The notes beneath the pieces are model-generated. The model was not told the DNA's origin. It did no database searches and saw only the letters and a program-made list of their open reading frames with translations. The position numbers and the translations under genes were made by a program. This document shows positions 1-64,000 of a stretch of DNA of 64,000 nucleotides, one piece after another. Numbering within the stretch: the stretch's first letter is position 1; each line of letters starts with the position of its first letter. The DNA is taken from contig JADFQJ010000002.1 of assembly GCA_022561875.1 (NCBI GenBank), positions 1 through 64,000 on the forward strand. Reading direction: 5' to 3'. This DNA comes from Bacteroidota bacterium. Lineage in GTDB: Bacteria > Bacteroidota > Bacteroidia > Bacteroidales > VadinHA17.

Positions 1-164
1 TCTCTTATCAGGTTTTTCCTTTTAAGCTCCCTTATCCTGGATTTAAAGGTATTATGGTTCAGATAAGGTTCATACAGCCTGTATCTATAGAATAATTCCT
101 CAGCTGTAAAGTGCTCCCGTAAGCGGAGATACTCAAATATTTCTTTTATGCCTTTAAGTTTCAA
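1..164 (-). CDS. Partial gene: N-terminus of a winged-helix-like protein
   Basis: Reading leftward from a TTG at 164 there is an open frame of 54 codons that runs off the window edge. It starts LKLKGIKEIFEYLRLREHFT and later has TFKSRIRELKRKNLIR. The pattern (helix, a 'FTAEEL' turn, then a helix ending in 'L.RKNLI') resembles a small winged-helix DNA-binding domain such as those on AbiEi-type antitoxins or other autoregulators. No in-frame ATG exists; TTG at 164 or at 182 would have to be the start. Two large palindromes lie 30-110 bp upstream and would suit autoregulation. The rest of the gene is outside the window, so the family is not settled. Confidence 0.5.
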   Translation of the reverse strand, partial: MKLKGIKEIFEYLRLREHFTAEELFYRYRLYEPYLNHNTFKSRIRELKRKNLIR

Positions 165-192
165 GATTATAGTTTTAGTCAAAAATAATCAA

Positions 193-270
193 CTTTTACC
201 ACAAAAACAAAATATGTGGTAAAAGATTGAAAATAAACTTTAACCACAAAATCTAATATAGTGGTAAAAG
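193..270 (-). promoter_or_regulatory. Two tandem 33-bp palindromes, probable operators
   Basis: Positions 193-225 form a perfect inverted repeat with 11-bp arms (CTTTTACCACA / TGTGGTAAAAG) around an 11-nt spacer. Positions 238-270 repeat the design (CTTTAACCAC / GTGGTAAAAG, one mismatch), also 33 bp long, 45 bp downstream of the first. Equal size, near-equal arms and arm starts about two helical turns apart suggest paired sites for a dimeric regulator of the minus-strand gene that begins at about 164-182. Function is inferred; only the symmetry is seen. Confidence 0.6.
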
Positions 271-1170
271 GTGATTTAAAAATAATAATAATAAAAAGAA
301 ATTAATCGCGTATAGTTAATAAAAAGCCCACCATGTTAAAGTTTGGTATGATAGCCCAAACTTTACTAACTATCCTGGAAAAGATAGTGTAAACAGAAAA
401 CAGACACTGCGCTGCGAATAAATATTCAAATTAGATGTCTTCTTCTGAAGGCTATTCCTGAGCCAGATTTTAAATACTTTTCAAAATCAATAGCTTTATA
501 TTTATCAGGTTTTTATGCAGTTTTAACAAAGGTAACAATTTAGATAAAATTGTGGGTTGGCAGTGGACTGCGTCCACCGTAGCCCGGAGGAGCTTCAGCG
601 AATAATATTAACATATAGTAGAAAAATGAAGCCCTCCTTCGCTATCACCTACGCTAAAGCTACGGAGATCAAAGAAAGCTACGTAGGGCGGAGGTGGAGT
701 GAACCGGACAGTAGTCGAACTTATTTTAGAGAGATTTGCTTGGATTGGTAAAACTTAATAAGCAAATTTAAATTCTTGTGAACATCCAACCTCATATAGC
801 TTATATTATTCAAAATAAATTACATCCGAATTATTGATCATGGTTCACCTATGATGAGAAAGTGGAAGAATGGCGATCGGTATTAAAATTTATTTAAAAT
901 GATTCCCGAAAACGGGTAGGATAGTTTACATGCTTTTTAGATATAATATGATTCCGCAGCAAGTTATTGAGTATTTTTGTTAAGTGTGCTTTGCAAAAAT
1001 TACAAACAACCTATAATAATGTGTTCCAAATTGTGAGAGAAATAAAGCTATGAGTATAAATCCACATAAAGATTGTTTTCTTTAGCTTCATAAGACATTA
1101 AACAATAATGAAAAGAAAGATAATTCTTTTACTGAAGACCAGATTATTGAGTTGGCTAAAGGTGTTAGGT
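271..1170. other. About 900 bp without an intact gene
   Basis: This stretch holds a 9-bp hairpin (AAAGTTTGG at 338-346 with CCAAACTTT at 356-364), an intergenic repeat at 557-720, and fragments of open frame that look decayed. One fragment starts at an ATG at 1050, meets TAG at 1083-1085, and continues in frame as LHKTLNNNEKKDNSFTEDQI, which reads like protein but has no start. I cannot assign it to a family. The whole stretch looks like eroded accessory DNA. Confidence 0.5.
557..720. repeat. Intergenic repeat, copy 1, with ssrA-tail-like end
   Basis: The stretch opens with a TGGACTGCGTCCACC palindrome, continues through GAAGCCCTCCTTCGC, and closes with a 21-bp block (679-699) identical to 3629-3649 beside ssrA. 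AGTCGAAC follows at 713-720, which is also found inside the ssrA 3' end at 3658-3665. An open frame of 64 codons here is best explained as repeat sequence, not a gene. Confidence 0.6.
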
Positions 1171-1917
1171 TTAAAAATAATATCCTTTACCATCACAAAT
1201 ATCACAGCTGTAAATCAATCCTTTACATCTGCAATGCCTGGCTCCCTCCAGTAAGCCGGTTGGTTTTTCTTTCTCACCTCCACTGAAAAGACTGATGCCA
1301 AACCAGTCATCCCAACTCTTCCAGCCATTATTCTTAAAAGCTATATCCGGACAAGCATAAATATTTTTTGCTTTTCGGCCATATTTAATAGAATTGCCAT
1401 CACAATAATCTTTCCAGTCACTTATTGTCCCAAACTTAAGAGTCCTGACGAATTTCTTTGTCGTTTTAAAATCCTTGAATTGTATTTTAGTTCCAAGCCA
1501 ATCTGACCAGCCTTCCCAACCGGCATCTTTATATTCCAGCCAGGGTTTAACAGGTATACTAATTTTATATTTCAAATTTAAAGGATTTTTTTGGCTAATA
1601 TACTCCATCCACTGTTTTTTGCTTTTAAGCCTTAAACTTCTTGTAAATTCACAGGCTTTGAAGAATGAGCTATAAATCTTTTTGTCACTTGGGCTTATTA
1701 ACCAGTCGGACCAACCTTTCCAACCAACATTCCTGTAAATTACATCAGGATTTTGCGGGATATTATCAGGTAATGATTCCTTATTTTTATATTCCTCCCC
1801 CAATAACGAACACCATTCTTCATAGTATTCCAGTTCGTACAACCTGGCAAAATTCCTTGCATTCTTAAAAGAGAGCCATTTCTCTTCAGGTTGATCCCAT
1901 AACGTTAAATCGTTCAT
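1171..1917 (-). CDS. Phage-integrase-repeat (PHINT-type) protein with Cys-rich tail
   Basis: This 248-residue protein has three repeats built around the same Trp-rich motif: NVGWKGWSDWL (63-73), DAGWEGWSDWLGT (131-143) and NNGWKSWDDWFG (197-208). Each is preceded by a segment like W..Y......, proline-rich turns and a helix with F.RxL. This matches the phage-integrase repeat unit family, usually seen beside tyrosine-recombinase domains, but no recombinase domain is present. The last 20 residues contain CRC...C..C (residues 229-241), a possible zinc site. It lies alone between the repeat at 557-720 and the ATPase gene, facing left. Its function is unknown; DNA binding is a guess from the repeats and cysteines. 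Confidence 0.75.
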   Translation of the reverse strand: MNDLTLWDQPEEKWLSFKNARNFARLYELEYYEEWCSLLGEEYKNKESLPDNIPQNPDVIYRNVGWKGWSDWLISPSDKKIYSSFFKACEFTRSLRLKSKKQWMEYISQKNPLNLKYKISIPVKPWLEYKDAGWEGWSDWLGTKIQFKDFKTTKKFVRTLKFGTISDWKDYCDGNSIKYGRKAKNIYACPDIAFKNNGWKSWDDWFGISLFSGGEKEKPTGLLEGARHCRCKGLIYSCDICDGKGYYF

Positions 1918-2130
1918 GACTCCGGGTATATGAAAAGTTTTTATTTATTTATTGTGAATTCGGTTCAAGCAGCGAATAAAGATAGTTGATTTGTTTGTTT
2001 TAAAAAAAAAGAAGCTCACCAACACCAAGGCTTCGGTGGGCGAAACCCTCCTGCTATCTGCTGCCAAATGCTTAGCGATGGGTGACGCTTAAGCTACGGT
2101 ATTTTATTATTACCATAATTTTTTTCAGAT
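1918..2130. other. Intergenic spacer with a degenerate repeat
   Basis: Between the divergent PHINT-type gene and the ATPase gene, 2010-2097 has wording like the repeats at 557-720 and 3531-3649 (GGTGGGCGAAACCCTCC, then CTTAAGCTACGG) but more diverged. No open frame worth calling is seen. Confidence 0.35.
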
Positions 2131-2132
2131 AA

Positions 2133-2209
2133 TTTTGGATGTTAAATCCAATATTATCCGATATATTTGGAATTTAATTCCAATATTGTCAGTTTTTTTA
2201 TTATATTTG
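2133..2209 (+). promoter_or_regulatory. Paired palindromic operators and -7 box of the ATPase gene
   Basis: TTGGAT-GTTAA-ATCCAA (2135-2151) and the perfect TTGGAATT-T-AATTCCAA (2167-2183) are two copies of one palindrome, 32 bp (about three helical turns) apart; the trailing AATATT(A/G)TC is repeated as well. A TATATTTG at 2202-2209 matches the Bacteroidetes -7 consensus TAnnTTTG exactly and lies 14 nt before the ATG at 2224. A repressor at these sites would sit just upstream of the polymerase. The regulator is not identified. Confidence 0.6.
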
Positions 2210-2223
2210 CTAAAAAAGCAGTT

Positions 2224-3471
2224 ATGTATATCCCCCGAAAAATACATCAGGAAATAAAAAACCACCTTAAAAGAAAAGAATATACAATAATCACAGGCCC
2301 TCGTCAAAGTGGTAAAACATCATTAATACAAGCTTTATATAACGAATTAAAAAATGACGGACAAGCAGTAAGTTACATTACTTTTGAAGACAGGGATATT
2401 TTATCAGCTATTAATAATCATCCTGAAAATATTTTTTCTTTTTCACCCCGTCCCGGAAAACCATTAATGGGAGCAAAACCAACAAGTCAACCCGTTTTTC
2501 TATTTATTGACGAAGTTCAATATGCTACTGATCCTTCTAACTTTTTAAAATATTTGTACGACACCTATCGTGAAAATTTAAAAATCGTTGCAACAGGCAG
2601 CAGCGCTTTTTATATCGATAAAAAATTTACTGATTCTCTTGCTGGAAGGAAAAGGTTATTTGAATTAAAGACACTCGATTTTGAGGAATGGTTGATATTT
2701 AAAGATTTAGCCGATTTATCAGAGGAATTAAGTTTAATAAGAGACCGGAAAGAATATATTTCGCCCGTGCATTTAGAGTTAATGGATAAATTTAATGAAT
2801 ACTTGATTTTTGGCGGTTATCCCGAAGTTGTACTTGAAAATAATTTTGAGGAGAAAATAACTCTGTTAAAGGACATAAAAAACTCTTTTTTGAAAAAGGA
2901 TATTGATGAGGCGGGAATAAGTAACCCTGATAAATTCTATAATCTGTTAATACTTTTGGCCGGTCAATCCGGAAATCTTGTAAACAGGAATGAGTTTGCA
3001 AATACGATTGGAGTTGATAATAAAACCATCGACAAATATCTTTATGTTCTTCAAAATTGCTTCCATATTGAACTGGTTAAACCATTTTATTCTAATTTAA
3101 GAAAAGAGCTTACCAAAATGCCAAAGGTTTATTTCAAAGATCATGGGTTAAGAAATGTTACACTAAATCGCTTTTTTGATTTTAAATTACGTGAAGACCA
3201 GGGTGCATTACTGGAAAATTATGTTTACAAACGACTGTCGGGCATTTACGATTCAGATGCAATACGCTTTTGGCGAACTACCGATAAAAAAGAAATTGAT
3301 TTTGTTATCAGCACTTCATTCCGGGAAGGTTTAGCCTATGAAGTAAAAATGAATTGCAAAACAGTAAAGCTTGTCTCACTAAAAAAATTCAGCAATACTT
3401 ATCCGGATTATCCGATAGAGGTTATTTCTTATGATATTGACACAAAATGCAAATGGGTTTTGAAGGTGTAA
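2224..3471 (+). CDS. AAA ATPase with DUF4143 domain
   Basis: The ATG at 2224 (MYIPRKIHQEIKNHLK) is preferred to the in-frame TTG at 2167, which lies inside an operator palindrome; the protein is then 415 residues. A Walker A motif GPRQSGKTS lies at about residues 25-33 and a Walker B VFLFIDEVQ near 100, as in the AAA_14 family. The C-terminal part has FWRTTDKKEIDFVI followed by AYEVKMN, the E..D...E.K pattern of the DUF4143 nuclease-like fold. Members of this family are common as stand-alone accessory genes in Bacteroidetes and archaea, and no biochemical role is established. Paired operators upstream suggest tight regulation. It ends about 170 bp from the 3' end of ssrA. Confidence 0.88.
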   Translation: MYIPRKIHQEIKNHLKRKEYTIITGPRQSGKTSLIQALYNELKNDGQAVSYITFEDRDILSAINNHPENIFSFSPRPGKPLMGAKPTSQPVFLFIDEVQYATDPSNFLKYLYDTYRENLKIVATGSSAFYIDKKFTDSLAGRKRLFELKTLDFEEWLIFKDLADLSEELSLIRDRKEYISPVHLELMDKFNEYLIFGGYPEVVLENNFEEKITLLKDIKNSFLKKDIDEAGISNPDKFYNLLILLAGQSGNLVNRNEFANTIGVDNKTIDKYLYVLQNCFHIELVKPFYSNLRKELTKMPKVYFKDHGLRNVTLNRFFDFKLREDQGALLENYVYKRLSGIYDSDAIRFWRTTDKKEIDFVISTSFREGLAYEVKMNCKTVKLVSLKKFSNTYPDYPIEVISYDIDTKCKWVLKV

Positions 3472-3530
3472 AATAAGCTTCATCATTGCATCTTAGGATG
3501 TAAACATACAACATAACGAAATTTATTATT

Positions 3531-3649
3531 GATGGACTGTGTCCACCGGCTTTGTTATCCGTAGCTTAAGCGAAGGATAAAGCCCGGAAGAGCCTTGAAG
3601 AAGTGGGCGAAGCCCTACTTCGCCAAGGCTACGTAGGGCGGAGGTGGAG
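3531..3649. repeat. Intergenic repeat, copy 2, abutting the ssrA 3' end
   Basis: The copy begins TGGACTGTGTCCACC, as does 562-576 with one change, and ends in the same 21-bp block (3629-3649 = 679-699). Inside is a perfect 7-bp hairpin, GGCGAAG (3606-3612) with CTTCGCC (3618-3624). Read from the minus strand this hairpin lies about 20-40 nt after the end of ssrA and could help end or process its transcript. The last bases overlap the acceptor end of ssrA. Confidence 0.6.
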
Positions 3650-4039
3650 CTGGAGGGAGTCGAACCCTCGTCCACACTGGGAGATCATATGGTTTCTACA
3701 TGCTTAGTTCTGCTTGATTGTCGGGAAATGCCCGGTGCAAAACACCCAAGCCTGACCTTAGCTCTTTAAATTTCACCGGCAGACCAGAGCCTCCTGCCAA
3801 CTAACTTTGAATTGCCTGCGCCTCGTTACCGGGTTGGAACAAAGTAAAACCGCCCGCGAGACGTCTCGTCCCGGTATCTGATACCGGGATTATGCAACTA
3901 ACCTACTTAACTTCGGTCAGGCAGCGAGAGCGTATTTGTTTTCGCCATTTATGGTTTGTGATTGAGATTAACGAGCATAATCACCAAGCTCGGCATGCTT
4001 GCATAACATCTTGCCCGGATGTCAAAACCAGTCAGCCCC
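3645..4039 (-). ncRNA. ssrA: Transfer-messenger RNA (tmRNA)
   Basis: The 5' end GGGGCTGA (4039-4032) pairs with CAGCTCC (3652-3646) to form the tRNA-like acceptor stem, and the 3' part carries the T-arm GAGGGTTCGACTCCCTC. The reading frame at 3946-3917 encodes GENKYALAA followed by TGA, the degradation tag that, after the alanine carried by tmRNA, is added to stalled proteins; the YALAA ending is the typical bacterial tag. The genome reads ACC then T after the stem, so the full CCA tail is apparently added after transcription. tmRNA and SmpB rescue ribosomes stuck on broken messages. Its 3' end borders the accessory region, a usual place for integration of mobile DNA. Confidence 0.96.
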
Positions 4040-4355
4040 TTTGTTATGTTTATTCAGAAATGCAAATCTACAAAAAATAAGCCAGAAATGGAAGAAAAGA
4101 ATGGAATGTTGGAATAGTGGAATAATGGAAAGATGGAATAATGGAAGAGGAGAAGAGACGACCGGGCGACTGGGCGACAAAGAGAAATTTCAAACCTCAA
4201 ACATCTGGAACTTTGAACTTTTAACTCTTAACTTTTAACTTTTTGGAAGGATTGGAGGCTGAATTTAGCCGGAATGCAGACATGTTATTAACCAAAAATT
4301 ATTTCCGGTTCATTTCATTTTCTTATTTTTAGAGTAAATTATTTTTTTGATCATT
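4040..4355. repeat. Intergenic spacer with GGAAT-type word repeats
   Basis: This spacer separates the divergent ssrA and the dehydrogenase gene. From about 4087 to 4152 it is made of variations on GGAATAATGGAA and GGAATAGTGG, then GACCGGGCGACTGGGCGAC, and then AACTTTTAACTCTTAACTTT (about 4213-4232). These are members of the word-like arrays seen elsewhere in the window. No gene is seen. Confidence 0.6.
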
Positions 4356-5567
4356 ATGAAAACAAAAGTTGGAATACTCAGGGAAACAAAAACACCTCCC
4401 GACCGCAGGGTAGCAGTTACACCTTCACTGGCATTTGAGATGAAGAAAAAGTTCCCTGATGTTGAATTAAAAGTCCAGAACAGCGATTTGCGGTGTTTCA
4501 GTGATAAAGAGTATATTAAATCAGGTGTAATGGTTGAAAATGATATTTCCGGGTGCAATATCTTTATAGGAGTGAAGGAAGTGCATATTCCAGCCCTGGT
4601 ACACGGTAAAACATACCTGTTTTTTTCACATACAGCTAAAAAACAATCCTATAACAGAGACCTGTTACAGGAAATAATCAGGAAGAAGATCACCCTTATC
4701 GATTATGAGTACCTGACAGATAAGAATAACCTTCGTCTTGTAGCATTTGGTCACTGGGCAGGTATTGTCGGGGCTTATAACGGACTACGCGCCTGGGGGG
4801 AGAGATACGATACTTTTCATTTGAAGCCGGCACATGAGTGCCATGATATGATGGAGATGTTGAATGAATTACAAAAAGCAGATCTCCCTGCAATAAAAAT
4901 ATTGATCACAGGTGGAGGAAGAGTTGCATACGGAGCTCTTGAGGCATTGGCTCCTTTGAATTTACGTGATATTTCGCCGGAAGAGTTTCTTACCGTGACC
5001 TATAATGAACCGGTATTCTGCAGGATCGATCCCGACCACTATGTTCGCAGGAAAGATGGCAGAACATTTGATCTTCAGCATTTTTTTAACCATCCCGCTG
5101 GATATAAATCCACATTCCGGCCTTTTACAAAAGTCACCGACCTGTTGATACTTTGCCATTTCTGGGATCCTGCATCCCCCCTGTTTATGACAAAGGAGGA
5201 TATGCGGTCTGATGGCTTCAATATAAAGGTCATTGCCGATGTAAGCTGTGATATTGATGGTCCTGTTCCTTCAACGATCAGAGTTTCGACAATTGCCGAG
5301 CCGTTTTATGGTTATAATCCATTAACAAATGAGGAATCAGAGCCATTCGACAAGAAAAGCATTACCGTAATGGCGGTTGATAATTTGCCGGGTGAGCTGC
5401 CACGGGATGCCTCCGAGGAGTTTGGAAAAACGGTAATGGATAAAATTTTACCATCATTATTAGGTGACGATAAAAAAGGAATTATTGAACGGGCAACAAT
5501 TGCTAAAGATGGAAAATTAACAAAGAAATTTGCTTATCTTCAAAACTATTTGGATGGGAAAGAATAA
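4356..5567 (+). CDS. Saccharopine/alanine dehydrogenase-like NAD(P)-dependent oxidoreductase
   Basis: The 403-residue protein starts MKTKVGILRETKTPPDRRV; its opening is the N-terminal substrate domain shared by alanine dehydrogenase, transhydrogenase and fungal-type saccharopine dehydrogenase. ITGGGRVAYGALEAL near residue 190 is the Rossmann nucleotide-binding turn, and FFSHTAKKQ with the H..CHDMME segment resembles the lysine-pathway branch. Members act on an amino acid plus NAD(P); the exact substrate cannot be read from sequence. The ATG at 4356 is chosen over an in-frame TTG nine bases upstream. The next gene starts 49 bp downstream on the same strand. Confidence 0.8.
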   Translation: MKTKVGILRETKTPPDRRVAVTPSLAFEMKKKFPDVELKVQNSDLRCFSDKEYIKSGVMVENDISGCNIFIGVKEVHIPALVHGKTYLFFSHTAKKQSYNRDLLQEIIRKKITLIDYEYLTDKNNLRLVAFGHWAGIVGAYNGLRAWGERYDTFHLKPAHECHDMMEMLNELQKADLPAIKILITGGGRVAYGALEALAPLNLRDISPEEFLTVTYNEPVFCRIDPDHYVRRKDGRTFDLQHFFNHPAGYKSTFRPFTKVTDLLILCHFWDPASPLFMTKEDMRSDGFNIKVIADVSCDIDGPVPSTIRVSTIAEPFYGYNPLTNEESEPFDKKSITVMAVDNLPGELPRDASEEFGKTVMDKILPSLLGDDKKGIIERATIAKDGKLTKKFAYLQNYLDGKE

Positions 5568-5616
5568 GGTAAGGTTTAGACAAAAATTTCTTATATAAAC
5601 TAATAAATTTATAATA

Positions 5617-6900
5617 ATGAGTATTTCAAGAAGGCGTTTTGTTAAAGTATTGGCAGGTTCGGCCGCCGGTGTTACTCTATTTGGAAGCAACATAAATTTG
5701 CTTGCAAAAAGTTATTCGCAAATTGTAGGCGCAAATGAAAAAATTAAAATTGGTGTTATTGGATGCGGTGGCATGGCCACTTCCCACATGAATGCTCTGT
5801 TGAAAATGCAAGATACAGACAATATAGAGATTGCCGCAGTATGTGATGTCTATACAAATCGATTAGAAAAAGCGAAAGAGTTAACTAATGCACAGGGCTT
5901 CAAAGATTATCGGAAATTGTTGGAGCAAAAAGATCTTGATTATGTACTTATTGCCACACCAGAGCACTGGCATTACCAGATGACCATGGATGCTATTGAT
6001 GCCGGGAAGCATATTTATGTTGAAAAGCCAATGACCCACACTATTGAACAGGCCAAAACAATTACTGAAAAAATTACAAAAGCAAAACTTAAATTACAGG
6101 TAGGTGTACAAGGTATGTCAGACGATTCTTATGAAACTGCCCATAAAATGATTCAGGAAGATGTTCTCGGAAAAGTGGTTATGGCTCACATTGATTATTC
6201 CAGGAATTATGTTGATGATTTCTGGGCTTACAAAATTGATCGCGATGCCAAACCCGGTGTGAATCTCGACTGGGAAGCATGGCTGGGACCAGCGCCAAAA
6301 CGACCCTGGGATCCAAGAAGATATTTCCAATGGAGACGGTATTGGGATTATTCAGGAGGGATTGCGACAGATCTGTTTATACACCGTGTAACAAGGATCA
6401 TCAAATCGATTGGGCTAAAATTTCCGGATTATGTTACTGCCTCCGGTGGTACATGGAACTGGGTCAATAGTGTTGCTGAAATACCGGATACTTTTAATAT
6501 AATGGCGGATTATCCGGAGAAATTAACCGTTATTCTTGTTTCATCCATGGCAAATGATATGCCAATCAGACATGTAATCAGAGGGCACAAAGCTACACTG
6601 GAGTTTACAAGAGATGGGTTCATAATAACACCACAGAAAGCCACAAACGAATCGGTGATAAGCGTTACAGGTGAAAAAGCAACAGGTGATAATGTTTTTG
6701 TACATAAAAAAACCGGTGCTGAAGATGTTACTTTACATCACCGGAATTTACAGGCTGCTATCAGAAAAAATGAAATCCTCAAATGCGATCAAACACTTGG
6801 ATATTATGGTGTTGTGGTTTGTATGATGGGAGTTGAATCATTCCGTCAAAGGAAATATCTTAAATGGGACGCAAAAAATAAAACAGTTATTGAAAGCTAA
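5617..6900 (+). CDS. Gfo/Idh/MocA family oxidoreductase, Tat-exported
   Basis: A twin-arginine signal (SRRRFVK at residues 4-10, then a hydrophobic stretch to about 30) predicts export of a folded, cofactor-loaded protein to the periplasm. GVIGCGG (46-52) is the dinucleotide-binding turn and EKP (136-138) is the family's conserved lysine motif. The rest follows the usual GFO_IDH_MocA C-terminal sheet. At 427 residues it matches the Bacteroidetes proteins annotated as sugar or inositol dehydrogenases; the substrate is unknown. Similar exported relatives often act on glycans. No sugar-use genes adjoin it. Confidence 0.88.
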
Positions 6901-7063
6901 AATTATTGTAACCAGTTAATAATTTTTTCTTGCTTTTTCCAGGAACCCCATCACTTAATAATATATATTTTTTGAAAAAACGTTTTCAATTATCCATGGA
7001 ACCCTACTCTTAACCCGTAACCCGTAACACGTAACTACATATCCCTGTTAGCTAATCAGAACT

Positions 7064-7714
7064 TTAGATTCTTTTCAATGCACGGATTGTTTCAGTGGGA
7101 TTATCTGAACTAAATACGGTATTTCCTGCTACCAGAACGTCAGCACCTGCTTCAACCAGTTTTTTCGCATTTGATAAATTCACACCACCGTCAACTTCAA
7201 TGAGGGCTTTTGATCCGGTTTTTTCACGTAGTTTAACAAGTTTGTCTATTTTTTCATAAGAACTTTCAATAAATTTTTGTCCGCCATACCCGGGATTAAC
7301 TGTCATTATTAAAACCAGTTCAAGTTCAGGCAGAATTTCTTCAAGCAGATCTACAGGGGTATGTGGATTAAGTGAAACGCCCGGTTTCATTCCCAGGGTT
7401 TTTATTACCTGCACTGTTCTGTGCAGATGTTTGCATGCTTCGTAATGAACAGTAAGGATCCGGGCTCCAGCTTCCTGAAATTCTTTAATATGTTTTTGCG
7501 GTTCTACAATCATCAAATGTACATCAAGAGGTTTTGATGCAAGTTTCTTAATAGTATTTATCAAATGAAATCCGAAAGAGATATTTGGTACAAAAACTCC
7601 ATCCATAACATCAATATGAACCCAATCAGCTTCGCTATTGTTTATTTTATCAATTTCTGTTTTTAAACAGCTAAAATCAGCAGTCAATATTGATGGTGCA
7701 ACAAGATGGTTCAT
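7064..7714 (-). CDS. rpe: Ribulose-phosphate 3-epimerase
   Basis: This 216-residue TIM barrel interconverts ribulose-5-phosphate and xylulose-5-phosphate in the pentose phosphate pathway. Signature segments are VHIDVMDGVFVPN (from residue 32), DVHLM (64-68), MTVNPGYGGQ and the phosphate-binding IEVDGGVN. The metal-binding His and Asp residues of these motifs are all present. Length is normal. It follows rpoD on the minus strand, separated by a terminator hairpin and a MITE-like insertion. Confidence 0.96.
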   Translation of the reverse strand: MNHLVAPSILTADFSCLKTEIDKINNSEADWVHIDVMDGVFVPNISFGFHLINTIKKLASKPLDVHLMIVEPQKHIKEFQEAGARILTVHYEACKHLHRTVQVIKTLGMKPGVSLNPHTPVDLLEEILPELELVLIMTVNPGYGGQKFIESSYEKIDKLVKLREKTGSKALIEVDGGVNLSNAKKLVEAGADVLVAGNTVFSSDNPTETIRALKRI

Positions 7715-7741
7715 TTAAGGCAGAATTTAATATTGAACAAA

Positions 7742-7768
7742 AATAAAAAATCCCTGAAGTTTAGGGAA
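7742..7768 (-). terminator. Hairpin terminator downstream of rpoD
   Basis: On the minus strand the sequence TCCCT-aaacttc-AGGGA (7767-7751) is followed at once by a run of seven T (7750-7744), a classic intrinsic terminator shape. It lies about 300 bp after the rpoD stop, with the MITE-like element between. Confidence 0.6.
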
Positions 7769-7791
7769 CTGATTTTTCAAAATATTTACTT

Positions 7792-8014
7792 AGAGTCCGT
7801 CTATAAAGTCCGAAAGTTTAAATAAATATTAAAAATCACAAATGACAAGCACCAAAATACAAATAAATCTCAAATTCCAATTACTAAAAAATCAAACAAA
7901 TTCTTTTATATGTGCTGTTTGGGGTTTGTTTTTTCAAACATTGAGTATTATTTGTTATTTGTTTTTTGAGATTTGTTATTTATAAACGAAATATAGAGTT
8001 TATGGACAGGCTCT
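7792..8014. mobile_element. MITE-like element, copy 1 (223 bp)
   Basis: The left end AGAGTCCGTCTATAAA (7792-7807) is mirrored by the right end TTTATGGACAGGCTCT (7999-8014): inverted ends matching at 13 of 16 positions. ACTT flanks both sides (7788-7791 and 8015-8018), the pattern of a 4-bp target-site duplication. The interior is rich in AAATCACAAAT and CAAGCACCAAA on the left and their complements on the right, so the element could fold into one long imperfect hairpin. It encodes nothing. A second copy is at 43652-43894. It sits just past the rpoD stop codon. Confidence 0.72.
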
Positions 8015-8073
8015 ACTTAGTGAGTGATCCTGATAAAATTATGAGATTCTACCTGTCTGTTATTGAATCAATT

Positions 8074-8937
8074 TCAGCCCAGGTATGTTCTGAGGATCCG
8101 GCTTCGGGCTGTATTTTTAAGCCTTCTTATTGCTCTTTCTTTGATTTGTCTGACCCTTTCCCGGGTGAGTTTAAATACCTCCCCGATCTCTTCCAGTGAG
8201 TGCTGGTGACGACCGGAAAGGCCAAAATAAAGATTTAGAATATTTGCTTCCCTGTCGGTCAGTGTTTTCAAGGTCCTTTCGATCTCTTTTTTGAGGGAAT
8301 CTGTAAGTAGTTTTTTTTCAGGGCTTTGAGAGTCTTTGCTAAGAAAAACATCATACATGTTTCCATCATCATCATGACCCAAAGGAGCATCCATAGATAC
8401 ATGCCTGCCCGAGTGACGTATGACATCCTTAATACTTTCAGGCGCCAGATCAAGCACATTACCTATCTCCCGGGCGGTGGGTTCTCTTTCATATTTTTGT
8501 TCCAGATTAGCAAAGGTTCTGTTAATCTTGTTTATTGAACCTATTTTATTCAGAGGCAGCCGGACAATTCTTGCTTGTTCTGCCAGAGCTTGCAGGATTG
8601 ACTGCCTGATCCACCACACTGCGTAGGAAATGAATTTGAAACCCCTTGTTTCATCAAACCGTTGAGCGGCTTTTATAAGTCCGAGATTCCCTTCGTTGAT
8701 CATATCCGGGAGGCTCAAACCCTGGTTTTGGTATTGCTTTGATACGGAAACCACGAACCTTAAATTTGACTTGATGAGTATACTGAGAGCATCAAGATCG
8801 CCTTTGTGGATTTTTCTGGCTAGCTTAACTTCTTCATCCGCAGTTATCAGATCAACCTTGCCAATTTCGTGAAGATACTTGTCAAGTGAGGCAGTCTCAC
8901 GGTTTGTAACTTGTTTTATTATCTTCAGCTGACGCAT
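8074..8937 (-). CDS. rpoD: Primary RNA polymerase sigma factor, Bacteroidetes type
   Basis: The 287-residue protein begins [20 protein letters not shown] and lacks the long acidic region 1.1 and the insert of E. coli RpoD, as is normal for Bacteroidetes housekeeping sigma factors. Region 1.2 lies at about 20-45, region 2 at 58-125 (including [20 protein letters not shown]), region 3 at 130-200 and region 4.2 at about 245-272 with the helix-turn-helix [18 protein letters not shown]. It should recognise the TTTG/TAnnTTTG promoters seen in this window. It is divergent from rho, with about 250 bp between. Confidence 0.95.
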
Positions 8938-9095
8938 GACTAAACTTTAGAGCAAAATCTTATACGGAAAAATAGAAAAAAAGTTTCATAAAATAACATT
9001 TTTAAAATTTATTTTGTGAATTATTTGGAAATGCTTATACTTGCAGTATATTTCCATGTCTCAAATTACATTCCTTTAAGTAAGTTTTAGTCCAT

Positions 9096-9139
9096 ATACA
9101 TATTATCTCAATATACATACTATCTCAATACTATCTGAG
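9096..9139. repeat. Tandem 17-bp repeats upstream of rho
   Basis: ATACATATTATCTCAAT (9096-9112) is followed directly by ATACATACTATCTCAAT (9113-9129) and a partial third unit, ACTATCTGAG. The array lies 50-90 bp before the rho start in the rpoD-rho divergent region. It might be a regulator site or a slipped-strand duplication. Confidence 0.5.
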
Positions 9140-9186
9140 AATTTCACAAAATCATTTTTATTAACCCAAATTTTTATTTTTTTCAA

Positions 9187-10995
9187 ATGTACGATATACT
9201 TGAATTGAATACAAAGAAAGTTGCGGAATTAAGAGATATTGCAAAAAACCTTAAAATAAAAAGGGTAGATGCATTACGCAAACAAGATCTGATATATAAA
9301 ATTCTTGACGAGCAGGCAATAACAGCTACCGATAAGAAAAAACCCGAATCTAAAAAGGGCGGGAGGATTGAAAAAGCTGAAGCAGAAAAGCTGAAAAGAG
9401 AAAGAATACCTTCCGGGAAGTTCGGAAAAAGAGGATCAGAAAAGCAAGATTTCAGCTCCCGGGATGACTATCAGAAAAAGCCTGCTAAACAGGATACATC
9501 GGAATCTTTCAGGAAGATGCAGGACTATGATAAAAGAACCGGTTCACACCAGATACCGGAAAAAACAGAAAAGAGGAGTAGTTTCAAAGAACCCGGTACA
9601 CCAGTTCATACAGAATCACAGCAGCACCCGGAAAAAACGAAAGAGAGGAATAGTTTCAAAGAACCCGGTACACCAGTTCATACAGAATCACAGCAGCACC
9701 CGGAAAAAACGAAAGAGAGAAGGGATTTCAGAAAACCTGATAATGCAAATCATACCGGTCTGCACCAATCCCGGGGAAATGTAAATGAAAAAAAGGATTT
9801 TAAAGTGCCTGGTGCCGTAAGTTATCTCTCCCCGCAAAACAAAAGATTAGATAAAATTCAGGAAAGGTATGACTTTGAAGGGCTTATATTAAATTCAGGA
9901 GTTCTGGAAATAATGCCTGACGGATATGGGTTCTTACGTTCGGCTGATTATAATTATCTTAATTCACCTGATGATATTTATGTGTCACAATCACAGATCA
10001 AATTATTTGGGTTGAAAACAGGAGACAGTGTTAAGGGAAGTATCCGTCCTCCAAAAGATGGTGAAAAATATTTTCCGCTTATCAAAATTGAAGAGATTAA
10101 CGGCAGGAGTCCGGATTATATTCGTGACAGGGCACCATTTGATTTTCTCACCCCACTATTTCCTAATGAGAAATTTATTCTTACCGGACCAACTGGAGGA
10201 AGCTTATCGGTAAGGATTGTTGATATGTTTTCGCCTATCGGAAAAGGACAGCGCGGACTGATAGTAGCTCAGCCAAAGACCGGAAAAACAGTCCTTCTTC
10301 AGGAGATTGCCAATGCCATTGCCAAATATCAGCCCGATGTTTACCTCACGGTACTTTTAATTGACGAGCGACCTGAGGAGGTAACTGATATGTCAAGGAA
10401 TGTGAGGGGTGAAGTAATTGCCTCAACATTTGATGAACCTGCTGAAAGACATGTCAGGGTGGCCAATATTGTGATTGAAAAAGCAAAAAGAATGGTAGAA
10501 TGTGGTCATGACGTGGTAATATTGCTTGATTCGATTACACGTCTTGCACGGGCTTTTAATACTATTTCGCCCGCTTCGGGAAAAGTACTCTCGGGTGGTG
10601 TGGATGCTAATGCGTTGCACAAGCCTAAACGGTTTTTCGGCGCTGCCAGGAATATTGAAGATGGTGGTTCACTTACTATTTTGGCAACAGCTCTTACTGA
10701 TACCGGTTCAAAAATGGATGATGTGATTTTTGAAGAGTTTAAAGGTACAGGAAATATGGAACTTCAGCTTGACAGGAAACTTTCCAATAAGCGGATCTAT
10801 CCGTCTATAGATATTCCTGCTTCAAGTACAAGAAGGGAAGACCTGTTGCTGGATAAAAACATAATGAATAAAATATGGATACTCCGGAATTATCTTACAG
10901 ATATGAATTCTGTTGAAGCTATGCAATTCCTCCGCGACCGTATTTCCCAAACGAAATCAAACGAAGAGTTCCTGATATCTATGAACAGTGGATAA
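9187..10995 (+). CDS. rho: Transcription termination factor Rho with long N-terminal insertion
   Basis: At 602 residues this is much longer than the 419-residue E. coli Rho. Residues 1-50 form the Rho_N helical domain. About 60-225 is a charged Lys/Glu-rich insertion of low complexity, including two near-identical 24-residue units. The RNA-binding cold-shock-like domain ([12 protein letters not shown], then [11 protein letters not shown]) precedes the hexameric ATPase with Walker A PKTGKT (363-368) and Walker [16 protein letters not shown] (about 440-455). Such insertions are known in Bacteroidetes and Actinobacteria Rho and may aid RNA binding or phase separation. Rho unwinds RNA from stalled polymerase. 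The start at 9187 matches the conserved 'YDILELN' opening. Confidence 0.95.
9579..9721 (+). repeat. Two near-identical 72-bp units inside rho
   Basis: The units 9579-9650 and 9651-9721 are almost identical at the DNA level and in frame, each coding for about 24 residues such as [21 protein letters not shown] weaker related unit lies on either side. The high identity indicates a recent in-frame duplication inside the disordered region of Rho. Confidence 0.85.
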
Positions 10996-11082
10996 TACTA
11001 CTGCGTATTAATAATATGATACAGGATTTTTCTCCCGTTTTTATTAGTGATAAATCTCATCTTTTTCCCGCTTTTTTTGTTT

Positions 11083-11090
11083 TATATTTG
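11083..11090 (+). promoter_or_regulatory. Probable -7 box of nifJ
   Basis: TATATTTG matches TAnnTTTG exactly and lies 119 bp before the nifJ ATG; no clear TTTG is found at -33. The implied leader of about 110 nt contains AAAGGCTGAGGCAAAGGC-type repeats and no obvious riboswitch. Confidence 0.4.
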
Positions 11091-11209
11091 GGTTCCGTTC
11101 ATAATTCAGTTAAGGTTATTATAAATAAAAAGAACACAGCTTTGTAAAGGCTGAGGCAAAGGCTAAGGAAAAGAAAAGATTTTAGGATTTTATAAAATTA
11201 TTAATTGGA

Positions 11210-14200
11210 ATGACAAAAAAGAAAAGATTTATAACACTTGATGGGAACACTGCTGCTTCACAGATAGCATATATGTTTAGTGAGGTTGCATGTATATACC
11301 CGATTACGCCATCTTCCACTATGGCAGAAAATGTTGATGAGTGGGCAGCCAATGGCAGGAAGAATATTTTTGGAGAGGAAGTTGTAGTATCTGAAATGCA
11401 GTCGGAAGGAGGTGCATCCGCTGCGGTTCATGGTGCACTGCAAGCAGGCGCTCTTTCTTCAACTTTTACGGCATCCCAGGGTCTGCTTTTGATGATACCC
11501 AACATGTATAAGATAGCCGCAGAGCTTTTACCCGCTGTGTTCCATGTAAGTGCCCGTAGTGTGGCTGCACATGCACTTTCAATTTTCGGAGACCATAGTG
11601 ATATTTATGCAACCCGTCAAACAGGGTTTGTCATGTTAGCAAGTGGCAATGTTCAGGAGGTTATGGATCTCGCAGCAGTGTCTCATCTTTCTGCAATAAA
11701 AACAAGTCTGCCGTTCCTTCACTTTTTTGATGGATTCAGGACATCCAATGAGGTACAAAAGATTGAATATCTGGATCAGGACGAACTTGCAAAACTTATT
11801 GATTATAAGGCTTTGGAAAGATTCAGAAATAATGCTCTTAATCCTGAGCACCCGGTTACAAGGGGTACTGCTCAAAATCCGGATATTTTCTTCCAGGCCA
11901 AGGAGTCAATAAACAGGTTTTACGAATCGGTTCCTGACCAGGTTGAAGCTTATATGCAGGAAATTAAAAAGCTAACAGGAAGGGAATATCATCCTTTTAA
12001 TTACTATGGAGCACCTGATGCTGAGAATATTGTTATTGCAATGGGATCAGTTACCGATACTGTGAGGGAAGTTGTGGATTGGCTGAATGACAAAGGAGAA
12101 AAAACCGGGCTGATATCCGTTCATCTTTACCGGCCGTTATCAGAAAAATATTTCTTTAATGTTCTGCCGGAAACAGTGAAGAGAATAGCTGTGTTAGACC
12201 GTACTAAAGAACCAGGTTCAAATGGAGAACCATTATATATTGATGTCAGGAATTTATTTTACGAAAAGGAAAATAAACCTCTGATAGTGGGTGGAAGGTA
12301 TGGATTAAGCTCAAAAGACACAACACCGGCTCATATTATTTCAGTATTTAAGAATTTAAAGCAAAATGAGCCTAAAAATCATTTTACTATCAGCATAATT
12401 GATGATGTTACATTTACTTCATTACCAATTACTGAGGAAGTAGTTGTTGCTCCTGAAGGAAGTTTTGAAGCAAAATTCTATGGAATCGGAGGAGATGGTA
12501 CTGTTGGGGCTAATAAAAATTCGATAAAAATAATTGGTGAGTCAACCGATAAATATTGCCAGGCATATTTTGAATATGACTCCAAGAAATCAGGTGGCAG
12601 TACAATTTCTCACCTTCGATTTGGTGATCACCCCATCAGATCAATTTATTATGTAAATAACCCTGATTTTGTTGCATGTCATGTTCCGGCATACCTTTGG
12701 AAGTTTGATATCCTCAAGGGTATAAAAAAAGGTGGCACCTTTCTGCTTAACAGTATCTGGGATGAGGAAGAAATAAAGAATAAACTTCCTGATGCAATAA
12801 AGAAAACCCTTGCTGAAAAAGAAATTAATTTCTATATAATCAATGCAACAAATATTGCTGAAGAAATAGGGTTGGGTAATAGAACCAATACTATTATGCA
12901 ATCAGCTTTCTTTAAAGTTTCAGAGGTAATTTCTTATGATTCTTCTGTGAAAGAGATGAAGGAACTGATTAAGAAAACATACGGCATGAAAGGGGAGAAG
13001 ATCGTTAATATGAATATCGCAGCCGTTGATAAAGGTGGTGATATGATTAAGATCAATGTACCTTCAGAGTGGAAAGACCTGAAGCCCGGATCCCGGGAAG
13101 AAAGAAAAGATGTACCTGATTTTGTACGTGATGTGGCAGACAGGATCAACCGTCTTGAAGGAGACCAGATTCCTGTTAGTGCATTTACAGGCAGAGAGGA
13201 TGGCTCATTCCCGGCTGGCACCACGGAATATGAAAAGCGTGGTATAGCTGTTAATGTTCCCGAATGGATACCGGAAAATTGTATCCAGTGTAATCAGTGC
13301 GCTTATGTATGTCCTCACGCTGTTATCCGCCCGTTCCTGCTAACAGATAAAGAATTAAAAAATGCTCCTGAAGGAACAAAAACAATTGAAGGGAAAGGAG
13401 GAATTAAAGGATATCACTACAAGATACAGGTAAGTGTACTTGATTGTACAGGTTGCAGTAATTGTGAGGAAATTTGCCCCTCAAAGGAAAAATCACTTGT
13501 TATGAAACCTCTTGAAACTCAAAACGCCGAAATTGAAAGGTGGAATTATATGCATAAAGAGGTTGGATATAAGGAAAATGTTGTACCAAAGGATAAGACA
13601 GTTAAAAACAGTCAGTTCGCTAAGCCTTTGTTTGAATTTTCCGGCGCTTGTCCGGGTTGTGGTGAGACACCATATATAAAAGAGATAACCCAGTTGTTTG
13701 GCGACAGAATGATAATAGCTAATGCAACCGGCTGCTCATCAATATACGGTGGTTCAGCACCTTCATCTCCTTATTGTACAAATGATAAAGGATATGGCCC
13801 GGCATGGGCAAATTCACTTTTTGAAGACAATGCTGAATATGGCTATGGTATAGCAAAAGGTGTTAACCATTTACGAAACCGTATCGCTTTGAAAATGAAG
13901 GAGGCATTGAATGATCATATATCAGATGCTGCAAAAGATGCTTTCAGGGAATGGATTGATAATAAAGATAATGCTGAAGGATCGGTTGTTGCTTCCGAAA
14001 AAGTACTTAAGGCTCTTAAGCAAGAAAAATCCTCCATTGCAAAAGAAATTCTCGATCTGAAGCAATATCTGGTAAAAAAATCAATCTGGATATTTGGTGG
14101 TGACGGATGGGCTTATGATATTGGTTACGGAGGACTTGATCATGTTCTGGCATCAGGTGATGATGTCAATGTTCTTGTCATGGATACCGAGGTTTATTCC

Positions 14201-14737
14201 AATACAGGTGGACAATCCTCAAAAGCAACCCCAATCGGAGCAGTTGCCAAGTTTGCCGCTTCAGGGAAAAAGATCCGTAAGAAAGATCTTGGTGCAATGG
14301 TCATGATTTATGGATATGTGTATGTTGCACAGGTTGCTATGGGTGCAAGCCAGTCGCAATATTTTAAAATACTGAAAGAGGCCGAAGCTTATCCCGGGCC
14401 TTCAATGATTATTGCCTATTCACCATGTATTGCACATGGTTTGAAGATAGGAATGCAACCACAGGCTGAGGCAAAATCAGCAGTTGAAGCCGGCTATTGG
14501 CAATTGTATCATTATAATCCAATGCTTGAAGCAGAAGGAAAGAATCCGTTTGTTCTGGATTCAAAAGAGCCTGACTGGGATAAATTCCAGGATTTCCTCA
14601 ATTCTGAAGTAAGATTTGCCTCGCTGACAACATCATTCCCCGAAGAAGCAAAAGTATTGTTCAAAGCGGCTGAAGAGAACGCAAAGTGGAGATATAACTA
14701 TTACAAGCGTATGGCAGATATGAAATATGCCAAGTAA
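11210..14737 (+). CDS. nifJ: Pyruvate:ferredoxin (flavodoxin) oxidoreductase
   Basis: This 1,175-residue single-chain enzyme converts pyruvate and CoA to acetyl-CoA, CO2 and reduced ferredoxin. The N-terminal domain has the pyruvate-site YPITPSSTMAE. The ferredoxin-like domain has two cluster motifs, CIQCNQCAYVCP (about 691) and CTGCSNCEEICP (about 746), with a further CPGCGE (about 813). The thiamine diphosphate region has GDGWAYDIGYGG (about 964) and VYSNTGGQ. Length and domain order are those of the homodimeric bacterial enzyme. It signals anaerobic or microaerobic pyruvate use. ruvX starts 34 bp downstream. Confidence 0.97.
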   Translation: MTKKKRFITLDGNTAASQIAYMFSEVACIYPITPSSTMAENVDEWAANGRKNIFGEEVVVSEMQSEGGASAAVHGALQAGALSSTFTASQGLLLMIPNMYKIAAELLPAVFHVSARSVAAHALSIFGDHSDIYATRQTGFVMLASGNVQEVMDLAAVSHLSAIKTSLPFLHFFDGFRTSNEVQKIEYLDQDELAKLIDYKALERFRNNALNPEHPVTRGTAQNPDIFFQAKESINRFYESVPDQVEAYMQEIKKLTGREYHPFNYYGAPDAENIVIAMGSVTDTVREVVDWLNDKGEKTGLISVHLYRPLSEKYFFNVLPETVKRIAVLDRTKEPGSNGEPLYIDVRNLFYEKENKPLIVGGRYGLSSKDTTPAHIISVFKNLKQNEPKNHFTISIIDDVTFTSLPITEEVVVAPEGSFEAKFYGIGGDGTVGANKNSIKIIGESTDKYCQAYFEYDSKKSGGSTISHLRFGDHPIRSIYYVNNPDFVACHVPAYLWKFDILKGIKKGGTFLLNSIWDEEEIKNKLPDAIKKTLAEKEINFYIINATNIAEEIGLGNRTNTIMQSAFFKVSEVISYDSSVKEMKELIKKTYGMKGEKIVNMNIAAVDKGGDMIKINVPSEWKDLKPGSREERKDVPDFVRDVADRINRLEGDQIPVSAFTGREDGSFPAGTTEYEKRGIAVNVPEWIPENCIQCNQCAYVCPHAVIRPFLLTDKELKNAPEGTKTIEGKGGIKGYHYKIQVSVLDCTGCSNCEEICPSKEKSLVMKPLETQNAEIERWNYMHKEVGYKENVVPKDKTVKNSQFAKPLFEFSGACPGCGETPYIKEITQLFGDRMIIANATGCSSIYGGSAPSSPYCTNDKGYGPAWANSLFEDNAEYGYGIAKGVNHLRNRIALKMKEALNDHISDAAKDAFREWIDNKDNAEGSVVASEKVLKALKQEKSSIAKEILDLKQYLVKKSIWIFGGDGWAYDIGYGGLDHVLASGDDVNVLVMDTEVYSNTGGQSSKATPIGAVAKFAASGKKIRKKDLGAMVMIYGYVYVAQVAMGASQSQYFKILKEAEAYPGPSMIIAYSPCIAHGLKIGMQPQAEAKSAVEAGYWQLYHYNPMLEAEGKNPFVLDSKEPDWDKFQDFLNSEVRFASLTTSFPEEAKVLFKAAEENAKWRYNYYKRMADMKYAK

Positions 14738-14771
14738 ATAATTCAATTGATTAATAATAAAAAACTGTGGT

Positions 14772-15185
14772 TTGGGAAGATATTTAGGAATAGATTATGG
14801 AAAGAAAAGAACCGGTTTGGCTGTAAGCGACCCAACAAAAACCATTGCCAGTCCCTTAACTACAGTTTTAACACATGAGCTTCCTTCTTTCATTGAATCT
14901 TATGCGGGTGATGAGAACCTCGAAGGTTTTATCATTGGTTATCCACGTCAGATGAATAACAAACCATCTGAAATAGTGAAATATATCAACCCCTTCATCA
15001 AATATCTCAAAAAAAAATATTCTGATATTCCGGTTTACCCGGTTGATGAACGGTTTACTTCTAAGATAGCAATGCAGGCAATGGTTACCGGGGGGATGAA
15101 AAAACAAAAGCGCAGGGATAAAGCAAATGTGGATAAGATAAGCGCTGCAATTATCCTGCAGTCTTTCCTTGACCGAAAAGAATAA
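14772..15185 (+). CDS. ruvX: YqgF/RuvX-type pre-16S rRNA nuclease
   Basis: The 137-residue protein has an RNase H-like fold: GIDYGKKRTGLAVSD near the start gives the first catalytic Asp, VDERFTS a central acidic pair, and KANVDKISAAIILQSFLD the closing D. YqgF trims the 5' end of 16S rRNA; it was first named a putative Holliday junction resolvase. The start is a TTG, since no ATG precedes the conserved GRYLGIDYG. It is followed 25 bp later by def, probably in one transcript. Confidence 0.9.
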   Translation: MGRYLGIDYGKKRTGLAVSDPTKTIASPLTTVLTHELPSFIESYAGDENLEGFIIGYPRQMNNKPSEIVKYINPFIKYLKKKYSDIPVYPVDERFTSKIAMQAMVTGGMKKQKRRDKANVDKISAAIILQSFLDRKE

Positions 15186-15210
15186 AAGAATTGATTAAAA
15201 CTTAAATTAC

Positions 15211-15795
15211 ATGATTTTACCTGTTTATGTATTTGGACATCCGATATTAAGAAAAGCGGCCGGTGAAATAGATAAGGACTTCAACAACCTTAAGCAGTTT
15301 ATTGAATATATGTTTGAGACTATGTCTGAATCTGACGGGATCGGACTGGCAGCTCCGCAAGTGGGTAAATCTGTTCGGATATTTATTGTCGATGCTACTT
15401 CTCTTGAGGATAAAGATCCTTCACTTAAAAATTTTAAGAAAGTATTTATTAATCCCATTATCATGGAAAGGACCGGGGAAATTACTCCTTTCAACGAAGG
15501 ATGTCTTAGCATACCGGGGATCAGGGAGGATATATCACGCGAATCAGAGATCAGGATAACTTACTATGATACGGATTTTAATTTTTATGATGAATTGTAT
15601 AACGGAGTACCCTCAAGGATAATCCAACACGAGTATGATCACCTCGATGGCATTTTATTTACCGATCGTGTAGCCCCTCTTAAAAAGCGCCTTTTGAAGA
15701 ATAAGTTGAGCGGAATTTCAAAAGGTAAATTCGATGTAGATTATAAAACGGTTCTTCCCGGGAAAATTAAAGTTTTCAGACCTCAGCCTTCTTAA
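15211..15795 (+). CDS. def: Peptide deformylase
   Basis: This 194-residue metalloenzyme removes the formyl group from new proteins. All three family motifs are present: GIGLAAPQVG, EGCLSIPG (metal-binding Cys) and HEYDHLDG (two metal-binding His and the catalytic Glu). Length is normal for the Bacteroidetes type. The stop codon overlaps the start of a promoter-like block that recurs twice elsewhere in the window. Confidence 0.96.
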   Translation: MILPVYVFGHPILRKAAGEIDKDFNNLKQFIEYMFETMSESDGIGLAAPQVGKSVRIFIVDATSLEDKDPSLKNFKKVFINPIIMERTGEITPFNEGCLSIPGIREDISRESEIRITYYDTDFNFYDELYNGVPSRIIQHEYDHLDGILFTDRVAPLKKRLLKNKLSGISKGKFDVDYKTVLPGKIKVFRPQPS

Positions 15796-15818
15796 TTACT
15801 TTGCGAAGCTATGTTCTT
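15792..15818 (+). promoter_or_regulatory. Promoter-like block, copy 1 (before comEC)
   Basis: TTAATTACTTTGCGAAGC followed by TATGTTCTT is nearly the same as blocks at 32871 and 52689. TTACTTTG (15796-15803) fits the Bacteroidetes -7 box at seven of eight positions. The upstream -33 TTTG is missing here, where the def coding sequence occupies that position, so activity is uncertain. Confidence 0.4.
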
Positions 15819-15889
15819 TTTCCTGGTTAGAAGTTATTTCTGTCTGGTTTTTATTAATTTTACCTTAATGGTCATTAATAACCAGCTGA

Positions 15890-18007
15890 ATGGTAAACCG
15901 GTTTTTCAGTGAAGTTCCTTTCCTGAGGCTAATACTGCCGTTCTGTGTTGGGATACTGTCAGGATTTGCGACCCAATTAGAGAGATCTTTTCTGGTTGTT
16001 GGGTTATTAATTATTTTATTGGCTGTTGGAGCAGACCTGATTCTTAAAATTTCGTCAAAGTTTTCACGGGAATGGATATATGGAATTCTACTCCAGATGA
16101 TCCTGTTTATGTCCGGATTGCTGGTTGTGGACCTGAGGAAATCATTTCCTGATTTCAGGGATCATTTGAATGATAACAATCTGGTAATTGTCGATCTGGT
16201 GGAATACCCTGAGGAAAAACCAAAAAGTTACAAGATCATTGCCAGGGTCAGGGCAGTAAAGGATCAGGGTGATTGGGAGCAAACCGGAGGGAAGTGCCTG
16301 ATCTATTTTCGCAAAGAAGATAATTCGGAAGATCTTATGCCTGGTGACCGGATAATTTTTATTTCCCGTTTCAGTGAGATCCCTTTTAACGGGAACCCTA
16401 ATGAGTTCAACTACAAAAAGTATATGCACCGGCACGGGGTATATAAACAAATATTTCTTGAAAAGGGAAGTTGGGAAAAGATAGGAGAAAATAAGGGAAG
16501 CCCGTTGCTTCTGGCAGCAGTGAAAATGCAGAATCATTTATTTCAGAAATACAGGAAATATGGTTTGAAGGATGATGTACTGGAGGTTGCCGGAGCCCTT
16601 ACTTTGGGGCTTAGAGAAAAACTGGGGGACGAGATTAAACAGTCATATACGGTTTCCGGTTCGATACATATTCTCGCAATAAGCGGGTTGCATGTTGGTA
16701 TCTTATATATGGTATTATTTTATTCTTTATCTTTTCTTAAAAAGATACCTTATGGAAAGATTGTCATGGTATTGGTTATTTTGGCTGCTTTGTGGTTTTT
16801 TGCATTATTAACCGGTTTGTCCCCTTCAGTTCTTCGGGCAAGCACAATGTTTTCGTTTGTCCTCATAGGTCAGTCTCTCAGACGTCATTCCAATGTGTAT
16901 AACTCCCTGGCAATTTCAGCATTTATCCTTCTTTTCATTAATCCGACATTGATTTCCAATGTGGGATTCCAATTGTCCTATTGTGCTGTGTTGGGAATTG
17001 TTATCGTTCAGCCCCGGTTGCATAACCTGATGCGCAGCAGGTTTTGGTTAATTGATAAAATGTCGGGTTTGGTTGCAGTGTCCTTCGCAGCTCAACTGGC
17101 TACATTTCCACTTAGCTTATTCTATTTTCATCAGTTCCCTGTTTACTTCTGGCTTACCAACATAATTGTAATACCTTTTACAACGATCATACTTTACTTC
17201 GGACTTCTGTTTTTTTCAATATCATTTTATTCGCCGGCTGCCGGATTTATCGGAAAAATCATGGCCTTTCTGGTTAATGGTATGAATAATAGTGTTGAAA
17301 CAATCAGAGAATTTCCTTTGTCGTTAATTGACGGGATATCTATTTCGGAGATTGAAAGTGTTGCTCTTTATTGCCTGGTAATTTGTACAGGTCTGTTTTT
17401 GGTCCGGAGAAAAGGTGTGTTTTTTCTTCCGTTGCTTGGTTCAATTTTATTTTTGTTATTAATGAATCTGTATCAGTTGTACGGGGTGCTCAGGCAAAAA
17501 AGTGTCGTATTATACAATATCAAAGATGTTACAGCAATAAATTTTATTGATGGCAGAACAAGTTACATGGTTCATGATGCCGGTGAAAAAAATCTGGATG
17601 ATCAGCTAAATTATTATACTAAAAACCATCTGAATGTATCCGGGATAAAAAAACATATTATGTTTTCACTGGCATCCTTTTCAGAGAATATAACTGAGAT
17701 TCGCGGCGGCTCTCTCTTTTTTCATAAAGGGTTTGTGAAGTACTATGACATACATTTATTTGTTTATTCTGATAATTCACAAAACAGATTCGCCGGTGGT
17801 AAAAAAGTAAATATTGATGCCCTTATTTATTCAAATCCTGCCGGTATGAACATAAGTAGCATGAAGAAAAGATTGATTTTTGATAAGGTCATAATAAGTT
17901 CTTCAATACCGGAATGGAAAGCACGTCTGCTTCAGGAGGAATGTAATAAAAGTAAAATCGCTTGTCACCGGGTGAGAAATGACGGGCCCTCAATTTTTGA
18001 GTTATGA
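15890..18007 (+). CDS. comEC: ComEC/Rec2-type DNA uptake channel
   Basis: The 705-residue inner-membrane protein has N-terminal membrane segments, a periplasmic DUF4131/OB-like region (about 100-190, with GDRIIFISRF), then the Competence domain with HILAISGLHVGILY, LLTGLSPSVLRA and NVGFQLSYCAVLGI. ComEC carries single-stranded DNA into the cytoplasm during natural transformation. After the last helices there are about 180 residues, with none of the His motifs of the metallo-beta-lactamase domain found in B. subtilis ComEC. The ATG at 15890 is the first in frame; a short unrelated frame begins at 15811. Confidence 0.9.
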   Translation: MVNRFFSEVPFLRLILPFCVGILSGFATQLERSFLVVGLLIILLAVGADLILKISSKFSREWIYGILLQMILFMSGLLVVDLRKSFPDFRDHLNDNNLVIVDLVEYPEEKPKSYKIIARVRAVKDQGDWEQTGGKCLIYFRKEDNSEDLMPGDRIIFISRFSEIPFNGNPNEFNYKKYMHRHGVYKQIFLEKGSWEKIGENKGSPLLLAAVKMQNHLFQKYRKYGLKDDVLEVAGALTLGLREKLGDEIKQSYTVSGSIHILAISGLHVGILYMVLFYSLSFLKKIPYGKIVMVLVILAALWFFALLTGLSPSVLRASTMFSFVLIGQSLRRHSNVYNSLAISAFILLFINPTLISNVGFQLSYCAVLGIVIVQPRLHNLMRSRFWLIDKMSGLVAVSFAAQLATFPLSLFYFHQFPVYFWLTNIIVIPFTTIILYFGLLFFSISFYSPAAGFIGKIMAFLVNGMNNSVETIREFPLSLIDGISISEIESVALYCLVICTGLFLVRRKGVFFLPLLGSILFLLLMNLYQLYGVLRQKSVVLYNIKDVTAINFIDGRTSYMVHDAGEKNLDDQLNYYTKNHLNVSGIKKHIMFSLASFSENITEIRGGSLFFHKGFVKYYDIHLFVYSDNSQNRFAGGKKVNIDALIYSNPAGMNISSMKKRLIFDKVIISSSIPEWKARLLQEECNKSKIACHRVRNDGPSIFEL

Positions 18008-18116
18008 AATCAAAATACATTCTAAATTATTAACAATTCAGGTAAAAAAATTGGTTAATTATCCCGATTATCTGTTAATTTGCCAAATTATTAATAAAAC
18101 CGAAATTAGAAGTTTT

Positions 18117-19454
18117 ATGAGAATCATTATAGGAGGAGCCGGGGAAGTAGGAACGCATCTTGCAAGGATTTTAAGTAATGAGAACCACGATATTGTGGTT
18201 ATCGATCCTGATGAGGATAAACTGCATTTAATTGACTCATCATTGGATGTCTTGACTATGCCGGGCTCAGCTACTTCAATTGAACTTTTAGAGGAAGCCG
18301 GGATAAAAAAGGCTGACTTGTTTATTGCTGTGGCGAATACGGAACACACCAATATTACGGCTGCTATTCTGGGGAAAAAACTGGGCGCTGATATAACTGT
18401 TGCCCGAATAGATAACAATGAGTTCCTGAAAGAAACAAACACTAAACTTTTTAAAAGTCTTGGAATTGATTACCTTATCTATCCGGAAAAGATAGCATCA
18501 CGAGAGATAATTGGATTGTTACATCAGACAGGAACAACTGATTTTATTGATTTTACAGGAGGAATGCTTTCTTTGTTCGTTCTGAAACTCGACGAAGATG
18601 CGCCTATTATAGGTAAGACCCTGCAGGAAGTGACCATGAATGAAGATGCCCTGAATTTTAGGGCAGTTGCCATAACCCGTAACGGAAAAACAATAATTCC
18701 GCGTGGTGATGATAAATTTAAGCTTAACGATACGGTATATGTTGTTTCAAACAAGGAAGGACTTAAAGATATTTTTAAATATTCCGGAAAAGAGCAATAT
18801 GGTATCAAAAACCTTATGATATTAGGAGGAAGCCGGATTGGTAAATTGACGGCTATTAATCTTGAAAATGAGTACCAGATTAAGTTGATTGAAATTGATA
18901 AAGCAAAAAGTATTCAGTTGGCAGACATTCTGGAAAACACTTTAGTGATTAATGGCGACGGACGTGATATTGATCTGCTTAATTCAGAAGGATTGCAGAA
19001 TATGGATGCCTTTATTGCAGTTACAGGTAATTCGGAAACAAATATCCTCTCTTGTCAGCTTGCCAGGAAAATGGGTGTGAAGAAAACTATTGCAGAGGTT
19101 GAAAATATGGAATATATCAATCTTGCAGAAAGCATCGGAATTGATACAATAATCAATAAGAAACTTATTACTGCCAGCCGGATATCCAGATTTACCATGA
19201 GCGCCCAGGTTTCTATGATCAAGTGCCTTATAGGTACTGATGCTGAAGTGCTTGAGTTCATTGTAAAACCGGGGTCAAGAATAACGAAAGGTCTACTGCG
19301 GGATATTAATTTTCCCAAAGATGCTCTGGTGGGAGGTATTATCAGGGGCAAAACAAGTTTTATCGCTACAGGTGCGACCAGTGTTGAAGCAAATGACCGG
19401 GTTGTTGTTTTTACTCTCCCTTCCGCAATACACAAAATTGAAAGTTTTTTCTAG
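18117..19454 (+). CDS. trkA: Trk potassium system regulatory NAD-binding protein
   Basis: Two RCK modules in tandem: Rossmann turn GAGEVGTHLA at residues 6-15 followed by a TrkA_C domain, then a second Rossmann turn LGGSRIGKLTA near 235 with a second TrkA_C. The protein gates the TrkH channel in response to NAD(H) and nucleotides. ATG 18117 is chosen over one 46 codons upstream because conserved TrkA begins MRIIIGGAGEVG; the protein is then 445 residues. trkH starts 12 bp after the stop, so the two form an operon. Confidence 0.95.
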   Translation: MRIIIGGAGEVGTHLARILSNENHDIVVIDPDEDKLHLIDSSLDVLTMPGSATSIELLEEAGIKKADLFIAVANTEHTNITAAILGKKLGADITVARIDNNEFLKETNTKLFKSLGIDYLIYPEKIASREIIGLLHQTGTTDFIDFTGGMLSLFVLKLDEDAPIIGKTLQEVTMNEDALNFRAVAITRNGKTIIPRGDDKFKLNDTVYVVSNKEGLKDIFKYSGKEQYGIKNLMILGGSRIGKLTAINLENEYQIKLIEIDKAKSIQLADILENTLVINGDGRDIDLLNSEGLQNMDAFIAVTGNSETNILSCQLARKMGVKKTIAEVENMEYINLAESIGIDTIINKKLITASRISRFTMSAQVSMIKCLIGTDAEVLEFIVKPGSRITKGLLRDINFPKDALVGGIIRGKTSFIATGATSVEANDRVVVFTLPSAIHKIESFF

Positions 19455-19466
19455 CTGAATTAAATC

Positions 19467-20915
19467 ATGATAAAATTCAGGATCATCGTTAAGGTGTTGG
19501 GATTGCTCCTTTTACTCGAGGGACTCTTCATGCTTTTTGCAATTCCTTTTTCTCTATATTATCATGATCCTGACCTGTTTCCAATACTTATATCTTCAGG
19601 GATCTCTATTCTGACTGGCGGGCTTGCCTGGATATTTTTCATTAAAGCGCCAGGTAGCTTTGGCCGGCGCGAAGGATATATAATTGTTACTTTTGCCTGG
19701 ATCATTTTTTCTTTTTTCGGCTGTCTGCCATTCGTGCTCAGCGGAGAGATCCCGAATTTTACTGATGCATTTTTTGAAACCATGTCAGGTTTCACAACTA
19801 CCGGCGCCACAATCCTTAATGATATTGAATCGATGTCTCACGGATTATTACTTTGGCGTAGTATGACACAGTGGATAGGGGGTATGGGAATTATTGTCCT
19901 GTCGCTTGCCATTCTGCCTATTCTGGGCATTGGAGGTATGCAATTATTTATTGCTGAAGTACCGGGTCCAACCCCGGATAAGCTTCATCCCAGGATTAAA
20001 GCTACTGCCACACGTCTTTGGGGTATTTATATAATTTTTACCGGTTTTGAGACTGTATTATTACTGTTCGGTGGTATGAACTTGTTTGATGCTATCTGTC
20101 ACTCATTTACAACCATGGCAACCGGCGGTTATTCAACAAAACAAGCCGGCATAGCATTTTATACCTCACCCTATATCCAATATGTTATTACATTTTTTAT
20201 GTTCCTGGCCGGAACCAACTTCACCCTCTCATACTTTGCACTTCACATGAAGTGGGGAAAAGTATGGAAGAATGAAGAATTTCGTTTCTATATTGGTCTG
20301 ATACTGAGTATTACCATCATTGTATCAATTGTTCTGTATTTCACTGAGAACTTATCTGTTGAAACATCATTCCGGAATGCAATATTTCAAGTGGTATCAA
20401 TTGTTACAACTACCGGGTATGTTACGGCTGATTATACTAAATGGGTACCGTTTTTATGGGTAATTATCTTTATGCTCATGTTCACCGGGGGGTCAGCAGG
20501 ATCAACGGGTGGAAGTATTAAGATGATGAGGATACTGTTATTGTTTAAGAACAGCTTGCTTGAATTGAAGAGAATGATCCATCCGAATGCTATTTTGCCT
20601 GTCAGGTTTAATCATCGTTCAGTTTCTTCACAGATCATCTCAAATGTGCTGGCTTTTATAATTTTTTATATGTTAATTACTGTTTTTGGAGTTATAATTA
20701 TCTCGTTTCTGGGCTATGATCTGAACACATCCCTTGGGGCTGTAGCAGCTACTCTTGGCAATATAGGTCCCGGGATAGGAGCAGTAGGACCGGCAGAAAA
20801 CTATTATCATTTCTCCGGTTTTGGTAAATGGTTCCTTTCATTCCTGATGTTGATGGGCCGACTTGAACTGTTTACTGTTATTGTAATTTTCGCACCATCA
20901 TTCTGGAAGAAGTAG
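19467..20915 (+). CDS. trkH: Trk potassium uptake channel subunit
   Basis: The 482-residue membrane protein has four pore-loop repeats with TrkH selectivity motifs: SGFTTTGATIL, ATGGYST, TTTGYVTAD and TLGNIGPGIG, plus the GGSAGSTGGS intramembrane loop. It carries K+ into the cell as a dimer with TrkA bound on the cytoplasmic face. Length is typical. It converges on the Sua5/YciO gene with a 21-bp gap. Confidence 0.96.
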   Translation: MIKFRIIVKVLGLLLLLEGLFMLFAIPFSLYYHDPDLFPILISSGISILTGGLAWIFFIKAPGSFGRREGYIIVTFAWIIFSFFGCLPFVLSGEIPNFTDAFFETMSGFTTTGATILNDIESMSHGLLLWRSMTQWIGGMGIIVLSLAILPILGIGGMQLFIAEVPGPTPDKLHPRIKATATRLWGIYIIFTGFETVLLLFGGMNLFDAICHSFTTMATGGYSTKQAGIAFYTSPYIQYVITFFMFLAGTNFTLSYFALHMKWGKVWKNEEFRFYIGLILSITIIVSIVLYFTENLSVETSFRNAIFQVVSIVTTTGYVTADYTKWVPFLWVIIFMLMFTGGSAGSTGGSIKMMRILLLFKNSLLELKRMIHPNAILPVRFNHRSVSSQIISNVLAFIIFYMLITVFGVIIISFLGYDLNTSLGAVAATLGNIGPGIGAVGPAENYYHFSGFGKWFLSFLMLMGRLELFTVIVIFAPSFWKK

Positions 20916-20936
20916 GATAATTAATAACACTTTTTT

Positions 20937-21551
20937 TCAACTCCTGATTTGCCCTAATCCTTCCCTGATCACCAACGGTTCATCCCCGGTGCAGTCAATT
21001 ACTGTCGATGCCTCATTTTTTCCAAAGCCGCCATCAATAACTATGTCAACCTTGTCCCTGTACTTTTCGAATATCAACTCAGGGTCGGTGGTATATTCAA
21101 TAACATCATCAGGGTCGTGGATTGAGGTTGTGAGAATTGGTCTGCCCAACCGGCGGACTATTTCAAAAACAATATTATTATCAGGTATCCTTATTCCAAT
21201 TGTTTTCTTTTTGGTTTTAAATATTTTCGGAACCTGGCTATTTGCATGCAGGATAAAAGTAAAAGGACCGGGGAGATTCTTTTTCATTAATTTGAAAACA
21301 TCGTTGCTAACTTGTTTTGTGTACTCGGAAAGATGGCTCAGATCATGAAAGATGACAGAGAAGTCGAATTTTGACGGATCTACTCCCTTGATACGTGCCA
21401 CTTTTTCAATGGCCCGGTGATTTTTCAGATCACACCCCATCCCATAAACGGTATCTGTAGGATATATAATAAGTCCGCCTTCATTGAGGATTTCTGCAAC
21501 TTTGTTCAAATGCTTTTCGCTGGGGTTATCTGCGTAGATCTTAATTAACAT
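20937..21551 (-). CDS. Sua5/YciO/YrdC family, probable threonylcarbamoyl-AMP synthase
   Basis: The 204-residue protein has YPTDTVYGMGCD near residue 31, KNLPGPFTFIL near 90 and ILTTSIH near 140. The family makes threonylcarbamoyl-AMP for the t6A tRNA modification. The last motif reads SIH where TsaC has SAN, closer to the YciO branch, so the exact reaction is less sure. Length is that of the one-domain form without the Sua5 extension. A word-like repeat array and the SRP RNA gene lie upstream on the same strand. Confidence 0.85.
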   Translation of the reverse strand: MLIKIYADNPSEKHLNKVAEILNEGGLIIYPTDTVYGMGCDLKNHRAIEKVARIKGVDPSKFDFSVIFHDLSHLSEYTKQVSNDVFKLMKKNLPGPFTFILHANSQVPKIFKTKKKTIGIRIPDNNIVFEIVRRLGRPILTTSIHDPDDVIEYTTDPELIFEKYRDKVDIVIDGGFGKNEASTVIDCTGDEPLVIREGLGQIRS

Positions 21552-21617
21552 ATTTTAATAATTATCCTGATCCATCGATTTAATTAAACAGGGGTATAAA
21601 ATTATTAAATTATTTTA

Positions 21618-21780
21618 ATTTTTAACTCTTAACCCGTAACTCATAACTCATAACTTTCTTAACCCGTAACTCATAACTCATAACTTTCTTAACCCGTAAC
21701 CCGTAACTCGTAACTCTCTTAACCCGTAACTCGTAACTCTCTTAACCCGTAACTCGTAACTCTTTTAACTCGAAACTCTT
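21618..21780. repeat. AACCCGTAACTC word-repeat array
   Basis: About 160 bp made only of variants of CTTAACCCGTAACTCGTAAC and CTTAACCCGTAACTCATAAC, repeated six or seven times with units of about 22-33 bp that differ by small changes. It begins right after the T-run of the SRP RNA gene. Short pieces of the same wording occur at 7013-7036 and 30403-30431. Confidence 0.8.
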
Positions 21781-21785
21781 AAAAA

Positions 21786-21888
21786 AAAGTGGGTAAGCTA
21801 CTTATATCGCACCGCTACAACCGCTTACCCTTGCTACCTTCCAGTCCTGGGGGAGTTCAGCAGGAGCTGGCCGTATAAGACTTACCCG
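21786..21888 (-). ncRNA. ffs: Signal recognition particle RNA (4.5S type)
   Basis: On the minus strand the core CCAGGACTGGAAGGTAGCAA, with the GGAA tetraloop and the asymmetric loop bound by Ffh, is flanked by long complementary arms. The 5' GGGTAAG (21887-21881) pairs with the 3' CTTACCC (21797-21791), closing the hairpin. Eight T (21788-21781) follow, as in an intrinsic terminator. The size, about 100 nt, fits the small bacterial SRP RNA. It guides nascent membrane and secreted proteins to the Sec translocon with Ffh and FtsY. Confidence 0.93.
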
Positions 21889-21891
21889 GTG

Positions 21892-21922
21892 CAAAATTAG
21901 TAACTTTTATTCATACTGCAAA
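21892..21922 (-). promoter_or_regulatory. Promoter of the SRP RNA gene
   Basis: TTTG (21922-21919), 19 bp, then TAATTTTG (21899-21892): an exact match to the Bacteroidetes consensus TTTG-N19-TAnnTTTG. The predicted start is about 4-6 bp further on, at the GGG that opens the RNA. Confidence 0.85.
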
Positions 21923-21970
21923 CCGATCCTGATTCTTAATGCCTCTTTATTGAAAATGTGCAGAAAAGTT

Positions 21971-21978
21971 TATATTTG
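21971..21978 (+). promoter_or_regulatory. Probable -7 box of the DUF4199 gene
   Basis: TATATTTG matches TAnnTTTG exactly, with ATTG 18 bp upstream as a weak -33. It is 27 bp before the ATG at 22005. It drives away from the ffs promoter. Confidence 0.5.
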
Positions 21979-22004
21979 TCAGGTATTACAAAAAACTCTT
22001 AATC

Positions 22005-22559
22005 ATGGAAAAGAAAGGTTCAGTTTGGCAGGCAACTTTAAATTCAGGCCTGATTCTTGGACTTGCACTCGTTATCTATACTCTTCTCTTGTATTTTTTT
22101 GATCAAACCTTAAATAAAACATTAGGCTATGTTTCTATCCTGATCATTATTATCGGTTTGATACTGGGCATCAAATCATTCCGTGATGATTTCAGAGGCG
22201 GTGTGATGTCGTATGGTCAGGGCATTGGTGCCGGAACTATAATTGGTTTATATGCCGGGATCATCATGGCAATATTCACCTTTTTGTTGTATAAAGTTAT
22301 CGATCCTGACCTCATAGGTAAATTGCTGACTTTTACTGAAGAAACATACCTTGAAAGTGGCAGAATGCCTGAAGAGATGATTGATCAGATGATGGAGCGA
22401 CAAAAGAAGTTTATGACACCATGGATAATGTCGATAGGCGCAATTATTAATTATGTGTTTTTCGGTGTCGTTGTCTCCCTGATCGCTTGTATTTTCCTGA
22501 AGAAAGAAGGCGACCCTTTTCAACAGGAAGCAGCAGAACTTGAAAAAAAAGCTGAGTAG
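22005..22559 (+). CDS. DUF4199 family membrane protein
   Basis: The 184-residue protein has four predicted membrane helices (about 15-33, 40-56, 74-98 and 138-162) with a soluble stretch of about 40 residues before the last helix (EETYLESGRMPEEMIDQMMERQKK). This pattern and the opening match DUF4199, a Bacteroidetes family of unknown role. The glycosyltransferase gene starts 18 bp later, so the pair is probably cotranscribed; the same pairing is common in related genomes. Confidence 0.8.
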   Translation: MEKKGSVWQATLNSGLILGLALVIYTLLLYFFDQTLNKTLGYVSILIIIIGLILGIKSFRDDFRGGVMSYGQGIGAGTIIGLYAGIIMAIFTFLLYKVIDPDLIGKLLTFTEETYLESGRMPEEMIDQMMERQKKFMTPWIMSIGAIINYVFFGVVVSLIACIFLKKEGDPFQQEAAELEKKAE

Positions 22560-22577
22560 CAGAGAATTAATTAGTTT

Positions 22578-23528
22578 ATGGATCTTACAGTAGTAGTTCC
22601 CCTTTTCAATGAGGAAGAATCACTTCCCGAATTGGTGAGTTGGGTTGAAAACGTGTGTGTCAGCCGGAAGCTTTCATTTGAGATGATATTAGTTGATGAT
22701 GGAAGCACTGATTCGTCATGGGCGGTTATTGAAAAGTTATCATCGGAAAAGGGTTTTATTCGTGGTATCAAATTCAGAAGAAACTATGGTAAATCAGCTG
22801 CTCTTCACAGTGGTTTCCGCTCTGCAAATGGAAACGTAGTTATTACTATGGACGCTGATTTACAGGACAGTCCTGATGAAATTCCAGGATTGTATAAGAT
22901 GATCATAGAGGAGGGGTACGATCTTGTTTCCGGCTGGAAAAAGAAAAGGTTCGATCCGTTTTCCAAAACCCTTCCAAGTAGATTTTTTAACAGGACAGCC
23001 CGGAGTGTTACCGGGATACCGTTGCATGATTTCAATTGTGGCTTGAAAGCATATAAGAAGGAAGTTATACAAAATATTGAAATTTTTGGTGAGATGCACA
23101 GGTACATTCCTGTTATTGCCAGGCAGGCAGGGTTTACGAAGATCGGAGAAAAAGTGGTGCAGCATCAAAAAAGGAAATATGGCGTTACAAAATTTGGAAT
23201 GAGTCGTTTTATAAAAGGATTTCTTGATCTGTTGACAATCGGTTTCTTTTCAAGGTACGGTAAGCGCCCCATGCACCTTTTTGGTACTCTGGGAACTCTG
23301 ATGTTCCTGATCGGATTTCTGGCAGCCGGATGGCTTGGCGGGGTGAGAATATATCAAACTGTAAATAACATTGCAGCCGGCAGGGTTACTGAAAGTCCAT
23401 ATTTCTTTCTTGCCCTTACGGCAATGATCCTTGGAACACAATTATTCCTGGCAGGATTCCTGGGTGAGCTTATTTCCCGGACATCCTCTCAACGCAATCA
23501 ATATCAGATAGAAAAAAAGATCAATTGA
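22578..23528 (+). CDS. Glycosyltransferase family 2, polyprenyl-phosphate type
   Basis: The 316-residue protein has a GT-A domain (VVPLFNEEES at the start, VDDGSTDSS near 39, MDADLQDSPDE near 94) followed by two C-terminal membrane helices (about 230-255 and 270-292). This is the layout of GtrB/DPM1-like enzymes, which transfer a sugar from a nucleotide to undecaprenyl phosphate. It converges on a broken nucleotidyltransferase whose frame overlaps its last 25 bases. Confidence 0.9.
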   Translation: MDLTVVVPLFNEEESLPELVSWVENVCVSRKLSFEMILVDDGSTDSSWAVIEKLSSEKGFIRGIKFRRNYGKSAALHSGFRSANGNVVITMDADLQDSPDEIPGLYKMIIEEGYDLVSGWKKKRFDPFSKTLPSRFFNRTARSVTGIPLHDFNCGLKAYKKEVIQNIEIFGEMHRYIPVIARQAGFTKIGEKVVQHQKRKYGVTKFGMSRFIKGFLDLLTIGFFSRYGKRPMHLFGTLGTLMFLIGFLAAGWLGGVRIYQTVNNIAAGRVTESPYFFLALTAMILGTQLFLAGFLGELISRTSSQRNQYQIEKKIN

Positions 23529-23653
23529 AAAGGCTTACCATGAATTGGAGCCATTGGTTTGGGAATGTCACTGAAAACACTCTTTAACCTGGTTTCGAGA
23601 CCACCTGCAAGTATAATTGCTTCTTCAATCAATACTGTTTTACTAAAGCCCAT
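23504..23653 (-). pseudogene. Remnant of a sugar-phosphate nucleotidyltransferase (N-terminus only)
   Basis: From an ATG at 23653, four bases after the upstream glycosyltransferase stop, the frame reads MGFSKTVLIEEAIILAGGLE then TRLKSVFSDIPKPMAPIHGKP before running into antisense GT2 sequence and a stop at 23504. This is the start of the HddC/WcbM/RfbA-like nucleotidyltransferases, whose consensus is LAGGLGTRL...PKPM.P..GKP. The Gly of LAGGLGTRL is Glu here, and the remaining 200 or so residues are gone. It was probably the next gene of a sugar operon. Confidence 0.8.
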
Positions 23654-23656
23654 TTT

Positions 23657-24817
23657 TCAGCACTTCTTATTATTATGCTGATTATTTATCGATTCAAAAA
23701 TCGTGTTAATTGTTTCAACCATGCGTGACCAGGAGAATTTTTTCTTTTCATTTTTTATATTTTCAATAAAATCCTTTGCACGGTTTTCTTTGAAGAATGT
23801 ATGAATTGCATTCGCGATGGCTGCCGGGTCCGGCTGAACTACATAACCAACCTTTCCGTCAGGAACAATTTCAGCTAATCCTCCTACATCAGTGACTACC
23901 ATTGGCTTATTGAAATGATACGCTATCTGTGTAACACCGCTCTGTGTGGCAGATTTGTAGGGCTGGACAACAAGGTCTGAAGCGCAAAAATAATTTCCAA
24001 CTTCGTTATCGGGAATAAAATCAGCTTTCAAAATTATACGGTCCCGGATTTGGAGCTGCTCAATAAGGTCATAGTAAGGATCAGGATTGGTGTAAAACTC
24101 GCCGGCAACAAGTACTTTTACAGGCAGATCTTTGACCTTCTTTTCAGCCATCGCTTTTAACAGGAGATCAAAACCCTTGTAATCCCGGATAAAACCAAAG
24201 AACAGTATGTATCGGTATTTATCATCCAGTCCGAGTTTGCTCAGTGCATCTTCTTTTGACAGGATATCACCAAAATTATCAAACAGGGGATGAGGAGACA
24301 GAGCTATTGGTTTTTTTGGGTCGATCTTTCGTATATCCTCCAAAACCGGTTTTGACATAGCAACATACGCGTCAATTGGTTTTACAAAATAGCGGTTGAA
24401 TAATTTATCACCGGGTCTTTTCTCATGCGGGATCATATTATCAACGATTGTAATAATACGGGTTTTTTTATTCCGTTTTATGATCCTGGCAATAGTGCCA
24501 AAACATGGAGCCATAAAGGGTATCCAATATCTGAAAATAACCAGGTCGGGATTCGGTTTTTTTATCAAATAACCTGACCGTATCCAGTTAAAAGGATTAA
24601 CAGAATTTATCGTTCGTTTTATGGAAAGATTTTCGGGGGCATCCCACGATGCGAACTGACTTTTTCCGGGAAATAAGAATCCCGGATACTGAAGCTTGAA
24701 TGTGTGTATGGTTACCTCGTCTCCGTTGTTCTTAAATTCAACAGCTAACCTTTCATTGTATGCAGCTAATCCGCCCCGGTAAGGGTAAGCCGTTCCTATG
24801 ATCACTATCTTCTTCAA
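23657..24817 (-). CDS. Glycosyltransferase family 4 (GT-B fold)
   Basis: The 386-residue protein begins with a Rossmann strand and glycine loop, IVIIGTAYPYRGGLAAYNE, and ends with a GT-B donor domain: ILFFGFIRDYKGFDLLL, then VQPYKSATQSGVTQIAYHF and a PVVVTDVGGLAEIV-like segment (PMVVTDVGGLAEIVPDG) that holds the nucleotide-sugar-binding E. It transfers a sugar to a lipid or glycan acceptor on the cytoplasmic side. The following gene on the strand is the nucleotidyltransferase remnant. Confidence 0.9.
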   Translation of the reverse strand: MKKIVIIGTAYPYRGGLAAYNERLAVEFKNNGDEVTIHTFKLQYPGFLFPGKSQFASWDAPENLSIKRTINSVNPFNWIRSGYLIKKPNPDLVIFRYWIPFMAPCFGTIARIIKRNKKTRIITIVDNMIPHEKRPGDKLFNRYFVKPIDAYVAMSKPVLEDIRKIDPKKPIALSPHPLFDNFGDILSKEDALSKLGLDDKYRYILFFGFIRDYKGFDLLLKAMAEKKVKDLPVKVLVAGEFYTNPDPYYDLIEQLQIRDRIILKADFIPDNEVGNYFCASDLVVQPYKSATQSGVTQIAYHFNKPMVVTDVGGLAEIVPDGKVGYVVQPDPAAIANAIHTFFKENRAKDFIENIKNEKKKFSWSRMVETINTIFESINNQHNNKKC

Positions 24818-24893
24818 AAAATTAGTAATTTATGCCGTAAATGTATAAATTTTGTTACAGTTTCTTGTTCGATTGTACTCAATATTAAAAGTT

Positions 24894-24952
24894 TGGAATG
24901 ATAAAATGATAGAATGATAAAATGAGTAAATGATAGAATGAGTAATTGACTA
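24894..24952. repeat. GATAGAATGATAAAATGA word repeat
   Basis: The spacer between the glycosyltransferase and miaA holds GGAATGATAAAATGATAGAA followed by ATGATAAAATGAGTAAATGATAG in loose tandem. It belongs to the same style as the other word-like arrays. No gene is present. Confidence 0.6.
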
Positions 24953-25015
24953 AATTTTAAAATATATTTTACATTTTTTTTGATTGCCAACTGCCGACTG
25001 ATTTGTTACTGCAGG

Positions 25016-25915
25016 CTAAGTTTTTTTGTGTATCAATTCAAGTATTTTATTTATATCAGAAGGTTCAAACCAGTGGATATTTTTATCTCTGTGGAACCAG
25101 GTAAGCTGACGCTTGGCATATCGCCTGGTATTACGTTTGATCAATTCAATCGATTTATCAAGACTGAAGTTCCCATCAAAATGGTCAAACAGTTCTTTGT
25201 ATCCTACGGTATTAAGAGAATTCAAGTTCCGGTATTGGTATAATTCCCTGGCTTCCTCCACAAGTCCGGCTTTTACCATCTTTTCTACCCGTTTGCAGAT
25301 CGTTTCATATAGTACTTCTCTTTCACTGTTCAATCCGATTTTTAACACCTTGAAATCCCGTTTTTTGTTTTTGTCGGTAAGAAAAGATGAGTATGGCTGC
25401 CCTGTTGAAAGGCAGATTTCCACTGCACGCTGAATGCGTTTGGGGTTTTTCAGGTCAACTTTCTTATATGATTCAGGATCGAGAAACCGAAGGTCATTTC
25501 TAAGACTGTTTACACCTTCGTTTATGAGTTTCTCCCGTACTCTGTTTCTTATTTCAGGATCAACATCAGGAATATCGTCAATACCCTCACAAACAGCATC
25601 AATATACAAACCGGAACCACCGGCCAATACAACCTTCTTTTTCGCCGTGAATATTTTTTTTAATAAGGATATCACCTCCCTTTCATATATACTCGCACTG
25701 TAATAATCGTGTATTGACTTATGTTGAATGAAATAGTGTTGAACCTGCTTCAATTGAGAAAGAGCAGGGATAGCAGTTCCAATATTAAGCTCCCTGAAAA
25801 TTTGTCTGGAATCTGCTGAGATAATGCATGTATCCAGTTCGGTTGCAACCTTAATTGCAATTTCAGTTTTTCCAATTCCAGTTGGTCCTAATATAACGAT
25901 CAGCAGGTTGGACAT
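25016..25915 (-). CDS. miaA: tRNA dimethylallyltransferase
   Basis: This 299-residue enzyme adds an isopentenyl group to A37 of tRNAs reading UNN codons. The P-loop GPTGIGKTE (about 9-17) binds the pyrophosphate donor, SADSRQIFRELNIGTA follows, and the C-terminal GYKELFDHFDG and NTRRYAKRQLTWF segments contact the tRNA. Length is normal. The pRiA4b-like gene lies 89 bp upstream. Confidence 0.96.
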   Translation of the reverse strand: MSNLLIVILGPTGIGKTEIAIKVATELDTCIISADSRQIFRELNIGTAIPALSQLKQVQHYFIQHKSIHDYYSASIYEREVISLLKKIFTAKKKVVLAGGSGLYIDAVCEGIDDIPDVDPEIRNRVREKLINEGVNSLRNDLRFLDPESYKKVDLKNPKRIQRAVEICLSTGQPYSSFLTDKNKKRDFKVLKIGLNSEREVLYETICKRVEKMVKAGLVEEARELYQYRNLNSLNTVGYKELFDHFDGNFSLDKSIELIKRNTRRYAKRQLTWFHRDKNIHWFEPSDINKILELIHKKT

Positions 25916-26004
25916 AATTTATTTCTTATGTCTTACAAAAATTCTTATAAGATTTTATGCAAAATAAAGAATTAATATTGTTTGTATCACAGGGAAGCCT
26001 CAGA

Positions 26005-26484
26005 TTAATACTTCAGGTCATCTTCAAAATCATTCAGATTATCCGGGATATCGGGATCAATGAAATTGTCTTCGATAAGTATCTGCCGGGGGATCTTTCC
26101 CAGAAACCTTTTATAATGAGGGTAAGAAATATTCTTCTCAGGGGGAGTGATGTTTAAAATTTCAATAAACAAAAATCTTTCAGAGAAAATATCATAAACA
26201 TAAATAAGCTTTTGCTTTTTTTTGTGGATCAATTTGCTCAGTTTTACTTTATGCATAACCATAGGGTCAGATTTATCATGCGGCCTCATATCCAGGAGAG
26301 AGATTTTTTGTTCTTTTTCCCATTTGTCATTGGTGATATAAAAAGAAGCCATCTGGCTTTTGTCATAACCCAGCTTACTTTGAATGGTAAAGTGAAGATC
26401 GAAGAACGACTGGTTGGAGTCCAATGTCATCTCAAGCAGGAAATCCTTCTCCTCATTTGATAATATTTTGAAATGAATAACCAT
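26005..26484 (-). CDS. Plasmid pRiA4b ORF-3-like protein
   Basis: The 159-residue protein resembles the PRiA4_ORF3 family: an opening strand, F.DLHFTIQ, a middle SFYITNDKWEKEQKISLLDM, and LIYVYDIFSERFLFIEI in place of the usual Y.YDFGD.W motif. The C-terminus is acidic. A homologue in this place near miaA is common in Bacteroidetes. Its function is not known. Confidence 0.75.
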   Translation of the reverse strand: MVIHFKILSNEEKDFLLEMTLDSNQSFFDLHFTIQSKLGYDKSQMASFYITNDKWEKEQKISLLDMRPHDKSDPMVMHKVKLSKLIHKKKQKLIYVYDIFSERFLFIEILNITPPEKNISYPHYKRFLGKIPRQILIEDNFIDPDIPDNLNDFEDDLKY

Positions 26485-26550
26485 CTTTTTCGATAATACC
26501 AGGATTATAGTTCTTTGAGAATCAGATACAAGTTACAATTTTTATTTCAA

Positions 26551-27639
26551 TTAATAAAACCTGTTATCCGGCATATTTGCAACCAGAAAAGCGATGGTGT
26601 CTCTGTTGTCAGCGTAGTCCCAAACCTCCGGGTCTTGTGCTTTCCCGGGAGGTATTGCATTAAAGTTAGAATTGGTGGATACGATACACTGGATATTGTC
26701 CCGGTTATCTTTAAGATATGGTTTGAGCAACTCGCTTTTATTATAGTACTGGTAATGTAAAACGCCAACAGGTGAAGCAATCGACTCATCTTCCTTTAGA
26801 AGTACAAAGCCGTTATCTTTATGCGAAAGCTGATTCATCAGCAGGATTGAACGATTGTATTTATAATTGTTAGCGTATTTTAAGTGGTCAGCAATGAAAG
26901 AAAAAGGTTCTATTGCATTGAAAAACAGATTGAAATCATATCCGGCAGGGACATATAATTTGGATACGCTCCTGCATCCCAGTCCGAAATAGCGGAATAT
27001 ATCATCACCCAGAAGAAATAATTCCTGCTTAGTTTCTGATCCGTCCAGAATGGCAACAGAATTCCGGTTCTTCCGGATGATGTTTGGATGCTTGCTAAAA
27101 TAATAATCAAAATACCTTGCTGTGTTATCACTTCCTGTTGCAATGACTACCTCGAAATCAGCAAGGCGGTGATCAGTAAAGTGAATGAGATCCCGGAAGC
27201 CGGGATCAGTTTCCTGAAGCGCTTCAGCAATCAGGGGGAGCAAAATATTATCTTTCAAAGATAGTTTTCCGCTAAACCGGTTACCTGAAATAAGGACGGA
27301 AAGGAAATCATGAAAACCTACCAGGGGAATATTACCTGCCATTACTACACCTGCCGTAACAGGCTGCTTTGAGGTGTTTATTAATTCCGGGTATGCTTCC
27401 ATCCATTTTTGAAGCTTTGGTTTTTCGAGCGACCTGCCTATACCGGTTACTGACTGTCGCACAAATTTTTCAATAAACCAGGGATTGTAAAGATTAGACT
27501 CCCGGATCGCTGATTCAAACCGCTTGAAGTATTTCGTGTTTATCCTGTCATTATCATTTACATTTGAGTCTGAGATATCAAATTGTCTTAAGAATTTTCC
27601 AAGTCTGACAAATGCCTCTATCCGGTTTTCTAATTCCAT
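26551..27639 (-). CDS. Acyl-CoA reductase (LuxC-like)
   Basis: ATG 27639 (MELENRIEAFVRLGKFL) is preferred to a frame opening 23 codons upstream, which would add a stray hydrophobic stretch; the protein is then 362 residues. The family signature includes VVMAGNIPLVGFHD, ATGSDNTARYFDYYF and GLGCRSVSKLYVP, the last with the likely catalytic Cys. LuxC-like enzymes reduce acyl-CoA or acyl-ACP to aldehyde. The substrate and pathway here are unknown; no luciferase gene is present. Confidence 0.85.
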   Translation of the reverse strand: MELENRIEAFVRLGKFLRQFDISDSNVNDNDRINTKYFKRFESAIRESNLYNPWFIEKFVRQSVTGIGRSLEKPKLQKWMEAYPELINTSKQPVTAGVVMAGNIPLVGFHDFLSVLISGNRFSGKLSLKDNILLPLIAEALQETDPGFRDLIHFTDHRLADFEVVIATGSDNTARYFDYYFSKHPNIIRKNRNSVAILDGSETKQELFLLGDDIFRYFGLGCRSVSKLYVPAGYDFNLFFNAIEPFSFIADHLKYANNYKYNRSILLMNQLSHKDNGFVLLKEDESIASPVGVLHYQYYNKSELLKPYLKDNRDNIQCIVSTNSNFNAIPPGKAQDPEVWDYADNRDTIAFLVANMPDNRFY

Positions 27640-27710
27640 ACCTGTTATATATATCTGAATAAAGGTATGAAATAATAGTTTGATTAATAAGAATAACATT
27701 ATTAACAACG

Positions 27711-27788
27711 TTATTCTTTATCATCTTTCTCCACCGGAATGACTTCTTCCGCCGGTTCGGTTTTTTCTGTTTCAGTCAGTAAAAAACA
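27711..27788 (-). pseudogene. In-frame tail left behind the blaR1 stop codon
   Basis: Directly after the TAA at 27791-27789 the same frame continues for 25 codons: TETEKTEPAEEVIPVEKD is its core. It matches the linker that follows the first TonB domain inside the protein (ETEKTKPKEKVIPAKK). A 17-bp direct repeat of CCCAATAATGTTT-type sequence spans the stop. The gene therefore seems to have lost its end to a small duplication. Confidence 0.6.
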
Positions 27789-29501
27789 TTATTGGGTTAT
27801 AAACATTATTGGGAACGTGAAAGCAACATTTACCTCCTGTCCCCTTTGTTTTCCGGGTTTCCATTGCGGGCTGGATTTAACAACCCTGATGGCTTCTGCA
27901 TCGAGCAGGGTGCCTGCTTCTCTCACTATTTCAACATTTTTTACATCTCCATTTTTATCTACAACAAACTGTACATACACTTTGCCTTCAATACCTTTTT
28001 CTTTAGCTTCCTTTGGGTAGTTCAGATGATCCATAACATAATTCCGAAATGCATCAAAGCTCTCAAGTGAATCATAAGGGAACTTAGGCATCTCTTCAAC
28101 AATAAAGAATATTTCTTCTTCAGGTATTTCTCTCTTCGCAACAGGTTCATCCTGTTTTATTTTCTTAGCAGGAATAACTTTTTCCTTCGGTTTGGTTTTT
28201 TCTGTTTCTTGAAGAGAAAACTTCATCGGGAAAACGAAAGAAACATTTACTTCATCTCCTCTTTGTTTTCCGGGCATCCATTTCGGACTGGATTCAACAA
28301 CCCGGAGAGCTTCTTTATCGAGCAGGGGATCAGCTCCTCTCACTATTTTAACATTTGTTACATCTCCATTTTTGTCTACAACAAATTGAACATAAACTGT
28401 TCCTTCAACTCCCTGTTCTTTAGCTTCTTTGGGATAGTTTAGATGATCCATAGCCCAATCTTGAAAACTATTCAACCCTTTACTCTGAAAATCTGGCATT
28501 TCTTCAACAATAAAGAAAATTTCTTCAGGTATAGTTGTATCCTGTTCTTGTGTGATGGTTAATTGCGTATTGTTCAAGCCTTTTTCAGTAAAGTTACCCG
28601 TTAAATTATTGGGTTCGATTCCTTGCGTAAAGGAAAATATCATTACCAGTATAGCTGCTATAGGCAGAATGAATAATGATTTGATTATCGTTCTCTTTTT
28701 TGATCCTGTTTTTGTCATCATGGTTATTCGTTTTTTAGTTAATGAATTGGTTAACAAATGATGAACTACCTGAAAGAACTGGTTGCCAAAGACTTGTTGT
28801 AAAATTAATTGCTGGTAGTTCAGTTTGTTTTCCCCGTTCTTTATAACTCTTAAATCAACCTCATATTCATGTATTTCCCGGAGTGCCAGTTTGTAGAACC
28901 AGATAAAAGGGTTAAACCACTGGATAATACAAATTATTTCAAGCAGAATTATATCCACGGTATGAAATTTCCTGGCATGTTCTCCTTCATGATACAGTAC
29001 ATTCTTTAGTTCATTTTCCTCTATTTTACCGGGATCGATGAAAATAAAGTTGAAAAAAGAAAAAGGAGAAAGGTCATTGTCAATCGGTACAATCTTGTAA
29101 CCGAATAGTTTCCTGGTGCCGTACTTTTTCACCAGTATGAATATCTGAAAGAACTGCACAAGGAACTTCAGGAAGAAAAAGATCACTCCTGCAAAATAGA
29201 TGAAATAGATGATCTGGATCAGGCTAATGCTTTGAATTTTATCAGCCTGTACCGTTTCCGGGCTAACCACCAACGGATCCATAATAAAGCGGTTGAAAAT
29301 ATATACTATTGAACCCTGTTCAGCATGACCTGTAATGGTGATCCGGATAAACGGTATTACCAGGGCAAGCAACAGTGTGGAAACCAAAATGATCCGGTTC
29401 AGGGAAAAATAGGTTTCCTTTCTTAGCAGAAGCCAGTAAAAGATATACAATACAGACAGACTTATGCCTGATTCATATAGAAAAATACCAAATTCATTCA
29501 T
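27789..29501 (-). CDS. BlaR1-type M56 peptidase with two TonB C-terminal domains
   Basis: The 570-residue membrane protein has helices at about 8-26, 36-53 and 95-125, then the zinc motif HEGEH (171-175) with a further acidic ligand in HEYEVD, and a fourth helix at 274-293. Two TonB C-terminal domains follow, at about 338-434 and 475-570, each with LNYPKEAKE and VYVQFVVDKNGDV. They are close copies of one another. Proteins of this layout pair with BlaI-type repressors, and the peptidase is thought to destroy the repressor on an envelope signal. The role of the TonB domains here is unknown. blaI starts 2 bp upstream. Confidence 0.9.
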   Translation of the reverse strand: MNEFGIFLYESGISLSVLYIFYWLLLRKETYFSLNRIILVSTLLLALVIPFIRITITGHAEQGSIVYIFNRFIMDPLVVSPETVQADKIQSISLIQIIYFIYFAGVIFFFLKFLVQFFQIFILVKKYGTRKLFGYKIVPIDNDLSPFSFFNFIFIDPGKIEENELKNVLYHEGEHARKFHTVDIILLEIICIIQWFNPFIWFYKLALREIHEYEVDLRVIKNGENKLNYQQLILQQVFGNQFFQVVHHLLTNSLTKKRITMMTKTGSKKRTIIKSLFILPIAAILVMIFSFTQGIEPNNLTGNFTEKGLNNTQLTITQEQDTTIPEEIFFIVEEMPDFQSKGLNSFQDWAMDHLNYPKEAKEQGVEGTVYVQFVVDKNGDVTNVKIVRGADPLLDKEALRVVESSPKWMPGKQRGDEVNVSFVFPMKFSLQETEKTKPKEKVIPAKKIKQDEPVAKREIPEEEIFFIVEEMPKFPYDSLESFDAFRNYVMDHLNYPKEAKEKGIEGKVYVQFVVDKNGDVKNVEIVREAGTLLDAEAIRVVKSSPQWKPGKQRGQEVNVAFTFPIMFITQ

Positions 29502-29503
29502 AT

Positions 29504-29881
29504 TCAGTTCCCTTTTTGCTTTTGGATCTCTTGTTCCATGATCTTCATGATCTCTTCCATTTCGTTTATACTAATGCTTTGTTCTTTAGCGAAGAAAGAG
29601 ACCATATTCTCAAAAGAATTGCTGAAATAATTATTCACAAAACTTTTCATATACACTTTGGTATAATCCTCCTTTTTTACCAGGGGATGATACCTGTGTG
29701 ATTTACCGAATGCGGTATGAGCAACGAATCCCTTTTTCTCGAGAATTCGCACAATGGTCGAAACCGTATTGTACGCCGGTTTGGGATTAGGTAGTTTTTC
29801 GATGATCTCCTTAACGAAAGCTTCGTCAAGCTTCCAGAGTATCTGCATAATTTGTTCTTCGGCTTTTGTAAGTTTTTTCAT
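29504..29881 (-). CDS. BlaI/MecI family repressor
   Basis: The 125-residue protein is a winged helix: LTKAEEQIMQILWKLDEAFV, a recognition helix region with PKPAYNTVSTIVRILEKKGFV, and a C-terminal dimer helix. It would repress its own operon and be cut by the M56 peptidase encoded next. Two palindromes lie directly upstream over the promoter. Confidence 0.93.
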   Translation of the reverse strand: MKKLTKAEEQIMQILWKLDEAFVKEIIEKLPNPKPAYNTVSTIVRILEKKGFVAHTAFGKSHRYHPLVKKEDYTKVYMKSFVNNYFSNSFENMVSFFAKEQSISINEMEEIMKIMEQEIQKQKGN

Positions 29882-29885
29882 ACCT

Positions 29886-29930
29886 CAAATATACAACTAA
29901 ATATTTAGTTATACAACTAAAACTTTAGTT
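29886..29930 (-). promoter_or_regulatory. BlaI-type operators and promoter
   Basis: AACTAAATATTTAGTT (29895-29910) is a perfect 16-bp palindrome; AACTAAAACTTTAGTT (29915-29930) is nearly so, 20 bp away. On the minus strand a TATATTTG -7 box (29893-29886) ends four bases before the ATG at 29881, so the message should start at or next to the start codon. The operators lie between the -7 box and the -33 region, well placed for repression by the adjacent BlaI-like protein. Confidence 0.75.
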
Positions 29931-30454
29931 ATTTTGTATTTATTTTTTATAAGCTTGATTAACAGGGATATATACGATTTATTAAGTTGTCAGCCGTCAG
30001 ATTGGCTCAACATAGGTTCATATTTTTTCACCGCAACACCGCAACCAGGACAATTGGTTATATACACTTCATGCTAATAAGAGTTCACGCAAAGGACGCA
30101 AAGAAAAATAATCACTTATTCATTCGATATTCATTATTCTCTTCTTTTTCACATTATTACTACTCGGCGAGTATATTATTAAAAGAATTAACCGCCAAGT
30201 ACGCTAAAGCGCACTATTTCAAACGTATATTCTTTTTAGAACACCATGCTGAAGCATGGTGCTTTATTTAGAAAATGTTAAATTCAATAGGTATGTTTTT
30301 TTCAAGATAGGATCCACACCTGACTCTTCAACCTTCCAAATTCACTGCCACATCACCTCATCACAGCAATACAACTCCAAATTAAATTAATATTTCGTTT
30401 TTCTTAACCCGAAACACGTAACCCGTAACTCTTCATACTGCAACACTATATTAT
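29931..30454. other. Spacer with a perfect hairpin
   Basis: CACCATGC-TGAA-GCATGGTG (30242-30261) is a perfect 8-bp hairpin followed by a T-rich stretch, terminator-like on the plus strand although no plus-strand gene precedes it. The rest has phrases such as CGCAACACCGCAACC, CGCAAAGGACGCAAAG and CTTAACCCGAAACACGTAAC, of the word-array kind. No gene is seen. Confidence 0.45.
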
Positions 30455-32719
30455 TCATCCGTTTAATTTCCGGATAAGATTCAGAGCTGATCCTGCCTTG
30501 AACCATTCAATCTGGTTTTTGTTATACGAGTGGTTTACTTTTATTTGGTCTATTGTTCCGGCTGCATGATTAAGAAACAGAGTGAGCGGTTCCCCGGGAG
30601 CAAACTCAGTAAGGCCTGTAATCTGGAAAGTGTCATCTTCCTGTACTTTATCATAATCATCAGGATTATCGAAAGTTACCGCGAGTATACCTTGCTTTTT
30701 CAGATTTGTTTCATGGATCCTTGCAAAAGATTTTACCAGGACAACTTTAACATTCAAAAACCGTGGTTCCATAGCTGCATGTTCCCTGGAAGAGCCCTCA
30801 CCATAATTTTCATCACCGACAATAACAGTTCCTGTACCTGCTTTTTTATATGCTTTAGCGACTTTCGGTACCTCTTCATAATCCCCGGTAAGCTGGTTCT
30901 TAATATGATTGGTTTCATTGTTAAAATAGTTCACTGCTCCGATAAGGAGATTCATAGAGATATTTTCGAGGTGTCCGCGGTAACGCAACCATGGTCCTGC
31001 CATTGAAATATGGTCGGTTGTACATTTTCCTTTTGCTTTAATAAGCAGACAGAGATCTTTCATATCATATCCATCCCATTCAGTGAAAGGTGTGAGTATT
31101 TGGAGCCGTTTGGAATCGGGATTGATATTTAGCTGAACCTGGCTTCCATCTTCTACCGGTTGCTGATAACCCCGGTCTTCAACATCAAAACCCGCGGTTG
31201 GAAATTCCAGTCCTTCAGGTTCAGTAAGTTTTACTTCCTTTCCCTCCTCATTGGTCAGGGTGTCTTTAATCGGATTAAATGTAAGATCGCCGGCAATGGA
31301 TAAGGCAGTTACAATCTCAGGTGATGCAACAAAAGCGAAGGTATTGGGATTTCCATCGTTCCTTTTAGCAAAGTTCCGGTTAAAAGAGGTGATGATAGAA
31401 TTTTTTTCTTCTTTTTCCGCACCATGACGTGCCCACTGACCAATACAAGGTCCACAGGCATTGGCAAGGACAACACCGCCTATTTTTTCGAATATATCGA
31501 TGAGTCCGTCACGTTCAATAGTAAATCGTATCAACTCAGAGCCCGGCGTGATCGTGAACTCTGATTTCATCTGTAATTTCTTATCAATTACTTGTTTGGC
31601 AACCGATGCTGCCCTGGTTATATCTTCGTATGATGAATTAGTACATGATCCGATCAATCCGACATCCAGTTTTTCAGGGAAGTTATTCTTCTTAACAGCG
31701 CCGGCAAATTCTGACAGTGTCCATGCCCGGTCGGGGGTGAAAGGACCATTAATATGAGGTTCCAGTCCTGAAAGATTGATTTCGACTACCTGATCGAAAT
31801 AATTTTCCGGATTTTCATATACTTCCGGATCGCCCGTGAGCATATCTGCGTAATTACCGGCAGCATCTGCAACATCGTCCCTGCCGGTTTGTCGCAGGTA
31901 TTCTTCTATTTTTTTATCATAACCGAACAATGATGTTGTTGCCCCGATTTCAGCGCCCATATTACAGATAGTACCTTTCCCTGTTGCTGAAATACTTTTG
32001 CCACCTTCACCAAAATATTCCACAATACATCCTGTACCACCTTTAACGGTAAGTAACCCTGCCACTTTAAGTATCACATCTTTTGCTGATGTCCAACCAC
32101 TGAGTTTCCCGGTAAGTTTTATGCCAATTAGTTTGGGAAATTTAAGTTCCCATGGCATATCTGCCATAACATCAACGGCATCTGCGCCACCGACACCAAT
32201 AGCCAGCATTCCTAAACCACCGGCATTGGGGGTATGAGAGTCTGTTCCGATCATCATTCCGCCAGGGAATGCATAATTTTCCAGGATCACCTGGTGAATA
32301 ATTCCGGCGCCCGGCTTCCAGAAACCAATTGAATATTTGTTTGAAACTGAAGCCAGAAAATCATAAACCTCTTTGTTGCTAATATTGGCGTTATTGAGAT
32401 CGGTTTCAGCGCTGGTCTTTGCCTGGATTAGGTGATCACAGTGTACAGTGGCAGGAACTGCGGTTTTTTCTTTACCTGCCTGCATAAATTGCAAAAGTGC
32501 CATTTGTGCAGTAGCATCCTGCATAGCTACCCTGTCGGGCTTAAAGTCAACATAGTCATTTCCACGCTTGAATACTTTATTCTTAAAATTCTTGTCAGTA
32601 TGGGAATAGAGTATCTTTTCAGTAAGTGTCATTGGACTGTTCAAGACCTTTCTTACAGATTCGATATTATTTTTGTAATCAGCATAAACTTTTTGGATCA
32701 TTTCAATATCAAAAGTCAT
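30455..32719 (-). CDS. acn: Aconitate hydratase
   Basis: The 754-residue enzyme isomerises citrate to isocitrate in the TCA cycle. The iron-sulfur cluster cysteines are in [10 protein letters not shown] and [10 protein letters not shown]; the C-terminal swivel domain has [15 protein letters not shown], with the substrate-binding SSRE. Length and sequence style match the mitochondrial-type aconitase used by many Bacteroidetes. It stands alone with a leader of about 100 bp. Confidence 0.96.
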
Positions 32720-32850
32720 AACGTATTGATTTTTAAGATTATAATGAATTCTGTAATTAAATTGATAAGGAAGTAAATTTACTAATATATTTTTTGTTTC
32801 CCGTAAACCGGGCTATTAAATTTAACGTGTTGGAATATCAAAATCATTCA

Positions 32851-32882
32851 TTTGAATAACAATAACCTTTTTAATTATTTTG
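32851..32882 (+). promoter_or_regulatory. Promoter of the MacB-like permease gene (shared block, copy 2)
   Basis: TTTG (32851-32854), 20 bp, TTATTTTG (32875-32882): Bacteroidetes promoter spacing with one mismatch in the -7 box. The sequence around and past it is nearly identical to that at 52667-52716. The predicted start is about 85 bp before the ATG. Confidence 0.6.
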
Positions 32883-32970
32883 CGAAGCTATATTCTTAAT
32901 TTTTCTTACTTTTATTCTTTGAAAGAAAACAGAAGCAGGTTTTTATACCAGGATTTGATAATTTACAATT

Positions 32971-34212
32971 ATGAAAACAAGTTTATTTATAGAAAACCTT
33001 AAGGTTTCAATTCAATCGATAAAAACAAACAAGCTCCGGGCTATACTCACCATTTTTATTATAGCATTTGGAATAATGGCCCTGGTAGGTATACTTACAG
33101 CCATTGATTCAATAAAGAATTCGATAACAAAACAATTTACCATGCTCGGCGCTAACTCCTTCACAATTGAGAGCAGGGGGATGCATATCCAGGTAGGTGA
33201 CAAGCGTTACAGAAAAAAGAATCATCATTACATCTCATACCAGGAAGCGTTAAGGTTTAAAGATGAGTTCAAATTTCCCGGTGTGGTTTCAATTTCTACA
33301 CGGGCTTCGGGGATTGCGACCGTAAAGCACAAGTCAGAGAAAACCAATCCTAACATCCGGGTTCTGGGGGCTGATGAGAATTACTTAAGGGTATCCGGTA
33401 AGGAATTATTGAAGGGAAGAAATTTTTCTCTTCAGGAAATTGAGACGAACAGAAACTTTGCTATTGTTGGTTCGGGAATTGTTAATACTCTTTTCAATGA
33501 TTTTGAAAATCCGTTAAATAAGGTTATTTCAGTCGGAGGTGGTAAATATAAGATAATTGGAGTACTTAAAGACCCGGGTTCAAGTTTCATGGGGGATGAT
33601 AGATTATGTATTTTACCGGTAACCAATGTCAGGCAATATTTCTCGCGTCCCAGGATGTCGTTCAATATAAATGTCTTGCCAAATGATCCCAAATTGCTGG
33701 ATGTTCTGGTCAGTGAAGCAGAGGGAGTTTTCAGGGTAGTGAGGGGCCTCACCGCCAGGGATGAGAGTGATTTTAACATTAACAAAAGTGACAATCTGGT
33801 AAATGTTTTAATTGAAAGTATGGGGAAAGTAAGTTTGGCTGCGTCTGTTATTGGGTTGATAACTCTTCTCGGGGCAACGATTGGATTAATGAATATTATG
33901 CTTGTTTCTGTTACTGAAAGAACGAGGGAGATAGGTATTAGAAAAGCTATCGGGGCAAAGGCACAAATGATCAAGCAACAATTCTTATTTGAAGCAATTT
34001 TAATTGGTCAGATGGGCGGGGCTGTTGGAATTGTCTTAGGCCTGCTTGTCGGTAACCTTATGTCAGCTCTTCTCAAATCATCTTTTGTTGTCCCGTGGAA
34101 ATGGATTATCAGTGGGGTTATAGCCTGTTTTATTGTTGGGATAGTTAGCGGATATCTACCGGCTGTTAAGGCTTCAAAGCTCGATCCGATAAAAGCATTG
34201 CACCATGAATAA
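32971..34212 (+). CDS. MacB-like ABC transporter permease
   Basis: The 413-residue protein has one N-terminal membrane helix (about 20-42), a MacB periplasmic core domain (about 43-255) and a C-terminal FtsX domain with three helices (about 282-305, 335-360, 372-395). TERTREIGIRKAIGAKAQMI is the typical cytoplasmic coupling helix. Such permeases work with a separate ATPase, which is not next to it here, in moving substrates at the outer face of the inner membrane. Confidence 0.92.
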   Translation: MKTSLFIENLKVSIQSIKTNKLRAILTIFIIAFGIMALVGILTAIDSIKNSITKQFTMLGANSFTIESRGMHIQVGDKRYRKKNHHYISYQEALRFKDEFKFPGVVSISTRASGIATVKHKSEKTNPNIRVLGADENYLRVSGKELLKGRNFSLQEIETNRNFAIVGSGIVNTLFNDFENPLNKVISVGGGKYKIIGVLKDPGSSFMGDDRLCILPVTNVRQYFSRPRMSFNINVLPNDPKLLDVLVSEAEGVFRVVRGLTARDESDFNINKSDNLVNVLIESMGKVSLAASVIGLITLLGATIGLMNIMLVSVTERTREIGIRKAIGAKAQMIKQQFLFEAILIGQMGGAVGIVLGLLVGNLMSALLKSSFVVPWKWIISGVIACFIVGIVSGYLPAVKASKLDPIKALHHE

Positions 34213-34224
34213 CAAATAAACTAT

Positions 34225-34505
34225 GTAACTAATCAGTGCTTAAAGTGAAGTAAAGTGAAGAAATGAGTAAATGAGTTAAGTAGGTAAGTAAGTTGAGTAG
34301 GTGAGTAAGGAGAGGAGGAAGAGAGATGAGGTGAAGTTTTAACCTGATTTTATAGGTATGCATAAATTGTAACCGAAATATGAAACATGAATTCTTCGCG
34401 ATTCACGATTCTTCAATTTTAGACATTTTAGTATTTTAGCATTTTAGGCATTTTAGGCACTTTAGGCACTTTAGGCATTTCTTTTATTAGACATTTTAGC
34501 ATTTC
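34225..34505. repeat. GAGTAAGTAGGTAAG and TTTAGGCATTTTAGG word arrays
   Basis: After CAGTGCTTAAAGTGAAGTA the spacer runs through AATGAGTAAATGAGTTAAG and AGTAGGTGAGTAAGG (34262-34310), then TTTTAGCATTTTAGGCATTT and CTTTAGGCACTTTAGGC (34428-34505). The first part has a reverse-complement partner at about 45160-45230, including the same AACTAATCAGT boundary. No gene is seen in this 370-bp spacer. Confidence 0.7.
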
Positions 34506-34581
34506 AAACATAAAGCACTGAATAGTTACCATTTATATATTAAAAGAGAAAACTTGGAAAAAAATAATATATATTTTGATT

Positions 34582-34962
34582 ATGAAGGATCTTATCATTG
34601 AGCAATCCAAAATATCACCGTATGTTAATTTTGGTTATAAATCAGGAATTTTCAGGCTGGAAGGTCGGTCTATTCATGAGAATCCGGATGACTTCTACAA
34701 GAATATTTTTAAGTGGGTTGACAAGTATTTCCAAAACCCGGTCGAAAAGACAATAATTATAATAAAACTGGAGTATGCGAACAGCGGTTCATCAAAATCT
34801 ATTCTTGAATTGTTACGTGTCATAAAAAAGCATTATGATACCGGTAATCAATGTGTTATAGAGTGGTATTATGAAGAGGAGGATGAAGCGATATATAATC
34901 TGGGACTTCATTACCAGGAATCTGTTCAAATACCTTTCAATTTGAATGTAATTTATGATTAA
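34582..34962 (+). CDS. SiaC-like (DUF1987) regulatory protein
   Basis: The 126-residue protein has GIFRLEGRSIHENPDDFYKNI, YANSGSSKSILELL and VIEWYYEEEDEAIYNLG, the standard DUF1987 motifs. SiaC proteins are small STAS-like proteins switched by phosphorylation on the Ser/Thr in the NS.S.K motif and act with SiaA phosphatase, SiaB kinase and the SiaD cyclase in Pseudomonas. None of these partners is encoded nearby. ATG 34582 is used in place of a TTG two codons upstream. Confidence 0.85.
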   Translation: MKDLIIEQSKISPYVNFGYKSGIFRLEGRSIHENPDDFYKNIFKWVDKYFQNPVEKTIIIIKLEYANSGSSKSILELLRVIKKHYDTGNQCVIEWYYEEEDEAIYNLGLHYQESVQIPFNLNVIYD

Positions 34963-34964
34963 AA

Positions 34965-34998
34965 AAAAGACCTGAGATCAATCGATTTCAGGTCTTTT
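34965..34998. terminator. Bidirectional hairpin terminator
   Basis: AAAAGACCTGA (34965-34975) and TCAGGTCTTTT (34988-34998) form an 11-bp stem with a 12-nt loop. It has A-runs on one side and T-runs on the other, so it can end both the SiaC-like transcript and the converging gap transcript. Confidence 0.85.
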
Positions 34999-35014
34999 CT
35001 GATATAAAATATTA

Positions 35015-36052
<1,038 letters not shown>

Positions 36053-36211
36053 TCATTCAAAATTAAGGAATATTTATCAATTCATCAATGATGAATGTCA
36101 TAAGAATCATATAAAACCTGATTTATTACCTGTTGTAGAGATCAATTACAATATTTATCTGAATTTATAATTTTAGTCATTTTAAATTTCAGACATTATT
36201 TCTTGCAGATA

Positions 36212-37030
36212 TTAATAACCAATAAACACAGGGTTTCTTTCCGGTTCAGAAAGATTGCGTTTTGGGCTTTCAGGGAGTGGAGTTTTTGGATCAATAATAC
36301 GGCCAAATCTGTAACTTACAAAAAAGGCCGGGAAAAACCGGTGGTTATCTTCACTGGCCATAATCGGTATTTTTTTCAGGAAGGCATCGAATGTAAACCC
36401 AATTTCAATAGCATGAATTGTCCGGTCAAGTTTGCTGTATTCAAAATTCATCCCGATTTTACCATAGGCACCCGGGACAATTTTTATTTCATCAACTCCT
36501 TTAAAGAATGATGATGGCCTGTAGATATCCTGGGGGTAATGGATTGATACATTAAACTTTTCACTTCGAATTTCACTTTCATAAAGTGACACGGAGTAGA
36601 GCACATCGTAGTAGATAGGTTTGTAGAAGCCAAAAGAGGGTCCGCCGGAAATAATGTAACGGATAGCAATACCACCCTGATCTATCTTTTTAAAGATCAT
36701 ATGCTGAAAACCCATTCCACCCCGGATAGTGAAAGCAAAATTTAACTTGCCGAAAACAAACCGCCTGTTATTGGGAAAAGAGGGATTGGTTGTTTTATAC
36801 TCTTTAGGATGTTTAAGGATACTTATATCTCCCTCAAATATTTTTTTGTCAAAAAAATTGATCCTTTTCCCATACCTTAAGCTTAATCCGTAACCGGTTG
36901 AATTAAGCATAAGACCGATGGATTTCTCGTTCCGGTAAAAAGCTTTTTGCTGAATATCTATCTCTCCCTGTGAATTTCCAACAGAGGAAGAAATAATTAA
37001 TATAAAGAAAACCAATGCAACCCTCTTCAT
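36212..37030 (-). CDS. Exported protein, probable outer-membrane beta-barrel
   Basis: From ATG 37030 (MKRVALVFFILIISSSVGNSQ) a signal peptide of about 20 residues precedes 250 residues with alternating aromatic/hydrophobic strands such as IGLMLNSTGYGLSLRYGKRI, FGKLNFAFTIRGGMGF and IEIGFTFDAFL, and a late strand FPAFFVSYRFGR. This suggests an 8-10-stranded barrel or periplasmic beta protein. I recognise no named family. It lies 89 bp from the small lipoprotein gene on the same strand and may share its transcript. Confidence 0.65.
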   Translation of the reverse strand: MKRVALVFFILIISSSVGNSQGEIDIQQKAFYRNEKSIGLMLNSTGYGLSLRYGKRINFFDKKIFEGDISILKHPKEYKTTNPSFPNNRRFVFGKLNFAFTIRGGMGFQHMIFKKIDQGGIAIRYIISGGPSFGFYKPIYYDVLYSVSLYESEIRSEKFNVSIHYPQDIYRPSSFFKGVDEIKIVPGAYGKIGMNFEYSKLDRTIHAIEIGFTFDAFLKKIPIMASEDNHRFFPAFFVSYRFGRIIDPKTPLPESPKRNLSEPERNPVFIGY

Positions 37031-37119
37031 AATGAACAAATTACCTAAGCCAATAAATTTTATACCCTGGCTCAGAATTTGATGACGGAAGGCGGAATAT
37101 AACCCGAAGGTGTTATTAT

Positions 37120-37245
37120 CTACGCAGTTTCTTCAGTCTGCTCAGTGTCTGCATTACTGTATGCAGGACATATTTCCCTGTTGCAGGAACTGAGAATTAC
37201 ACCCAACACCAGGCAGGCGGCAAATACTATCGCTAACTTTTTCAT
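37120..37245 (-). CDS. Small lipoprotein (41 aa)
   Basis: An ATG at 37245 opens a 41-codon frame: MKKLAIVFAACLVLGVILSS then CNREICPAYSNADTEQTEETA. The first 20 residues are a lipoprotein signal with the lipobox LSSC; Cys21 would be the lipidated N-terminus. The mature part is only 21 residues and keeps the motif CPAYS, which I have seen in small lipoproteins of other Bacteroidetes. Function is unknown. It is short enough to be missed by length-filtered gene finding. Confidence 0.72.
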   Translation of the reverse strand: MKKLAIVFAACLVLGVILSSCNREICPAYSNADTEQTEETA

Positions 37246-37856
37246 AATTGTAAAGTTTGATGCCAAAATAAGTATTTTCCTTCGATAGAAAAATATTTAT
37301 TGTAAAACAAAATTAATTTATTTTTTATTAAAAAAAAATATAGAGACAGTCAAAAAAAATTACTATTCGTAACTATTCAGTTTCTTAAGTTTGGAATGCC
37401 TATACTTCGACAAAACGCTCAGTATGAAAAATGGCTGATCTCATTATACTTTGCATTTTTAAGTCTGCAATCTTCAGTCCCGGAAAAACAGAAATCTTCG
37501 ATTTCATATTTTTCCGGGGATCCTCGAAAATTTACGTAAATCGCAGATTTGCTAATTTTCGGGATCAGCAGTCGGCAATCTGAAGACAAAGTTTGTCATT
37601 TTTTCCTATAAGGTTTAGTAAGTAAACGGATTTTGCGAACGCAGTGAAGCAATCTTTTATGGTTTTTCGTTAAACTCATGATAGTTTATTTATTTGGCAT
37701 TCCGGATGTGATTGACAGATTGCTTCGTCGCTATGCTCCTCGCAAAATCTTTTTTCATCCCTTGCCTTCTTCAATCATTATTAGTCATTCGAACTTCGTC
37801 TTTCCAAAAGGCTCTCTAAAACGTATTACAATTAACTAATAACATATAACTTTTAT
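37246..37856. other. Gene-free stretch with inverted repeats
   Basis: The stretch holds a 32-bp dispersed repeat (37429-37460, see 46194) and paired phrases such as CTGCAATCTTCAG and GGCAATCTGAAG around a GATTT-rich section. GATTTTGCGA...GAAGCAATCT (37629-37655) is roughly complementary to AGATTGCTTC...TCGCAAAATC (37717-37749), giving an imperfect inverted repeat of about 120 bp overall. No coding frame was found. Confidence 0.5.
37629..37749. repeat. Imperfect inverted repeat
   Basis: GATTTTGCGAACGCAGTGAA followed by GCAATCT (37629-37655) mirrors AGATTGCTTCGTCG...TCGCAAAATC (37717-37749) around a 61-bp centre. The right arm resembles the GATTGCTTCG...CTCGCAA intergenic repeats found in many genomes. 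Confidence 0.5.
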
Positions 37857-38534
37857 CTACATGAAAGGCGCTGCTGACTGCCGACTGTGGACTGCCGACT
37901 GTGGACTGCCGACATCCTCATCCTTAGCGGGTTGTGGTTTAATGTTTATCCTTTCACCACTTTTTTTGTCGAATCTGACACTGTTACCATATTGCCACTC
38001 TGAATAAACAATGTTCGGATCGGTTGGGTCGATAGCTTGCCAGAATCCATCACCACCGGCAGTAACAATAAATTCGCCGGCAGTAACCCCGGCAGAACTC
38101 AAATTCTGAGACGGCCCGCCAAAGCTGTTATTATCCTGGGTTCCGCCATAAACATTATAAAAAGGTTTGTCATTATCCACTGCCACCCTGTAAAACTGGG
38201 TAACCGGCAGGTTTGATTTAAAGATATAGTTTTTTCCGCCATCAAACGATTCGTAAACACCTCCGTCTCCGCCAATAAGAAAGTGCTTTGTATCATCAGG
38301 GTCGATCCACATTGCATGGTCATCCACATGGCGACTTTCGTTCCCTATTGAATTCCATGTTTTTCCACCATCTGTAGTGACCTTTGCTCTGGTTTCCATG
38401 CTGTAAACTTTATCAACATCAACCGGGTCACAATATATCTCGTTGTAATACTGACCGCTTGAATGGTGGTCGCTCATCTTTTTCCATGATTCCCCCCGGT
38501 TTACAGAACGGAAAAACCCGCCCTTTTTCTTATA
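37857..38534 (-). pseudogene. Internal fragment of a BNR/sortilin-like repeat protein
   Basis: The frame reads KKKGGFFRSVNRGESWKKMS near 38530 and continues through DGGKTWNSIGNESRHVDDHA, GGDGGVYESFDGGKNYIFKS and FYNVYGGTQDNNS. These are the DGG..W BNR turns of the large (about 1,000-residue) VPS10/sortilin-like family of Bacteroidetes. The first half is missing: a TGA stands right before KKKGG, 17 bp from the stop of the T9SS protein gene. The end is also missing: after KPQPAKDED the frame runs into an ACTGCCGACTGTGG word repeat. Both ends cut make it a dead fragment; the open frame that remains (207 codons from ATG 38477) could be called as a gene by mistake. Confidence 0.8.
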
Positions 38535-38551
38535 TCAAATATGCTACCTGG

Positions 38552-41500
38552 TTACCGGATCAGGATCTTTTCAACCATGGTTTTGTTACCATCGTTGATT
38601 CTCAGGAAGTACAATCCTTTACCAAATTTTGTCAGGTCAATAATCTCACTGAAACCGGCGGGATCATTGATCACATTCCTGTAAAGGATCTGTCCCTGCA
38701 GATTTATTATCTCAATTCCAAGACTTTCGTTTTTGACATTGTTTACTACGAGCCTAAACAAACCATTGCCCGGGTTTGGATATACGCGGATATTTACCCC
38801 GGCAAACGGATCGTTTACAACTGTCACATCTTCAATGTCACCGGCATCTCTCGGGATGATCTTATAATCACCGGATGAGTAATACATCACACCGGTAACC
38901 CGGTAAATATTTGATATTGTGAATGCATCGGTACCTGTGTAATCATATATATAATCATCTACAATAATAACACCTGAGCCATCATTCAGTTCAACCTCGT
39001 CATAACCCAGATCGTTATCGATACATTCGGCATTTTCAACAGTGACCAGCACACCTTCAAATGGCTCGGGATCAGTTTCGCCCGTTGTGATGATCAACGG
39101 ATCAGGCAATGTATTACCGCTACTGTTTTCGATGTATTCAACTACATCGGATACCTGGGTTACATTGTAGTATTCGTTAACTGTTCCCACAAGAGTCAGA
39201 CTGTCACCCAGTTGAGTGCTGTCGCGTCCGGGATCATAAACATACATCCCGTTCCAGACACTTGCACTGTCCTGCAGGAAATAACCTTTAAAGTCGTCCT
39301 GGAAAATATAAATGGCAGTGACAATTCCGCTTACTCTTACCTGTTCGTTAATATGCTGCGAATCGCCGGATGTTTCTGTTGTATACTGGATATCGTAAAT
39401 TGACATATCAGGTATAACTTCTTCCGTGATCGTAACTGTCCAGTCTTGTATTGATATACCATCCTCAGCAGTTACAGTATATACAACAGGATCAGTGAAA
39501 TTCTGTGCTGCACCTGATAGAGGCACAATTGTGGCATGGGAAGAAATCTCTATCTCAGGAGTTAGTGCAGTTAAACCAGTCAGGTATTCAACTTCGGCTG
39601 TAACAGTGTGATTTGCAGTATCGATCACTGCATTACCAATCTGATCGTCTACCACAAATAAAGTTATGTCGGTTTCAGTGCTTGACGCAGAAGCCATGGT
39701 TACATTAATGGTCCAGTCCTGGAAAGTCAATTCGTCTTCAGCTGTAACGGTTAAAGTAACGGTGCTTGAGAAATCGACTGTATCACCGGTAGCAGGATCA
39801 CTGGCAGCTCCTTCAGAGAGGGTGATATCCGGTACCAGAGAATCGACAACTGCATCATAGCCAAACATAATTTCCACATCAACTGTATAAGCTATGGTGT
39901 CAATTACGGTATTAGTTGTGATGTTATTCCCGAGGGTATCTTTAAGCACAAATCCAAGGATATTTGTTTCATCGCTTGCATCCGGTGTGGCATATCCAAG
40001 ATTAGTAACGAAATTCTGATCGAATACTCTCCATTCGGAATCTTCGGAATTGGTGCCTGCAGATTCGGTGAAGTCAGTGTTTCCTATGGATATAGTAGCT
40101 TTTCTCATAAGAGTGTGGTCTTTGGTAGCGGCAGTTACTCCTGCAACATCCCAACCATCGCCCGGATCTCCATCGTTGTAACCAATAACATCGATGAAAG
40201 AGGATGTATGATCATCGTCCCACGATCCTTCAAGCAATTTAGCAAGCGCCCGTCCGTCGTTACCATTGTGATTTGTAGCGAAACTCCATATTGTGTCAAC
40301 GACAGCAGCCGAATCAATAAGCGAGAAATCAAAGCCGGGATGGATTAATACATACACATCTCCCGGATCAAGCATTCCGGTTAACGGATCGGGATCATGC
40401 CAGCTTCCGCCATTTATATTTATTGCAATTCCATATTTGGAAAGGTCAACAGTTTCGTCTGTCGGGTTAAATATCTCAAGAGCTTTGTTATAGCTGTTTC
40501 CTTCGACATATTCTGAAAAATAGAGTTCGTTTGAAGCAACAGTGAAGCTCCATGTGTCGCTGCCTGTAACTGCTTCAAATTCTGTATCTTTCCAGTCGGT
40601 TACAATACCTGCATCAATTTCGAAATAATATTCAGTCCCAGGCTCCAGTGGCAATTCCGGTGTAAATGAGAGCAAGTTCCGATCAAAATAAATCTCGGTC
40701 ACATCAAATGTATCTACAGGAGTTCCGTCAGCTTCATACAGGTAAATATTTCCGGCACCCACTGTAATCTCTTCTGTAAAGTAAAGAGTGAATTGACCTG
40801 CAGGCGGAAAACCGGTTGAACCGTTAGCCGGTACAGTATTCTCTATCATGGGTGGTATAGTATCGATCAGGTAGATAAGCAATGAGTCAAAGTTGAGTCC
40901 GGTATCTTCTGCGTCATAGAGATAGAATTTAACTGAATCAGTATTTGCTTCGTATGGTATCCATAACGTAAAGTGACCGATATCTGCAGCAACAGGAGCA
41001 GGATTTTCATACTCATCCACAGTTAATAAAAAGTCACTGCTATCGGCATAATCGTAAACTCCAATCAGTATACTGTCTACCTTAACAGCATCCCATTCAA
41101 ATGTAAGTGTGTCTCCTACATATACCGTATCATTGGATTGCGGATTTGTAAAGGCAAGAAACCAGCTATCCACAAAATAAGCCGGACCAACAATATCCTG
41201 GAACAAACTATCTGCTGCATCATGGATAAGAAAATCGTACTTGCCGGAATCAGCGTCGTGTGGTATTCTCATTTTGTAAATACTATCGCCGGCAGGAATT
41301 GGTTCTCCAACTTCCGGGTCACCCTTTACATAGGAATATGCATCTTCAGCATAGCTGTATATTGCAATCATCACTTCACTGATATTAGCAGATGCCCATT
41401 GAAAAGTAATAGTGTCTCCAAGTTCCAGAGTATCGTTAACTTCCGGTTTAACCCACGATAGAGACTTCGTGGCTGTTGTGGTGCAGTCGAGCAGAACCGG

Positions 41501-42391
41501 AATAGCCTGAACGTTAGGTGTAGGTTCATCATCCTGTGCTACAACATAGATGTCATATGCTGTTTCGGGTGTTACATCTTCTATCCATCGCAGGTATTCG
41601 GTATTAGCAGTGGTAACATCTATGGAATCATGTACACAGACTGTCACTGTATCATATGGTTCACCTGCAATAACCTGTCCTGCGTCAGGAGCAGTAGCTC
41701 CATCATACAGAACAATGTAATAAACTTTGCCCGGTTCATCCATACTTACAGCGATTTGCCATTTAGTATCGAGCATTGAATATATATACGGGTAATCTGT
41801 GGTCCAGACCGGCGGGTCGGTATCTGAAGGTGCTGCACCAAGGGTTTGATCATTATTAGCTGCTCCAATTGTGTTAGCTGCAGGTGAAGCCCATGTAAAA
41901 TCACTGTACTGTGTACCGGTTCCGGTAAGTTGAAGCGAATGTCCTACTGCTGTTGAGCTGGTTTCGATTACAAGGATATCCGTACTTGTTTCACCATTGG
42001 CCGGACCATCTGTTGCAGTGATTGACCCTTCATAACTCAGGAACTGGCCTGAGATCAATGTACCCTGGTAGGTAAGACTTATTCCATCAGGACTACCATT
42101 CTGAATGGTGCTAAATACATAGCTGTAAACAGTAAAATCACCGATAGTATTCCCTGCAGTGAAATTATCCATGGTTAAGGTTTTATAACTTTCGTCATTG
42201 TATCCATTATACAGATCGACTGCAAAATCACTGAGAGTTAAACCGCCGGCATTTTCAATCACTATTTCGATAAATTCATCCTGGTCTGCGCCTTCATTAT
42301 CATAATGAAACTCGTTGATCCAGGCATTGGGCTGACTCCAGACACCTGTACTAGATAAAGTAAATAAAAAAAATAGCAGAATTTTTTTCAT
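38552..42391 (-). CDS. Large secreted multidomain protein with T9SS sorting domain
   Basis: At 1,279 residues: signal peptide (1-19), lamin-tail-like domain (about 21-185), an Ig/fibronectin-like region (190-305), two related beta domains (about 310-408 and 412-510, each with G.T.TF.W), an SbsA-type Ig-like domain (512-618: PPMIENTVPANGSTGFPP...), a second lamin-tail domain (620-800), two DUF5018-like repeats (about 830-1010), an OB-fold segment as in YhcR-type proteins (1011-1190), and a C-terminal type A sorting domain (about 1200-1279: VYPNPGNGLFRL...GLYFLRI..G...EKILI). The last sends it through the type IX system to the cell surface. No catalytic domain is visible, so adhesion or scaffolding is possible. 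Confidence 0.9.
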   Translation of the reverse strand: MKKILLFFLFTLSSTGVWSQPNAWINEFHYDNEGADQDEFIEIVIENAGGLTLSDFAVDLYNGYNDESYKTLTMDNFTAGNTIGDFTVYSYVFSTIQNGSPDGISLTYQGTLISGQFLSYEGSITATDGPANGETSTDILVIETSSTAVGHSLQLTGTGTQYSDFTWASPAANTIGAANNDQTLGAAPSDTDPPVWTTDYPYIYSMLDTKWQIAVSMDEPGKVYYIVLYDGATAPDAGQVIAGEPYDTVTVCVHDSIDVTTANTEYLRWIEDVTPETAYDIYVVAQDDEPTPNVQAIPVLLDCTTTATKSLSWVKPEVNDTLELGDTITFQWASANISEVMIAIYSYAEDAYSYVKGDPEVGEPIPAGDSIYKMRIPHDADSGKYDFLIHDAADSLFQDIVGPAYFVDSWFLAFTNPQSNDTVYVGDTLTFEWDAVKVDSILIGVYDYADSSDFLLTVDEYENPAPVAADIGHFTLWIPYEANTDSVKFYLYDAEDTGLNFDSLLIYLIDTIPPMIENTVPANGSTGFPPAGQFTLYFTEEITVGAGNIYLYEADGTPVDTFDVTEIYFDRNLLSFTPELPLEPGTEYYFEIDAGIVTDWKDTEFEAVTGSDTWSFTVASNELYFSEYVEGNSYNKALEIFNPTDETVDLSKYGIAININGGSWHDPDPLTGMLDPGDVYVLIHPGFDFSLIDSAAVVDTIWSFATNHNGNDGRALAKLLEGSWDDDHTSSFIDVIGYNDGDPGDGWDVAGVTAATKDHTLMRKATISIGNTDFTESAGTNSEDSEWRVFDQNFVTNLGYATPDASDETNILGFVLKDTLGNNITTNTVIDTIAYTVDVEIMFGYDAVVDSLVPDITLSEGAASDPATGDTVDFSSTVTLTVTAEDELTFQDWTINVTMASASSTETDITLFVVDDQIGNAVIDTANHTVTAEVEYLTGLTALTPEIEISSHATIVPLSGAAQNFTDPVVYTVTAEDGISIQDWTVTITEEVIPDMSIYDIQYTTETSGDSQHINEQVRVSGIVTAIYIFQDDFKGYFLQDSASVWNGMYVYDPGRDSTQLGDSLTLVGTVNEYYNVTQVSDVVEYIENSSGNTLPDPLIITTGETDPEPFEGVLVTVENAECIDNDLGYDEVELNDGSGVIIVDDYIYDYTGTDAFTISNIYRVTGVMYYSSGDYKIIPRDAGDIEDVTVVNDPFAGVNIRVYPNPGNGLFRLVVNNVKNESLGIEIINLQGQILYRNVINDPAGFSEIIDLTKFGKGLYFLRINDGNKTMVEKILIR

Positions 42392-43034
42392 AAGGATTAC
42401 ATTTTAAAAGTTATACAAGAGGTTCATATAAGTATTAAAACTCACCATAGAAGAAAAAGATAAGAAAAAGAAAAAGTTTAGTATTTAGTTGTACAAAACC
42501 TGACTGAAAATATACGGATTTTTCCGGGGAAATAAAAGATGGTTATTACTATGTTATTAACATTTTTTGGAAGGCTATGATATTCAGGTAATTTGCTTTT
42601 TCAGCGTTCTGACCGGTTGTTAATTAATTCAGCATTCTGCTTCTACTTATCTCCGGAGTTTCATATAAGCTATATCTTTTTTCCCACCGGTCTGACCGGT
42701 TATTGTAAACCAACATGAGTTCGATAAAAATAGGAGGGGGTCAGCTTAGTGCGGATTATCCACTATAGTTTGAAATTTAATTATGTTATTATTTTTCATT
42801 TCTTTATCTTTCATTTGTAACATAAAATTCCCGGGAAATATGTATGGGGCTGATGATTACGCACCTCATTACCTCATCACAATTTCCTAACTCTTAACAA
42901 TGTGAAAGTTTATTTGTTGATTTGTTGATGAGTTTATTTGTAAGATTTCCAGCGCTACCTAAAATAGATATGTTCCAAACTTCTTAACTCCTAAACTTCT
43001 AAACTTATACACTTATAAACTCTTCATTTCCTCA
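42392..43034. other. Gene-free 640-bp stretch
   Basis: CTGACCGGTT occurs at 42609-42618 and again at 42692-42701, the second as half of the dyad ACCGGTCTGACCGGT. From about 42865 the text becomes word-like (ACCTCATTACCTCATCAC, AACTCCTAAACTTCTAAAC, CCTCATCACCTCATCACC). No coding frame was found. The promoter of the T9SS gene must be near 42400-42480 but I cannot place it. Confidence 0.45.
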
Positions 43035-43625
43035 TCACCTCATCACCCGTCTTCTTTTATAAAATGACGGGATTTCAAACAATTCTTCATTCACCTGTCC
43101 TTCAATAATATTGGTCAGCTCAAAGAATCCTTCACTCTGTGGGAGGTTATAAGTTAATTTTACTGTGATACCATACTTAACCGACTTCCATTGTACAATC
43201 CTTATGACTTCTTCTCCCGATGATAATTTATTGAAAATTGTTTTCCTGCATTCCAGCCCGTTAATGATTTCTGTCCCTGCATCGTTGCTTTGAAGATCAT
43301 CACAAAAAAGGTCCCATGTTCCAAAGGGATCAGACGGTGTTTCTAACCGGTTTCTTATTATGTATGTGCTGTCTTTAGGGTTGAAAACAATTGTCCGGTT
43401 TGTTTCTATGTTTGAGATAAGCAGGATTTTGGCAGGATGTTCATTGTTTTCTATCCTGTACCTTTTGCCCAAAAGCACAAATTTGCCGGTGGGTGCATTT
43501 GGCTGGTTGGATACAAGATCGGCTGAAAGCTGGCTGTTCACAATGCCTCCGGTAAGAAAAAACAGGATAAATAACAGGATTGACTGCCTGTTAATAACCG
43601 ATAAGATTTTATGAACAGGATTCAT
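43035..43625 (-). CDS. Exported protein of unknown function
   Basis: The 196-residue protein has a hydrophobic signal at about 15-31 (ILLFILFFLTGGIVNSQ). The mature part reads like a set of beta strands with two Cys (CDDLQ and GLECRKTIF), ending in a Lys/Arg-rich tail. The pattern G..Y....N......D......GLECRK...... W is reminiscent of DUF4412-type periplasmic proteins, but I cannot assign it with confidence. A MITE-like element lies upstream of its start. Confidence 0.55.
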   Translation of the reverse strand: MNPVHKILSVINRQSILLFILFFLTGGIVNSQLSADLVSNQPNAPTGKFVLLGKRYRIENNEHPAKILLISNIETNRTIVFNPKDSTYIIRNRLETPSDPFGTWDLFCDDLQSNDAGTEIINGLECRKTIFNKLSSGEEVIRIVQWKSVKYGITVKLTYNLPQSEGFFELTNIIEGQVNEELFEIPSFYKRRRVMR

Positions 43626-43651
43626 ATTGCTAAGTTTTCGAAAGACTAATT

Positions 43652-43894
43652 AGTGCCCGTCTATAAAGTCCGAAAGTTTATATAAATATTAAAAATCACA
43701 AAAAACAAGCACCAAATTGTAAATAAATCACAAAAAACAAGCACCAAATTTCAAATAAATTACAATATTCAAAAATCCAATGATCAAAACGGTTTCGGTC
43801 ATTTTTAAAATTGATATTTGGATATTATTTGTTTTTTGTTATTTGATATTTGGTGCTTTAATTACGAAAATGCTTTACTTTATTGACAAACGCT
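43652..43894. mobile_element. MITE-like element, copy 2 (243 bp)
   Basis: AGTGCCCGTCTATAAA (43652-43667) and TTTATTGACAAACGCT (43879-43894) are the inverted ends, matching at about 11 of 16. The first 60 bp closely follow those of copy 1 at 7792, including GTCTATAAAGTCCGAAAGTT. Inside is a duplicated 32-bp unit with AATCACAAAAAACAAGCACC, and the right half has its complement, ATTTGATATTTGGTGCTT. The flanks are AATT and AATC. It ends two bases beyond the stop of the Ldh-family gene. Confidence 0.68.
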
Positions 43895-43896
43895 AA

Positions 43897-44970
43897 TCAC
43901 TTCTCTTCAAAATCAACTTCGAGCTTGTCTGCAATTTCTTTAAGCTCCTTAACTATCGAAGGTAGAATACGAATACCTTCTTTTCCAATTCTTTCTTCAG
44001 CCTCACGCTCGATATCACCGGGTATCAGCACCTGTTTCCCTTTTATAGGTTTTGCATTCCTGAATGTATCTATCCATTTATCCATTCTTGATTTAAAGAC
44101 ATCTGCAGTTTGGAAAGCATCAATTCTCATCGCTCCGAAAAAATGTCCCATACCTTTTCCCACCTGAACTTTAGGCATAGGTAAAAAAGCAAGATTTGGC
44201 GGAATGAATGGTCCGAAATTAGCACCTGAAATAACGCCTGTAAGGATATCTATAATAGCGCCCAAAGCATAACCTTTGTGACTTCCATGTTCCAGGTCGC
44301 CTCCCAGAGGCAGCATTGTTCCGCCCTCTTTCAGGATATCAGGATCATTCGAGGGATTCCCTTCTTTGTCCTGGACAAAACCATAGGCAACCTTTTCTCC
44401 CTTTCTTGCGGCCACGGCAAGCTTTCCCCTGGCAATGGGAGTGGATGAGAAATCAGCGATAAATGCCGGTTGATTCTTTGACGGAACTGCGAAAGCTATG
44501 GGATTGGTACCAAGTAACTTGCTCACTGAATTAGTTGGTGCAACAAGAGGGTTGGCATTGGTCATGGCAATACCGATCATATCATGTTCCAGTGCCATCA
44601 TGGCATAATAACTGCCTATTCCGAAGTGGTTGGAGTTTTGTGTAGCCACCCAGCCTGTTCCGCTTACTTTGGCTTTTTCAATGGCTATTTCCATCGACCG
44701 TGTGGCAGCTAACATACCGATAGCCATATCGCCATCAACAACAGCAGTGCTTGGAGACTCATGAATGATTCTTATCTCGGGCTTGGTGTTTATCCTTCCG
44801 GCTTCCCATAACTGAAAATAATCTTTCATTCTCAGCATACCGTGAGATGGAAGATTTCTTAGTTCGGCACGAAGAAAAACTTTTGCAGCAGCTTCTGCAT
44901 CACGGGTGGGACATCCCATCTTTTCAAACACCTGAATTGTAAAGGATAGTAAATAATCGTATGTATACAT
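43897..44970 (-). CDS. Ldh family (malate/L-lactate type II) oxidoreductase
   Basis: The 357-residue NAD(P)-dependent enzyme has LRAELRNLPSHGMLRMKDY with the conserved His, GWVATQNSNHFGIGSYYAM, MTNANPLVAPT and EHGSHKGYALG. These mark the LDH2/MDH2 family, which reduces 2-oxo acids and shares no fold with classical malate dehydrogenase. Substrates include malate, lactate, ureidoglycolate and sulfolactate; this sequence alone does not decide. No partner gene is close. Confidence 0.92.
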   Translation of the reverse strand: MYTYDYLLSFTIQVFEKMGCPTRDAEAAAKVFLRAELRNLPSHGMLRMKDYFQLWEAGRINTKPEIRIIHESPSTAVVDGDMAIGMLAATRSMEIAIEKAKVSGTGWVATQNSNHFGIGSYYAMMALEHDMIGIAMTNANPLVAPTNSVSKLLGTNPIAFAVPSKNQPAFIADFSSTPIARGKLAVAARKGEKVAYGFVQDKEGNPSNDPDILKEGGTMLPLGGDLEHGSHKGYALGAIIDILTGVISGANFGPFIPPNLAFLPMPKVQVGKGMGHFFGAMRIDAFQTADVFKSRMDKWIDTFRNAKPIKGKQVLIPGDIEREAEERIGKEGIRILPSIVKELKEIADKLEVDFEEK

Positions 44971-44984
44971 GTTTTTGGTTTAAA

Positions 44985-45245
44985 AAGTAAAAAGTAAAAA
45001 GTTTAAAATGCCTGAAATTCAAAATGATTTAAATGCCTAAAATTAAAGAACGTTTGGCGTTAGCCAAACCTCACGAACGGGTAGTGGGAAGGCTTGTGGG
45101 AGTGAGTAATCGTGAGTCGTGAATCGATCCTTCGACTTTTGACTTCTTCTCTTTTTCTTCCTTACTCAACCACTCAACTACTCACCTACTTACCTTTAGT
45201 GCACTTTAAGTACTGATTAGTTACCAAATATTTATTCCTAAATTC
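44985..45245. repeat. Word-like repeat array between two dehydrogenase genes
   Basis: AAAAAGTAAAAAGTAAAAAG, ATGCCTGAAATTC/ATGCCTAAAATT, a TTTGGC-GTTA-GCCAAA hairpin (about 45053-45068), TACTCAACCACTCAACTACT and CTCACCTACTTACC, then CCACTATTCCATTATTCCC. The section with AAGTACTGATTAGTTAC is the complement of 34228-34310. No gene is seen. Confidence 0.65.
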
Positions 45246-45264
45246 CACTATTCCATTATTCCCT

Positions 45265-46038
45265 CTATTCCCTTATTACTTGTTCCCGGTTAAAATAAAT
45301 TGAGTTAGCCTGGGCTTTTGGTGTGACAATAATTTCGTTTATGTTAACATGATCGGGCCGGTTTAATGCAAACCAAATTACATCTGCTACATCTTCACCC
45401 GTTAGAGGTTCTATTCCGGCATATGGAATTCCGGCTTTTTCCCGGTCACCTTTAAACCTTACAAGTGAGAATTCGGTTTCGACCAATCCGGGACTCACTG
45501 AAGTTACTTTTATGCCTTCTTCCAGGAGATCAATTCGCATGGCTTTGTTAATTGCGTCAACAGCATGTTTTGTTCCGCAATAAACATTCCCCTTAAAATA
45601 AACCTCTTTACCGGCTGTTGAAGAGATATTGACAATATGTCCCCGTTTTCTTTTGATCATCAACGGGATCACTGCTTTGGAGATGTATAGAAGACCTTTT
45701 ACGTTAGTATCGATCATGGTTTCCCAGTCATCAATATCAGCATCCTGAAATTTATCCAGGCCTGCAGCAAGTCCTGCATTATTTACCAGGACATCAATCT
45801 GTTTCCAGTTGTCGGGAAGTTCTTTTATCTGTTTAAACACCTCAGCCTGATCCCTGATATCGAATGGAAGTTCAAGGACTTTTACATTAAATTGTGATGT
45901 GAGCTTTTCTCCAAGATCACGGAGAAGTCTCTCTCTGCGTCCGGTAATAATAATATCGAATCCGTTTTGGGCCAGCTTAGCGGCTGTTGCTTTACCTATT
46001 CCTGCTGAGGCGCCCGTGATAAGTGCTGTTTTTTTCAT
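45265..46038 (-). CDS. Short-chain dehydrogenase/reductase
   Basis: The 257-residue protein is a classical SDR: TGASAGIGKATA (cofactor turn), VNNAGLAAG, the catalytic Ser in VNISSTAGK and the catalytic Tyr/Lys in YCGTKHAV. Arg residues after the second strand (TGRRERLL) favour NADPH. Closest by style to the YdfG group of 3-hydroxy acid dehydrogenases such as serine/L-allo-threonine dehydrogenases. Substrate not determined. Confidence 0.92.
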   Translation of the reverse strand: MKKTALITGASAGIGKATAAKLAQNGFDIIITGRRERLLRDLGEKLTSQFNVKVLELPFDIRDQAEVFKQIKELPDNWKQIDVLVNNAGLAAGLDKFQDADIDDWETMIDTNVKGLLYISKAVIPLMIKRKRGHIVNISSTAGKEVYFKGNVYCGTKHAVDAINKAMRIDLLEEGIKVTSVSPGLVETEFSLVRFKGDREKAGIPYAGIEPLTGEDVADVIWFALNRPDHVNINEIIVTPKAQANSIYFNREQVIRE

Positions 46039-46089
46039 ATTTTAACGAAATTCACAGATGTAAAATTAGAAAAAAAGATGAAGCGAAAA

Positions 46090-46300
46090 CATTTTAACAG
46101 CTTTTACTGTAGCTATTCAGTGTCTAAATGAAGAAGTGACTAAAGTGCCTAAAATGCCTGGAAAATTTAGAGCGCCTGAATGAAGAAGTGCTTAAATGGC
46201 TAATCTCATTATACTTTGCATTTTTGCCGATCGCCGACTGCCGGCTGAGGACTGCCGATTGAGGACTGCCGACTGAGGACTGCCGGCTGATTAGTTACCT
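46090..46300. repeat. GACTGCCGGCTGAGG word array and dispersed repeat
   Basis: The spacer holds AAAGTGCCTAAAATGCCTGG, a 32-bp repeat shared with 37429-37460 (here 46194-46225), then GCCGACTGCCGGCTGAGGAC and variants repeated four times to 46290, closing with GGCTGATTAGTTACC. The same ACTGCCGACTG wording caps the broken sortilin-like gene at 37870-37910. No gene is seen. Confidence 0.7.
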
Positions 46301-46305
46301 TTTAT

Positions 46306-46313
46306 TATATTTG
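46306..46313 (+). promoter_or_regulatory. Probable -7 box of ubiE
   Basis: TATATTTG matches TAnnTTTG exactly, 42 bp before the GTG start of ubiE and right after the word array. No clear -33 box is found. Confidence 0.45.
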
Positions 46314-46355
46314 AAAATTATTTACCGATCAATTAATTATTTTTTCTAAAACGAA

Positions 46356-47090
46356 GTGGTAAATCCTTATAAAGAATCTGCAGGAAATAAAAAAGACCAG
46401 GTTACTCTTATGTTCGATAATATTGCCTGGCGTTATGATTTTCTGAATCATTTCCTTTCTTTGGGAACTGACCGCAGATGGAGGAAGAAAGCAATAGGGC
46501 TTCTTTCAGAGGTTTCTCCGAAAAAGATCCTTGATGTAGCATGCGGAACAGGTGACCTTGCTATAGAAGCTCTGAAGCTAAAGCCCGCGGTGATCATTGG
46601 AGTGGATATATCGGAGGGTATGCTTGCGAAAGGGAGAGAAAAGCTGGAAAGAAAAAACCTTGAAAAAATAATAACACTTATTCAGGGCGATTCGGAAGCA
46701 TTACAGTTTGATGATCAGACGTTTGATGCTGCAATGGTAGCTTTTGGGGTACGCAATTTCGAAGATCTGAAAAAAGGTCTTGCTGAAATTTTAAGAGTGT
46801 TAAAACCGGGAGGACTATTAGTTGTTCTGGAGTTTTCAAAACCACGGAATTTTCTCTTTAAGAATATATTTAATTTTTATTTTTTCAGGATCTTACCCTT
46901 TTTCGGAAGGCTGTTTTCAAAAGACATGTCAGCATATAGTTATTTACCGGCATCAGTAAATGCTTTTCCTGACAGGGTTGATTTTCTGGAAATTATGAAA
47001 AAGACCGGCTTTACTGATACCGGTTATGAAGAGTTAACTATGGGGATTGCTTGTTTGTATCATGGGAAAAAAGAGTTGTTTACAAAATAA
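46356..47090 (+). CDS. ubiE: Demethylmenaquinone methyltransferase
   Basis: The 244-residue SAM-dependent enzyme (also called MenG) makes menaquinone by C-methylation. The motifs are VTLMFDNIAWRYDFLNHFLS and GTDRRWRK (substrate region), ILDVACGTGDLA (SAM site), and GGLLVVLEFSKP. It starts with GTG at 46356 (VNPYKESAGNK), as no ATG precedes the conserved part. In many Bacteroidetes it is directly followed by porT, as here. Confidence 0.94.
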   Translation: MVNPYKESAGNKKDQVTLMFDNIAWRYDFLNHFLSLGTDRRWRKKAIGLLSEVSPKKILDVACGTGDLAIEALKLKPAVIIGVDISEGMLAKGREKLERKNLEKIITLIQGDSEALQFDDQTFDAAMVAFGVRNFEDLKKGLAEILRVLKPGGLLVVLEFSKPRNFLFKNIFNFYFFRILPFFGRLFSKDMSAYSYLPASVNAFPDRVDFLEIMKKTGFTDTGYEELTMGIACLYHGKKELFTK

Positions 47091-47125
47091 TACAGGGATA
47101 CATTTAGTTTATCTAATAAAATAAT

Positions 47126-47854
47126 TTGCGCAGATATCTTCTCATATTGCTATTATTATTATTCCCAACACTCCTTTTTGCACAAAAAAAGAGGGTGCGG
47201 CACGATCCTGCATATGATAAAAAACCGGTACATTTTGGTTTTACCATTGGATTGAATACAATGGATTTTAATGTTGATTTATCAGGTGATTCTTATGCGA
47301 TTGATTCACTCTATCCTGATGTCAGCAGGCTGAGCCCGGGGTTCAATATTGGGATAGTTTCCAGTTTCAAGCTGAACGAGTATTTTGATCTTCGTATTCT
47401 GCCCGGAATTACTTTCGGTCAGCGAAACCTTTCTTATCATAAGCTTTTTGTCACCGATACGATGAGCTTCAATTTAATCTACAATAATGATCACAAGATT
47501 GAATCATCGTTCCTGGAGTTCCCGATGGTGATAAAGTATAAATCAAAACGGATAAATAACTTCAGGCCATACCTGGTTGGAGGTTTCAATTACCGGCTCG
47601 ATCTTTCAGCCCGGAAGGAATATGACGATAAAGATGCTGTTTATTTGAGATTAAAAAGATCTGATTTTTATTATGAGGTTGGTTTTGGTATCGACTTCTA
47701 CCTTAAGTATTTTAAATTTTCCACGGAACTAAAACTTGCAGTGGGTTTACGTGATATGCTTATACATGATCCCGCGGCTAATAACCCGCAATTTGTAACT
47801 GCTATTGAAAAGCTCCGGTCAAACCTGTGGCTTTTATCCTTTCATTTTGAATAA
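47126..47854 (+). CDS. porT: PorT-like type IX secretion protein
   Basis: The 242-residue protein has a signal peptide (MRRYLLILLLLLFPTLLFAQ from a TTG start), then a beta-rich barrel typical of PorT/SprT: FGFTIGLNTMDF, PGFNIGIVSSFKL, LRILPGITFGQRN, FLEFPMVIKYKS and YLVGGFNYRLD. Its place after ubiE supports the call. PorT is an outer-membrane protein needed for T9SS function, which fits the sorted cargo encoded at 38552-42391. Its last 13 bases overlap the converging TrmH-type gene. Confidence 0.87.
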   Translation: MRRYLLILLLLLFPTLLFAQKKRVRHDPAYDKKPVHFGFTIGLNTMDFNVDLSGDSYAIDSLYPDVSRLSPGFNIGIVSSFKLNEYFDLRILPGITFGQRNLSYHKLFVTDTMSFNLIYNNDHKIESSFLEFPMVIKYKSKRINNFRPYLVGGFNYRLDLSARKEYDDKDAVYLRLKRSDFYYEVGFGIDFYLKYFKFSTELKLAVGLRDMLIHDPAANNPQFVTAIEKLRSNLWLLSFHFE

Positions 47855-48624
47855 CCACGGGTTCTCCCCCTGAACTCAGAACAAATGATTGCTGTTGCCA
47901 TAGATACATTAAGGGAATCGATACCTTCTGCAGCATCAGAAAAACAAGGAATTTTTATTTTTTTGGTAATATATTTTTCAAGAGACGAGCTTATCCCGGT
48001 AGATTCGTTTCCAAACAGTATTATTCCTTTCGGGCCAAGAGTGCTTTCATAAACCGGTTTCCCGTCAAGATAAGTTCCATAAACAGGAAGGTCACTTTCA
48101 GATACCCTGTCCATAAAAGCATGCAAGTCCGGATAGTGCACTTTAACCTGTAGAATTGCACCCATGCTCGACTGGATGACTTTTTGGTTAAAAACATCAA
48201 CACTGTCCGGCGAGCAGATTATATTCCTGACACCAAACCATCCGGCGGTGCGGATAATCGTCCCGAGATTACCCGGGTCCTGAATAGTTTCAAGTACAAG
48301 AGTGAGATTATTCAATATTTCGTTCCATCTTATCCGGAATTCGGTTTTTTCAACTACAGCCAAAACATTATGAGGGGTTCTCAGTGAGCTTATTTTTTTC
48401 AACTCAGGATATTCCACATTGATAATCTCCCTGATATTTTGAAAAACGTGCCTGGGAAGTGACTCTGTCCACTTGTTCTGAGCAACCAGCATCGTGATTA
48501 TCTGGCCGGCTTTCAGAAACTCCCGTACAATCTTATCCCCTTCGATGATGAATTGCCCTGATTCATCACGTGTTTTCTTATTATCCAGTGATTTGATAAA
48601 TTTAATCTTGTTCTTGCTTAACAT
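47842..48624 (-). CDS. TrmH/SpoU family RNA methyltransferase
   Basis: The 260-residue protein has an N-terminal RNA-binding part and a knotted SPOUT domain with LVLETIQDPGNLGTIIRTA, LFGNESTGIS and IPCFSDAAEGIDSLNVSMA, the three family motifs. It adds a 2'-O-methyl group to rRNA or tRNA; the target is not clear. It is divergent from tamL. A TAATTTTG box (48661-48654 on the minus strand) lies 30 bp before its start. Confidence 0.93.
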   Translation of the reverse strand: MLSKNKIKFIKSLDNKKTRDESGQFIIEGDKIVREFLKAGQIITMLVAQNKWTESLPRHVFQNIREIINVEYPELKKISSLRTPHNVLAVVEKTEFRIRWNEILNNLTLVLETIQDPGNLGTIIRTAGWFGVRNIICSPDSVDVFNQKVIQSSMGAILQVKVHYPDLHAFMDRVSESDLPVYGTYLDGKPVYESTLGPKGIILFGNESTGISSSLEKYITKKIKIPCFSDAAEGIDSLNVSMATAIICSEFRGRTRGYSK

Positions 48625-48688
48625 GAAAGTAGTTTTTTACCTGTTTGAATTTACAAAATTAAAGTAAATTTATATAGTTCATAATAAT

Positions 48689-48696
48689 TATATTTG
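48689..48696 (+). promoter_or_regulatory. Probable -7 box of tamL
   Basis: TATATTTG matches TAnnTTTG exactly. It is 59 bp before the ATG at 48755 and back-to-back with a TAATTTTG (48661-48654) serving the opposite gene. Confidence 0.5.
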
Positions 48697-48754
48697 CCAG
48701 CGAAAATGAGAACGCTAACTGAAAGCTTTGAGAATCCCGGGATTAAATAAAAAT

Positions 48755-51073
48755 ATGTCAGTATTAAATGGCCGGTATACAATTGGTTTTTTACTGGTTA
48801 TTTTCACATCGTGTAATCCGACTAAATACATACCTGGCAATAGTGCTCTTCTCGATAAGAATTCCATTCATTTTGATCAAAAAGCAAAAAATATTAGTAA
48901 AAATGAGCTTAAAGATTACCTGAAGCAAAAGCCCAATAAGAAGGTTCTTGGATTTCGCTTTCATCTGGGACTTTACAATTTATCCAATATTGAAAAAGAA
49001 AAATGGCCTCATAAATGGTTGCGTACCATTGGTGAAGAACCTGTGATATTTGATGAATTTCAAACAGGTAAAACCTCTAAAGACATTAAATCCCACCTTG
49101 TTCATAAGGGATATTTTAACGCTTCTGTGAGTGATACGGTTTTTATAAATAAGAAAAAAGCGCGGGTACTTTTTAATGTTCATTCAGGTATACCCTATAC
49201 GATCAGAAAGATAAATTATCAGATCGAAGATACGGCAATTGCTTCGATCGTGTTGGCAGATACAATATCATCTAATATCAGGCGGGGACAAAAATATGAT
49301 GTAGACATTCTTCAACAGGAAAGAATAAAAATCGAACGGCTCATCAGAAACAATGGATATTATCATTTTTCCAAAGAATATATTTATTTTCAGGCTGACA
49401 GTACTGTGGATGATCATCAGCTTGATCTTATTTTAATTATAAAAGAATTCCGGATACAGACGGCTTCAAACCGGATAATGAAAGCGTCTCATCGAAAATA
49501 CAAGATAAATAATGTTTTTATTTACCCCGGGTTTGATCCCCAATCAGCCCTTGCTGATCCTGATAAATATTATCAGGACCTTGATACTTTTAATTATAAC
49601 GGATTTTACCTGGTGGGACGGGACAGTAATTTCCTGGTCAAACCCAGACGGATACTTCAGTCGAATTATATTAAAGGAGGACAATATTACGATCTGGTTG
49701 ATGTGGAGCAAACCCGTTTGCACCTGACCTCACTGGATGTTTACAGGTCGATCAACATCAAGTTCAATGAAATTGAAACAGCAGGGAGGCAGGAAAATGA
49801 ATATCTGCTGGACTGTCACATTCAATTAATACCCATTACCCTGCAATCATATACTATTGAACTTGAAGGTACAAATTCGGCAGGTAATTTAGGCGGGGCA
49901 GTTAACTTGCTTTATAAGCACCGGAATCTGTTCAGAGGATCTGAGGTTCTTGATATTAAGTTGAAAGGAGCTTTTGAAACACTTACTGAAAAATCAGGCA
50001 ACTTACAAAATACACTTGAGGTAGGTGCGGAAGCAAGAATTAACTTTCCTAAATTTCTTTTTCCTTTTCTTGATGCCGAAAGATTTATTAAGAAATATAA
50101 CCCCAAAACCTCTGTTTCACTTGCTTACAATTATCAGAAAAGGCCTGTTTTTACCAGGACTATTGCAAATGTCTCTTTTGGATATCATTGGCAATCATCG
50201 AAATACTCAACCCATATAGTAAATCCCCTGGAAGTTAATGCAGTGAATTTACCGGTTATTGATCCCGATTTTGCTCAAAAACTCGATACTACTACTTACC
50301 TTGCCTATAGTTATAAAGATGTATTGATTACTGCCTTTAATTATAGTTACATTTATAATAATCAGAATATTAAGAAGGTATCTGATTTCATATTCTTTCG
50401 CCTGAACCTGGAGTCGGCCGGAAATTCATTATCCGGTTTACTGGATTTTTCAAACCAGAAGAGGGAAAATGAAAACTACAGGATCTTAGGTCTGGAATAT
50501 GCGCAATATCTTAAAGGAGATGTTGATTTCCGGTATCATCACTATATTAATAAGACGGACCAACTGGTGTACCGTGCTTTTGTGGGTGTTGGTTATCCAT
50601 ATGGAAATTCGCAGGCAATGCCCTTCGAGAAGCAATATTTCGGGGGAGGGGCTAACAGCATTCGTGCATGGAATGTAAGAGAGCTTGGTCCGGGCTCTTA
50701 TGATGCCGGTGATGTCACATTTTATAATCAAACTGCTGATATTAAGTTTGAAACAAATCTTGAATACAGATTTAAACTTTTTTGGGTACTTGAAGGAGCT
50801 CTGTTTTTTGATGCCGGAAATATCTGGTCGATACGGCGGGAAGATGAGCGGCCCGGAGCAGTTTTTAAATGGAATAAATTTTATAATGATTTTGCTGTGG
50901 GTACAGGAATCGGCGCCAGGTTTGACTTTTCATTCTTCATTTTCAGACTAGATCTGGGTATGAAGCTCAGGGATCCTGCAATTAACAATAGTAACAAATG
51001 GGTTATGACAAACGGGGGCGTGAATTTTAAAGATGATTTTACATTGCACCTCGGAATTGGTTATCCGTTTTGA
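48755..51073 (+). CDS. tamL: BamA/TamA family outer-membrane protein, lipoprotein type (TamL-like)
   Basis: From ATG 48755 the protein has 772 residues. A lipoprotein signal ends at IFTSC (Cys about residue 20), so its N-terminus is lipidated, unlike E. coli TamA. POTRA-like domains cover about 60-330 (GYFNASVSDTVF, NGYYHFSKEYIYF), and the 16-stranded barrel fills the rest, with the late motif FEKQYFGGGANSIRAWNVRELGPGS and a last strand ending in F. TamL acts in outer-membrane biogenesis with TamB. The neighbouring TrmH-type gene is a common partner in Bacteroidetes. An in-frame TTG at 48728 is a less likely start. Confidence 0.9.
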   Translation: MSVLNGRYTIGFLLVIFTSCNPTKYIPGNSALLDKNSIHFDQKAKNISKNELKDYLKQKPNKKVLGFRFHLGLYNLSNIEKEKWPHKWLRTIGEEPVIFDEFQTGKTSKDIKSHLVHKGYFNASVSDTVFINKKKARVLFNVHSGIPYTIRKINYQIEDTAIASIVLADTISSNIRRGQKYDVDILQQERIKIERLIRNNGYYHFSKEYIYFQADSTVDDHQLDLILIIKEFRIQTASNRIMKASHRKYKINNVFIYPGFDPQSALADPDKYYQDLDTFNYNGFYLVGRDSNFLVKPRRILQSNYIKGGQYYDLVDVEQTRLHLTSLDVYRSINIKFNEIETAGRQENEYLLDCHIQLIPITLQSYTIELEGTNSAGNLGGAVNLLYKHRNLFRGSEVLDIKLKGAFETLTEKSGNLQNTLEVGAEARINFPKFLFPFLDAERFIKKYNPKTSVSLAYNYQKRPVFTRTIANVSFGYHWQSSKYSTHIVNPLEVNAVNLPVIDPDFAQKLDTTTYLAYSYKDVLITAFNYSYIYNNQNIKKVSDFIFFRLNLESAGNSLSGLLDFSNQKRENENYRILGLEYAQYLKGDVDFRYHHYINKTDQLVYRAFVGVGYPYGNSQAMPFEKQYFGGGANSIRAWNVRELGPGSYDAGDVTFYNQTADIKFETNLEYRFKLFWVLEGALFFDAGNIWSIRREDERPGAVFKWNKFYNDFAVGTGIGARFDFSFFIFRLDLGMKLRDPAINNSNKWVMTNGGVNFKDDFTLHLGIGYPF

Positions 51074-51113
51074 CATTTTTAAGTCATGAATAGTTACAAT
51101 AGTTCAATTTTTA

Positions 51114-51121
51114 TAAATTTG
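51114..51121 (+). promoter_or_regulatory. Probable -7 box of the symporter gene
   Basis: TAAATTTG matches TAnnTTTG exactly, 46 bp before the ATG at 51168; no good -33 box is seen. Confidence 0.4.
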
Positions 51122-51167
51122 TTCACTTTTTATTTCTTGTTTTTATTCATTATGATATTCTGTACTT

Positions 51168-52526
51168 ATGGATCATCAGGATTTACCACCACGGGATAGT
51201 TTTACCAGTAAGTTTGGTGTGATTGCAGCAACTGCAGGTTCAGCAATCGGACTGGGGAATATCTGGCGTTTCCCTTATATTGCCGGAGAGAATGGTGGAG
51301 GAGCGTTTTTGGTTGTGTATCTGCTGTTTGTTTTAGGGATAGGTATTCCGGTAATGATGTCAGAATTTGTTATTGGAAGGAGAGCATTGCTAAACCCGTA
51401 TGGTGCGTTTAAAAAACTGGCACCCGGTAAACCATGGTTTCTCATTGGGTTGATGGGTGTTGGAGCTGCTTTTATGATCCTGGTTTTTTACAATACTGTG
51501 GCAGGATGGACCCTGGAATACATTTACAAGTCAATTACTAATGCATTTGAAGGAAAAACTTCAGCTGAACTTACAACCATGTTTGACGGTTTCAGAGAGG
51601 GATCCATGAGACCTTTGTTATGGATGGTAGTATTTATGGCATTAACAGCCTGGATTGTTTTGGCAGGAGTTCAAAAAGGTATTGAGAAATATACAAAGAT
51701 TTTAATGCCGATCTTATTAGTATTAATTATTATATTGGCTATCAGAGCACTAACATTGCCAGGTGCATCTGAAGGATTATCTTTTCTGTTTAAGCCCGAT
51801 TTTTCAAAAATCTCAGGTAAAACTGTTCTGGTTGCACTGGGGCAGGCTTTCTTTTCATTAAGCATCGGTATGGGAACACTTATAACATATGGTTCCTATA
51901 TCAGGAAAAAAAATAACCTTGCAAATACAGCTCTGAGTGTTTCATTAGCCGATACTTTCGTTGCTATTCTTGCTGGTATTGCCATATTTCCTGCTGTTTT
52001 TGCTTTTGGTATTGATCCAGCTTCTGGAGAAAAACTGGTGTTTATTGTCCTGCCTGAAATATTCCAGCTAATGCCCGGAGGATATATTTTCTCATTGTTG
52101 TTTTTTATTCTTTTGGCAGTAGCTGCTTTAACATCGACAATATCAATACTTGAAGTAGTAGTTATTTATTTCGTAGAGGAATTGAAAATGGTCAGGAAAA
52201 AAGCCACCATACTTGCAGCAGCATCCATATCAGCTGTAGGAATTTTTGCGGCTGCTTCCTGGGGATGGGCCTCTGACCTGACTTTGTTTGGTTTAAATAT
52301 TTTTCAATTAACAGACTTTGCAACAGTTAATATTTTGCTGCCGGTTGGAGGATTCTTCATCGTTATTTTTATTGGTTGGTTCCTCAAAGCCGGAATTGCC
52401 GGGGACGAACTCTCAAATTCAGGAAGTCTAAGGGTCAGGTACTTGTCTGCTTTTATGTTTATTGTGAAGTTTATTGCACCAATTGCAATAGCATTGGTGT
52501 TCCTTTATAATCTTGGGATATTATAA
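51168..52526 (+). CDS. Sodium-dependent transporter, NSS (SNF) family
   Basis: The 452-residue protein begins with the helix 1 signature KFGVIAATAGSAIGLGNIWRF and GENGGGAFLVVYLLF of LeuT-like transporters, where Na+ and substrate bind on unwound helix 1. QAFFSLSIGMGTLITYGSYI is the matching helix 6-7 segment. About 11-12 membrane helices are expected. It takes up an amino acid with Na+; which one is not clear. Monocistronic. Confidence 0.94.
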   Translation: MDHQDLPPRDSFTSKFGVIAATAGSAIGLGNIWRFPYIAGENGGGAFLVVYLLFVLGIGIPVMMSEFVIGRRALLNPYGAFKKLAPGKPWFLIGLMGVGAAFMILVFYNTVAGWTLEYIYKSITNAFEGKTSAELTTMFDGFREGSMRPLLWMVVFMALTAWIVLAGVQKGIEKYTKILMPILLVLIIILAIRALTLPGASEGLSFLFKPDFSKISGKTVLVALGQAFFSLSIGMGTLITYGSYIRKKNNLANTALSVSLADTFVAILAGIAIFPAVFAFGIDPASGEKLVFIVLPEIFQLMPGGYIFSLLFFILLAVAALTSTISILEVVVIYFVEELKMVRKKATILAAASISAVGIFAAASWGWASDLTLFGLNIFQLTDFATVNILLPVGGFFIVIFIGWFLKAGIAGDELSNSGSLRVRYLSAFMFIVKFIAPIAIALVFLYNLGIL

Positions 52527-52666
52527 AATTCCGATACATTAATGAACATAGCTTTGCAAATTATTTAAAAATTGAGACTAAACTATTAATTCTGATTATT
52601 CTCCAATGTTAAGGCTGAGGCTCAGCCTTAACCTTTTTTCACAATCATTCAAATTTTGTAGTTTCA

Positions 52667-52698
52667 TTTGAATAGTATTAACCTTTTTAATTACTTTG
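52667..52698 (+). promoter_or_regulatory. Promoter of the helix-hairpin-helix gene (shared block, copy 3)
   Basis: TTTG (52667-52670), 20 bp, TTACTTTG (52691-52698). The predicted start is around 52703, almost on top of an ATG at 52706. This favours translation from the ATG at 52745 with a leader of about 40 nt. Confidence 0.6.
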
Positions 52699-52744
52699 CG
52701 AAGTCATGTTCTTAATTTGGCTTCCGGTCACCTCATTGATACTT

Positions 52745-53668
52745 ATGATCAGCAAATTCCTGAAAGAATACTTTACCTTTTCAAAAGCAGAAAAGAATGG
52801 CACCCTGGTGCTGGTTATTCTTATACTTGTTGCATTAACAGGATATATTTTATTACCGGGGATCATTACCAGCCGGACAGTGGACTTCACTGAATTCGAA
52901 AAGGAAATTGAAGCGTTTGAACAATCACTGAATAGTATAGAAGATGCTGCCTTAACGGTGAAAAGTAGTGATAAACAGGCTGGAAATAAGAATAATTTTC
53001 AGTTTTTCGAATTTGATCCGAATGATCTTTCAGTTGATAAATGGGAACAGCTTGGTCTTTCAGATAAAACTATAAACACAATTAGGAAATACCTCCGGAA
53101 AGGGGGCAGGTTTTATAAGCCTGAAGATATGAAGAAGATTTATGGCTTAAAAACCGAATGGTATAACAGTGCAAAACCATATATCCTGATAAGGGAAATT
53201 GATAGTCCGGATACGAAAAACACCGCTCCTGTAACGGTTAATGTAAAGAAAATTTCATTTATTGAACTTAATTCGGCTGATTCTCTGGCTCTAACTTACT
53301 TGCCGGGGATTGGTCCTGTTTTTGCCGGCAGGATAATAAAGTATCGAAACCTGCTGGGAGGATTTGTCCGGAAAGAGCAACTGCTTGAAGTATATGGTTT
53401 TCCTGATGAGACATTAAAACTAATAAGTCCGGTTATTAGTATTGACACAACCGGAATTACCAGGATTGACCTGAATAAAGCCGGCTATTCTATACTTATC
53501 AGGCACCCGTATCTGGATGACTATACAGTTAAAGGTATATTAAACTATAAGGATATACAGGGAAAGATACAAGACATTAACGAATTAAAAACCAACAGGA
53601 TAATTCCGGGAGAGATTTTTCCCAGGATCAAACCATACATTATGGTGAGCCAGGAGAAATCTAATTGA
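52745..53668 (+). CDS. Membrane-anchored helix-hairpin-helix protein (ComEA-like)
   Basis: From ATG 52745 (MISKFLKEYFTFSKAEKNG) the protein has 307 residues, one membrane helix (about 20-40) and then helix-hairpin-helix units. The clearest are IELNSADSLALTYLPGIGPVFAGRIIKYR and a later IDLNKAGYSILIRHP-to-KGILNYKD segment; an earlier one has LGLSDKTINTIRKYLRKGGRF. Such repeats bind DNA without sequence preference. With comEC in the same window it may help DNA uptake, but that is inference. The upstream ATG 52706 is less likely because it lies at the predicted transcription start. Confidence 0.85.
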   Translation: MISKFLKEYFTFSKAEKNGTLVLVILILVALTGYILLPGIITSRTVDFTEFEKEIEAFEQSLNSIEDAALTVKSSDKQAGNKNNFQFFEFDPNDLSVDKWEQLGLSDKTINTIRKYLRKGGRFYKPEDMKKIYGLKTEWYNSAKPYILIREIDSPDTKNTAPVTVNVKKISFIELNSADSLALTYLPGIGPVFAGRIIKYRNLLGGFVRKEQLLEVYGFPDETLKLISPVISIDTTGITRIDLNKAGYSILIRHPYLDDYTVKGILNYKDIQGKIQDINELKTNRIIPGEIFPRIKPYIMVSQEKSN

Positions 53669-53813
53669 AATTTAATGTCTGAATATTTGACTAAGAATAA
53701 AATTTTTATTATATTTAGTTAATAATTTGATAGGTTTCCTGACCGTTGATCTACTACAATGTTCATTTATTCAGGGTTATCAGTCAAATTGTTAATTATT
53801 TTTTGGAAATCTG

Positions 53814-53844
53814 TTTGATAATGAGATATCAATTTATAAATTTG
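53814..53844 (+). promoter_or_regulatory. Promoter of rpsU
   Basis: TTTG (53814-53817), 19 bp, TAAATTTG (53837-53844): exact Bacteroidetes consensus, 28 bp before the rpsU ATG. Confidence 0.85.
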
Positions 53845-53872
53845 CGGCTCAATTTTAAATAAAAAAATTAAT

Positions 53873-54064
53873 ATGATTGTAATACCGATAAAAGAAGGCG
53901 AAAATATTGAAAGAGCGCTGAAGAAGTTTAAAAGAAAATTTGAAAAAACAGGAGTAATACGGGAACTTAGGGATAGGCAGGCTTATATCAAACCTTCAAA
54001 GAGGAAACGCGAAACCATTAAGAAAGCCGTATATAAACAAAAGATCAGAGAAAAAGAGTTTTAG
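53873..54064 (+). CDS. rpsU: 30S ribosomal protein S21
   Basis: The 63-residue basic protein begins MIVIPIKEGENIERALKKFK and has the RELRDRQAYIKPSKRKR stretch of S21. S21 lies by the anti-Shine-Dalgarno end of 16S rRNA on the small subunit. The recombinase gene begins 65 bp downstream and hpf after it. Confidence 0.96.
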   Translation: MIVIPIKEGENIERALKKFKRKFEKTGVIRELRDRQAYIKPSKRKRETIKKAVYKQKIREKEF

Positions 54065-54129
54065 TAACATCCCCTGTCAGGAATGCATACTAAATCCCTT
54101 TATTTAATTTTATTGAGGGTCTCCCTTAA

Positions 54130-55017
54130 ATGAATTACCAGGAATCTTTTTTAAGATATTTACAGTACGAAAAACGAAGTTCTCCAAATACCGTACAATC
54201 GTATGGTATTGATTTGAATCAATTTACCAGGTATTGCAGATCGGTTAACAAAAACCTGCAACTTGATAAAGTTGATAGTAAAATTGTTCGGGGCTGGGTT
54301 GTTCAACTTATGGAGGAGGGACTGGCTCCACGCTCAGTGAACCGGAAATTAACTACACTGAAAACTTTCTACCGGTTTCTTATTCGCGAAGGTGCCGTTA
54401 CAAAAAACCCGATGGATGTTGTTTTGGGTCCAAAGCAGAAGACAAAACTGCCGGAATTTGTTGAGCAGGCACATATTGATAAGTTATTGGACCAATATGA
54501 TTTTGGAGAAGATTTTAGTGGAACAAGAAACAGGTTATTAATAGAAATATTTTATAATACCGGTATAAGAAGAGAAGAATTAATCGGACTAAGCGATCAT
54601 GATGTTGATATCGACAGGATGACGATTAAAGTGTTAGGTAAAAGGAATAAAGAAAGGATGATCCCATTTACAAAAGAATTAAGAATGAATATTGAAAAAT
54701 ACCGGAAATACCGTAATGAATCTTTCCCCGGACTGGTTAATCCTTTCTTCTTTTTAACAGATAAAGGTAACAAGATGTATGGTAAATTGGTTTACCTTAT
54801 AGTTAAGAAACATTTAGAGTTTGTAACAACAATTGAGAAAAAAAGCCCACATGTTCTCAGGCATACGTTTGCCACACATCTTCTAAATAGCGGAGCAGAT
54901 TTGAATGCAGTTAAAGAATTGCTGGGTCACGCAAATTTATCCGCGACACAGATATATACTCATAACACTTTTGAGAAACTAAAACAAGTGTATAAACAAG
55001 CTCATCCCAGGGCATAA
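54130..55017 (+). CDS. xerC: Tyrosine recombinase XerC/XerD family
   Basis: The 295-residue protein has the SAM-like core-binding domain (about 1-85) and a catalytic domain with Arg in [12 protein letters not shown], the H..R of [18 protein letters not shown], the H of [11 protein letters not shown] and the nucleophile Tyr in IYTHNT. This length and motif set fit chromosome-dimer resolution recombinases, which act with FtsK. The position between rpsU and hpf is conserved in Bacteroidetes, so it is a core gene, not part of an island. It may be the XerC or XerD member of the pair. Confidence 0.9.
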
Positions 55018-55030
55018 AAATTATATTAAT

Positions 55031-55330
55031 ATGGATATTCAAATTCATTCAGTTCGTTTTGATGCCGATAAAAAACTCCTGAACTTTATTCATGTTAAAG
55101 TGAATAAGTTAATAAAGTACAGAGACAATATACTTGCTGCTGATGTATTTCTCAGGTTAGATAAAGCTCAGGATGATGAAAATAAGATAGTTGAGATAAG
55201 ACTTGATATGTCGCCTGGTCAATTGTTTGCAAAAAAGCAGAGTAATACTTTCGAAGAAGCAACAGATAATGTCGTTGATGCTTTAAGACGGCAAATTACT
55301 AAGCAAAAAGGGAAACGGAGAGAGATTTAA
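55031..55330 (+). CDS. hpf: Ribosome hibernation promoting factor
   Basis: The 99-residue protein has the short HPF/RaiA fold: IQIHSVRFDADKKLLNFIHV, VFLRLDKAQDDENKIVEIRL, and the closing AKKQSNTFEEATDNVVDALRRQI. It lacks the C-terminal dimer domain of long HPF. It silences ribosomes in slow growth. It starts 13 bp after the recombinase stop. Confidence 0.93.
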   Translation: MDIQIHSVRFDADKKLLNFIHVKVNKLIKYRDNILAADVFLRLDKAQDDENKIVEIRLDMSPGQLFAKKQSNTFEEATDNVVDALRRQITKQKGKRREI

Positions 55331-55357
55331 TTGCATTGAAAAATATACAAATTATTA

Positions 55358-55389
55358 TTTGGGTTATCAATAAAATATTTATAAATTTG
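55358..55389 (+). promoter_or_regulatory. Promoter of the tRNA-tuf cluster
   Basis: TTTG (55358-55361), 20 bp, TAAATTTG (55382-55389): exact Bacteroidetes consensus, 49 bp before the first tRNA. Confidence 0.85.
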
Positions 55390-55438
55390 CAAACCAATTT
55401 TCAGAGGTTTCAGGGGATAGGAACGTTCTTTAAAAATC

Positions 55439-55512
55439 GCCGATGTAGCTCAGCTGGTCAGAGCAGCTGATTTGTAATCAGCAGGCCGTGGGTTCGAATC
55501 CCTCCATCGGCT
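55439..55512 (+). tRNA. tRNA-Thr (TGT)
   Basis: The acceptor stem GCCGATG/CATCGGC is perfect, and the D, anticodon (CTGAT-TTGTAAT-CAG) and T arms (GGGTTCGAATCCC) are all formed. The anticodon TGT reads ACA and related threonine codons. No CCA is encoded. Confidence 0.95.
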
Positions 55513-55578
55513 CGTTTGATGATGGTTTGGAAGACTGAATCTGCCTGTTGAGCTTTTAATAACAGATTTTTTACAACA

Positions 55579-55661
55579 GGGGAGATACCAAAGTGGCCAA
55601 CTGGGGCAGACTGTAAATCTGTTGGCAAACGCCTTCGCAGGTTCGAATCCTGCTCTCCCCA
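55579..55661 (+). tRNA. tRNA-Tyr (GTA)
   Basis: Stem GGGGAGA/TCTCCCC, a long variable arm typical of tRNA-Tyr, and anticodon GTA in CAGACTGTAAATCTG. 83 nt; no CCA is encoded. Confidence 0.95.
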
Positions 55662-55724
55662 CTTTTTGATTAATAGGTGGGATCGTGATTTTAATGGGGA
55701 GGTAAGCACACTCACAGAAAACTT

Positions 55725-55797
55725 GCGGGAGTAGCTCAGTTGGTAGAGCATTAGCCTTCCAAGCTAAGGGTCGCGGATTCGAATTCCGTCTCCCGCT
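55725..55797 (+). tRNA. tRNA-Gly (TCC)
   Basis: Stem GCGGGAG/CTCCCGC, anticodon TCC in TTAGCCTTCCAAGCTAA, and a T-arm with GATTCGAATTC. 73 nt; no CCA is encoded. Confidence 0.95.
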
Positions 55798-55807
55798 CTA
55801 ACCATCG

Positions 55808-55879
55808 GCCGATGTAGCTCAGTGGTAGAGCGCTTCCTTGGTAAGGAAGAGGTCACGAGTTCAATCCTCGTCATTGGCT
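55808..55879 (+). tRNA. tRNA-Thr (GGT)
   Basis: Stem GCCGATG/CATTGGC with one G-T pair, anticodon GGT in CTTCCTTGGTAAGGAAG, and T-arm GAGTTCAATCCTC. Only 10 bases separate it from tRNA-Gly. No CCA is encoded. Confidence 0.95.
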
Positions 55880-55935
55880 CAACAAACGAATTAATAATTA
55901 ATTTTCAATCATTTAATCAATAATTTATTGGAGTT

Positions 55936-57123
55936 ATGGCTAAAGAAAAATTTGATAGATCAAAACCTCATGTCAACGTTGGTACTATAGGTCATGTTGA
56001 CCATGGGAAAACTACTTTGACAGCTGCAATCACTATGGTTTTGCATAAAAAAGGATTGGCAGAGATTAAAGACTTTGACTCAATTGATAATGCACCTGAA
56101 GAAAAGGAAAGGGGTATTACCATTAACACTGCTCACGTTGAGTATCAAACCGAAACACGTCACTACGCACATGTCGACTGTCCCGGACATGCTGATTATG
56201 TAAAGAATATGGTAACCGGTGCAGCTCAGATGGATGGTGCTATTCTTGTTGTTGCAGCAACAGATGGTCCGATGCCACAAACACGCGAGCATATCCTTCT
56301 TGCACGTCAGGTGAACGTTCCGAAAATCGTTGTTTTCCTGAATAAAGTTGATATGGTTGATGACGAAGAGATGCTGGAACTTGTTGAAATGGAAATTCGG
56401 GAACTGTTGGAATTTTATGAGTTTGACGGCGAGAATACTCCTGTTATTCTGGGTTCGGCACTTGGAGCAATGAATGGCGAACCTAAATGGGAAGAGAAAG
56501 TACTTGAACTGATGGATGCTGTTGATGAGTTTATTCCAATTCCTCCCCGTGACAACGAAAAACCATTTTTGATGCCTGTTGAGGATATCTTTTCAATTAC
56601 CGGTCGGGGTACTGTTGCAACAGGCCGTATCGAAACCGGAATTGTAAATACCGGTGATACACTTGAAATGGTTGGTCTTGGTACTGCGAACAGAAAAACA
56701 GTTTGTACAGGAGTGGAGATGTTCAGAAAGATCCTTGATCGTGGAGAAGCTGGTGACAACGTAGGGTTGTTGCTCAGAGGCGTTGATAAAAAAGAGATTA
56801 AACGAGGAATGGTATTGGCAAAACCGGGTGCAATTACACCGCATACCCGTTTTAAAGCTGAAGTGTATGTTCTTAAAAAGGAGGAAGGCGGACGTCATAC
56901 TCCTTTCCATCAAAAATACCGTCCCCAGTTCTATCTCAGAACTCTTGATATAACCGGAGAAATCGCCCTTCCTGAAGGTACAGAAATGGTTATGCCTGGT
57001 GATAATGTAACTATTACTGTAAATTTGATCTATCCTGTTGCTATTGATAAAGGATTGCGTTTTGCTATCCGTGAAGGTGGTAGAACTGTTGGAGCAGGCC
57101 AGGTTACGGAGATTATTGAATAA
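55936..57123 (+). CDS. tuf: Elongation factor Tu
   Basis: The 395-residue GTPase brings aminoacyl-tRNA to the ribosome. G1 [10 protein letters not shown]2 RGITI, G3 DCPGHADYV and G4 NKVDMVD are intact, and domains 2 and 3 follow ([12 protein letters not shown], then [11 protein letters not shown]). Length is normal. It lies among tRNA genes in the order typical of the phylum. Confidence 0.98.
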
Positions 57124-57211
57124 GTTTATTCTAACCTGATTGAAAATTAATCATTTAGGGTTAGGGATCCGGTCAGTTTCATAGCCCTTAATGTGTAAAA
57201 TAAGTCAGTAC

Positions 57212-57284
57212 ACGGGTGTAGCTCAGTTGGCAGAGCACTGGTCTCCAAAACCAGGTGTCGGGAGTTCGAGTCTCTCTACCCGTG
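57212..57284 (+). tRNA. tRNA-Trp (CCA)
   Basis: Stem ACGGGTG/TACCCGT with a closing G-T pair, anticodon CCA in CTGGTCTCCAAAACCAG, T-arm GGAGTTCGAGTCTC. It lies between tuf and secE, its usual place in Bacteroidetes. No CCA tail is encoded. Confidence 0.95.
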
Positions 57285-57300
57285 CTAAACCATGTGAATT

Positions 57301-57492
57301 ATGAAAGTGATACGATATTTTCAAGATGCATATAATGAACTGGTCCATAAAGTGTCATGGCCAACATGGGGGGAATTACAGAGCAGCTCGGTTGTTGTGA
57401 TGATTGCATCTTTGATGATTGCTATTGTTGTTTTTATTATGGATTATTCCTTTGAGAATCTCTTGGGATTTCTTTATGGTATGTTCTATTAA
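57301..57492 (+). CDS. secE: Preprotein translocase subunit SecE
   Basis: The 63-residue protein has the amphipathic helix YNELVHKVSWPTWGELQSSS and one membrane span (about 34-56). SecE clamps SecY in the Sec translocon. This is the short one-span form. It precedes nusG by 13 bp. Confidence 0.94.
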   Translation: MKVIRYFQDAYNELVHKVSWPTWGELQSSSVVVMIASLMIAIVVFIMDYSFENLLGFLYGMFY

Positions 57493-57505
57493 AAAAGGTT
57501 GTTCT

Positions 57506-58054
57506 ATGGGAAAGAAAGAAATGAAATGGTATGTACTAAGAACAATCGGGGGGAAAGAAAAAAGGGTGATGGAGTATGTCGAAAACGAAGTGAGCAGACT
57601 TAACCTTCAGGATCTTGTTGCCAGGGTATTAATACCAACTGAAAAAGTTTACCAGATCCGTGATGGGAAAAAAATAAGCAAAGAACGAAACTTTTTTCCC
57701 GGATATGTTCTTATTGAAGCTGCTCTTGTTGGTGAAGTGGAACATATATTAAGGAATATTCCCAATGTTATCGGCTTCCTCGGAGGCTCAAAAGGAGGTG
57801 AACCGCTTCCTTTACGGGAATCAGAAGTGAACAGGATCCTCGGTAAAGTTGATGAGTTGGCATCCGGTGATGAAGAAATTACCGTTCCGTATTTTATAGG
57901 TGAGTCGGTTAAAGTAATTGATGGACCATTCAATGGTTTTAACGGTATCATTGAAGTAGTGAACGAAGAAAAGAAAAAACTGAAAGTTATGGTTAAGATC
58001 TTCGGCAGGAAAACCCCATTGGAGCTTAGCTTTATGCAAGTTGAAAAAGAATAA
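57506..58054 (+). CDS. nusG: Transcription termination/antitermination protein NusG
   Basis: From ATG 57506 (MGKKEMKWYVLRTIGGKEKR) the protein has 182 residues: NGN domain (about 7-115) with FFPGYVLIEA, then the KOW domain with GESVKVIDGPFNGFNGIIEVV. NusG binds the polymerase clamp and connects to Rho or the ribosome. An open frame begins 29 codons earlier but overlaps secE and is not used. Confidence 0.95.
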   Translation: MGKKEMKWYVLRTIGGKEKRVMEYVENEVSRLNLQDLVARVLIPTEKVYQIRDGKKISKERNFFPGYVLIEAALVGEVEHILRNIPNVIGFLGGSKGGEPLPLRESEVNRILGKVDELASGDEEITVPYFIGESVKVIDGPFNGFNGIIEVVNEEKKKLKVMVKIFGRKTPLELSFMQVEKE

Positions 58055-58055
58055 A

Positions 58056-58121
58056 TCTCCCGTGGGAGAATTATTAATATAGATAGTTATGAAAATTTAT
58101 TATGCTTCCTGAATAACTATC
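58056..58121 (+). promoter_or_regulatory. Leader hairpins between nusG and rplK
   Basis: A tight palindrome TCTCCC-GT-GGGAGA (58056-58069) overlaps the region right after nusG. GATAGTTAT (58082-58090) pairs with ATAACTATC (58113-58121), a 9-bp stem with a 22-nt loop in the rplK leader. In many bacteria L1 represses rplKA through a structure in this place; whether this is such a site cannot be judged from pairing alone. Confidence 0.35.
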
Positions 58122-58158
58122 GCATGTTTTAACAATAAAAAGTAAACAAAACCAGATT

Positions 58159-58602
58159 ATGGCAAAAGAAGTTTCTGGGATTATTAAGTTACAGATTCGT
58201 GGCAGTGCAGCAAATCCATCACCTCCCGTAGGTCCTGCATTAGGTGCTAAAGGTGTGAATATCATGGAGTTCTGTAAACAGTTTAATTCCAAGACGCAAG
58301 ACAAAGCAGGAAAATTAATTCCAGTTATTATTACAGTTTATACAGATAAATCATTCACGTTTGTTACAAAAAATCCACCGGTAGCTGTCCAGTTACTTGA
58401 AGCAGCCAAAAAGAAGTCCGGATCATCTGAACCGAACAGAACTAAGATTGCGACAGTAACATGGGATCAGGTTAAAACTATTGCCGAGGAGAAAATGCCT
58501 GATTTAAATGCATTTACTGTGATATCTGCGATGCGAATGGTAGCTGGTACAGCCCGCAGTATGGGAATTAATGTAAAAGGTGAATTCCCTGAGAATAAAT
58601 AA
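58159..58602 (+). CDS. rplK: 50S ribosomal protein L11
   Basis: The 147-residue protein has the proline-rich [23 protein letters not shown] and the RNA-binding C-terminal domain ([28 protein letters not shown]). L11 forms the GTPase-associated centre of the ribosome. Only 20 bp separate it from rplA. Confidence 0.97.
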
Positions 58603-58622
58603 AATTTAATACTTCAAATAGA

Positions 58623-59321
58623 ATGACCCGGTATACTAAAAATAGAAAGTTAGTTCTTGAAAAAATTGAAGAAGGCAAACTATACAGGTTAACAGAGGCT
58701 GCTGATTTGGTTAAAGAGATTTCAACAACCAAATTTGATGCCTCCATTGACCTCGATATCAGATTAGGTATTGACCCGAGAAAATCTAACCAGATGGTTC
58801 GTGGTGTAGTAACCCTTCCTAATGGCACGGGTAAAGAAACGCGGGTATTGGTACTTTGTACACAGGATAAGGAAGAAGAGGCTAAAAAAGCCGGCGCCGA
58901 TTTTGTTGGATTCGATGAGTATATCGAAAAGATAAAAGGAGGCTGGACCGATATAGATGTTATCATCACTATGCCTCAGGTTATGGGTAAGATTGGACCT
59001 TTGGGAAGAATACTCGGCCCTCGTGGACTAATGCCTAATCCGAAAAGTGGAACTGTGACTATGGACATTGGAAAAGCGGTTTCGGAAGTGAAAAAAGGAA
59101 AGATCGATTTTAAAGTTGATAAATATGGTATAATTCATACACCTATTGGAAGAGTTTCATTTGAGCCCCGGAAAGTTGTGGAAAATGCCAGAGAATTTAT
59201 CAAAACAGTCGTAAAACTGAAACCGGCTGCTGCGAAAGGTACATATATAAAATCTATCTATCTTTCAAGCACCATGAGTATAGGTATAAAGGTTGATACT
59301 AAAGCCTTTAACGAAAATTAA
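58623..59321 (+). CDS. rplA: 50S ribosomal protein L1
   Basis: The 232-residue protein has [31 protein letters not shown] and [15 protein letters not shown], all L1 signatures. L1 forms the mobile stalk at the ribosomal E site and often represses its own operon. rplJ starts 7 bp later. Confidence 0.97.
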
Positions 59322-59328
59322 GTTAATT

Positions 59329-59847
59329 ATGACTAAAGAAAAGAAAAACTCAATCATCGATGATCTGGCAGTGAAGATTAAAAAATATCCTCATTTTTAT
59401 CTTACTGATGTTTCTGAGCTTAACGCTGAAGATACAAGTGCTCTGAGAAGAAAATGCTTTGAAAATGAGATCAAATTGATTGTAGTTAAAAACACACTAT
59501 TGAAAATAGCGTTGGAAAATTCTGAAGGTAACTTCGAAGAATTGTATCCATTGCTGGAAAAACCAACATCTATCATGTTTTCTAATATCGGTAATATTCC
59601 GGCTAAACTTATTAAGGAGTTTAGAAAAAGACATGATAAACCTGTGCTGAAGGCAGCTTTTGTTGAGAAGGAATTCTATATTGGAGATGAAAAACTCGAA
59701 ATCCTTGTTAGAATTAAGTCTAAGGAAGAACTCATTGCAGATGTAATTATGTTACTTCAATCACCTGCAAAGAATGTTATTTCAGCCTTGCAGTCAGGTA
59801 GTAATATTTTATCAGGTGTTGTAAAAACACTTGCTGAGAGAGAATAG
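59329..59847 (+). CDS. rplJ: 50S ribosomal protein L10
   Basis: From ATG 59329 (MTKEKKNSIIDDLAVKI) the protein has 172 residues with the KNTLLKIALENS helix and a C-terminal helix for L7/L12 dimers. L10 is the base of the stalk. An upstream frame of 12 codons inside rplA is not used. Confidence 0.95.
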   Translation: MTKEKKNSIIDDLAVKIKKYPHFYLTDVSELNAEDTSALRRKCFENEIKLIVVKNTLLKIALENSEGNFEELYPLLEKPTSIMFSNIGNIPAKLIKEFRKRHDKPVLKAAFVEKEFYIGDEKLEILVRIKSKEELIADVIMLLQSPAKNVISALQSGSNILSGVVKTLAERE

Positions 59848-59886
59848 TAAAAATAATTATAATAAAATTTTAAAAAATCGAAGAAA

Positions 59887-60264
59887 ATGGCAGATGTAAA
59901 AAAGTTAGCAGAAGAATTGGTTAATATGACGGTGAAAGAAGTTAATGAGTTGGCAGATGTTCTTAAAGAAGAGTACGGAATAGAACCTGCAGCTACAGCT
60001 GTTGCTGTTGCCGGAGCCGGCGCTGCCGGTGAAGAAAGTGAAGCTGCTGAACAGACTAAATTCAACGTTATTCTTACTGCTCCGGGCGGAACAAAACTCC
60101 AGGTAGTTAAACTGGTTAAGGAACTTACCGGATTAGGACTCAAAGAATCAAAAAATCTGGTCGATTCAGCACCGAAAGCTGTTAAGGAAGATGTTACTAA
60201 AGATGAGGCGGAATCTTTTAAATCTCAATTAGAAGACGTAGGAGCAGAAGTTGAAATCAAATAA
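59887..60264 (+). CDS. rplL: 50S ribosomal protein L7/L12
   Basis: The 125-residue acidic protein has the dimer domain ([20 protein letters not shown]), an Ala-rich hinge (about 38-55) and the C-terminal domain with [18 protein letters not shown] and [15 protein letters not shown]. It recruits translation factors to the ribosome. Confidence 0.97.
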
Positions 60265-60294
60265 AAACTATCGCCTTGGTAATTAGGTATCTCA

Positions 60295-60329
60295 GGTTTA
60301 GAATCCAGTAAAGAATTCTAAACCTTTTT
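60295..60329 (+). terminator. Attenuator-like terminator between rplL and rpoB
   Basis: GGTTTAGAAT (60295-60304) pairs with ATTCTAAACC (60315-60324), a perfect 10-bp stem with a 10-nt loop, followed by TTTTTG. As it precedes rpoB by 35 bp it probably lowers rpoBC expression relative to the ribosomal protein genes, as the E. coli rplL-rpoB attenuator does. Confidence 0.75.
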
Positions 60330-60364
60330 GTCGTTATAATTAAGTCTACAAAATCTTATTTATT

Positions 60365-63300
60365 ATGTCCTCAAAAACAAACGAACGAATTAGTTTTGCT
60401 TCCACTACAGAACAAATGGATTATCCTGATTTTCTGGATATTCAGTTGAAATCATTCAGGAATTTTTTTAATCTGAATACAACACTGGAACAAAGGAAAA
60501 AGGAAGGATTGTATAAGGTCTTCAGCGAAAACTACCCAATTACAGATACCAGGAATAATTTTGTCCTGGAATTCCTTGATTATACAATTGACCCTCCCCG
60601 TTATACTATTGATGAATGTCTGGAACGGGGCTTAACGTTCAGTGTCCCGCTTAAAGCTAAACTGAGGCTTTATTGTACTGACCCGGAACACGAAGATTTT
60701 GATACTGTTATTCAAGATGTATATTTAGGCGTTGTGCCTTATATGACCGAACGGGGAACCTTCGTAATTAACGGTGCCGAAAGAGTGATAGTTTCACAGC
60801 TTCACCGCTCACCCGGAGTTTTCTTCGGGCAAAGTATACATGCCAACGGGACAAAATTGTATTCGGCAAGGGTTATTCCGTTCAGGGGTTCATGGATAGA
60901 ATTTGCTACGGATATTAATAATGTGATGTATGCCTACATCGACAGGAAAAAGAAATTACCGGTTACAACATTATTACGCGCCATTGGCTTCGAAACAGAT
61001 AAAGATATTCTTGAAATATTTGACCTGGCTGAAGAATATAAGGTGTCGAAAACAGCCCTTAAGAAACTGGTTGGGAGAAAACTTGCTGCAAGGGTGCTGA
61101 AATCATGGGTGGAAGATTTTGTTGATGAAGATACTGGCGAGGTGGTCTCCATTGAACGAAATGAAGTTATCATTGACAGGGAAACTGTCATTGAACCTCA
61201 ACATATTGACGATATTATAGAATCAGGATCAAAAACAATCCTGCTTCACAATGAAGAAAAGAATATTTCTGATTTTGAAATTATCTTTAATACTTTACAG
61301 AAAGATCCTTGTAACTCGGAGAAAGAAGCTGTTATCCATATCTACCGTCAACTGCGTAATTCTGAACCGCCTGACGAAGGAACTGCCCGCGAAGTGATCG
61401 AAAACCTGTTTTTTTCTGATAAACGTTATGATCTCGGAGATGTAGGAAGATTTAGAATAAACAGGAAACTGGGTCTTGAAATTCCTATGGATACCAAGGT
61501 GCTTACAAAGGAAGATATCATCGAGATTATTAAGTATCTGATCGAGCTGATTAACTCAAAAACCGATGTTGATGATATTGACCACCTTAGTAACCGCAGG
61601 GTGCGGACAGTGGGGGAACAACTTCATAACCAGTTTGGCGTGGGCCTGGCACGTATGGCAAGAACTATTCGTGAAAGAATGAACGTTCGTGATAATGAGG
61701 TTTTTACTCCGATTGACCTGATTAATGCAAAAACACTTTCTTCAGTAATTAATTCTTTTTTCGGAACAAATCAATTGTCGCAGTTTATGGACCAGACCAA
61801 TCCGTTGGCTGAAATGACCCATAAACGAAGGATGTCAGCACTTGGACCCGGTGGGTTGTCAAGAGAGAGAGCAGGGTTCGAGGTACGTGATGTGCACTAT
61901 ACACATTATGGAAGACTTTGCCCTATCGAAACCCCCGAAGGACCAAATATTGGACTGATCTCTTCATTGTGTGTTTATGCCAAGATAAACAAACTTGGTT
62001 TCATTGAAACACCCTATAGAAATGTTAAGAATGGTAAGGTGGAAATGAATGATGATGATGTGATTTTTTTGAGTGCCGAAGAAGAAGAAAAAAAGGTGAT
62101 AGCACAGGCAAATGCTCCACTAAATGAAAATGGCGAATTTGTTAACCCGAAGGTAAAATCACGCTATGAGGGTGATTTTCCATATGAGGAAGCAAAAAAA
62201 GTTGACTTAATGGATGTCGCTCCAAATCAGATTGCTTCAATTGCAGCTTCACTTATCCCATTCCTTGAGCATGACGATGCCAACAGAGCCCTGATGGGTT
62301 CTAATATGATGAGACAGGCAGTGCCCCTTATTAAGCCTGAAGCACCAATTGTTGGAACAGGCCTTGAAAAGACAATGATCCGCGATTCAAGAATACTCAT
62401 TGTTGCAGAAGGTGACGGCGTTGTTGAATATGTTGATGCTGATGAAATTGTGATCCGTTATATCCGTAGTGACGAGGAGAAGTTTATTAGCTTTGATGAT
62501 GATGTGAAAAAATATAAGCTGCCAAAATACAAAAAAACAAACCAGAATACTTGTATTAACCTTATTCCTATCGTTTCAAAAGGCGAAAAAATAAAAAAAG
62601 GACAGGTTCTTACTGAGGGATACGGTACTGAAAAGGGAGAACTTGCGCTAGGCAGGAATCTGAAAGTGGCCTTCATGCCCTGGAAAGGTTATAATTTTGA
62701 AGATGCTATTGTGATATCTGAAAGTGTTGTACGGGAGGATACCTTTACCTCAATTCATATTGAGGAACATTCTCTTGAAGTTAGGGATACAAAACGTGGA
62801 CTTGAGGAACTTACATCCGATATTCCGAATGTTAGTGAAGAAGCAACTAAAGACCTGGATGAAAATGGATTGATCCGCATTGGGGCTCATATTAAACCCG
62901 GAGATATCTTAATTGGAAAAATTACTCCAAAAGGAGAATCTGATCCTTCTCCCGAAGAGAAACTTCTTCGTGCAATATTTGGTGATAAAGCTGGTGATGT
63001 TAAAGATGCCTCTCTAAAAGCAGGACCATCACTAGATGGTGTAGTTGTTAATAAAAATCTTTTTGCGCGACAAATTAAAGACAGAAGATCGAAAACTGCA
63101 GAAAAACAGGTATTGGATAAAATAGATGTTAACTTAAGAAAGGAACTTGAGGAATTAAATGCCAAATTGGTTGATAAAATATTTATCCTGGTAAATGGAA
63201 AAACATCACAAGGCGTAAAAGATAACCTGAATGTTAATCTTATTCCCAAAGGTACTAAGTTCACTCTCAGACAACTGCAGGAGATTAACTACCGGAATGT

Positions 63301-64000
63301 GAATCTGAATAAATGGACAACGGATAAGAAGAAAAATGAAACTATTAAGCTTCTGATCCACAATTACCTGACAAAATATAAAGAAACAGAAGCAATATAC
63401 CGGAGGCAGAAATTTAATATTTTAATAGGTGATGAGCTTCCTACAGGTATTATTCAAATGGCTAAGATATATCTGGCAAGGAAGCGTAAAATAAAGGTAG
63501 GGGATAAGATGGCCGGACGTCATGGGAACAAAGGTATTGTTGCCAAAATTGTTCGCCAGGAAGATATGCCCTTTCTTGAAGACGGAACACCTGTGGATAT
63601 AGTGCTTAACCCTCTCGGAGTACCTTCAAGAATGAACCTTGGCCAGATATATGAAACAGTTTTGGGTTGGGCAGGACAACGTTTGGGTCTGAAGTTTTCA
63701 ACGCCTATTTTTGATGGTGCAACTTTGGATGAGATAACCGAATACACCAGGAAGGCCAAACTTCCTGATTACGGAACGACTTATCTGTATGATGGTGGTA
63801 CCGGCGAACGGTTTAACCAGCCCGCTACTGTAGGTGTTATCTATATGCTCAAGCTCGGGCATATGGTTGACGATAAAATGCATGCACGGTCGATCGGACC
63901 CTACTCCCTTATCACACAGCAACCTCTTGGTGGTAAAGCACAATTCGGAGGTCAACGTTTTGGTGAAATGGAGGTTTGGGCCCTTGAAGCTTTTGGAGCA
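60365..64000 (+). CDS. rpoB: RNA polymerase subunit beta (3' end beyond window)
   Basis: The open frame runs 1,212 codons from ATG 60365 ([20 protein letters not shown]) to the window edge. Recognisable parts are [11 protein letters not shown], the rifampicin-binding region [20 protein letters not shown] with [33 protein letters not shown], and near the end [17 protein letters not shown] and [20 protein letters not shown]. With Bacteroidetes RpoB near 1,270 residues, only about 60 are missing. It forms half of the polymerase active cleft. Confidence 0.98.

Follow-up and report, generated by a model that had tools for sequence, protein, structure and literature searches.

What is the repeat that stands on both sides of two protein-coding genes at the 3' end of ssrA? 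The locus lies in a window of 64 kb, the first 64 kb of one contig of a Bacteroidota metagenome-assembled genome, and a sequence-only reading had proposed that the repeats bracket an island of about 3 kb, or its remnant, carrying a "PHINT-type" and an ATPase gene. Our analysis points to another answer: the repeats are probably the hairpin heads of at least two decayed copies of a small homing-type GIY-YIG element that occupies the 3' ends of tRNA and tmRNA genes.

The repeats and the ssrA locus

The 21-bp identity first noticed at the ends of the two copies is real and lengthens to an exact match of 22 bp (678-699 = 3628-3649). At up to 3 mismatches this block has two matches in the window, as against none in 100 shuffles, and the same region was also scored in the window as a 25-bp repeat at 96%. 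The far ends of the copies correspond as well (GGTGGACGCAGTCCAC at 563-578 and GGTGGACACAGTCCAT at 3532-3547, minus strand). The description of a repeat on both sides thus holds for the ends, while between them the copies have a common layout rather than a long identity. The occurrence of the repeat at dozens of unrelated sites had been named as part of the case that would refute an island, and a genome-wide search gave two copies of the 22-bp end only, with no third copy in the whole genome at up to 3 mismatches. A genome-wide REP family was rejected as the nature of the repeat in this genome.

The word AGTCGAAC, a T-arm sequence, does occur at both 713-720 and 3658-3665, in the latter case inside the T-arm of ssrA. 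At the left site it aligns to the ssrA tail (GTTCGACT...CTCCACCTCCGCCC), in agreement with the claim that a partial ssrA tail was left there. The ATPase label agrees with Pfam (AAA_14 and DUF4143), whereas the PHINT-type label found no support in it, and we call that gene PHINT-like for convenience. These two are the only large ORFs between the copies and neither matches an integrase in Pfam; the sequence-only reading had also seen no integrase. Module remnant B and the broken pieces of a GIY-YIG ORF (Table 1) did not figure in that reading.

Table 1. Features at the 3' end of ssrA in the window
Feature	Position	Strand	Evidence
ssrA (tmRNA, tag GENKYALAA), intact	3643..4039	-	ARAGORN; Rfam RF00023, 146.5 bits
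Hairpin module A, beginning at the ssrA 3' end (CTCCAC/CTCCGCCC...GGTGGACACAGTCCAT)	3532..3649	-	
GIY-YIG ORF, N-terminal remnant (MLYVYILRCNDEAYFT, codons 1-16)	3467..3514	-	tblastn against the intact G003 ORF, 75% identity
AAA_14/DUF4143 ATPase gene, trapped between units	2224..3471	+	Pfam; adjoins ssrA in G001 too
Module remnant B	1964..2044	-	Aligns to the G003 unit (score 80; null maximum 51)
Gene for a 248-aa repeat protein ("PHINT-type"), bystander	1171..1917	-	Pfam, NCBIfam: no match
ssrA 3' tail relic (GTTCGACT...CTCCACC)	693..720	-	Matches the ssrA tail in a local alignment
Hairpin module C (left copy)	563..699	-	Shared ends; fold z = -3.5
GIY-YIG ORF, C-terminal remnant (codons 53-78)	429..506	-	tblastn, 81% identity, E = 9e-9
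Distal remnant of a unit (GCGCAGTGTCTGTTTTCTGTTTACA)	388..412	-	Alignment to the corresponding distal stretch in G003

The pieces fall into groups. Module A and codons 1-16 adjoin ssrA (3467-3649), the end of the ATPase gene abutting codon 16, and module C, codons 53-78 and the distal piece span 388-699, preceded by the relic tail. Module A aligns to the unit of the congener G003 with a score of 176, folds with z = -5.3 and has homologous modules at ssrA in the relatives G001, G003 and G017. Part of remnant B (1993-2044) is also found by blastn (83%, E = 1e-9), and G001 retains a GIY-YIG N-terminus at the matching place; the C-terminal remnant gave E = 1.1e-7 in a genome search. The ssrA gene itself is continuous and contains no group I intron, with no intron family found at gathering thresholds (ARAGORN, Rfam). 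Its 3' end is the landing site of the units and, to judge from their sequence, those in the window are dead, decayed copies of a small GIY-YIG element.

The ssrA locus in relatives

A comparison of ssrA loci among relatives, which had been suggested as a check of the island, was informative. In G003 (locus L049) ssrA is followed by one hairpin module, an intact GIY-YIG ORF of 78 aa, a distal segment and a second tail, and neither the PHINT-like nor the ATPase gene is present. This unit measures 500 bp from tail copy to tail copy and repeats the last 17 bases of ssrA exactly, although the 17-bp tail could belong to a different element, since it resembles the tail of an ORF-less element in G023. 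Such ORF-less elements with tail copies stand at ssrA in G023 and G019. The order in a second congener, G001, is that of the window, namely module A, ATPase gene, the N-terminus of a second ORF and the PHINT-like gene, and the left copy of the window's repeat is absent. Taken with the pieces in the window, this arrangement means that the ssrA end was occupied more than once and that the units decayed.

Homologues of the PHINT-like gene were found in 10 of 60 relatives and in several contexts: in G017 some 6 kb, with isocitrate dehydrogenase and further genes, separate it from ssrA, and neither in G008 nor in G019 does it have an ssrA nearby. Given these several contexts, the idea that the PHINT-like and ATPase genes are cargo of the units was rejected.

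What survives of the proposed island is a mobile-element history at the ssrA 3' end, with a relic tail beside the left copy; its repeats appear to be heads of separate small GIY-YIG units rather than attachment sites, and the two genes bystanders. That an island of about 3 kb lost its integrase is improbable, because what speaks for it (a module and a tail relic on both sides, the lack of both genes at ssrA in G003, and a far side on which the end of the RNA gene is directly repeated, over 17 bp in G003 and as a decayed relic in the window) is outweighed by the missing integrase, the GIY-YIG nature of the repeats, a third module between the two genes, the PHINT-like gene elsewhere in other genera, and both genes without a left copy in G001.

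A GIY-YIG protein at tRNA and tmRNA 3' ends

The intact G003 ORF matches the Pfam GIY-YIG domain (PF01541) at 1.2e-15, and Y5, Y15, G17, R25 and E61 are invariant across 15 homologues; the window's copies of the ORF, compared by tblastn, are broken. The protein is a single domain of about 78 aa without the DNA-binding tail of known GIY-YIG homing enzymes, and its nearest solved relatives by sequence are UPF0213 and SLX1. An alignment of diverse homologues (A1) held no conserved stretch, and another (A2) was used instead for the profile search.

With four of these proteins as queries, 80 named loci were found, 75 of which had enough upstream sequence for a count of positions. In 61 of the 75 the 3' end of a tRNA or tmRNA gene lies within 400 bp upstream of the ORF on the same strand, compared with 2 of 464 background windows placed elsewhere in these loci, at a distance from the ORF. 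When the search was widened to more divergent homologues, the RNA gene lay upstream in 14 of 30 cases and only downstream in another 3 to 5. The hosts belong to at least six phyla, including Bacteroidota, Pseudomonadota (mostly Rhizobiales), Chloroflexota, Planctomycetota, Verrucomicrobiota, Omnitrophota and candidate phyla. A Frankia record nests within Bradyrhizobium on the tree and may be misassigned. The targets include ssrA, tRNA-Ala, tRNA-Ser, tRNA-Leu and tRNA-Met, and a tree of poor resolution has 14 changes of target label as against a mean of 35 after shuffling. Targets are therefore mostly inherited, yet do switch.

A hairpin separates the RNA gene from the ORF, and the 3' end of the RNA gene itself forms the outer arm of this hairpin. 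At ssrA and tRNA-Ala CTCCACC pairs with GGTGGAC, at tRNA-Ser CTCCGCC with GGCGGAC, and at tRNA-Leu CACCATAC with GTATGG. The mean of the longest match between a spacer and the reverse complement of the RNA end beside it is 7.03 nt, as compared with 5.48 when ends of other isotypes are used and 4.84 when the spacers are shuffled, figures that describe rather than prove the fit because related loci supply part of the excess. Folding of the modules is stronger than that of shuffled sequences (z -2.4 to -5.8).

Signs of mobility

Past the ORF, tail duplication is seen in 21 of 84 units, whose tail copies score above the 99th percentile of a null of mismatched pairs; most Rhizobiales units have no tail copy. 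Compact units at tRNA-Ser in Chloroflexota and Planctomycetota consist of tRNA, module, ORF, hairpin and tail copy, and in some distal tRNA copies a short hairpin sits in the T-arm or in the anticodon-variable region, the upstream tRNA being intact. Sites are found both occupied and empty. About ten genomes of the genus to which G302 belongs match all or part of a unit beside tRNA-Met, and most others match tRNA-Met only; the four such loci that were read have the tRNA and its terminator and no ORF. Within this one genus, identical tRNA-Met genes are occupied or empty.

The units also form tandem arrays, of ten units of 457 bp, three of 369 bp and two of 350 bp, and nine ORFs of the ten-unit array are identical, the remaining one having two amino-acid changes. 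Between G003 and G019, which belong to different genera, the ORF DNA is 91.9% identical and ssrA 69.8%, which at the level of sequence documents transfer between genera. As to a vector, a search for plasmids or phages gave only distant matches.

Possible mechanism and rival explanations

An intact unit consists of a hairpin module beginning at the 3' end of the host RNA gene, the ORF of the nuclease of about 78 aa and a distal segment, to which many units add a copy of the host gene tail, altered in some families by a short hairpin. By analogy, these units are best read as free-standing homing-type GIY-YIG elements of tRNA and tmRNA 3' ends, chromosomal counterparts of SegB. This phage homing enzyme, also of the GIY-YIG family, makes its cut within tRNA genes at RAWTSGAAC (the T-arm complement) and through recombination brings about tandem amplification of tRNA and segB (PMC13096335). 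According to this model, the nuclease would cut or nick a tRNA or tmRNA gene that lacks the unit, as SegB does at the T-arm, and host recombination and repair would copy the unit into that gene, so that a functional RNA 3' end stands upstream and the former tail downstream. Further landings, together with recombination between tails, would then produce stacks and tandem arrays. Two findings sit awkwardly with homing. One is that the T-arm of occupied tRNA genes is intact, and where the unit stands at tRNA-Met even the terminator is retained; the other is that the protein carries no DNA-binding domain of its own. A reasonable alternative would be that the nuclease recognises the hairpin, in the manner of SLX1-like structure-specific enzymes.

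One may also suppose that the hairpin modules are palindromic repeats spread by another enzyme, much as RAYT moves REPs, and that the GIY-YIG ORF travels with them as a passenger or else is a selfish gene in its own right, with a preference for tRNA ends. Modules in tandem with no ORF between them (L130, L142, L153) and the ORF-less elements at ssrA described above would fit such a history. We nevertheless regard it as rather unlikely, given that tRNA ends in several phyla carry both the module and the ORF, the hairpin cores being similar, and that the 22-bp end is confined to its two copies in this genome; no Y1 (RAYT) transposase gene was seen beside the units.

The ORF could instead encode a UPF0213-like nuclease that benefits the host by acting on tRNA or tmRNA transcripts or trailers, kept next to its substrate and not mobile. 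Its close association with tRNA 3' ends, the pairing of the hairpin with the tRNA end and the position of UPF0213 as the nearest solved family are all in keeping with this, as is the purifying selection seen in the ORF, whose codons differ between G003 and G019 by 12 synonymous and 5 nonsynonymous changes. A gene of that kind is improbable in view of its patchy presence within a genus, the tail duplications, tandem arrays and decayed copies, and the intergeneric transfer.

Relation to known systems

The units can be compared with several known systems. With SegB they share a GIY-YIG nuclease gene beside tRNA genes and a tendency to tandem arrays; they differ in residing on bacterial chromosomes rather than phages, in the single domain of about 78 aa, in a hairpin module fitted to the host RNA 3' end and a duplicated tRNA tail, and in that their cleavage is putative. 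The tRNA and tmRNA 3' ends are classic landing sites of integrase elements, and like integrase islands the units land at the 3' end of an RNA gene, leave it functional and have a tail on the far side. In contrast to such islands they have no integrase, measure 0.3-0.5 kb, use a nuclease of another superfamily and have a hairpin inside some distal tail copies. REP/RAYT systems (REPtrons) likewise couple small hairpin repeats to one nuclease-type gene, whereas the units have a GIY-YIG and not a Y1 HUH enzyme and are anchored at tRNA/tmRNA ends.

UPF0213/YazA-YhbQ proteins (PDB 1zg2, 1ywl) are also single GIY-YIG domains and the nearest solved relatives in a comparison of sequences; their annotation goes no further than "hypothetical protein". 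The tmRNA database paper describes group I introns in the T-loop, with LAGLIDADG genes; they too are mobile, target ssrA near its 3' end and in some cases encode homing enzymes (PMC11915505). They interrupt ssrA and are spliced, unlike the units beside the contiguous ssrA of the window.

Implications

Full-text searches in the open-access PMC library turned up no account of GIY-YIG elements at bacterial tRNA/tmRNA 3' ends, the phage SegB paper being the one relevant match; the novelty is provisional, since the literature search covered open-access text. Our wider proposal is a tentative one: it is quite possible that the units form a widespread, undescribed class of very small, self-contained mobile elements, about 300-500 bp long and present in at least six phyla, with a hairpin moulded to the host RNA end, a copy of the RNA tail carried along or left behind, and a nuclease that recognises the hairpin or the T-arm.

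The window with its dead copies is of modest interest by itself, and its value lies in the class that they indicate. If the proposal is true, a single-domain nuclease gene with its hairpins would be among the smallest self-contained mobile elements known, small enough for a direct test in E. coli, and bacterial chromosomes would have their own counterpart of SegB. Such units would account for many of the palindromic repeats and fragments of tRNA tails that lie unannotated next to tRNA genes and, if the model holds, duplication of a tRNA-gene tail would by itself be no proof of an integrase island.

Other arrangements of GIY-YIG ORFs and flanking sequences

A tandem array is seen at a tRNA-Met gene of genome G159, where each unit of the array consists of a GIY-YIG ORF and a 27-nt copy of the tRNA-Met tail; nine of the ten ORFs are identical, with two amino-acid changes in the remaining one. 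At locus L083 (G037, contig C3), two GIY-YIG ORFs are scattered among an array of tRNA-Val-like copies, several of which have altered anticodon loops. Loci L079 and L082 mirror the arrangement of the main class, with GIY-YIG ORFs at the 5' side of tRNA-Ser(CGA) and with partial tRNA-Ser copies; in L079, a hairpin replaces the D-loop of these copies.

In the window, the 248-aa protein has three W-rich repeats and a C-terminal motif, CxCxG...CxxCxGxGY. It had no match in Pfam or NCBIfam, and homologues are present in 10 of 60 relatives. The repeats close to the contig start are both tandem and inverted (TTACCACAAAAACAAAATATGTGGTAAAAG).

Coordinates of the array and window features
Feature	Location	Positions	Strand
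Tandem array, 10 units of 457 bp	L207 (G159:C9)	1097-5488	that of tRNA-Met
248-aa protein	window	1171-1917	-
39-42 bp repeats	window	187-276	

The distal end of the GIY-YIG unit in the congener G003 resembles that of an ORF-less element in G023 (L064). Such elements, of ~200 bp, lie 3' of ssrA in G023 and G019 (L063/L068), with imperfect terminal inverted repeats and an ssrA tail copy at the end. They are possibly non-autonomous relatives.
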